DNA from: Thermoplasmatota archaeon
Lineage (GTDB): Archaea > Thermoplasmatota > Penumbrarchaeia > Penumbrarchaeales > Penumbrarchaeaceae
Reading direction: 5' to 3'
NCBI GenBank assembly: GCA_016928095.1
Contig: JAFGLL010000054.1
Location: 1-35,756 of the forward strand
Length of the DNA stretch: 35,756 nucleotides
Shown here: positions 1 to 35,756 of the stretch, in pieces
How the letters are laid out: every line of letters begins with the position of its first letter
Numbering within the stretch: the first letter of the stretch is position 1
Notes under the pieces: model-generated
What the model saw: only the letters and a program-made list of their open reading frames with translations
The model's database searches: none
Told to the model about the DNA's origin: nothing
Position numbers and translations under genes: made by a program

Positions 1-39
1 CTCCGGGAGGTTCTAACTGAATGCCTTTAAATACCCCTA

Positions 40-87
40 TGACATTTTCAATCGGCATAAGTGTGACATTTTCGACCGGCATCTACA
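40..87 (-). mobile_element. IS21-like terminal repeats (element end)
   Basis: Two 24-nt repeat units lie head to tail at 40-63 and 64-87, sharing the core TGACATTTTC..CGGCAT. Read on the minus strand from position 87 the end begins TGTAGATGCCGG, followed by GCCGG-type cores spaced exactly 24 nt apart. This layout (terminal TG, then several GCCGGTTGAAAA-like repeats) is typical of IS21-family ends. The element body would lie to the left, outside the window. The same 12-nt terminus and the same 24-nt spacing recur at 13,082. The family assignment is from memory of IS21 ends, not from a search. Confidence 0.55.
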
Positions 88-108
88 TCCTACCTCGGAA
101 AGGCCAAG

Positions 109-2049
109 ATGAAGCCCGATATCTTCAAAAAGGTAGTGGATGTGGCGAGAAAGCAGGGGCCGCTCACAGCTTACCAGGCAGTGAAAGGAAGACTCAACAA
201 GCCTGAACCTCTGGGGTACTCCTGCGCCGGCATCGTTATGGAAGCATCGGAAGGTACCGGGTTCAAACCGGGGGACAGGGTGGCCTGGCAGGGCTCCCTC
301 TACGCTCACCACTCCGATGTGGACTTCATACCTTCACAACTCACGGTCAGGGTCCCGGACAACGTTGATTTGAAGGATGCCGCCTACACCACCCTCGGCT
401 CCATCGCGATGCAGGGGGTCCGCAACAGCGAGGTAAGGATAGGGGAGACCGTGGTCGTAATCGGCCTCGGTCTCATCGGTCTTCTCACCGTCCAGATACT
501 GAAAGCGGCCGGATGTCGGGTCTTCGGAATCGATATCGATGAAAACAAGGTGGAGATCGCGAAGTCGATGGGGATGGATGCGGGAGCTCCGAGAAAGCAC
601 CCCGGAGTCGAGGAACAGGTTCTGGCCTTCACCGACCGGAACGGTGCTGATTCCGTGATCATAACCGCCGCCACCACCTCACCCGACCCGCTGGACCTCG
701 CGGGGAGGATAGCCAGAAAGCGGGCGAGGGTCGTACTCGTCGGAGTCGTAGGAATGGAGATCCCGAGGGACGAATTCTATCTTAAGGAGATCGAATTTGT
801 GATTTCCTGTTCTTACGGCCCGGGAAGGTACGATAACGAGTACGAAGAGATGGGACACGATTATCCCATCGGGTACGTCAGGTGGACGGAGAGGAGGAAC
901 ATGGAAGCTTTTCTGGACCTCCTTTCACAGAAAAAGATCGATCTGGAAAAGATCTCAACTCACGAGTTCCCCATCAATGAAGCCTCAAAGGCCTACGACA
1001 TTGTTCAGGGGAACATAAATGAAAACTATCTTGGGATCGTCCTCCTGTATGACAGGAAGAAGGACCTCGAAAACAAGGTGATAATAAAAAAGGGCGTCCC
1101 CAAGACGAAGGGAGAGATCGGAATCGGTATGGTCGGGGCCGGAGCCTTCGCAACATCCGTACTCCTTGCTTCACTGAAAAAGATCCAAGGGGTCAGGCTC
1201 GTCGGCCTCTCAGCCGCAAGCGGCATCAGCTCCCGCTCGGCCGCCGAAACCTACGGTTTCGAGTACGCCACCACGGATTACAAAAAACTCCTCAAGGACA
1301 AGAACATCGATGCTCTTGTGGTTGCTACGAGGAACTCCCTGCACGCCCCTATCGTCAAGGAGGCGATGGAAAGCGATAAGCACGTCTTCGTCGAGAAACC
1401 CCTCGCCATATCCATGGAAGAGCTCGAAATGCTCGAGAAGACGCATCGCGAGCATCCCGGGAGCATCGTCCAGGTCGGCTTCAACCGGAGATACGCTCCG
1501 ATAACGAACAATGTAAAGCACCTATTGAAGAACCGGCAGGGACCTCTGATGATGATGTACCGTGTGAACGCGGAGCATCTCCCTGACAATCACTGGGTCT
1601 ATGAGGACAGGGAAGGCGGAAGCCGCTTCATAACGGAGCTATGCCACTTTATCGATTTCTGCAAGTTCCTGGCAGGTTCTGAGATAAAGGAGCACCATTT
1701 CTTCACCGTTGAACATCCGTCGCTCAATAGGAAGAGGAGCCTGGAGAACACGATAATGTCCATGAGGTTCAAGGACGGCTCCACCGCAGCCATCGTCTAT
1801 AACACCATGGCGGATCCGGGCACCTCGAAGGAATACATCGAGATCTATTCGGAGAATTCCATGATAAAGATTACCGATTTCCGGATGATGGAGATAAGTC
1901 AAAACGGGAATACGAAGACCTACAAAGATAGATTAAGAACAGAAAAAGGCCATAAGGAAGAGCTGGATGAGTTCGTCAACAATATTAAAAATGGCGTCGA
2001 CCTCTTCGACGATTGGGTGGAAACGACAAGGATCACCCTCGTAAAATGA
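109..2049 (+). CDS. N-terminally truncated bi-domain oxidoreductase (alcohol dehydrogenase-like + Gfo/Idh/MocA)
   Basis: This is a fusion of a zinc-type medium-chain dehydrogenase half and a Gfo/Idh/MocA half, a known architecture in polysaccharide gene clusters. Residues about 1-310 contain the MDR Rossmann fold (VVVIGLGLIGLLTV near residue 120). Residues about 335-646 contain a second Rossmann fold (GIGMVGAGAFATSVL) and the MocA signature FVEKPLA. Full-length relatives have roughly 70 more N-terminal residues, the GroES-like start. The frame continues upstream of the ATG as SYLGKAK, which matches the family, back to position 88, where the IS21-like end begins; beyond it are stops (64-66, 58-60). 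The gene therefore appears to have lost its 5' end through an insertion or rearrangement. It may be expressed as a shortened protein or be a pseudogene. It presumably acted on an NDP-sugar, but the substrate is unknown. Confidence 0.8.
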   Translation: MKPDIFKKVVDVARKQGPLTAYQAVKGRLNKPEPLGYSCAGIVMEASEGTGFKPGDRVAWQGSLYAHHSDVDFIPSQLTVRVPDNVDLKDAAYTTLGSIAMQGVRNSEVRIGETVVVIGLGLIGLLTVQILKAAGCRVFGIDIDENKVEIAKSMGMDAGAPRKHPGVEEQVLAFTDRNGADSVIITAATTSPDPLDLAGRIARKRARVVLVGVVGMEIPRDEFYLKEIEFVISCSYGPGRYDNEYEEMGHDYPIGYVRWTERRNMEAFLDLLSQKKIDLEKISTHEFPINEASKAYDIVQGNINENYLGIVLLYDRKKDLENKVIIKKGVPKTKGEIGIGMVGAGAFATSVLLASLKKIQGVRLVGLSAASGISSRSAAETYGFEYATTDYKKLLKDKNIDALVVATRNSLHAPIVKEAMESDKHVFVEKPLAISMEELEMLEKTHREHPGSIVQVGFNRRYAPITNNVKHLLKNRQGPLMMMYRVNAEHLPDNHWVYEDREGGSRFITELCHFIDFCKFLAGSEIKEHHFFTVEHPSLNRKRSLENTIMSMRFKDGSTAAIVYNTMADPGTSKEYIEIYSENSMIKITDFRMMEISQNGNTKTYKDRLRTEKGHKEELDEFVNNIKNGVDLFDDWVETTRITLVK

Positions 2050-2076
2050 CGATACTGTAACTTTTCTCGAACCGGA

Positions 2077-2868
2077 TCATATTATATTGAAATCGGACGG
2101 TTTCGGATTTCTTCCCCGGAGCTTTTTAGGAAATTTCAGGCTCCTGAAGACGATAGTCTGAGGATTTATCTTCATCGGGAGAAAACCTTTGGGATTGTAT
2201 TCCGATCTGAAGAACCTGTTCATTATCCTTGAGACCTTCAACTGCCAGAGGGAATGACCGGAATTGATCCTTTTATTGCTGAATGTGGGAGTTTCGGTGC
2301 CTATGAAATCGCATATACCTTTGACGAATTGGTTCACATCCTTCTTCATGTCCCCGAATTGATAGATGTAAACATTCTCCTTCCCGTATATCTTGAAGAG
2401 ATGCTCTATATAGGAATCATAATTGATGTTCGCTCTTGTGTATTGATGGTACTCTTTCTGCCATGGCTCGAATTTTAAGTAACCCCCGTAAAGGATGTAG
2501 TAATTGTACAATGAGACTATCAGTGAATCGATATCCCGCGTACCGAAGATGATCTTCGCATCAGGGAACAGTTCATGGATCTTATCGATGTGTTCAATCC
2601 TCCGGTTCTCGATATCCTCGATGAACCACGGCACAACGTAATGCCACCAGATGTTCTCATCGGAGATCAGGTTGATCTGGTCGTCCTTGAAATATTTCAA
2701 GACCTTCTTCTTATCCTCGACCTTGAGCTCCGGGGATCTCAGCAGATAAAGCAGCTCCATGTGATGTTTTGAAATGAGATTCACGTTCTTGAGGTGTGGA
2801 AAGATCAAATTCTGGAGGAACGTGGTTCCGGTCCTCTGGATGCCGATATGAAGAACTGTATCGTTCAT
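2077..2868 (-). CDS. Sulfotransferase family protein (copy A)
   Basis: A cytoplasmic sulfotransferase-like protein predicted to move sulfate from PAPS to an acceptor, here probably a glycan. The N-terminal strand-loop HIGIQRTGTTFLQ (residues 7-19) is the 5'-phosphosulfate-binding loop. TRDIDSLIVSLYNYY carries the RxxxxxxxS 3'-phosphate-binding pattern. The length of 263 residues fits short prokaryotic sulfotransferases. It is paralogous to the next gene upstream (2935-3720): both end in NPKGFLP...GRNPK..DF. A TATA-like stretch (TTATAAATAA on the minus strand, near 2897) lies about 29 nt before the ATG, so the mRNA is probably leaderless. The acceptor is unknown; the surrounding sugar genes point to a surface polysaccharide or S-layer glycan. 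Confidence 0.85.
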   Translation of the reverse strand: MNDTVLHIGIQRTGTTFLQNLIFPHLKNVNLISKHHMELLYLLRSPELKVEDKKKVLKYFKDDQINLISDENIWWHYVVPWFIEDIENRRIEHIDKIHELFPDAKIIFGTRDIDSLIVSLYNYYILYGGYLKFEPWQKEYHQYTRANINYDSYIEHLFKIYGKENVYIYQFGDMKKDVNQFVKGICDFIGTETPTFSNKRINSGHSLWQLKVSRIMNRFFRSEYNPKGFLPMKINPQTIVFRSLKFPKKLRGRNPKPSDFNII

Positions 2869-2880
2869 CTTTTTAAGATT

Positions 2881-2909
2881 TGTCAGTCATTATTTATAAT
2901 TTACTGACA
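2881..2909 (-). promoter_or_regulatory. Inverted repeat enclosing the TATA box of sulfotransferase A
   Basis: TGTCAGT (2881-2887) and ACTGACA (2903-2909) form a perfect 7-bp inverted repeat around a 15-nt AT-only-like core that contains the minus-strand TATA box. It sits in the 66-bp gap between the two sulfotransferase genes. It could be an operator over the promoter or a hairpin ending the upstream transcript. Confidence 0.4.
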
Positions 2910-2934
2910 TATTTTTTATTCTTTGGATATTCTA

Positions 2935-3720
2935 TTAAAGAAAATCCCCGACTTTCGGATTCCTTCCCCTCAACCTCTTGGGGAAGAACCTGCTCCGAAA
3001 GACAATTACCTGTGGGTTCAATCCTTCCGGTAGAAATCCCTTGGGATTCAACCTGGATCGAAAGAATCTGTTCAAGAACCTCGCCGCCCTCAACTGCCAG
3101 AGCGAGTGGCTCGCGTTCCTTTTCCGATTCTCGAAAACAGGAACATCGACCCCTATGAAGTCGCAGAATCCCTTGATGCATTCATTTACTCCCATTTTTA
3201 TTTCCTTGTAATCGTAGATATAAACGTTCTCATCCCCGAAAAGCCTTTTCAGGTGTCCGATATAATCATTGTACCGGAAATCCTCTTTAGAATAGAAAGG
3301 GAATTCTTTCTGAAAATCCTTGAACCTTTTTGTCCCCCCGATCATGACATAATAGTTGTAAGAGGAGATGATCAGTTCGTCGATATCCCTGATTCCGAAT
3401 ATTATCCGTGCGTCCGGGAAGATCTCCTTTATCCTGTCTATATGCTCGATCCTCCTCTGGTGGACATTGCTCTGGAACCAGGGATCAGGATGATACCACC
3501 ATATGTTCTCATCGGAGATCAGGTTGATCTTGTCATTCTTGAGATAAGCTATCAGCTTCTCTTGATCACCAATACATATCTTTGGGGACCTCAGGACCTC
3601 CAGGGCCTCCATCTCCCTTTTAGAGATCATATTGACCCCTTCGAGCTTCGGGAAGATCTCTTCTTGGAGGAACGTCGTGCCGGTCCCCTGGATGCCTATG
3701 TGAAGGATGACATCCGTCAT
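2935..3720 (-). CDS. Sulfotransferase family protein (copy B)
   Basis: A paralogue of the adjacent sulfotransferase, 261 residues. The PAPS loop is HIGIQGTGTTFLQ (residues 7-19), with Gly where copy A has Arg. IRDIDELIISSYNYY keeps the RxxxxxxxS 3'-phosphate site. The C-terminal block (FLNRFFRSRLNPKGFLPEG, then LRGRNPK) is nearly the same as in copy A, so the pair arose by tandem duplication; the middle parts have diverged, which may mean different acceptors. A TATA box (GATTTAAATA on the minus strand, 3743-3753) lies about 27 nt before the start codon, which again suggests a leaderless transcript. It may be transcribed separately from copy A, which has its own TATA box. Confidence 0.85.
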   Translation of the reverse strand: MTDVILHIGIQGTGTTFLQEEIFPKLEGVNMISKREMEALEVLRSPKICIGDQEKLIAYLKNDKINLISDENIWWYHPDPWFQSNVHQRRIEHIDRIKEIFPDARIIFGIRDIDELIISSYNYYVMIGGTKRFKDFQKEFPFYSKEDFRYNDYIGHLKRLFGDENVYIYDYKEIKMGVNECIKGFCDFIGVDVPVFENRKRNASHSLWQLRAARFLNRFFRSRLNPKGFLPEGLNPQVIVFRSRFFPKRLRGRNPKVGDFL

Positions 3721-3742
3721 GCTCTTTCGATTATTCGGAGGT

Positions 3743-3753
3743 TATTTAAATCT
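3743..3753 (-). promoter_or_regulatory. TATA box for sulfotransferase B
   Basis: AGATTTAAATA on the minus strand lies about 27 nt upstream of the ATG at 3720. There is no clear ribosome binding site between them, consistent with transcription starting at or next to the start codon. Confidence 0.4.
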
Positions 3754-3872
3754 ATCTGGATTTTTCATTATATCGCTGGAAATGAATTATATTTGAATCT
3801 ATCGAATTATACAGTTCGTTTTTTATACAATATGGTGGTTGCAAACACATCAACTCTGCAAACGGGGGTCAG

Positions 3873-5540
3873 ATGAGGTCAGAAAGAAATTACTCGACCA
3901 GTCCGAATGGAGAAAGGTTCGTTATTCCCAGCGAGGAAGAGAGCATGCAAGAGTTCAGAAGGATCGAGACCCTTGTCATTGCCCAGCGCAGTGCCGGAAG
4001 GGAGATCGTCGTCGTCATGGGCGTCGGCTTTGTCGGTATAGTCATGGCGACAGTCGTCGCGGACTCAAGGGACAAGGACGGTAACTACGGCAAGTTCGTC
4101 ATAGGGATGCAGAGACCTTCCGTAAGGAGCTACTGGAAGATACCAGTCATTAACAGAGGCATCTCTCCAGTAAAATCCGAGGACCCCGAGGTGGACGAGT
4201 TCATTGAAAGAGGAGTTCTTGATAGAAAGAACCTGATGGCAACACATATCTACGACGTCCTGTCCCTCGCCGACGTCGTGGTCGTGGATGTTCAGTGCGA
4301 TTATCTCAAGGAGGACCTTGACAACGTCAGGACAGGCCATGCTGACGTCATGGCACTAGAGAGCTCGATAGACATTATCGCGTAGGGCATAGGGCCGCAC
4401 GCCCTCATCCTGATAGAGACCACTGTGGCTCCTGGAACGACAGAGCAGATAGCCTATCCGATCATTAAGAAGAGGTTCGAAAAGCGCGGGATTGATAGCG
4501 AACCACTCCTTGCCCACAGCTACGAAAGGGTCATGCATGGCAGAGAGTATTTGCGCTCCATCAGGAACTTCTGGAGGGTATGCTCCGGTGTGAACGAGGA
4601 ATCCAAGAGACGCGTGGTCAAGTTCCTCTCGGAAGTCCTCAATACCGAAAATTATCCGCTGACGGTCCTCGACCGGCTGATAGAATCCGAGACGGCCAAG
4701 ATCGTGGAGAACTCCTACAGGGCGACGATCCTCGCATTCCTTGATGAATGGTCCATCTTCGCCGAACGCAATTATGTAGACCTGAAGAAGGTCATAGAGG
4801 CGATCAAGGTCAGGCCCACTCATTCGAACATGGTCTTCCCGGGACCAGGGATCGGTGGTTACTTCCTCCCAAAGGACGGAGGTCTCGGAATGTGGTCCTA
4901 CAAGCATATTTTCGGTTTCGAGGACGATATCTTCCGGATCACCCCGGCTGCCATCGATATCAACGATACCCCCTCCCTCCACGTAGCACAGCTCGTCCGG
5001 GATTCCCTCAGGAACATGGGAAAAACCATTGCAGCAGCAGAGGTCCTCATCCTCGGTACTTCCAACAGAGAGGATGTGGGGGACACCCGGTACAGCGGTT
5101 CGGAGATCATAGTGAGAAAGCTCACCGAGATGGGAGCCGATGTCAAGGTGCACGATCCATATGTAGAGAACTGGTGGGAATTCGAGAAGTAGGATACCTA
5201 TCCCGACCCAACTTATGGAAAGAAGAGGTTCTTCGATAGGTAGGAGAAGCTGAAGGACCTCAGGGTCGAGAATGACCTCTTCCGGGCTATACACGGGATG
5301 GACACGGTCGTCCTTGCGGTCCGCCACAAGAACTACCTCGACCTCGACCCGGATGCCGTCTTCAAAGCTGTCGGGAAATCCTTCTCGATCATCGACTGCT
5401 TCTGCATCCTTGACGACGCTTGGATCCGCAGGTATTTCGAGCTCGGATGCGAGGTAAAAGGACTCGGGAGAGGGCATATCCAGAGAATAAAGAAAGAGGT
5501 CCAGAAAGATAAACTGAAGGACCTCGAAAAGAAGTTCTGA
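3873..5540 (+). pseudogene. Nucleotide-sugar (UDP-glucose/ManNAc-type) dehydrogenase with three in-frame TAG codons
   Basis: A single 556-codon frame encodes a nucleotide-sugar 6-dehydrogenase from end to end, but it is broken by TAG at 4383-4385, 5190-5192 and 5241-5243. There is no frameshift. Conserved blocks remain: the NAD fold VVVMGVGFVG near residue 49, VDVQCDYLKEDL, ETTVAPGTTE, SYERVMHG, ENSYRATILAF, RPTHSNMVFPGPGIGGY, GDTRYSGSEI, VHDPYVENWWEFE, and the C-terminal RRYFELGCEVKGLGRGHI. The catalytic Cys of the GGYCLPKD motif is Phe here (codon 4863-4865, TTC). Three stops plus loss of the nucleophile favour a recent pseudogene. All stops being TAG, two of them at places where I recall Gln in relatives (CAG to TAG), leaves recoding as a minor alternative. 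At least eight other genes in the window end in TAG, which argues against recoding. It lies in the glycan cluster and would have made a uronic acid sugar nucleotide. Confidence 0.8.
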
Positions 5541-5659
5541 TCCTTGATGGGATGCGGATTTTGAGTTTGCCTAATATTGATCTCAATGATTATTGACACG
5601 AGAAAATAAGTGTTTTTTAAAAAGGTTATGAATATCATGAAAAAGTGGGATGATCCATT

Positions 5660-7069
5660 CTATCTGACGTTGATCGTCCTTTTAAAGGAGAAGTTGAAGG
5701 TTTGGCAATCAATGATGATCTTCAACTCCCATATACCGTTAGGAAGTTGGATGTGGTAGGGGGTAATGATCTCAATATTGGACGATATTACCGTGTGACT
5801 GAAGGAACCGTTGTCAGGGGTCAGGTTAGCGATGTTCGTCGTCATATTTCTTCGAACCCACACCTCCGGGTTCGATATTGAAAGATATGTGTTGAAGGAA
5901 AGAGAGGGAATATTGTAATCCACCATTCCCACTTCCATTTCCAGGAGCTCCCCTTGTGCAATATTATCCGGTATATCGGAGGGAATTCCGTTAGATCCCG
6001 TAAGAAAGCAGCTTACATTTCTTTCATCGTTGAAAATCAGGTCCTGGTTCTCGAACACCTGTGGCTTGAATTTCAAGAAACGATATGGTTTTTCATCGAG
6101 ATATAGGACGAAATTCATGACCGGTGATCCCGGTTCGAGTATCTGGAAGTTCATCTCCATCATTATCGTTCTGCCATCTTCCACAATTCTATCTGTCTCG
6201 TAGATGTCATTTGGCTTCATTTTTAGATACCCAAAATTATAAACCTGGATCTTTTCCCCGGTGTCCTGATCTAGAAAAATCCTGATGGTGTAATGCTTGT
6301 CCTTGAATTCATTGTTCGTGATCCCGATCTGAAGTATCCGGTTCTCATTGACATGAAATCTCTTTGGATAATCCGAGATGGATCCCTCTGGTCCGAGAAG
6401 GAAGAATTCGGTATATTTCTCTCCCTCGCTATGATGATATTTCCATAGATACAATGCTGATACAGAGAAGATGATTATCAATATCACCAAGACAGAGGTG
6501 ATCAACCTGTCTGACCTAGTTCCGTCGCTGAAGGGTCCGATCCTTATCCCCACCTGGAACCTCTCCTCCTTTGGGATCCTTTGTCTTCTAATTATGGCAA
6601 GAAGACCAAAAAGCATGGTGAAGGAATAAATCGATATCAGTATCGGGGCGGTCCTCAATCCAAAGTAGGTGCTGTTCAATCTGTATAATTCGTTCAGGAT
6701 ATAACCAAGCACCGGCACGATCCCAAGTGATAATCCGATGGAGAGTGCTATCCGGGTAGGGATATTGATGGTCTTGTTCTTCGGTACTTCAATGGAACTA
6801 GTTCCTTCTTCCTCATCCTTTTGACGGAATCTGAAACCCCTTTTCCTTTTTTCATGGACCGGTTCTTCCTCTTCGGGTTCCTCGATGTACTTCCTTGGAA
6901 AGAGCAGGGAAACGAGAACGTATCCGGGGAAGAGAACCAGGAAAGGAATGCCAATAATAAGTCTCAACAACTCCATATCAGGCAGGAGCAGGATGACAAC
7001 CGCAAATAAGAAGGAAAGGATGAATATCCATATCAGGTCCCAGTTCCCCTTCTTGATCTCTAATCTCAT
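5660..7069 (-). CDS. DUF1616 family membrane protein
   Basis: A 469-residue membrane protein. The N-terminus has two close hydrophobic segments (residues about 14-32 and 35-58) with the sequence LLRLIIGIPFLVLFPGYVL, characteristic of DUF1616. A charged cytoplasmic stretch follows (PEEEEPVHEKRKRGFRFRQK, about 70-90), then two more membrane segments (about 107-127 and 140-160) and another near residue 190-208 (LITSVLVILIIIFSVSALYL). The remaining C-terminal part (about 210-469) is predicted extracytoplasmic, beta-rich and contains possible N-glycosylation sites. DUF1616 proteins are common in archaea near surface-glycan genes; their function is unknown. The gene ends with TAG and stands alone on the minus strand, convergent with the dehydrogenase remnant. 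Confidence 0.8.
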   Translation of the reverse strand: MRLEIKKGNWDLIWIFILSFLFAVVILLLPDMELLRLIIGIPFLVLFPGYVLVSLLFPRKYIEEPEEEEPVHEKRKRGFRFRQKDEEEGTSSIEVPKNKTINIPTRIALSIGLSLGIVPVLGYILNELYRLNSTYFGLRTAPILISIYSFTMLFGLLAIIRRQRIPKEERFQVGIRIGPFSDGTRSDRLITSVLVILIIIFSVSALYLWKYHHSEGEKYTEFFLLGPEGSISDYPKRFHVNENRILQIGITNNEFKDKHYTIRIFLDQDTGEKIQVYNFGYLKMKPNDIYETDRIVEDGRTIMMEMNFQILEPGSPVMNFVLYLDEKPYRFLKFKPQVFENQDLIFNDERNVSCFLTGSNGIPSDIPDNIAQGELLEMEVGMVDYNIPSLSFNTYLSISNPEVWVRRNMTTNIANLTPDNGSFSHTVISSNIEIITPYHIQLPNGIWELKIIIDCQTFNFSFKRTINVR

Positions 7070-7140
7070 TACAGGATAATTAAGCTTCTTCTATTTCAAT
7101 GATACCTCACTTATCGCTGGACAGAAAATAGTGAAAATAG

Positions 7141-7194
7141 AATGAAAATAAAAAGAAAAAAATACAGCTCATCGGTCCTGAGACCTCGCTGTAT
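7141..7194 (-). terminator. Intrinsic-type terminator after the thioester-protein gene
   Basis: On the minus strand, just past the stop codon of the 7207-8439 gene, ATACAGC (7188-7194) pairs with GCTGTAT (7162-7168). An inner GGTC/GACC pair (7182-7185 and 7174-7177) closes a 4-nt loop. The hairpin is followed directly by a long T-rich tract (7161 down to about 7141). Confidence 0.75.
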
Positions 7195-7206
7195 CTATCG
7201 GACTAT

Positions 7207-8439
7207 CTATACCCAGGTCCAGACAACACCGTGAACGGCTATGAAGAGGTCTCCCGTTTCAAAGTCGTCCAGGTCGATCTCAGGCACATCATAGCTTTCC
7301 ACATCGTCCAGGTCCCCATTGATATATGGGAACTGGCCCGGTGCTGCTGTTGTCATCCCAAGGGAACCTGAGGTTTCATCATAATCCCCTACATATACAT
7401 GGGATGATGTCAAATAGTAGTTTTCGAAGAGGTCGTACGAGATATACAGATGTTCAGCGTCATTCGATACGGTGACCCATCCGACCTGTTCTCCATTATC
7501 TGGATCGTTCTGACCTGCACCTGCCCATAATCTTGCAACATATGGGGAGTCTGTGTCAACAATATATTCAAAACCCCAACCCCACTTTTCCGTCAGGGGT
7601 TTATCGCCCTTCTTTGTTTCGACTGTCAGGTTGTTGAGCTCGGTCTCGCCAAAAGCCCATGCGGTCTGCTCATTTATCTCGGGTACCTCGGGGAATACGA
7701 TCTCGATCAAGAGGTCCTGATAATTATAAGCATCACCGTATATCCCTTCCGGATCGTCAGCGAAATGAATGACATAGCCGACAATATCACCGGCATCAGG
7801 ATCCGGGACATAAGTATCGTGAGTTGCTGCTTCGGTAATTAAAGCCCCCACAGATGATAATGGTTCTATACCACCCTCCCCCGCCCATCCATCACCACCG
7901 CAGAAATGCCAGATCGCATGTTGGATATCACGGGCACCGTGGAGGTATGGGTCGGTATACCAGGGTCGTGCCCCATATACACCGGAACTGTATGAATTCT
8001 GCTTGTTATTCAAGATCCAGTTTATCTCGTTCCAATCCGCCATTCCCTGGAGTTCATCGGGAAGGTCGAGGGTGCTGTACATAACTGCATCATAACCTTC
8101 TGGATCTCTTACTTCCTCTGGAAGGGGGGTTGAGCCGGGCTCCACACACCATCCAAGATATCCATCCCCGACCTCTGAAGTGTCGGGATCGATCCAGGTT
8201 GGCTGACCCAGAGCGGGGTCAATATGAACGAGGAACGCGCTCCCCGGATAATCAAGCGAGAAATACGGATCATCTCTTGGTACAACGTTATCCCATATAT
8301 GTTCACCGTCCACGACAACGTTCACATAATAGGGGACTGCTCCGTTCACGCCACCCGTGCTTGCTATTATTAAAGCGGCGGAAAGCATGAATCCGATTGC
8401 TGCTACTGAGAGCCATACACCATTTAATCTTGTTTTCAT
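7207..8439 (-). CDS. Secreted surface protein with predicted thioester domain
   Basis: A 410-residue exported protein with an N-terminal signal sequence (residues about 1-34, LSVAAIGFMLSAALIIAS core). Residues about 90-200 match the layout of thioester (TQXA-type) adhesin domains: GWCVEPG with Cys98, WNEINWILNN, then DIQHAIW with Gln173; such Cys and Gln side chains can form an internal thioester. The C-terminal half (about 250-410) contains WAFGETELNN, RLWAGAGQNDPDNGEQVG, SHVYVGD and TTAAPGQFPY, a pattern I recall from many bacterial and archaeal secreted proteins. There is no C-terminal membrane anchor. A strong ribosome binding site (AGGAGG, 8448-8453) and a TATA box precede it. The family assignment is by motif only. 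It may covalently attach to other cells or to matrix amines. Confidence 0.65.
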   Translation of the reverse strand: MKTRLNGVWLSVAAIGFMLSAALIIASTGGVNGAVPYYVNVVVDGEHIWDNVVPRDDPYFSLDYPGSAFLVHIDPALGQPTWIDPDTSEVGDGYLGWCVEPGSTPLPEEVRDPEGYDAVMYSTLDLPDELQGMADWNEINWILNNKQNSYSSGVYGARPWYTDPYLHGARDIQHAIWHFCGGDGWAGEGGIEPLSSVGALITEAATHDTYVPDPDAGDIVGYVIHFADDPEGIYGDAYNYQDLLIEIVFPEVPEINEQTAWAFGETELNNLTVETKKGDKPLTEKWGWGFEYIVDTDSPYVARLWAGAGQNDPDNGEQVGWVTVSNDAEHLYISYDLFENYYLTSSHVYVGDYDETSGSLGMTTAAPGQFPYINGDLDDVESYDVPEIDLDDFETGDLFIAVHGVVWTWV

Positions 8440-8447
8440 AAGGAAAA

Positions 8448-8484
8448 CCTCCTACTCATGTGAAATGTTATTGGGTATATAAGT
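8448..8484 (-). promoter_or_regulatory. Promoter and ribosome binding site of the thioester-protein gene
   Basis: On the minus strand a TATA box (ACTTATATACC, 8474-8484) is followed by AGGAGG (8448-8453), 8 nt before the ATG at 8439. This gene therefore has a leadered mRNA, unlike several TATA-adjacent neighbours. Confidence 0.6.
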
Positions 8485-8543
8485 TTTTATCTTAATATTT
8501 GAATTTCTATACCATTATTTACAAATATGTACATATCGCATTT

Positions 8544-8565
8544 AATATAACATATTTGTTATATT
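8544..8565. promoter_or_regulatory. Palindrome, candidate operator (copy 1)
   Basis: AATATAACA and TGTTATATT form perfect 9-bp arms around a 4-nt centre (TATT). The site lies about 105 bp upstream of the thioester-protein start. Its inner 18 nt match the palindrome at 33,769-33,790 with one difference (in the centre). It could bind a dimeric regulator. Confidence 0.45.
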
Positions 8566-9687
8566 ATAAAAAAAATACAATTAATGCCATATAATGCCCC
8601 CGAAAAAAAAATAAAAAAGTAAAAATTGATATAATCAAGGATTAAAACGCATTATTATGAGATATCGCCAGAGTAAAGAAAAACTCAATATATCAAGATA
8701 TAATGATTTTTCCCTATTTTTACCCTTGAATTCATCCTATGATGGCTATGTCCACTCATTTCCTGCACTTGATCATTACATGAGATCCATCTTTGACCGT
8801 CAATATCTTACATGTATGATCATTGTTCCAGCTTTCAAACCAGATAGTTCTTGGACATGAATATGGCTGTTAGGACCTTTCTGTGTTCCCATTATTGAAT
8901 ATCTTTTCAAGAATGGAAAGGATCGCATTCCCATAGACCGAGCAGGCAACCAGGGATGGTCAGATCACTGTGATTGAATATTTTCATTATATTGTTCATA
9001 GGTGCATTATTGCTTTGTGATCATTGCTATGACCGAGCCATGGACCTGTGAGATCCACAACGTTCATGTGAGGATTTCCCAAGATTTGTTTTCAATTTAC
9101 AGAAATCAATATACATTCATCGAGTGATAGCATATTTTACGGTAGGAGATGATGCTCTCTCTGAATAGGCGTCCCAGGAATGGAATTTTTTTCGGTACTT
9201 CGGAACAAGCTTAAAAGCATGGGGCTTTCACCTGTCGATTTCGATGATATCCTGGTTCACGGGTTCACAAACTCTGTCATGGAGATCTAAGATAATCCCA
9301 TGAACGAGATCGATCCAACCGATATAAAGGCGGTCATATACTACATCAAGGACATCATGAAAAGGATCGAGAAGGACCGATACGCTCATTTTCCCGTTTT
9401 GATAATGACCCGACCATCTTCATATATTAACCAATCAGATCCGATATCAGGGTATAGCATGGAAAACGACCTATACGGAAACAGGAACGATCATCTCCGC
9501 AGAAGGTCGATCAGTATATTGTTCTACCCACCGGACTCCATCTGATTTTTTTCCATATTGGCAGGGGATTGGCATATAGATGGGGGAAGGACTCCTCTAA
9601 TACTTGGTTCCGTTCCTATTATCGGTATTGTATATAGAATAGAAATATCAGCGAACCTATCATTCTCATTAACGATACATCAAAAGA
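8566..9687. other. Long AT-rich gap without a clear gene
   Basis: About 1.1 kb with no convincing intact gene. A 67-codon frame at 8657-8860 has no recognisable domain. A short coding-like remnant occurs at 9180-9410 and is listed separately. I found no RNA gene, IS end or tandem repeat in it. Its base composition is AT-richer than the flanking metabolic region, consistent with decayed genes. Confidence 0.5.
9180..9410 (+). pseudogene. Possible gene remnant interrupted by TAA
   Basis: One frame reads MEFFSVLRNKLKSMGLSPVD, continues through DDILVHGFTNSVMEI, meets TAA at 9288-9290, and continues in the same frame as NEIDPTDIKAVIYYIKDIMK and RIEKDRYAHFPVLIM. The amphipathic, charged composition looks like real protein on both sides of the stop, which suggests a broken gene. 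After about 9410 the frame loses this character. I do not recognise the family. Confidence 0.3.
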
Positions 9688-10395
9688 TCATGGTCCGTAT
9701 TCCCTGAGGACCATGAACCTCTCGGCTGCAATTATGCCCACCGAGGAACCGTTGGCCCGTGCATAATATTCCACAGATTCCGGGGACCTTGGATGCGGGT
9801 ATTCCCGGACCTCGCTGATATAACATCTCACGGCATCGAGCTTGTGTTTCAGGACCCCGGAGATATCCACGAACATGTTGGGGATGAAGCGGTTCGGGAC
9901 GCTAGGGAGCATCCACTCGGTGGATGAGGGGGTCTCGTAGGAGATAAGTTTCCTAACGGTCTGTCCAGGTCGGGGGCGGACCGCTACCATTGTCGATTCA
10001 AAGATAAGCCGGTGATCCTTGTTGACGTCCCCCCAGTGGTGGGTGTAGACAATGGTCGGTTGAAACTCTCTGACCTTGTTTTCGATCACTCCGTTGACCT
10101 CGACATGAGGGATGGTGTCAAGCTTCATGTCAGGAAATGAATTGAAATTTATATCCGACACGCCTAAGATCTTCATGGCGTTTCGGGCCTCCATCTTTTT
10201 CCTCATAATCATCTTATCATAGTTCTCATATTGGGAGGATGAACCGTCCGTGACGACCAGGACATGAACCTCATCCCCTCTTATCGAATGAAGCTTCAAA
10301 GTGCCCCCGGGGCCGTAAGTTTCATCGTCTGGGTGTGCGCCGATAACGAGAACCTTTTCGCTCATTGGAACCCCGAACCGTTTATCTATGGACAT
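9688..10395 (-). CDS. PIG-L (LmbE-like) family deacetylase
   Basis: A 235-residue zinc-dependent N-deacetylase of the PIG-L/LmbE fold. The metal-binding motif AHPDDE lies at residues 20-25, and a second conserved block THHWGDVNKDHR supplies the further histidines and aspartate. This family removes acetyl groups from N-acetylglucosamine-type sugars or related small molecules; the substrate here is not evident. In this glycan-rich region a role in sugar or glycan deacetylation is likely. A minus-strand TATA stretch (TTTTAAGTATATCC, 10,409-10,421) lies about 20 nt before the ATG at 10,395, so a leaderless mRNA starting there is plausible; an internal ATG at 10,362 (MSEKVLVIGAHPDDE) is the alternative start. 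Confidence 0.85.
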   Translation of the reverse strand: MSIDKRFGVPMSEKVLVIGAHPDDETYGPGGTLKLHSIRGDEVHVLVVTDGSSSQYENYDKMIMRKKMEARNAMKILGVSDINFNSFPDMKLDTIPHVEVNGVIENKVREFQPTIVYTHHWGDVNKDHRLIFESTMVAVRPRPGQTVRKLISYETPSSTEWMLPSVPNRFIPNMFVDISGVLKHKLDAVRCYISEVREYPHPRSPESVEYYARANGSSVGIIAAERFMVLREYGP

Positions 10396-10699
10396 TGGAG
10401 ACCCAAGGATATACTTAAAATTATCACCGATAATGAAAAATAAATAAAATATTCATTATTACCAGATTTTACAAGTTATTGCCGAATGATGAGTTGTTCA
10501 AACCTAAAAAAACATGAAAACAGTCGATTCAGTAACTATCTATGTCCTTCGATTTCACCCCTAATGTTGAAGCAGTCATTTTTGTATCCTTTTTCATAGA
10601 ACTCACTTTGTATACAGACTTTCTCTTATTATATAGCAATTTGATAACATTAGTTCACCAAGATTTCCATCATGATCTGGTACACTGGCCAACAGGTCC
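10396..10699. other. AT-rich gap upstream of transposase
   Basis: No gene seen. It contains the promoter of the deacetylase, an AT hairpin (ATAATGAA and TTCATTAT around 10,431-10,466), and possibly the left end of the insertion sequence. AACATT..TTCACCA near 10,645 loosely resembles the inverted copy AACATTCTCACCA found on the minus strand near 11,900. This is weak evidence for terminal repeats. Confidence 0.35.
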
Positions 10700-10725
10700 C
10701 CTTATAAAAGGTGGGCGTCCCCCTC

Positions 10726-11892
10726 ATGCCCGCTAAAGCTAAGGGGGGAAATTCCCACAAGAACGAATATGTACTGAAAGCTCATGAATGTTTTGATACG
10801 GTCGTAAAGAACCTGACAAAATATGTCAGATCCCAAAAACAAGGAAGAATAACACCCAGACAGCTCCTATCGACCCTTGTAAGAATGTCTGTCGAGCGGT
10901 TATCGATACATTCCATCAATAGAATATCGGATGATGTTTCCAGTCCGACCAACATCAAACATCATCTGAACAAGATCACAATGGAAGAACTCGTTGACAA
11001 GAACGTCATACTTCTCACATCAGAGATATTGAACAGTATACCCAAAGACAAACCATATCAGCTCTCAATAGACATCAACGAGGAGACATATTATGGTGAG
11101 ATAACTGAGATCAATGAACAGTATGTTATTGGGGGACAGCTCAAGAAATCAACAAATCTGCTCTACAAATATACCTCGGTATATCTAACATACCAGAACA
11201 TCAAGATCACTTTAGCTGTTCTTCCAATGAAGAAAAAGGTGGAACTGATAGAATATGTCAAGGAACTTCTTTCCATTGTTGAAAGACTTGATATAAGGTA
11301 TGATGTTCTACTGCTGGACAGAGGATATTATTCCGTTCCAGTATCCAGATATTGCAAGCAGAACAATATCCCATTGATCATGCCGGTCAAGAAATCAAGC
11401 AAGAAGATCAAAGGTTGGCTGGACAGGAAGATATCAGGTAGATATCGATACAAGGTGAAAAGTTCAGAACATGGTTCTGCAAGGGTAGATGTTATTGTGG
11501 ATGTCCAGAATGCAATGGGATGGCATGGGAAACAGGAACTGCTCTCATATGGATACGCTTGACTTTACATTGACTGGAAGCCCCGGAAAGTGTTCCAGGT
11601 CTACCGCAAGCAGTTTGGCATCGAATCTTTATACCGGATGAAGAATCGAACCAAGGTCAGAACAAGTTCGAGAGATCCAAAGCTCAGATATCTCTACACA
11701 GTCGTATCCATGATGGTGAAGAACTTCTGGGTAATGCTCAGATGGAATTATTTCTGTCCGCTCAGGAGAGGTCCAAAGAAGATCGAGACATCATTGTTCA
11801 GGTTCGAAGAGTTCCTGAACCTTTTCTGGCAAGCGTTCCAGAGACGGTTCAAGATCAAGAGATATACCATTGCTTTAAGACCGGTCAGATAA
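10726..11892 (+). pseudogene. IS4-superfamily (ISH3-like) DDE transposase, interrupted by one TGA
   Basis: A transposase of about 389 codons in one frame, broken by TGA at 11,560-11,562. The DDE residues are all visible: SIDINEETYYG, LLLDRGYYS, and, after the stop, RKQFGIESLYR followed by RTSSRDPKLRYLY and a hydrophobic tail. The arrangement fits the archaeal ISH3/ISC1225-type group within the IS4 superfamily. A sharp TATA box (CTTATAAAAG, about 10,700-10,709) lies about 20 nt before the ATG at 10,726 (MPAKAKGG); GTG at 10,711 is an in-frame alternative. A C-run and G-run near the start (10,717-10,745) could fold over it. With one nonsense codon and no frameshift, the inactivation looks recent. 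Clean terminal repeats were not found. Confidence 0.8.
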
Positions 11893-12004
11893 CTGGTGGT
11901 GAGAATGTTGCTTGTAAACGAAAACCATTTATCGCAGGGAGGAAATTAGTGAAGTACTGAAAATAATGAACATATAATATAATATCGATTAGAGAGTGGC
12001 TAAC

Positions 12005-12853
12005 ATGAAGAAAGATTTTCAGGCGACCATAATAATACTAACACTATTCAGTATAATTATCCTTTCATTAATTTTTTATAAATATTTCTTGAAGGGAAAT
12101 GAAAAGGATGATATCTTGAAGGATCTCGAGGAGAAAGGGGAAGTCAATATCCTCTTCCTGCACCACAGAACAGGAAAAATGATATGGGATGGAGGCGTTC
12201 CGGAAGGAATAGAGAATTATGATCAGATACACAATAAAAGCTACAATATAATCGAACAGGATTTTCCAAAGAAGACAGAATACGGATGGAATAACTATCC
12301 CTTTGATTACTGGAACATCTGGGTCAACCATGCAGGTAATGAATCATACAAAAATGAACCGACCCTTGAGATGATCACAAAACAATATGATGTAGTAGTT
12401 TTCAAGCATTCTTTCCCGGTGAGTAATATTAAGGAGGACACGGGAGTTCCAAATGTGGGTTCCGATGTAAAGAACATAGAGAACTACAAACTACAATACC
12501 AGGAACTAAAAGAAAAGTTGCATTCCTTTTCAGATACCAAGTTCATCGTTTGGACAGGAGCTGCTCTTGTTGAGGGATTATCAAATGTAGAGAAGGGAGA
12601 AAGAACAAGAGGATTTTTCGAATGGGTAAAGGATGAATGGGATGAGGCAGGTGATAATATTTTTATATGGGACTTTTACGAATTGGAGACCGAGGGTGGA
12701 TACTTCCTCAAGAACGAGTATGCGAAAGGCGATACAAATGCCCATCCAAATAGTGATTTTGCAAAGAGTGTAGCTCCTCTTCTATGCAATAGAATAGTGG
12801 ATGTGATCGAGGGTAGAGGAGATAGCGGTAATATCACTGGAAAATCCATATAA
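12005..12853 (+). CDS. Membrane-anchored SGNH-like hydrolase-fold protein
   Basis: A 282-residue protein with one N-terminal membrane segment (residues about 7-25, ATIIILTLFSIIILSLIFY), with the rest probably outside the cell. The first block after it, VNILFLHHRTGKMIWDGGVP, resembles the HHSTG..IW start of a family of SGNH/GDSL-like proteins, though Arg replaces the usual Ser. The C-terminal DTNAHPNSDFAKSVAP resembles the block carrying the catalytic Asp/His. The function is unknown; a glycan esterase or acetyl-modifying role would suit the location but is inference. A TATA box (CATATAATATAATA, about 11,970-11,983) sits about 28 nt before the ATG at 12,005, so the transcript is probably leaderless. 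GTG at 11,996 is less likely. Confidence 0.6.
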   Translation: MKKDFQATIIILTLFSIIILSLIFYKYFLKGNEKDDILKDLEEKGEVNILFLHHRTGKMIWDGGVPEGIENYDQIHNKSYNIIEQDFPKKTEYGWNNYPFDYWNIWVNHAGNESYKNEPTLEMITKQYDVVVFKHSFPVSNIKEDTGVPNVGSDVKNIENYKLQYQELKEKLHSFSDTKFIVWTGAALVEGLSNVEKGERTRGFFEWVKDEWDEAGDNIFIWDFYELETEGGYFLKNEYAKGDTNAHPNSDFAKSVAPLLCNRIVDVIEGRGDSGNITGKSI

Positions 12854-13081
12854 AATATATCAATATTTAGCCAATACTATAAAAATATAACTAATACGGC
12901 AGTAATTATCCTTTAGTTCCTATATATCGGTGATATCTACTTTAAAATATGAACACAACAAGCATCATCCACCGTCCAAACGAATATTCCAACTATGTGA
13001 CCAGGCATTCTTTGCTTATCTGAATGACTACAAATTGACCTGCATGACGGGGTGGCAGACGAGGGAAATATGTACAAATGT

Positions 13082-13140
13082 TGTAGATGCCGGCCGAAAT
13101 TTACATAAAACTGCCGGTTGAAAAATCGTTAAAAATGTGA
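13082..13140 (+). mobile_element. Orphan IS21-like terminal repeats (second copy)
   Basis: The sequence starts TGTAGATGCCGG, the same 12 nt as the inverted end at 87. GCCGG cores lie at 13,088 and 24 nt further at 13,112, each followed by (C/T)(C/T)GAAA. The body would lie to the right, but no istA/istB-like gene follows, so this is a solo end or relic. It overlaps a 63-codon frame (12,930-13,121) that is therefore unlikely to be a gene. Confidence 0.5.
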
Positions 13141-13454
13141 TGCTTCTTTGAGGATCAATGTATAGTGAATTGATCATCTTCCATAACAGAGGGTGTTATT
13201 CATAATAACCCGGCGCGTGGATCATAAAATTCTGACCCTTCAAAATATTTTAATATCAGATTAAGTGCCATAATTTAGGACATAAATGAATTCCATACAC
13301 AAGATCCACTTATATTCTCAAAGGTCCGCCATCATGTACAATATAATGGAAATCTGTTTATATTTACGTCAGGATAACACAAAAGAGAAGCAAGCTGGAT
13401 GATCTCTTTTTTTATGGGGTCACCCGGCCGGACATATGAACAAAGGTGAGTTAA
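13141..13454. other. Noncoding gap with small hairpins
   Basis: No gene seen. Inverted repeats include GATCAAT/ATTGATC (about 13,152-13,174), ATAACA/TGTTAT around 13,182-13,199 (a weak relative of the palindromes at 8,544 and 33,769), and a GGG..TTATT/AATAACCC hairpin at 13,191-13,211. Confidence 0.4.
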
Positions 13455-13550
13455 ATGATCGACGACGGTGACAGGGAATTTTCCTTTAGAAGATGCATTC
13501 AAGTGCACGACTCGTACATTTGTGTGAGAAGAGAGATCGAAGGAGCGTAA
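13455..13550 (+). CDS. Possible 31-codon upstream ORF
   Basis: ATG at 13,455 is preceded by AAAGGTGAG, a good ribosome binding site. The frame encodes a 31-residue peptide (MIDDGDREFSFRRCI...) and ends with TAA 5 nt before the epimerase ATG. It could be a leader peptide that couples translation to the epimerase, or chance. It has no homology that I recognise. Confidence 0.25.
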   Translation: MIDDGDREFSFRRCIQVHDSYICVRREIEGA

Positions 13551-13555
13551 GAGAG

Positions 13556-14512
13556 ATGGACAGCATACTGATAACGGGGACAGCTGGCTTCATAGGATTT
13601 CATCTGGCAAAAAGGTACCTCACGGAAGGTATCGAGGTCATCGGTTATGATAACGTCAATGATTATTACGGGACGAAGATCAAGGAGGACAGGCTGGCCA
13701 TCCTTTCAGGGATCGGTGGACACCATTTCATCAAGGGAGACCTGCAGGACAAGGAGAAGGTGTTCTCGGTTTTCAGGGATCACGGGTTCGACAAGGTCTG
13801 CCACCTCGCTGCACAAGCGGGGGTCAGATACTCGCTAACGAACCCGCATGCCTACATAGACTCCAACCTGATCGGGTTCATGAACATCCTGGAAGCCTGT
13901 CGCAAGTTCGACCGGGACCACCTTGTTTACGCAAGTTCATCCTCGGTTTACGGCGGGAACACCAACTATCCGTTCAGCGTAGAGGACAACGTGGACAAAC
14001 CCATCTCTCTGTATGCCGCGACAAAGAAATCCAACGAACTGATGGCACATGTTTACTCCCACCTGTTCGGGATAAGAATGACGGGCCTGAGGTTCTTTAC
14101 CGTTTACGGTCCTTATGGAAGACCGGATATGGCATTGTTCCTTTTCACAAGAGCAATAACCGAAGGTAAACCCATCAATGTTTTCAACCACGGAAGGATG
14201 GAGAGGGACTTCACATACATAGATGACATAGTCGACGGTGTCATGAGGTCCATAGAGCGACCATTCCCCTACGAGGTCTTCAACCTCGGGAACAACAGCC
14301 CTGTACAACTGGAGTACTTCATATCTGTAATAGAAAGAGAGCTGGGGATGAAAGCCAAGAAGAACTACATGGATATACAGCCAGGCGACGTCCCAAAGAC
14401 CTATGCTGACATCGACATAACGAAAGAGAAGCTGGGATGGTCCCCGAAAACGTCGATAGAGGAAGGCATCAGGAGATTCATACAATGGTACAGGGAATAC
14501 TACATGATCTGA
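13556..14512 (+). CDS. UDP-glucuronate 4-epimerase-like SDR epimerase
   Basis: A 318-residue extended short-chain dehydrogenase that interconverts UDP-glucuronate and UDP-galacturonate in related enzymes. The NAD motif GTAGFIG is at residues 8-14, the NVNDYY segment typical of this subfamily at 33-38, and AAQAGVRYSLTNP at about 85-97. The catalytic Ser block YASSSSVYG is at 125-133, and Tyr153/Lys157 lie in YAATKK. RFFTVYGPYGRPDMA follows. The start at 13,556 is chosen because the fold begins at once (MDSILITG) and an AGGAG lies about 10 nt upstream; an in-frame ATG at 13,493 would add an unlikely 21 residues. It is intact, unlike the dehydrogenase at 3873-5540 that could have fed it UDP-uronate. 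It probably serves the same surface-glycan pathway. Confidence 0.88.
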   Translation: MDSILITGTAGFIGFHLAKRYLTEGIEVIGYDNVNDYYGTKIKEDRLAILSGIGGHHFIKGDLQDKEKVFSVFRDHGFDKVCHLAAQAGVRYSLTNPHAYIDSNLIGFMNILEACRKFDRDHLVYASSSSVYGGNTNYPFSVEDNVDKPISLYAATKKSNELMAHVYSHLFGIRMTGLRFFTVYGPYGRPDMALFLFTRAITEGKPINVFNHGRMERDFTYIDDIVDGVMRSIERPFPYEVFNLGNNSPVQLEYFISVIERELGMKAKKNYMDIQPGDVPKTYADIDITKEKLGWSPKTSIEEGIRRFIQWYREYYMI

Positions 14513-14523
14513 CCCTGAAAGAA

Positions 14524-14892
14524 CTACTTGATGTTCCATACTTCATTGTAGTTTGAAAGCTCCTGGTACAATTCAGAGGTGTTCTCCTTGCATCTTCCCG
14601 TTAGAACCTCATCGTCCAGCTTGATGAGGTTGGTTACCAATTCCTCATCTCCTTCATTGAAATAATGGATCTGGATCCATCCACCGAGCCTTCTGCTGAG
14701 GTTCGGTATCAGTTCGATCCTGGTGATATGATGAATGTCGATCCTGGATCTCCTTCCGTGGAAGGTGATACCCTTCTCGTCAACGGTCATCTCCCCGTTA
14801 TCATCACAGGATAGCGTTAACAGCGTCTGGTTGCGGTGCTCCTCCGAGCAGAAGAATATGTTTCCCACCCTGCCATCGACAATTAGAGACAC
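14524..14892 (-). CDS. Small hypothetical protein, possibly PH-like
   Basis: A 122-residue soluble protein starting at GTG, with GGTGA a few nt upstream and a TATA-like TTTTATACAT about 25-30 nt upstream on the minus strand. The middle (GITFHGRRSRIDIHHITRIE, then WIQIHYF) has the strand pattern of small bacterial PH-like domains. It converges on the epimerase gene with an 11-bp gap. I do not recognise a specific family or role. Confidence 0.55.
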   Translation of the reverse strand: MSLIVDGRVGNIFFCSEEHRNQTLLTLSCDDNGEMTVDEKGITFHGRRSRIDIHHITRIELIPNLSRRLGGWIQIHYFNEGDEELVTNLIKLDDEVLTGRCKENTSELYQELSNYNEVWNIK

Positions 14893-15028
14893 AGGTCACC
14901 ATTTGTATCTATGTATAAAAATCCTCTCGGGATATTCCATATCATCCCTTTTAAAAAAAATCTTTCAGATAAAATAAGTTAATGTATGATGGATCCAAGA
15001 CATAGTCCCCAAACATTGCAACCATCCG

Positions 15029-18000
15029 ATGGATTTAACATCAGGCTATATGATTATCCGCAATATGTCAGCCGTGGCGATGAGGCTGTTCCTGGCCGGT
15101 CTGATGCTTTCTATGGCAATGAATGCCCTCATTCCTTCCTCCGGAAGCTCTGCTTCCGAACCGGACATTCCCTCGACACTGTCTCAGGACGAGGAAACCG
15201 GACTGTTCTTCATGGAGAACCTCGGCCAGCTCGAACGAGAGGATATCGACCTGTACGTACCCGGGGAGACGACGATCGGAATTGGAGCAGGGATCATCCA
15301 GTTCACATACCATGAGGATAATAATTACCTCTCCACATTGAGGATCGAACTTTTAGGCGCATTGGATAGTGAGCCTATGCTCATCGATCCCTCACCAACC
15401 TTGTACAACTTCTTCCTGGGCAGCGACCCGGACGAATGGGTCACGGGAGCCAGAGCTTATTCCACAGTGTTATACCCCGAGATCTATCCCTTCATAGATA
15501 TGAGGATCTACTCCAGGGAAAGCTCCCTCAAGTACGATCTGATCGTCCGTCCGGGAGGGGACCCCTCCAATATTCTGATAGCGTACAGAGGGGCGGACAG
15601 TGTGCTTATGATCGATCGATCACACCTCAGGATCCTCTGCGGCGGCCTGTTCGTTGAGGAAGGACCCCTGTATTCATACCAGGAGCATACGGTCGATAGC
15701 AGTTACATTGTAGAGGGTGACCTGGTCCGCGTGGAAGTGGACGATTTCGATAGGAACAAGGACCTGGTGATCGACCCCCTCCTGCTGGCATCCACCTATG
15801 TCGGCGGGAACAACTGGGACCGGTATCCCAAGGTGGAAATGGACCATCTGGACAGGCCGGTCATCGCCATGTCCACCGATTCCACGAACATGCCCACTTC
15901 GGCCGGCTCATATTCCACCCTCAACCGGGGTGAGACGGATATCTACATCGCAAGAATGTCAAAGGACCTGTCCAATCTCATCTCGTCCACATATTTCGGA
16001 GGCTCGGATTATGAAACGCTTGGTGGTCTTGTGATAGGGAAGGACGGCAAGGTCTACATCGATGGGGCCACCAACTCCACCAACCTGCCAACCACCTCAT
16101 CTGCCTTTCAGGTCAATGCTCGCAATGGAAAAGACGCTTTTATCGCGTGCTTCAACCCTGACCTTGCATCACTACATTACTCGACCTTCCTTGGCGGTGA
16201 CGATTCCGATGTGGTCACCGATATAGATGTGGACAGTTCGGGATCTGCATATGTGACAGGAGTAACTTATTCCACGGACTTCCCGCTCTCCTCAAATGCT
16301 TTCCAGAAGACCAGGAAAGGGTTCTTCGACACCTTCGTAACGAAAATGACACCGGACGGTACGGATATACAGTACTCCACCCTCATTGGCGGTGGCGGTG
16401 TCCTGTGGGGGGAGCGTGCAGAGACGATCAAGGTGGACAGCTCCGGCCGGGCGATCATAGCCGGAATGTCCGTTGCCGAGGACTACCCCGTCACGGACGG
16501 ATCCTACAATACCGAATTCGGATTTTACATGGGTTTCGTAACAAGGTTCTCGCAGGACGGATCCTCTCTGGATTTCTCGACCTTCTTCAGCAATGGCACC
16601 TTCATCAATGCCATCGATCTTGGACCCGATGAGAACATATTCATGACAGGAAGGACCGTTTCAGTGGCCGGTCATTTCGACGTGACCCCCGATGCATACG
16701 ATCGTGACCTTTCGGGGAATGAGGACGCGTTCTTTTCCGTACTCGGCCATGATGGGACCTCCCTCCTTTATTCCACTTTCCTGGGAGCCAATGAGAAATA
16801 CATGGACCAAGACGAGTTCGAAGAACTGGAGAGAGCATGGGACATCAGGGCCGATGAAAGCGGAAGGGCCTACATCGTCGGTGAGACCGACTCCATATTA
16901 TTCCCCATAACCATGGGTGCTTATGATAACAATCTCAATGACAGGGAGGGGTTCATCACCATATTCTCCCCCAACTGGTCCAGGATAGAATATTCCTCCT
17001 TCATTGGAGGAAGGGATCAGGATACCACCTCCGGAATATCTCTGAATCGGAGCAACGGGATGTACATATGCGGGGATACCTATTCCGATTACCCGAACCA
17101 CGACTTCCCGGTCACCTCGAAAGCATATGACCAGTCCTTCTCATCCGCATATGATGGTTACCTTGTACATTTCAAGCTTGATTCCTACCCTCCCGGCCCC
17201 CCTCGGGACATCTCCTACATGTCGGAGGATTCTTTCATAAACCTCTCATGGAGAACACCCCTAAGTGATGGCGGGGAGGAGATCATCTCTTACAGGATAT
17301 ACAGAGGGTTGACATCGAACAACCTCATCTACATGGACCGTGTCGATCCGGATGTTCTCTTCTACAACGACACATCCGTCACGAACGGGAGACCCTATTA
17401 CTATGGGATCCGGGCGGAGAACATTGTTAGCCGTGGGGAATGGGGCTACATCACTGCCGTTGCCACGACAAGACCTGGACCACCCATTATTTACAAGACC
17501 GTGATAAGCGACAGATCTCTCAACGTCTCATGGTTCAGACCCTCCAACGACGGTGGGATCAACGAACTATCGTATACTTTGTATTTCGGAGACCCCTCCT
17601 CTCTTGAGGTACTCTGCAGCGGTATCAAAACCGAATGGTACAATATCTCCGGACTCGTGAACGGAAGGTCCTACAACGTAGCGATCTCGGCAAGTAACTG
17701 GCGAGGTGAGGGGCCCCTTTCCGAGGTCCTCGAGGTAGTACCAATGGCAACTCCCTCAAAGCCTCGTGACCTGACAGGGTACGTCTCCCCCTTCAGGGTC
17801 TATCTCACATGGCTGGCCCCTATCGAGAAAGGGGGATCGGATAATATAACCTACGATGTCTATATGGGGCAGAACCTTTCCTCCATGGAAAGTGCAGCCT
17901 CCATGCTGAATGTCACGGATGTGGACATCCCCGTCTCGGTCATCGGGGTCCGGATGACCATATACGTGAAGGCCAGGAACGAGCTGGGATTGGGGCAAAG

Positions 18001-19294
18001 ATCCGATCTCCTCAACATCACCACTCTGGGGGACCTGTCCAGACCTATGAACCTGACGGCGGTCGAGGGGGGAGACCATGTCAACCTCTCATGGAAGCCA
18101 CCCACCTACAACGGCGGCGCTGCGAACATCACCTATTTCATACACAGCGGATGGGATCCTTTCAACCTCAGCATCATGCATGCAGGTGTTCATGGTATGG
18201 AAATGACCATTACCCCTGTCATACCCGGAAAGAGATATTATTTTGCAGTCTCCGCTTACAACGGTCACTGGGAAGGGCCTCTGTCCGAGGTTGTAGATAT
18301 AACCCCATTCCAGGTTCCGGGTGTCCCTTTGAACCTTAAAGGCACTATCGGTAACAGGCTGGTCAACCTGAGCTGGGAGGTCCCGTCGTTCTACGGAGGG
18401 TTCGGCAACATTTCATACGATCTGTTCATGGCCGTTGGCAACGGCACTTTCGGATATGTCAGATGGCTCAACGGCAATCAGACCATCGTCAGGGGATTGG
18501 AGAATGGCATCGATCACACATTCTATGTGAAGGCCTACAATTTAAAAGGACGATCTCTTGGATCGAACCTCATCACCCTCCGACCGATGACCATACCCTC
18601 CAAACCCCGGAACCCCTTTTATCTGGATGGGGACGAAATCCTCAATATCTCATGGGACCCTCCAATGGACAACGGCGGGTCCGTTCATATCACCTACACA
18701 CTCTATTTCGGAGACAGCGAAGATGATCTTGAACCTCTTATCGAGGGTATTTCCGAGACCTTTTATATGATGACTGGACTGAAGAACGGTGAACGATATT
18801 ACACAAGGATCACCGCCGTGAATGTGATCGGCAGCTCCGAACCATCCGACCTGCTGATAGGCATCCCAATGAAACTTCCAACGGCACCAACGAACCTCAA
18901 TATCAGCTGGCAGGAAGGGGGTGTACTTGTAAAATGGGACCCTCCAGAGGACAGCGGGGGTGGAGAGATATGGATCTTCAGGATTTACAGAGGGCTCGAT
19001 CCAGGGAACATGACCGAACTTGTTGGAGTATCCGCATCCTTCAGGGAATATCTGGACGTAAATGCAGTGGAGGGCACTAAGTATTACTACAGCATCTCCT
19101 GCGAGACCGCCAAGGGAAGAGGTCCCATGTCCGAAATCTACGAACTGAAACCTCCCACAAAAGAAGAGGGCGGCATGGATCTCGGGATCCCCATCTTCAT
19201 CGTAGCGGCATCCCTCGTCCTTCTTCTTTTCATCCTGGTCCTGTACCTGTTCAAGAGGAACAAGCGTCGTGACTGGGGGGCCATTGAAGAATAG
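15029..19294 (+). CDS. Large surface protein: SBBP repeats, seven FN3 domains, C-terminal membrane anchor
   Basis: A 1,421-residue exported protein. A hydrophobic signal (MRLFLAGLMLSMAMNALI) lies near residues 18-35; starts at 15,050 or 15,065 are also possible. Residues about 55-250 contain FFMENLGQ and a YDLIVRPGGDPS block, as in the N-terminal domain (DUF7948-like) that precedes SBBP repeats. From about 253 to 715 there are seven beta-propeller-like repeats, each with an STF/STYxGG motif. From about 719 to 1,370 there are seven FN3 domains, each with an LSW..P..GG signature. A single membrane helix (about 1,383-1,408) and a basic tail (FKRNKRRDWG) end the protein. It is probably an adhesin or cell-envelope protein exposed outside the cell. 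Many NxS/T sites would be candidate glycosylation sites for the neighbouring glycan genes. The gene is monocistronic, ending with TAG. Confidence 0.88.
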   Translation: MDLTSGYMIIRNMSAVAMRLFLAGLMLSMAMNALIPSSGSSASEPDIPSTLSQDEETGLFFMENLGQLEREDIDLYVPGETTIGIGAGIIQFTYHEDNNYLSTLRIELLGALDSEPMLIDPSPTLYNFFLGSDPDEWVTGARAYSTVLYPEIYPFIDMRIYSRESSLKYDLIVRPGGDPSNILIAYRGADSVLMIDRSHLRILCGGLFVEEGPLYSYQEHTVDSSYIVEGDLVRVEVDDFDRNKDLVIDPLLLASTYVGGNNWDRYPKVEMDHLDRPVIAMSTDSTNMPTSAGSYSTLNRGETDIYIARMSKDLSNLISSTYFGGSDYETLGGLVIGKDGKVYIDGATNSTNLPTTSSAFQVNARNGKDAFIACFNPDLASLHYSTFLGGDDSDVVTDIDVDSSGSAYVTGVTYSTDFPLSSNAFQKTRKGFFDTFVTKMTPDGTDIQYSTLIGGGGVLWGERAETIKVDSSGRAIIAGMSVAEDYPVTDGSYNTEFGFYMGFVTRFSQDGSSLDFSTFFSNGTFINAIDLGPDENIFMTGRTVSVAGHFDVTPDAYDRDLSGNEDAFFSVLGHDGTSLLYSTFLGANEKYMDQDEFEELERAWDIRADESGRAYIVGETDSILFPITMGAYDNNLNDREGFITIFSPNWSRIEYSSFIGGRDQDTTSGISLNRSNGMYICGDTYSDYPNHDFPVTSKAYDQSFSSAYDGYLVHFKLDSYPPGPPRDISYMSEDSFINLSWRTPLSDGGEEIISYRIYRGLTSNNLIYMDRVDPDVLFYNDTSVTNGRPYYYGIRAENIVSRGEWGYITAVATTRPGPPIIYKTVISDRSLNVSWFRPSNDGGINELSYTLYFGDPSSLEVLCSGIKTEWYNISGLVNGRSYNVAISASNWRGEGPLSEVLEVVPMATPSKPRDLTGYVSPFRVYLTWLAPIEKGGSDNITYDVYMGQNLSSMESAASMLNVTDVDIPVSVIGVRMTIYVKARNELGLGQRSDLLNITTLGDLSRPMNLTAVEGGDHVNLSWKPPTYNGGAANITYFIHSGWDPFNLSIMHAGVHGMEMTITPVIPGKRYYFAVSAYNGHWEGPLSEVVDITPFQVPGVPLNLKGTIGNRLVNLSWEVPSFYGGFGNISYDLFMAVGNGTFGYVRWLNGNQTIVRGLENGIDHTFYVKAYNLKGRSLGSNLITLRPMTIPSKPRNPFYLDGDEILNISWDPPMDNGGSVHITYTLYFGDSEDDLEPLIEGISETFYMMTGLKNGERYYTRITAVNVIGSSEPSDLLIGIPMKLPTAPTNLNISWQEGGVLVKWDPPEDSGGGEIWIFRIYRGLDPGNMTELVGVSASFREYLDVNAVEGTKYYYSISCETAKGRGPMSEIYELKPPTKEEGGMDLGIPIFIVAASLVLLLFILVLYLFKRNKRRDWGAIEE

Positions 19295-19431
19295 GCGAGA
19301 CCCGGAGCACATAGAGAACATCAAGACGGATATGGACGAGAATACTGGTCGATCGTATCAATTCTATCGATCTATATCAATTTTTTACCATTACTCGTAA
19401 TTTCTTCCGTACCGCCCACCTTTTTGAAACA

Positions 19432-19441
19432 TTTAAATATA
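19432..19441 (+). promoter_or_regulatory. TATA box of candidate RNA gene
   Basis: TTTAAATATA is centred near 19,437, about 25 nt before 19,462, where a folded segment begins and no coding start follows. It is preceded by a purine-rich TGAAACA that could be a BRE. Confidence 0.5.
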
Positions 19442-19461
19442 AGAAGTTATTACATTCGACT

Positions 19462-19567
19462 GACGGAGTGAAACTTAATTTTTTAGACATTCAATCCTCT
19501 CTTCCTAATCCCACTCCGTCCTGGGAGGCAGGAGCCCTCGTTCGCGAGTGCTCTGCTCTTGTCTCCC
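19462..19567 (+). ncRNA. Candidate structured small RNA
   Basis: The segment lies between two convergent genes. GACGGAGTG (19,462-19,470) pairs perfectly with CACTCCGTC (19,512-19,520). It is followed by a long hairpin at 19,523-19,567: GGGAGGCAGGAGC pairs with GCTCTTGTCTCCC over 13 bp (with G-U pairs), and an inner CTCG/CGAG stem closes a TTCG loop. A TATA box is placed correctly for a transcript starting at the first stem. The 3' side ends in a short T-run (ACTTTT). I recognise no known RNA family (not tRNA, 5S, SRP or C/D box). A plain bidirectional terminator is the main alternative. Confidence 0.45.
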
Positions 19568-19605
19568 ACTTTTAGCTATCCAGACCCTTTATCATGGACC
19601 CGTTC

Positions 19606-20958
19606 TCATATCAGTGTGTCCGGGGGTGCTTCAGGGATCATGCCGCTGTCCATCTTCAACTTTGTCTCATCCCTGGCCCTTCTTATCATTGCATAGGCTT
19701 TCTCCAGGAGTTCGTCCCGTGACCGATGGACCCTGGCCACTCCATCCTTCACTGCCTGCACTCCCACGGCTGCGGCTTCCCTTGGGAACACCTCCCAATC
19801 CTCCATGTTTGGAATTATTCGGTCCGGGGCAAGGCCTTTATCCTCAGCGATCCTGGCGAGTTCTATCGCCGCAGCTATGCACATTGTATCGGTGATGGTA
19901 ATGGCCCGAACATCCAGTGTACCTCTGAAAATACCGGGAAAACCCAGTGAATTGTTGATCTGATTGGGGAAATCGGACCTGCCCGTAGCAACGATGTAGG
20001 CACCGGCCTCAATTGCATCCCATGGCCATATCTCCGGTTCCGGATTTGCAGCGGCGAAAACTATCGACCTGTCGGCCATGTCCATGACCATCCTCTTTGT
20101 CACTGTCCCGGGGATCGGTGTCGAAGCACAAAGCAGAGCATCGGAACCTTTCGTACAGGTACCCATGGTACGCCCCTTTGACAGATCGCTGTACTCGACA
20201 CATGCCCGGTATTTCTCGCCGTTCTGGTCCTTCAATCGTTCGAGGTCCTCGCGCTCCTGGTTCATAACTCCCCTGGAATCACACATGATGATGTTTCCAG
20301 GTCGGACCCCGATCTGGACGAGAATATCGGCGATCCTCAGATTGGCCGCACCCGCACCGATCATGGTCACCTGCATCTCGTTGATCTTTTTACCAACGAG
20401 CTTCGAGGCATTAATGAAACCGGCCACCTCCACCGTTGCGGTCCCCTGCTGGTCATCATGCCATACAGGGATCTGCATCTCCTTCCTCAACCTGTCCAGT
20501 ATGTAGAAGCATTTCGGGGTCGCTATATCCTCAAGGTTCACTCCACCCAATGACGGTTGGAGCACCTTCACGGTCTCCACGAACAGCTCAGGGTCCTTCG
20601 TATCCAGGCACAGCGGGAAAGCGTCCACACCTCCGAGATATTTGAATAGAAGTGATTTCCCTTCCATCACGGGCATGGCAGCTTCCGGACCAATATCTCC
20701 AAGACCGAGTACCCGGGTGCCATCGGATATCACCGCAATGGTGTTCGCGCGGTTCGTATGCTCCCATGACAACGACAGGTCATCCTTTATCGCAAGACAG
20801 GGCTTCGCCACTCCTGGTGTGTACCAGATCGAGAAATCCGAGAACCTTCTCACCGGGGCTTTCAGTGAAACCTCTATCTTTCCTCTGTAATGACCATGAA
20901 GCTTCATGGCGATCTTTCCTGGACGCTGAGCCTTCTCAAGTCTTGCATCATCTGTCAT
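19606..20958 (-). CDS. Malic enzyme (malate dehydrogenase, oxaloacetate-decarboxylating)
   Basis: A 450-residue prokaryotic short-type malic enzyme that converts malate to pyruvate and CO2 with reduction of NAD(P). The catalytic Tyr is in FSIWYTPGVA (Tyr46), the catalytic Lys is in the MEGKSLLFK region (Lys101/Lys106), and metal ligands lie in HDDQQGTA. The dinucleotide fold is MIGAGAANLRIA, and AANPEPEIWPWDA is also present. The ATG overlaps the stop of the upstream LarA-like gene (ATGA), and GGAGGAGG lies just before it, so the two are cotranslated. Coupling of a malate enzyme with a 2-hydroxyacid racemase suggests 2-hydroxyacid use feeding pyruvate. Confidence 0.92.
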   Translation of the reverse strand: MTDDARLEKAQRPGKIAMKLHGHYRGKIEVSLKAPVRRFSDFSIWYTPGVAKPCLAIKDDLSLSWEHTNRANTIAVISDGTRVLGLGDIGPEAAMPVMEGKSLLFKYLGGVDAFPLCLDTKDPELFVETVKVLQPSLGGVNLEDIATPKCFYILDRLRKEMQIPVWHDDQQGTATVEVAGFINASKLVGKKINEMQVTMIGAGAANLRIADILVQIGVRPGNIIMCDSRGVMNQEREDLERLKDQNGEKYRACVEYSDLSKGRTMGTCTKGSDALLCASTPIPGTVTKRMVMDMADRSIVFAAANPEPEIWPWDAIEAGAYIVATGRSDFPNQINNSLGFPGIFRGTLDVRAITITDTMCIAAAIELARIAEDKGLAPDRIIPNMEDWEVFPREAAAVGVQAVKDGVARVHRSRDELLEKAYAMIRRARDETKLKMDSGMIPEAPPDTLI

Positions 20959-22226
20959 GTTCTATCCTCCTCCAACATGGGAACTGTAACAGTACCATCG
21001 GGAATGAGCAGAATATGCGGATCTCTACCGACCTTAATAAAGGCCCTTTCCATTGCAGCATCCAGGTCGGAAAATCCTTCAATGCGCCCATTCCTTAGCT
21101 CCTCTTTGTCCATGGAAGAGACCATGAATATCGAGGCTCTACGGGACAGTCCAGCGATCTTCGCTGCTTTGTGATATCCAAGCACATAACCTTTTTCTAT
21201 CTCATTCAATACCTCTTCCGGATCGCTGCTAGATGTTAGCAGGTCCCAGAACGTTGACTGGCCGATACCGCCTCCGCATTCCGCCACCAGTACCAGTACA
21301 CCGCCATCCTTCAAAGCAAGCTTACCATTCTCTATAGCCTTCTGGGCCTGATAAAGGGTGGTATCCATCGGCGGCCTTGCAACGGATACCACTATTTCGT
21401 ACCTCCTTTTCACCGGGCGGCAGAACCGGGACCTTGCCAGCTCGACCGCTTCATTGAAGGAGGTGAAGATATCTCCAACCCGCAGGTCGTTGATGATCTT
21501 CCCCGGTCCCTGGACTATCTGTATGGAGAGATGGTCCTTTCCTTCCAGGAATATCCTTGCTCCCTCCTCCATGTCCTCATGGACAGGATTGCCCTTGAGT
21601 GCAAGTGTCCTTGAACCCTCCGAGAGTGCATGGGAATGGTTCATCTCCGTGGTCTTGAAAGATGCCATGCCCGGAATGATGGATTTCCTTCCTCCGGTGA
21701 AGCCCGCAAAGTAATGGGGTTCTACTGAATTCACAAAGATGTAAAGGTCGTGACCCTCGAGGCTCCGATCGAAGTATAGGGGGGTCCCACGGGAAGTAAC
21801 CCCGTAATGAACATGGGCCTCCATATCCCTGGCAACGTGGATGTGCACCTTCTTCCTGAGGTTATCGTAATTGGCCCCCAGTATTTCCCTCAGCTCTACT
21901 TCCGTTGGCTCCTTGTGCGTTCCCGTTGCAATATGTACCCTGGACACATTTTCAAATGACCCCAGACCTTCCATCAGATGGTCCATGACCAGACTGGAGG
22001 GGGTGGGTCGGTTCCGGTCGTTCAGTATTATACCCACATCCCTCTTTCCTTCCAACCTCTCCCTTAACCTCGTGATGCCGTATTCCCTTTCGAACAGCTT
22101 CTTGTAGATCTCAGCGGGGTCTGAAAGATCATCTTTTTTAACCTCTCCGATAAGAACATCAGCGGTCCCGAGGTGTTTCGAATGGACCACTCGCCCTCCA
22201 TACTGCACTGATCCTTCCATGCTCAT
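20955..22226 (-). CDS. larA: Nickel-dependent lactate racemase (LarA) family protein
   Basis: A 423-residue LarA-family protein that would interconvert 2-hydroxyacid enantiomers with the nickel-pincer nucleotide cofactor. Key residues are present and correctly spaced: RPTP near 73-76, His104 in IATGTHKEP, His171 in EPHYFAGF, Lys181 in GGRKSIIPG (the Lys that carries the cofactor in LarA), and His197 in MNHSHA. The start at 22,226 (MSMEGS) is chosen because GGTGA sits 5 nt upstream; the longer GTG start at 22,235 would overlap that site. No larB, larC or larE is in the window, so the cofactor must be made elsewhere. The true substrate may be another hydroxyacid, and the partner gene points to malate. 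Confidence 0.85.
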   Translation of the reverse strand: MSMEGSVQYGGRVVHSKHLGTADVLIGEVKKDDLSDPAEIYKKLFEREYGITRLRERLEGKRDVGIILNDRNRPTPSSLVMDHLMEGLGSFENVSRVHIATGTHKEPTEVELREILGANYDNLRKKVHIHVARDMEAHVHYGVTSRGTPLYFDRSLEGHDLYIFVNSVEPHYFAGFTGGRKSIIPGMASFKTTEMNHSHALSEGSRTLALKGNPVHEDMEEGARIFLEGKDHLSIQIVQGPGKIINDLRVGDIFTSFNEAVELARSRFCRPVKRRYEIVVSVARPPMDTTLYQAQKAIENGKLALKDGGVLVLVAECGGGIGQSTFWDLLTSSSDPEEVLNEIEKGYVLGYHKAAKIAGLSRRASIFMVSSMDKEELRNGRIEGFSDLDAAMERAFIKVGRDPHILLIPDGTVTVPMLEEDRT

Positions 22227-22312
22227 TACCTTCACCCGTATAGGAGAACTGGTCTAAATATCCATTTCAGGGAAGGAATGCCGATGGACCGTTCATTTCC
22301 GTTTAAGGTCCA

Positions 22313-22756
22313 TCATGGTCGGGGAAGGACCTTATGCTTCTTAATGTACCTTTGATGTCTGGCAATGATCTCACGGGATATCCTGTACCTTACCATGAAG
22401 AACCTGTGTTCGTATCCATGGTCGTCGATTATCTGTATCTGAAGGGATCTCTCCCCTCTGGGGATCTCTATCTCCTTTATCCTGTTGTAAGGGATGTTCT
22501 CGGTCCTGGACCTCAGGAAGTGATGGAAGGACACGGAACTGTCATGGACCTCGATCTTGTAAGGCGAGAGCAGTGTCCCTGCGATGTAGATCATCAGAAC
22601 GAACATGTAGAAAGGAACCGCACAAGAGGACATCAGACATTGCTGCCATAATACCATCCTGGTGATGGCGATGATCAAGACTATCATCATTATGAAAAGA
22701 AGGAGTGCCGTGGCCTGAAAGAATATAAAAGTCCTGTTCAAGAAGACCTTCAGCAT
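22313..22756 (-). CDS. Small membrane protein with PH-like domain
   Basis: A 147-residue protein with two N-terminal membrane helices (about residues 11-32 and 43-63) followed by a cytoplasmic PH-like domain (YKIEVHDSSVSFHHF, then IPYNRIKEIEIPRG). This is the common bacterial PH / YdbT-like layout. It lies between the larA-like and urocanate hydratase genes on the same strand. The function is unknown. Confidence 0.6.
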   Translation of the reverse strand: MLKVFLNRTFIFFQATALLLFIMMIVLIIAITRMVLWQQCLMSSCAVPFYMFVLMIYIAGTLLSPYKIEVHDSSVSFHHFLRSRTENIPYNRIKEIEIPRGERSLQIQIIDDHGYEHRFFMVRYRISREIIARHQRYIKKHKVLPRP

Positions 22757-22937
22757 CTGACGGGCACCTTCCTTCTCATCAATACTGGTTTTGTGGCGAT
22801 AAGGGATGAGATTTTATCATATAATCATTCTTGCCGATCATCTCTACATAAAATATTCCCTTCAAACCCCAAGGTTGCCTTCCTTGACCCGGATCATATC
22901 CTGATCTCCATATTTTTCGTCGATGTTCTTCAAATAC

Positions 22938-24950
22938 CTACTCTTTCAGCAATCTCTCTATCATCTTCTCATCGACTATATCTGGAACCGTTATATGTCC
23001 CCGATCCCTGTTCCTCGCGTTCCAATCCGAAACGACCTTCATGGAATTCTCATTCCCGGCCCAGGACCTTCTTCCAACACCCACCATCACATCCCATTCA
23101 AGGGCGCTCCGTATTACACCATCTACATATTCGGAACCATCCAGGACCAGACCGTAACCGCTGTTCTGGACCTTCCCTATCCCGACCCCGCCGCCATTGC
23201 TGAGGACGACCATGGTCATACCTCTGGCCACGTTCCCGGCAAAACAATGTGCGGACATATCCGCCGTGACGTTGCTTCCATCCTTGATGTTGGCGGTCTC
23301 CCTGTAGGGGGAATCTGTACCTCCCGGGTCATGATGGTCTCTTCCGATCATTATCGGGCCGACCTCCCCTTTCCTTACCATATCGTTGAACTTCAGGGCG
23401 ATCTTCACCCTGCCGTGGGCATCTTGGTACAATATCCTGGCTTGAGATCCGACAACGAGCCCTATCCTCCCTGCCTGGGAGATCCATCTGTGATTGTCGA
23501 GATCCTGAGTGGAACGGTCGGGATCGATACATTCCATAGCCGCTCTGTCAGTCCTCTCAAGGTCCTTCGGATCGCAGGATAGGCAGACCCATCTGAAGGG
23601 GCCGAAACCGTAGTCGAATACCATAGGCCCCATGAGGTCCTCGATGTAGGACGGCAAGATGAAACCCTCGGCGGGATTGTCAGGGTTACGTGCGATATCC
23701 TTCGCCCCGGCATCGTACACGGCCTTCAGGAATGAATTGCCGTAATCCCAGAAGAACATCCCCCTCTCCCTCATGGTCCTTATCAGATCGTACTGTCGGA
23801 CAAGAGAGGCATCGACCATCTTCCTGAACCTTTCCGGGTCTGTCTCGATCATGCCAGACCTGTGCGGTCCGCCCATGGCCTCCTCATAGGTAAGACCAGA
23901 AGGCGTGTAACCTCCATCGTAAACGGCATGGCATGATGTCTGATCGGATCCGAGGTCAACCTTAACATCGTTCTTGACGCAGTATTCCCAAAGGTCCACT
24001 ATATTCCCACTGTAAGCGATCGATACCGCATCTTTTCTCGTCCTGTACTCTCCCACCCATCCGAATATCTCGTCAAGGTCATCTGACACGAGGGATACCC
24101 AGCCCTGTTCGTGCCTCTTGAAGGTCTGTTTATCGTTCACCTCGGCTATGACACCGATCCCTCCGGCTATCTCCACGGCTTTCGCCTGGGCACCGGACAT
24201 GCCTCCCAATCCCGATGTTATGAACAATCTTCCGGCGAGGTTCTCTTTCGGACCGATATTCAGATATCTTCTTCCGGCGTTCAGCAAGGTGATGTATGTT
24301 CCGTGCACGATCCCCTGAGGGCCGATGTACATCCAACCTCCTGCTGTCATCTGACCGTAATTGGTCACTCCCAGGGCTGCGGCTTTGTTGAACCCTCTCT
24401 GATTATCATATTCTCCGACGAGCAATCCGTTGGTCATTATTACCCGCGGAGCCTCCTTGCGAGAGGGGAACAGACCAAGCGGGTGACCGGAGAAGACGAC
24501 GAGGGTCCTGTCATCGGTCATCTCTTCGAGATACCTCTTGATCAACCGGTACTGCATCCAGTTCTGACATACCTGGCCGGTGGACCCGTAGGTTACAAGC
24601 TCATAGGGGAAGAGTGCGATATCGTGATCCAGGTTGTTGTCTATCATGAGCTGAACGGCCCTTCCCTGAAGGGTCCTGCCGCGGTATTCGTTCACAGGCT
24701 TTGCTTTGATATTACCTTCCGGTCGGAACCTGTACCCGTATATCCTGCCTCTCTCAAGGAGTTCCTTCAAGAATTCCGGGGCCATCATCTCATGAAATTG
24801 ACGGGGGATGTACCTGAGGGCATTCCTCAATGCCAGTTCCGTTTCCTTGATGCTCAGGTCGTATCCCCTGGAGGGAGCCCGGTCTGTCCCTTTCATGAAT
24901 TCAGGCATCGGTGGGATTTCCTCGATGCCAAAGCCTTCTTCTTCATGCAT
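22938..24950 (-). CDS. hutU: Urocanate hydratase
   Basis: A 670-residue urocanase of the long form, which hydrates urocanate to imidazolonepropionate with tightly bound NAD in histidine breakdown. Visible blocks include GQVCQNWMQY, VVFSGHPLGLFPS, MTNGLLVGEYD, MTAGGWMYIGPQGIVHGTY, ITSGLGGMSGAQAKA, DLGSDQTSCH, FDYGFGPFRWVCLSCDPKDL and SNGGGVGIGKVQNSG. The ATG at 24,950 (MHEEEG) is preferred: it lies 24 bp after the stop of the upstream protease gene and gives the usual length. A longer frame reaches 25,109 but runs into that gene. No hutH, hutI or hutG is seen nearby. Its presence points to amino-acid fermentation or degradation. Confidence 0.92.
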   Translation of the reverse strand: MHEEEGFGIEEIPPMPEFMKGTDRAPSRGYDLSIKETELALRNALRYIPRQFHEMMAPEFLKELLERGRIYGYRFRPEGNIKAKPVNEYRGRTLQGRAVQLMIDNNLDHDIALFPYELVTYGSTGQVCQNWMQYRLIKRYLEEMTDDRTLVVFSGHPLGLFPSRKEAPRVIMTNGLLVGEYDNQRGFNKAAALGVTNYGQMTAGGWMYIGPQGIVHGTYITLLNAGRRYLNIGPKENLAGRLFITSGLGGMSGAQAKAVEIAGGIGVIAEVNDKQTFKRHEQGWVSLVSDDLDEIFGWVGEYRTRKDAVSIAYSGNIVDLWEYCVKNDVKVDLGSDQTSCHAVYDGGYTPSGLTYEEAMGGPHRSGMIETDPERFRKMVDASLVRQYDLIRTMRERGMFFWDYGNSFLKAVYDAGAKDIARNPDNPAEGFILPSYIEDLMGPMVFDYGFGPFRWVCLSCDPKDLERTDRAAMECIDPDRSTQDLDNHRWISQAGRIGLVVGSQARILYQDAHGRVKIALKFNDMVRKGEVGPIMIGRDHHDPGGTDSPYRETANIKDGSNVTADMSAHCFAGNVARGMTMVVLSNGGGVGIGKVQNSGYGLVLDGSEYVDGVIRSALEWDVMVGVGRRSWAGNENSMKVVSDWNARNRDRGHITVPDIVDEKMIERLLKE

Positions 24951-24973
24951 TCGACCATCTCCGATCTGAAACA

Positions 24974-26677
24974 TCAAATGGTCAAGGTAGCGATCGTCCC
25001 TTCCTCCAGGTCCATTTCCGAAATGAGGTTCGATACGGTGACCGATATGGAATATTCGTTCCCGGAATCCCTCAGACCGATGATACCCGGACCTATTGCC
25101 GGAACCCACATGCCGGCGCTCACCATGAACACGTCCACATACACATCATAATCTCCGGTCGCGTTCTGTATCATCTGATCAGTGAATACAACCTCGAGAT
25201 GGATATCCCCCGGTGATCCCTCGGGGTTCTCTCCGGAATCCTCGATCGATGTGTTCAGATAGCTTATCAAGACCCTGAACTCATCGGGGGTGTTTTCATG
25301 GGGGCGTATCCTGGTCGCCGGAGGATTCGACTCGTCCGACCAGGTGAGGTCCACGGAGATCTTCTGGACTATTGTATCTCTGGTCGATGAGAAATTGTAG
25401 TTCTGAGAACTCCCTTCGTTCAGTGTCTGGATATCCTGGAAGATGGTCTCCTCCTTGTAATACTTTGTAAGGTCGATCTCTCCCTGTATTTCCTCATCGG
25501 TATCCGAAGGGCTTATTGCAGATAGGTCCTTGACCCCTAGACCGGCCGATATGGAAAATAGAACTATCAGAACGACCAGCGTCACTCCGGCGAGTGATCC
25601 TCCCGTATATCCAATATGCATACGGGAGGTATCATGCTGGAAGAAGAACTGCTGGACCTTGACAAGTCTCCCTCCAAAGGCGGCTTCCCCTCTCTCCTGA
25701 GGGGCCCAGTAGAACCGGTGTATGAGATAGAATATCAGTATCATGAAAGCATTGGCCAGTATGGATTCCATGAAGGACTGTAGGTATCCCTCGAACTCGG
25801 TCAGCCCCGCAAGTGTCTGCCTTCCCTGTATCCAGTAGACCGATAGCTGCCAGTTCCCGATCCCGTGCATGACGATGCAGGCAAATATGTTCCTTGACCA
25901 CATATATAGAGCACCGAACGTTGCGCCTGCCGCCATCCAGCTCATCTCCGCAAAGATCAGCTGGACAAATGTCATCTTGTAGATGAACAGGGCTATCGGG
26001 ATGTGGCTGAAACCGAAGAATACGGACGAAAAAACAAGGGCCGCCCATTTCGGCAGGACCCTCTGGGACTGGTCTTGCGTGAATGCACGGAATTCGAACT
26101 CCTCGACGGGGCCCACGATGAAGAACATCACGAAGGTCATCATGAAGAAGGTCGGAAAGTCCATTGCGTCTATCGAGAAGATATCCAGCAATGTGGGTGT
26201 TAGGAAAACGGTTCCTCCAAGCATCACACCGGTCACGTTCAGGACCGCCATCTCGGCCATTCTCCAAACAACTCCCCCGAAAAGACCCACCAGGACGGCC
26301 GTCATCAGTCTCTTCTTTGTGAGCTTGAAGGGACCCAGGTTGAAGCTCATGAACTTGCCGTCCTGGAGATCGTCCTTGTTGAAGATAGGCTCTTTCCTTA
26401 TGAACTTCCAGTACAGCAGTATCGGACCGAGGCTTATGGTGGGTGCTGCGATCATATGACCTATGAAGAACGGGATATTGAACCCTTCTCCGTATATCGG
26501 GGCTGTGGAAAACCTGTAGAAGCCCCAGAGGATGAATTCAAGAACGAGAACTCCCGCGATCTCCAGAATGTATCTCACCCTCCCCGGGGCGGGTCTCCTG
26601 CCGACAGGCGGGACACCATGCCATTTGTCGTCGATATCGTCAAGCTGCCTCGGTCCTTGATCATCTTGCGGGTCCAT
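24974..26677 (-). CDS. CPBP (CAAX-type) intramembrane metalloprotease with C-terminal ectodomain
   Basis: A 567-residue polytopic membrane protein of the CPBP/Abi family. The glutamate motif EEFEFR (Glu192-Glu193, Arg197), FGFSHIP (His225) and VMHGIGNW (His271, Asn275) give the complete ExxxR/FxxxH/HxxxN active-site set. About eight membrane segments cover residues 35-330, with another helix near 360-385 (LAGVTLVVLIVLFSISAGL). The last 180 residues form an unusual soluble, probably extracytoplasmic domain. The start is supported by GGAGG 8 nt upstream of the ATG. It is followed by the urocanate hydratase gene on the same strand. The substrate is unknown. The ectodomain could sense or recruit a client. 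Confidence 0.85.
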   Translation of the reverse strand: MDPQDDQGPRQLDDIDDKWHGVPPVGRRPAPGRVRYILEIAGVLVLEFILWGFYRFSTAPIYGEGFNIPFFIGHMIAAPTISLGPILLYWKFIRKEPIFNKDDLQDGKFMSFNLGPFKLTKKRLMTAVLVGLFGGVVWRMAEMAVLNVTGVMLGGTVFLTPTLLDIFSIDAMDFPTFFMMTFVMFFIVGPVEEFEFRAFTQDQSQRVLPKWAALVFSSVFFGFSHIPIALFIYKMTFVQLIFAEMSWMAAGATFGALYMWSRNIFACIVMHGIGNWQLSVYWIQGRQTLAGLTEFEGYLQSFMESILANAFMILIFYLIHRFYWAPQERGEAAFGGRLVKVQQFFFQHDTSRMHIGYTGGSLAGVTLVVLIVLFSISAGLGVKDLSAISPSDTDEEIQGEIDLTKYYKEETIFQDIQTLNEGSSQNYNFSSTRDTIVQKISVDLTWSDESNPPATRIRPHENTPDEFRVLISYLNTSIEDSGENPEGSPGDIHLEVVFTDQMIQNATGDYDVYVDVFMVSAGMWVPAIGPGIIGLRDSGNEYSISVTVSNLISEMDLEEGTIATLTI

Positions 26678-26797
26678 GAGGAATGCCTCCTTTCACCAAG
26701 GTAAGATGAATACCATATTTTAGGATGTTGAAGGTCTCCACTGAAATACCGGTCCACAGGTACCGGGTCCCATCCTCGAAGGGAGAGGGGCATGAGC

Positions 26798-27196
26798 TTA
26801 TTTCAATCTGAACTTGTAACCATACTGGATCGTCCCGGACTTGCCCTCCTCGGAAAGTTTTCGGAATACCATCTCCACATCGCTGCCGATCTCTACCTCG
26901 GATGGGGGGCAATCCACTATCTGCCCCAGGACGAGATCGCCTTCTTCCAGCTCTATCGTGGCAAGGATATAGGGTACCTGTGATCGGTATCCCGGTGCTG
27001 GATCATGTACAACCGTGAAGGAGGTCACTTTTCCGAACCCTTTGAAGTGGTATTTTTCCATCTTTCCAAGCGATCGTCTATGACATATAGGGCACATCGT
27101 TCTGCTTGGAAAGAACTCTCTGTTGCATATCGTGCACTTCGAACCACCCAGATTGTATCTCTGGTCCTGCTGCCTCCAGTATCTTGCGACACCCAT
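26798..27196 (-). CDS. DUF35 (Zn-ribbon/OB-fold) acyl-CoA-binding protein
   Basis: A 132-residue protein. Its N-terminal zinc ribbon uses CTIC (residues about 23-26) and CPIC (about 37-40), and the following OB fold contains GFGKVTSFTVVHDP and YILATIELEEGDLVLGQ. In archaea this protein bridges thiolase and HMG-CoA synthase and channels acetoacetyl-CoA between them. Its ATG overlaps the thiolase stop by one base (TGATG), so the stoichiometry is probably set by translational coupling. It is the last gene of the mevalonate-entry operon. Confidence 0.9.
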   Translation of the reverse strand: MGVARYWRQQDQRYNLGGSKCTICNREFFPSRTMCPICHRRSLGKMEKYHFKGFGKVTSFTVVHDPAPGYRSQVPYILATIELEEGDLVLGQIVDCPPSEVEIGSDVEMVFRKLSEEGKSGTIQYGYKFRLK

Positions 27197-28377
27197 CAGA
27201 CCACCTCCAGGATGTGAACGACAGATGTACCTCCGGTCCCCCCCACACTGTGGGCCAACCCGACCCTGGCATCCTTCACCTGCCTGCCCTCTGCTTTTCT
27301 GCGGAGCTGAAGGACTATCTCGTTTATCTGTGCGATCCCCGTTGCTCCAAGGGGGTGGCCTCTGGCCTTCAGACCGCCGGATGTGTTGACCGGTATGACA
27401 CCACCGAAGGTCGTATCATTCCTCTCGGTTGCCGGTCCACCATCCCCTTTTTCGAAGAAGCCCAGGTCCTCAATGGCCATTATCTCACCTATACTGAAAG
27501 AATCATGGACCTCTGCAACATCCACTTCCTTTGGAGTGATACCTGCCCTTTCATAAGCCCTCTCACTTGCTTTCTTCGTTGCCCTCATCTCGGTGATGGA
27601 CGGTCTATTGGTTATCGCCAGTGCATCAGATCCCTGACCGGTGCCGGCGATCCTCACAGGGCATGGACATATCTCCTTTGCCAGTTCCATCTCGCACAGG
27701 ACCAGAGCTGCCGCTCCGTCACTAATTGGTGCACAATCGAATAGACCAAGAGGCTCAGCCACCCTTGGAGCTTTCAGTACGGTTTCCAGGGATATCTCGC
27801 TCTGATACTGCGCGAACGGGTTCATTTTCCCATGCCTGTGGTTCTTGACCGATACTGCAGCGAGCTGTTCCATGGTCGTTCCGTATTCCTTCATATGCCT
27901 CCTTGCCATAATGGCGTAGAGTGCAGGAAGTGTGGCTCCGAACAGGGCTTCCCATGCCTGGTCAGCCCCCGCGGCAATGAAACCTGCCGCAATGTCCGAT
28001 GTAACGTCCGACATCTTTTCAGCCCCGCCCACTACAACGACCTCATGAAGGCCGGAGGCAATATCCAATAGACCCTGTCTGAAGGCAAGAGCACCGGAGG
28101 CATCAGCCGCCTCCACCCGTGTTGCCGGTATCTGGTTCGACGTGAGTCCCACCTCCTCGGCGATCATGGAGGCGATATGCTCCTGGCCCAGGAATTGACC
28201 TGCGGACATGTTGCCAATGAAGAGTGCGTCAATCCTTTTTGAATCGATCCCGGCATCGAGTATGGCCTTTATGCCGGCCTGGATCCCTAGTTCTCTGAAG
28301 GAGAGGTCCCAGTGCTCGCCGAACTTCGTCTGACCTATACCTATGACAGCCACTTCCCGGGCCAGCTTCTTCATCAT
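27196..28377 (-). CDS. Acetyl-CoA C-acetyltransferase (archaeal SCP2-type thiolase)
   Basis: A 393-residue thiolase that should condense two acetyl-CoA to acetoacetyl-CoA for the mevalonate pathway. The fold signatures are clear: [60 protein letters not shown] and [14 protein letters not shown]. The nucleophile loop normally reads ACASG; here it is AADASG, so Asp92 replaces the expected Cys. Either this branch differs or catalysis is altered. The ATG overlaps the HMG-CoA synthase stop (ATGA), and the DUF35 gene overlaps its end, giving a tightly coupled operon. Confidence 0.9.
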
Positions 28378-29438
28378 TCTCCCTCCATCTTGATCTTATC
28401 CCTGAACTTGACATAGATCGAATAGTCAATAGGAATGCCGTGAGATATCTCCTCCATCACCAGTGGGCTTCTCTCCCTGGCAAATCTCTCTATCTCATCC
28501 TTGACGACGATATGAAAACCATCGGAGCCCGCTCCGGACCCGTATGAGACCGCTAGTATCCTATCGCCCGGCTTCGCCTTGTCAAGTATGTTGGCCAATC
28601 CGATCATCATGGAAGCGGAATAGGTGTTCCCGATGTAGGGAGTGATCAAACCCGTCTCAATTTGTTCCATCTTGAAACCCAGTTTCTTTCCGATGGTTAT
28701 CGGGAACTTCCCATTGGGTTGATGGAAAACTGCATACTCGTAATCCTGTGGTCCTGTTCCCATGGACCTCATCATCTTCTCTGCGGTCTCCTGTATATGC
28801 TTGAAATATGCCGGCTTGCCCGTGAAACGTTCTCCGTGGGAAGGATATTTCATCCCTTCCCTCCTCCAGAAATCCGGAGTGTCCGTTGTGTATGACATGG
28901 TGAGCTCGATATCGGCAATCACCTTTTCGTGCCCCAGAAGGAAGGCGACACCCCCGGCCGATGCAGAATATTCCAGAGCGTTTCCCGGGGCTCCCTGTGA
29001 GGTGTCCGATCCGATGGCCAAAGCATAGTCTATAGGTATGTTCTTGTTGGAACTGTTGATCAATCCAAGACACGCCTGCATACCTACAGTCCCTGCCTTG
29101 CATGCGAATTCCAGGTCCGCTGCTGTAAGATGGGGGGCAGCACCGATCGCCTCGGAAACGATCGATGCCGTCGGTTTGACCGCATAGGGATGAGATTCCG
29201 AACCCACGAATATCGCTCCGATCTCCTGCGGGTCGACATCGACCCTCAGGAGGGTCCTCCTTGCTGCCATCACCGCGATGGTGGCGGCGTCCTCATCCGG
29301 TGCGGGAACCGACTTGGCATTTATGTTCAGAGCCTTTCCCATGGCCGCCCCGTCCTGTCCCCAGATCCTTCCGATATCCTTTGGATATATCCTGTATCTT
29401 GGTACATATACACCATAACTGACTATCCCAGATCCCAT
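28374..29438 (-). CDS. Hydroxymethylglutaryl-CoA synthase
   Basis: A 354-residue archaeal-type HMG-CoA synthase that joins acetyl-CoA and acetoacetyl-CoA to HMG-CoA, the entry to isoprenoid lipid synthesis. The catalytic Cys113 lies in [11 protein letters not shown], Glu81 in [11 protein letters not shown], and a conserved His in the [10 protein letters not shown] block; [12 protein letters not shown] follows. The start at 29,438 is supported by GGTGGTGA just upstream. It lies 9 nt after the regulator gene and overlaps the thiolase gene. Confidence 0.93.
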
Positions 29439-29447
29439 TTCACCACC

Positions 29448-30200
29448 TCAGATAAGTTTCCGAAGTCTCCGAGACAGCTCTTCGATATCCAGTTTTGTAG
29501 TTACAAGTGGTATCCTTTCGAGCCGTGCCAACTTGATCGCGAGAGGATCGACCTTCTCCGGTTTGATATATACGACCATCGCCGGTTTGATCGGATGCGC
29601 TCTGACTGCTATCATGGGAGACCGTCCGTAAGCGACCTTCGTGAAGAACAATGACCTCTCGGTCGATCTACCGTAGATCCTCATGTAATCAAGAGATGAG
29701 AACCTGAGGACACCGAGTATGGAATCGATGATGGAATACCCCATGATGGGTCTTCTCACGTAATCATCGTTCTCGATATCCGCATCCGATTGCAGGGTCC
29801 CCTCGATGACATCTATGAAGACCGACGGATTGATCCCGACCGTGAACTCGGCCATGTCAAGAATTGCTTCGTCCTGGAGGTCCATTGAATATTTCTTGAT
29901 CGTCAGGGCACCGCGTTTCTCATCAAGGTCTATCAACCCGTTTATTACCCTTTTGATGAGGTTCAATGAAGGGTTCTTCCTTCTTCCCTTCTCGTAATCT
30001 GAAAGCTGGGATGGTGAAACATTTATCTCCACCGCAAGGTCGTGCTGTGAGATGTTGAACTGGTCCCTCCATGCGCGAAAGGTCTGGCTAGGGTTCTTGG
30101 AGAGGATTATCTCCGATGATAATTTCTCTGCAAGCCTCTCCCTTGCCAGCCACATCGTGTCATTGTGCCTATCATCCTCGGGATCGATATACTGGACCAT
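29448..30200 (-). CDS. HTH transcriptional regulator of the mevalonate operon (COG1709-like)
   Basis: A 250-residue protein. Residues about 47-78 form an Xre-type helix-turn-helix (QFNISQHDLAVEINVSPSQ, LSDYEKGRRKNPS). The C-terminal half (about 130-250) is a predicted ligand-binding domain seen in archaeal COG1709 regulators, which commonly sit next to HMG-CoA synthase. It is the first gene of the operon, so autoregulation and control of mevalonate flux are likely, perhaps in response to a CoA or isoprenoid metabolite. MWLARERL (internal ATG) is an alternative start. TATA-like sequences lie at 30,218-30,230 and 30,264-30,277. Confidence 0.85.
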   Translation of the reverse strand: MVQYIDPEDDRHNDTMWLARERLAEKLSSEIILSKNPSQTFRAWRDQFNISQHDLAVEINVSPSQLSDYEKGRRKNPSLNLIKRVINGLIDLDEKRGALTIKKYSMDLQDEAILDMAEFTVGINPSVFIDVIEGTLQSDADIENDDYVRRPIMGYSIIDSILGVLRFSSLDYMRIYGRSTERSLFFTKVAYGRSPMIAVRAHPIKPAMVVYIKPEKVDPLAIKLARLERIPLVTTKLDIEELSRRLRKLI

Positions 30201-30286
30201 GGCCGGTCATCGAAACGGACATATTAATACTTATGCCAGCGTTGAACCTAAAATATAAAAATAAGTGTATATAATGCTTTCCGATG

Positions 30287-30643
30287 TTAATTGTAAGCAT
30301 GGTCAACGGATACCTTCTTTGGTTTTGTCCGGGGTATCCTCTTCACCAGTTCGGCATCCTTTTCGGGGGTCGGTCTGTTATGGTTGAGGACCTTGATCCC
30401 AACGACCCAGTCCATGATTATCTTCTGATAGAGACCATCCTCTCCGATCATCTCCAGGTCCTCCTTCACCGAGAGCAGCCGGCCTCTGTATGTGAGAAGG
30501 TCGTTACCGGCTATTACAAGGACCTCGATATCGTCATCTATCCTTATTCCGTAGTGCCTGTTCTTCAACTCTCCGGTAAATACATCTTCCAAAGGACCAG
30601 GTTCCTGGGGTTTCTCACTTTCTTTGGATGCCTTTTTGGCCAT
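30287..30643 (-). CDS. Small hypothetical protein
   Basis: A 118-residue soluble protein. It has a basic, low-complexity start (AKKASKESEKPQEPGP), then a compact beta-rich middle (VLVIAGNDLLTYRGRLLSVK, then IIMDWVVGIKVLNH) loosely like a small Sm-type barrel, and a basic tail. GGGGAG lies just before the ATG. It is divergent from the HTH-Nudix gene and may share its control region. I do not recognise the family. Confidence 0.6.
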   Translation of the reverse strand: MAKKASKESEKPQEPGPLEDVFTGELKNRHYGIRIDDDIEVLVIAGNDLLTYRGRLLSVKEDLEMIGEDGLYQKIIMDWVVGIKVLNHNRPTPEKDAELVKRIPRTKPKKVSVDHAYN

Positions 30644-30719
30644 ACTCCCCTAACGCATTGTTAATATATCATTTTCTCCCTCTTCGACATCCGATATAGA
30701 AATACAACGGGGGATGCAA

Positions 30720-31586
30720 ATGGAGTTCGAACTGAAAGTGGTGAGGAACAATCCGCTCACGGGGCAATCGGATATCGACGAGGCACTCAGAACCTTCCTC
30801 AGACAGATAGGATACCTGCCCGATTCATACGACGCCGACCTTGGTCTCAGGCTAGTTTCGGATTGTTTCCTGGCCTTCCCCAAAAAACCGTGGACCGTTG
30901 ACGAGCTCTTGACCTATCTCGATACGAACAAATCGACCCTTTACCGCTATCTGAACAAGCTGAAAGGGCTCGACCTCATAGATGAAGAGGTCATACCTCT
31001 TGATAGACCGGAGGAAGGGCCTTCCAAGAAGACCAGAAAAGGCTACAAGATAAGGTTCTCCTCTCTGTCCATGGCATGGTCGCTTGTAGAATCCCATACG
31101 AATGTGGCAATGGAGAACTACAGAAGGTCCGTGGACCATATAGACAAACTGGCTGTCAAACGCTTCAGAGAAGGCGGGGAGGCCACAAGGAAGCTTCCAT
31201 CCCTGACCGTGGACGGATTGATAACAAGGGATGGGGACCAGGGTCCGGAAGTACTGCTCATTAAAAGGTCCAATGACCCTTTCAAGGGCAAGTGGGCACT
31301 CCCCGGAGGTTTCGTCGAATACGGAGAGATCACGCAGGATGCGGTGCTTCGAGAAGTAATGGAAGAGACCGGTCTCAACTGTTCCGTTGATGGACTTCTC
31401 TCGGTCGCATCCGATCCTAAGAGGGACCCGAGAGGGCATACCGTTTCGATCGTCTACAGGCTCAAGACCGAGGACGAAAAAAACCTGAAGGCCGGTGATG
31501 ATGCAACGGAAGCGGACTGGTTCAGCTTAAGCAACCTTCCATCTATGGCTTTCGACCATGAGGAGATCATAAGATCGGCATTATGA
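30720..31586 (+). CDS. Winged-helix / Nudix hydrolase fusion
   Basis: A 288-residue protein. The N-terminal part (about 20-130) has a winged-helix segment (KPWTVDELLTYLDTNKSTLY, RYLNKLKGLDLI) typical of DNA-binding regulators. The C-terminal part (about 155-288) is a complete Nudix domain with the box GGFVEYGEITQDAVLREV..EETG (GX5EX7REUXEEXGU) and LLIKRSNDPFKGKWALPGG before it. Such fusions in other families are regulators in which the Nudix fold binds ADP-ribose-type ligands, but the catalytic residues are intact here, so hydrolysis is possible. The start at 30,720 fits GGGGGATG upstream; ATG at 30,714 is the alternative. The gene is convergent with the coiled-coil gene and divergent from 30,287-30,643. 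Confidence 0.85.
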   Translation: MEFELKVVRNNPLTGQSDIDEALRTFLRQIGYLPDSYDADLGLRLVSDCFLAFPKKPWTVDELLTYLDTNKSTLYRYLNKLKGLDLIDEEVIPLDRPEEGPSKKTRKGYKIRFSSLSMAWSLVESHTNVAMENYRRSVDHIDKLAVKRFREGGEATRKLPSLTVDGLITRDGDQGPEVLLIKRSNDPFKGKWALPGGFVEYGEITQDAVLREVMEETGLNCSVDGLLSVASDPKRDPRGHTVSIVYRLKTEDEKNLKAGDDATEADWFSLSNLPSMAFDHEEIIRSAL

Positions 31587-31617
31587 TCGGACCGTTCACA
31601 GATGATGGTGAAAAGGA

Positions 31618-33687
31618 CTACCTGATGTGGTCCAGAGAGAAGGACCCCCTCAGGTCGAAGCTCTTGTCAGTGAACGTGTATTCTATCCATGCACGGCTCA
31701 TCACATCCCCGCCTCCTTCTATCCTCAGGAAGTACTTTAGGTCATCAAGTTTGAACTCGATGAAACCGGTCATGGTGTGTTTGAGGGTCTGGATGTCCGA
31801 CTCCTTGTGCATTCCCGTATCAACGACATATACGGAAACACCGTTGTTGCGCTTGTTCTTGGCGTTGAGGACCTGGAAGAATCGGAATATGCTCAAGGGT
31901 TCTATGTATGTAAGGAGGGTCGACACCGAGAAGAAGACTATCTTATGGTAGGCATGCTTCCCCTTGAACTCTTCCTGGAACTGTCCGATGGCATTTTGTA
32001 TAGCATCCAGGTCTGTGGGTTTTTCTATACAGATAGTGTTCGGATATTCCTCCGTGATGCCCATCGATCTCGAATAGAGGTCCACGTACTTGATGAGGCC
32101 CTTTTCCTCGTAGGTATCGATCTTCGGAACAATGGTCTTCAGAGATTCCTTGACCTCGAGGGGTGTATGCTGGGTTATCACATATATGGTTGGAATACCC
32201 TTTTTCAATCCCTCGGATATGAAAAGGTTGGTGAAGGTCCTTCTCCCCGAATAGGCCGGACCGTAGAGAATGAAATTGGAATTGTAAGGGAACCCTCCGT
32301 AGCATAGATCATCGAACCTCCTGACACCGGTCCTGATCCGGTTGAGGTCATCCGGACTTTCCATGATCTCCATCTTCATCTCCTCATCCACGATGGAAGA
32401 TCTCAATTGCTGCAGCTCCTGCTCCCTCTTCCTGAGGTATTCCTCCCTTTCCTTCAGTTTCTGCTCTATTTCCCTGAGCTGTTTCTGCCTGTTCGATAGC
32501 TCCTCGTTCAGCTCTGATACGTGTGTGCCGTCCGAGGTCTCCTTGTATCTCTTCAACTGCTCATCTATCTGTTTGCGCTCCTTCAGCATCAGCTCCTGGC
32601 GTCTGGCAAGCCGCTCTTCAGCGAAGGATATCTCGTTCATCCTCTCCTTCAGTTCCCTCTCAAGGAGTGTAACCCTCAATTTCTCGGCGGAGAGCTGGTC
32701 GCCCATCATCTCCAATTCCTCATTGCGGACCTTGAGCTGGTCCACCTTGGACCTCATGGAATCCAGATGATTCTTGTAGTTGCCTTCTATCATGCTGACC
32801 TTGGTCTGATACTCGGCTTCGAGTATCTCTCTGATATCCCTGGCTTCCTTCGAACCTGTTATTCCGGAGTCCTTTTCTTCCCTGAGCTTCAGGATCTCGT
32901 TCTTCATCCTCAGATCGTTCTCCAGCTCCTTTATCCTCTGGTCTTTGATCTCCAGACCTTCCATGAACCTGTTGATATCCTTCTGTTTGTTCCTGATCTG
33001 CTCTTCGAGCTTGATAAGCTGCTTCTCCCTCTCGGTCAGCGCTTCTATGACCTTTCTATCCTCGGGGGTCACACTTGTTCCTATCTTGTGCTCGCGTGTC
33101 TTGAGATCCTCTTCCTTCTTGAGTAGCTCGATCTCCCTTGCATCAAGTTTCACCCTCAATTGTTCGTTTTGAAGCTTCAGCCCTTCTATCTCCTTCAAAC
33201 TGGATTCGAGATCCACGGTTAGAGCTTCCGAAACAATATTCGAGGAAGAGGAAATTTGCATCTCCTGTATCCTCATATCCTTCTGTGTGATTATCCCGTT
33301 CAACTCCGTTAGCTTGCTTTTCAGGGAATCCAGTTCCGAGGGGTCGGGAGCGTCCTTGATCCTGTCCTGGATCTCCATTTCCCTTGCCTGGAACGAGAGA
33401 AATTCTAAAATGGCATTTATCTGTACCTCTCTCTCTTGTATCTCCAGTTCTTCCTTCCTCTTCTGGAGCTTTTCCTCCACCTCATCCAGACGTTTGGTCT
33501 CCTCATCTATCTGAACGATCTTCCTCTGGAGCCTCTCCTCGCTTTTCCCCAGAGCATCCTCCATTTTCATCAGGAGGGTTTCCTTCTTCTTGGTTTCCAC
33601 CTTGAGCTGATTAAGCATTTTCGTTATGTGCTCGATCTCGCTGATATTTTTGATCAGCTCGTTCCTTGTCATGCTGTCGGTGGCCAT
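31618..33687 (-). CDS. Long coiled-coil protein with degenerate KaiC-like ATPase domain
   Basis: A 689-residue protein. Residues about 5-435 are almost continuous heptad-rich coiled coil (dense E/K/R/L/Q). From about 445 to 689 there is a RecA/KaiC-like domain beginning RIRTGVRRFDDLCYGGFP. The P-loop reads GPAYSGRRT near residue 475 instead of GxxxxGK(S/T), and the Walker B strand IVFFSVSTLL lacks the usual Asp. It therefore may bind nucleotide weakly or act as a scaffold. The architecture recalls coiled-coil KaiC-like proteins of archaea with suspected roles in signalling or cell organisation. It is transcribed divergently from the CMP kinase, with an 8-9-bp-arm palindrome in between. The gene ends with TAG. 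Confidence 0.8.
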   Translation of the reverse strand: MATDSMTRNELIKNISEIEHITKMLNQLKVETKKKETLLMKMEDALGKSEERLQRKIVQIDEETKRLDEVEEKLQKRKEELEIQEREVQINAILEFLSFQAREMEIQDRIKDAPDPSELDSLKSKLTELNGIITQKDMRIQEMQISSSSNIVSEALTVDLESSLKEIEGLKLQNEQLRVKLDAREIELLKKEEDLKTREHKIGTSVTPEDRKVIEALTEREKQLIKLEEQIRNKQKDINRFMEGLEIKDQRIKELENDLRMKNEILKLREEKDSGITGSKEARDIREILEAEYQTKVSMIEGNYKNHLDSMRSKVDQLKVRNEELEMMGDQLSAEKLRVTLLERELKERMNEISFAEERLARRQELMLKERKQIDEQLKRYKETSDGTHVSELNEELSNRQKQLREIEQKLKEREEYLRKREQELQQLRSSIVDEEMKMEIMESPDDLNRIRTGVRRFDDLCYGGFPYNSNFILYGPAYSGRRTFTNLFISEGLKKGIPTIYVITQHTPLEVKESLKTIVPKIDTYEEKGLIKYVDLYSRSMGITEEYPNTICIEKPTDLDAIQNAIGQFQEEFKGKHAYHKIVFFSVSTLLTYIEPLSIFRFFQVLNAKNKRNNGVSVYVVDTGMHKESDIQTLKHTMTGFIEFKLDDLKYFLRIEGGGDVMSRAWIEYTFTDKSFDLRGSFSLDHIR

Positions 33688-33768
33688 CCGTTCACTCTTC
33701 TATACGATGAAAAAGGACCTACATCATATACCTATCGATTTGTCACATCCACGAAAACGAATTTCGGT

Positions 33769-33790
33769 ATTATAACATTTTTGTTATAAT
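33769..33790. promoter_or_regulatory. Palindrome, candidate operator (copy 2)
   Basis: ATTATAACA and TGTTATAAT give 9-bp arms around TTTT, followed by a run of eight T. The site lies between divergent genes, about 80 bp from each start. Its inner 18 nt equal the 8,546-8,563 palindrome with one difference. A terminator is unlikely here because no gene ends nearby. Confidence 0.5.
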
Positions 33791-33822
33791 TTTTTTTTCT
33801 GAAGAAACAGGAAGGGATGCGG

Positions 33823-33836
33823 GATATATAATAATA
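33823..33836 (+). promoter_or_regulatory. TATA box of CMP kinase gene
   Basis: GATATATAATAATA lies about 25 nt before the ATG at 33,857. It favours that codon, as a leaderless start, over the ATG at 33,839, which would fall upstream of the expected transcription start. Confidence 0.5.
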
Positions 33837-33856
33837 AAATGGCCGATTACGGTAAT

Positions 33857-34387
33857 ATGAAGGCCATAACGGTTGGGGGCCCTCCCGGGTCAGGGACAAG
33901 TTCGGTCTGCGCGTCCCTCAGGGATCGGCTCGGGGTGGAGTATGTATACGCAGGCAGGATATTTCGGGACAGGGCGGTTGAGCTTGGACTGACGCTGGAA
34001 GAGTTCAGTGAGCTATGCGAGAGGGACCGGTCCTACGACATCGCATTGGATGCAAGGATGCTCTCCAGGGCACGTCAGGGAGACGTACTTCTGGAAGGAA
34101 GGATGATCGGGCCTCTCTGCAAAAGGTCCTCCATACCATCCTTCAGGATATACCTCGATGCTGAAAGGTCGATAAGGGCGGAAAGGGTGATGGTAAGGGA
34201 TGGTGGCAACATACAGGAAGTATCCAGACAGATGAAGGAGCGGGAAGAGAGCGAAGCACAGCGCTATATGGAATATTACGGGATCAATCCGCGGGAGACC
34301 GTGTATTACGACCTGGTCCTGAACTCGACCAATCTATCCGTGGAGGAAGAGGTGCGTATGATCCTTGATGAGCTTAAGGAAAGGTAG
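33857..34387 (+). CDS. cmk: Cytidylate kinase, archaeal type
   Basis: A 176-residue (d)CMP kinase. The P-loop GGPPGSGTSS is near residues 6-15, and the sequence continues with YVYAGRIFRDRA and the VLLEGRMIGPL block that contacts the nucleotide, then RAERVMVRDGG and a helical lid (SRQMKEREESEAQRYMEYYG). The short length and GSGTSS loop are those of archaeal enzymes, which make CDP/dCDP for nucleic acid and lipid precursors. The start at 33,857 (MKAITVGG) is preferred because of TATA spacing; ATG at 33,839 would add six residues. The gene ends with TAG, 4 nt before the next ATG, and is probably cotranscribed with the PrsW-like gene. Confidence 0.92.
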   Translation: MKAITVGGPPGSGTSSVCASLRDRLGVEYVYAGRIFRDRAVELGLTLEEFSELCERDRSYDIALDARMLSRARQGDVLLEGRMIGPLCKRSSIPSFRIYLDAERSIRAERVMVRDGGNIQEVSRQMKEREESEAQRYMEYYGINPRETVYYDLVLNSTNLSVEEEVRMILDELKER

Positions 34388-34391
34388 AACG

Positions 34392-35561
34392 ATGCAGAGG
34401 AAAAAGGATGGGTTCATCAAGGGTGTCCTGAAGGACCTCTCGGCTGCCGGGATACTCCTTGTGATAGTTTTCTTCCTCTCCTTGATGCTGGGTATTACAC
34501 TGGTCTTTCTGATGCTGATAGGCGAGGGTTTCGCCCTCTTCGGGTCACTGGTCTTCATATCTTTGACACCATTGTTCCTTGTTCTTGGATATCTCATCAA
34601 CAGATGGTTCTCCCGGACGGTCCGATCGAGCAGCAGCTCCATCTGGGGTCCGTTCAAGGAGAGAGATGTACACCCATTGGAGTACACGAAAGGTTACAGG
34701 AACCTCTTCCTCCTGCAGAGATTCACTACGCTGGCCATCATGATATGCCTGTTCTTCATTTCTTCATTTATCATGGGTTCCCTCCTGGCATTTCCGGAAC
34801 TTTGCTGTATATGTTCACCTGTCTCCATACCCATCCTGCTGATATCCATAACAGTTCCAGCAGTGGGCTGGGTCATGTTCACGTATGCCTTCGACCCTTA
34901 CGAGCCCGAACCGAGGGCGTTCATCGTGATCGCGCTCTCTTATGGAATGCTCTCCACCTTCCCCTCCCTTTTTCTCAATACCTTCAATTCCACATGGATG
35001 GAACCTTTGGGAATAGATGTCGCTATTGCCTCAGCACCCATAGTCGAGGAGTTCTTCAAGGCCCTGGGGTTCGTTATAATCCTATCACAGGTGAAGGACG
35101 AAACGGACGGTATCATATATGGGGCTTCTTTCGGGGCAGGGTTTGCCCTCCTGGAGAATGTCCTGTATGCTTCCAATTCGATAATGAACGGTGACGGCGT
35201 CCTTGTGATACTCCTTATCGTGTTCAGATCGTTCTTCAACATCGTCATCCACATCATAGGCCCTGCTTCCATCGGTTTCATGATAGGTCTCGTAAGAGGT
35301 TTTAAAAGACCTCAGAACGGGAATAATATTTCATTGACCTCCTTGCTGATGGCCCCCGGTATCGCAGTGGGCTACACGTTCGGTGTCATCATCCATTTCA
35401 TATGGAACTTCCTTGCAGGTCTTTCCGGATGGGTGTCGCTGTTGATATTCCCCTATGGATTCATCTTACTGTTCCTGTTCATCATGATGGTTCTATTCTC
35501 CTTTTTCCTGGGTACTAGGAGGTACGATAGGTTCAGAAAAGAATACGATCTTGTCGTATAG
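34392..35561 (+). CDS. PrsW family intramembrane protease
   Basis: A 389-residue polytopic membrane protein. Active-site motifs of PrsW-type glutamic intramembrane proteases are present: IVEEFFKALG (Glu219-Glu220), GAGFALLENVLY (Glu255), VIHIIGPA (His287) and IIHFIWNF (His335). About ten hydrophobic segments span the sequence. The start at 34,392 (MQRKKDGF) follows the CMP kinase stop by 4 nt, with AGGAAAGG upstream; a longer frame from 34,365 overlaps cmk and is less likely. Related proteins cut membrane-bound regulators such as anti-sigma factors; archaeal substrates are unknown. The gene ends with TAG before tRNA-Ala. Confidence 0.88.
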   Translation: MQRKKDGFIKGVLKDLSAAGILLVIVFFLSLMLGITLVFLMLIGEGFALFGSLVFISLTPLFLVLGYLINRWFSRTVRSSSSSIWGPFKERDVHPLEYTKGYRNLFLLQRFTTLAIMICLFFISSFIMGSLLAFPELCCICSPVSIPILLISITVPAVGWVMFTYAFDPYEPEPRAFIVIALSYGMLSTFPSLFLNTFNSTWMEPLGIDVAIASAPIVEEFFKALGFVIILSQVKDETDGIIYGASFGAGFALLENVLYASNSIMNGDGVLVILLIVFRSFFNIVIHIIGPASIGFMIGLVRGFKRPQNGNNISLTSLLMAPGIAVGYTFGVIIHFIWNFLAGLSGWVSLLIFPYGFILLFLFIMMVLFSFFLGTRRYDRFRKEYDLVV

Positions 35562-35627
35562 ACAGGATATCTGGCCAATCAAAAACCTTTAATAATCCAT
35601 CCTGTTACTCCCTTCCGCTCAGTCATT

Positions 35628-35701
35628 GGGCCGGTAGATCAGCTCGGTAGATCGCCCGCTTGGCATGCGGGAGGCCTCGGGTTCAAATCCCGACCGGTCC
35701 A
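35628..35701 (+). tRNA. tRNA-Ala (GGC)
   Basis: A 74-nt cloverleaf. The acceptor stem GGGCCGG/CCGGTCC contains the G3-U70 wobble pair that defines tRNA-Ala. The D arm is GATC/GATC, the anticodon stem CCCGC/GCGGG holds the loop TTGGCAT (anticodon GGC), and the T arm TCGGG/CCCGA holds TTCAAAT. The discriminator base is A. CCA is not encoded. A TATA-like TTTAATAAT lies about 35 nt upstream. Confidence 0.95.
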
Positions 35702-35746
35702 CTTCTCACTTTTCTGAACAATGATCAATTTCGTGAGAAGTGGACC
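35696..35746. repeat. Inverted repeat overlapping the tRNA-Ala 3' end
   Basis: GGTCCACTTCTCAC (35,696-35,709) and GTGAGAAGTGGACC (35,733-35,746) are perfect 14-bp inverted copies with a 23-nt loop. The first six bases are the tRNA acceptor 3' end. It could be a 3' trailer hairpin, a terminator or a scar of mobile DNA at the tRNA gene. No T-run follows. Confidence 0.65.
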
Positions 35747-35756
35747 TCTTCCGCAA

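Follow-up and report, generated by a model that had tools for sequence, protein, structure and literature searches.

The stretch of DNA analysed here (the window, 35,756 nucleotides) carries on its forward strand, at 3873–5540, a gene of 556 codons for a nucleotide-sugar (UDP-glucose/GDP-mannose type) dehydrogenase that is interrupted three times, each time by TAG. Is this gene dead, or is TAG read in it as an amino acid? The locus is very probably a pseudogene that arose recently from a laterally acquired gene, decaying neutrally in a glycan region with insertion sequences. The host is taken to be an archaeon on the basis of its archaeal-type genes (DUF1616, an HMG-CoA synthase/thiolase set and KaiC), and intron-containing tRNA-Tyr and tRNA-Met genes point the same way.

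Frame, stops and conserved sites

The frame runs from an ATG start to a terminal TGA, and translation gives exactly three internal stops, at 4383–4385 (codon 171), 5190–5192 (codon 440) and 5241–5243 (codon 457), which divide it into pieces of 170, 268, 16 and 98 residues. Translation, with relatives as a comparison, reveals no frameshift, in agreement with the preliminary description of the locus, and the family similarity which that description had seen on both sides of the stops extends to all three UDPG/MGDP dehydrogenase Pfam domains (PF03721, PF00984 and PF03720). The NAD-binding, central and UDP-binding domains do not share one open frame, being cut by the three stops. Third-position GC (0.70) is coding-like. 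An ORF on the opposite strand (4356–5477, 373 aa) was considered as a gene and dismissed, having no Pfam or NCBIfam match; since homologues also show antisense open stretches (79–575 codons), it is read as a by-product of codon usage.

Among the 22 bacterial relatives covering the last two stops, codon 440 is CAG in every case and codon 457 is always Gln (20 CAG, 2 CAA), which bears out the earlier view that two of the stops lie at Gln positions and agrees with the CAG to TAG changes presumed there. Codon 171 is mainly Glu (17 of 23 relatives), with Gln in four, Val in one and Asn in one. An internal TAG was seen in none of the relatives' genes. The window copy also has Phe (TTC, 4863–4865) at codon 331, within GPGIGGYFLPKD, where all 23 relatives have Cys, within GPGIGGYCLPKD; Cys is aligned at this position in the PDB homologues 3g79 and 4r16 as well. 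This Cys, established as the catalytic residue of the dehydrogenase family, is absent from the GxGxGGxCxPKD motif of the window copy, as had been noticed at the outset. Relative to its intact homologues, the gene carries disabling mutations, namely the three TAG codons and the Cys to Phe change.

Constraint was assessed at 208 alignment columns in which every other full-length relative has the same residue. Here the window copy differs at 15, two being stops and 13 substitutions (A56I, T120N, G150D, P222H, V227L, P269L, G301Y, C331F, R367P, A396T, Y398N, S449G and A478T), which are spread over all parts of the gene. None of the other sequences, branches of similar length included, exceeds 8 such substitutions (the count of 14 for L051 includes gaps from its short N-terminus). 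The changes are mostly radical, with a mean BLOSUM62 score of −1.15 in the window copy, where the other sequences average +0.4 to +2.0. Using the counts of unique residues per branch as a measure of relaxed constraint, 27% of those in the window copy fall on invariant columns, compared with 13.5% on other branches (P = 0.02 by Fisher's test, without correction for phylogeny), so that the excess is a modest one. Judged from the alignment, the window copy is under relaxed constraint of recent date, with mostly radical departures at conserved sites of the kind looked for in a pseudogene.

TAG as a stop codon in this genome

In a reassigned code TAG would seldom or never end a gene; here it terminates 35 of the 124 ORFs with a length of 150 aa or more, sampled from stretches totalling about 218 kb (two or three of the 124 are artefacts at the dehydrogenase locus itself). 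Eight plausible genes in the window end in TAG, matching the earlier count of at least eight. In-frame extensions past the stop are of similar length after TAG (median 39 codons) and after TGA (29), and a TAG-specific readthrough extension was rejected on this ground. Neither pylS (best 33 bits, cut-off 178) nor pylD (best 18.6 bits, cut-off 150) was found in the genome at curated cut-offs; in the control set of 14 genomes, which included Methanosarcina acetivorans, one was over the cut-off, and the Methanosarcina control came out positive. No CUA anticodon was read in 40 Rfam tRNA matches, a set in which some tRNA species are missing and a weak match (C56:24-73) is unassigned, and which was obtained with a general tRNA model, with which tRNA-Pyl scores poorly. 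The anticodons of the intron-containing Tyr and Met tRNA genes were read by hand; ARAGORN, run in bacterial mode, overlooks both genes (tRNA-Met, L083, on contig C69; tRNA-Tyr, L092, on C13).

Pyrrolysine or genome-wide recoding (the latter already thought unlikely) is rejected, TAG being an ordinary stop and pylS and pylD being absent. The locus resembles the pyrrolysine systems of Methanosarcina and Methanomassiliicoccales in having in-frame TAG in an archaeal gene, but here TAG commonly serves as an ordinary stop, the two pyl genes are lacking, and the product is of dehydrogenase type rather than a methylamine methyltransferase. Nothing specific to this case was found in the literature.

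The restriction of the stops to TAG needs no special cause. With the codons of three Verrucomicrobiota-type relatives, 54–61% of single-base nonsense mutations yield TAG, and the probability that three random ones are all TAG is about 0.16–0.22 (0.05–0.08 with the codon usage of L053). The pattern is within chance (about 1 in 5), and recoding is therefore not needed to explain it. Every 100 neutral missense changes should bring some 4–5 stops; by rough arithmetic from the invariant-site counts, the window copy has undergone about 17–36 such changes, which would give 1–2 stops where three are observed. The locus is beyond chance as a homologous gene, and the TAG-only pattern is not. A caution follows for genes rich in CAG, GAG and AAG: disruption by TAG alone is expected in about one case in five, and is by itself no sign of recoding.

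Competing explanations

The stops could have been created by assembly or consensus error, the genome being an incomplete assembly of 124 contigs. Three stops and 13 mostly radical substitutions across the gene, with no indels, do not fit the pattern of such errors, nor do two more broken genes nearby, and this explanation is very unlikely. Gene-specific readthrough or suppression of amber codons, in which each TAG would be read as Gln or some other residue, would give a full-length protein; it would agree with a frame that lacks frameshifts and in which every stop is TAG, two of them precisely where relatives have an invariant Gln. However, the remaining TAG (codon 171) is at a mainly Glu position, internal TAG occurs in no relative, the enzyme so produced would lack the catalytic Cys along with further fixed residues, and the genome shows neither pylS nor pylD at curated cut-offs and no CUA anticodon in its 40 tRNA matches (with the same reservations as to missing species and tRNA-Pyl). 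Readthrough of this kind, which the preliminary description had left open, has an extremely low probability and no positive support. A narrower form of it, amber suppression confined to this gene in an archaeon that lacks the pyrrolysine system, with Gln read at TAG and a dehydrogenase of altered catalysis as the product, is likewise extremely improbable. Finally, codons 1–170 or the middle piece of 268 residues might function alone in a new role, and the former do retain the start codon, with a plausible TATA-like stretch upstream; yet the first stop cuts the NAD-binding domain, the middle piece is without the catalytic Cys and invariant sites are substituted in all parts of the gene, so that the likelihood of functional fragments is virtually nil.

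The pseudogene explanation, which was already favoured in the preliminary description, is supported by the radical changes at invariant sites, the lost Cys and the two broken genes nearby. A point against decay is that neither a frameshift nor a deletion has occurred in 1.67 kb and that the coding-like third-position GC has been kept; inactivation must therefore be recent. The modest size of the excess at invariant sites counts on that side too. Ordinary prokaryotic pseudogenes of laterally acquired genes are similarly restricted to a lineage, carry nonsense mutations, show relaxed constraint and lie beside insertion sequences and other broken genes. The dehydrogenase locus differs from them in having no indels yet, and is hence a young example. 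It matters little beyond annotation, other than as a clean case of an archaeal glycan gene, laterally acquired, that has died only recently.

Origin and neighbourhood

Alignment to intact homologues, as had been proposed, gives a match over nearly the full length at 64–72% identity, with the stops and the loss of Cys specific to the window copy. These relatives come from many bacterial phyla (Verrucomicrobiota, Bacteroidota, Deltaproteobacteria, Planctomycetota, Latescibacterota, Krumholzibacteriota, Aminicenantes and others). The window copy shares this level of identity and the three domains with a bacterial clade of nucleotide-sugar dehydrogenases of about 545 residues (L032–L054), but differs in its stops, its Phe and a TIGR03026 score (173.8 bits) that is under the cut-off of 189.8. 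In the tree it has a long branch (0.378) and stands beside Verrucomicrobiota-type sequences, a grouping for which support was not recovered after rerooting. Within its own phylum, close relatives are found in 3 of 390 genomes, all of a distant family and branching elsewhere in the tree. The suggested comparison with sister genomes provided a counterpart of the region but none of the gene: in the seven genomes sharing its genus or family no homologue exceeds 30% identity, the dehydrogenases present in them reaching at most 30%, while one same-family genome (G004) has an intact related set with a different dehydrogenase. The gene was most likely acquired laterally, since its relatives are bacterial and of many phyla and it is rare in the phylum and absent from the genomes of its genus and family; we infer both the transfer and its direction. 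A viral origin was rejected (no relative among viral contigs), as were a plasmid source (plasmid relatives have less than 60% identity) and transfer of a whole cluster, no other tested window gene being shared with the bacterial loci except for a distant epimerase match (about 30%).

Upstream lies a gene for a two-domain oxidoreductase (ADH_zinc_N and GFO_IDH_MocA; 88–2049, + strand), which has lost its first 50–60 or so codons at the end of an insertion sequence. Its ORF (109–2049) is 58% identical to an intact protein of 704 residues encoded by a same-family genome, from residue 60 of the latter onwards, and the similarity can be followed as far as base 88 (SYLGKAKM). Bases 1–87 form the terminus of a multicopy repeat, read as an insertion sequence, and contigs C46 and C98 also end in this terminus, with flanks that differ; on this evidence the oxidoreductase gene was most likely broken by transposition, the contig ending inside the element. 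The terminus, which begins (minus strand) with TGTAGATGCCGGTCGAAAATGTCACA, forms the contig end and cuts into the oxidoreductase gene. A solo inverted copy of it, diverged (77%), lies 13 kb away at 13082–13124. Between the oxidoreductase gene and the pseudogene are two tandem, paralogous sulfotransferase-family genes (2077–2868 and 2935–3720, both − strand). A DDE transposase gene (10711–11892, + strand) has one in-frame TGA, at 11560, and no frameshift; its further copies in the genome are all fragments.

In G004 an intact related set is found together, consisting of an oxidoreductase, the different dehydrogenase (about 29% identity), DUF1616 and a sulfotransferase. The region is therefore a glycan gene neighbourhood in that family, and in the present genome it is eroding. 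The course of events was very probably that a dehydrogenase gene of the bacterial-type clade entered the archaeon laterally, at a site where insertion sequences lie among sulfotransferase genes and others related to glycans, and that after losing its function it has been decaying neutrally. Going by the relatives, two Gln CAG codons became TAG, as did a third codon that was ancestrally Glu or Gln; the catalytic Cys was replaced, as were a dozen further fixed residues. This order and the loss of function are presumed, and a full-length product is presumably no longer translated.

Further along, about 1.2 kb (8440–9690) is without a convincing gene and may hold more gene remnants. A urocanase ORF and a CAAX-protease-like ORF overlap (22938–25109 and 24974–26677, − strand); the urocanase ORF has been given an N-terminus some 130 residues too long, which is probably a matter of start sites.
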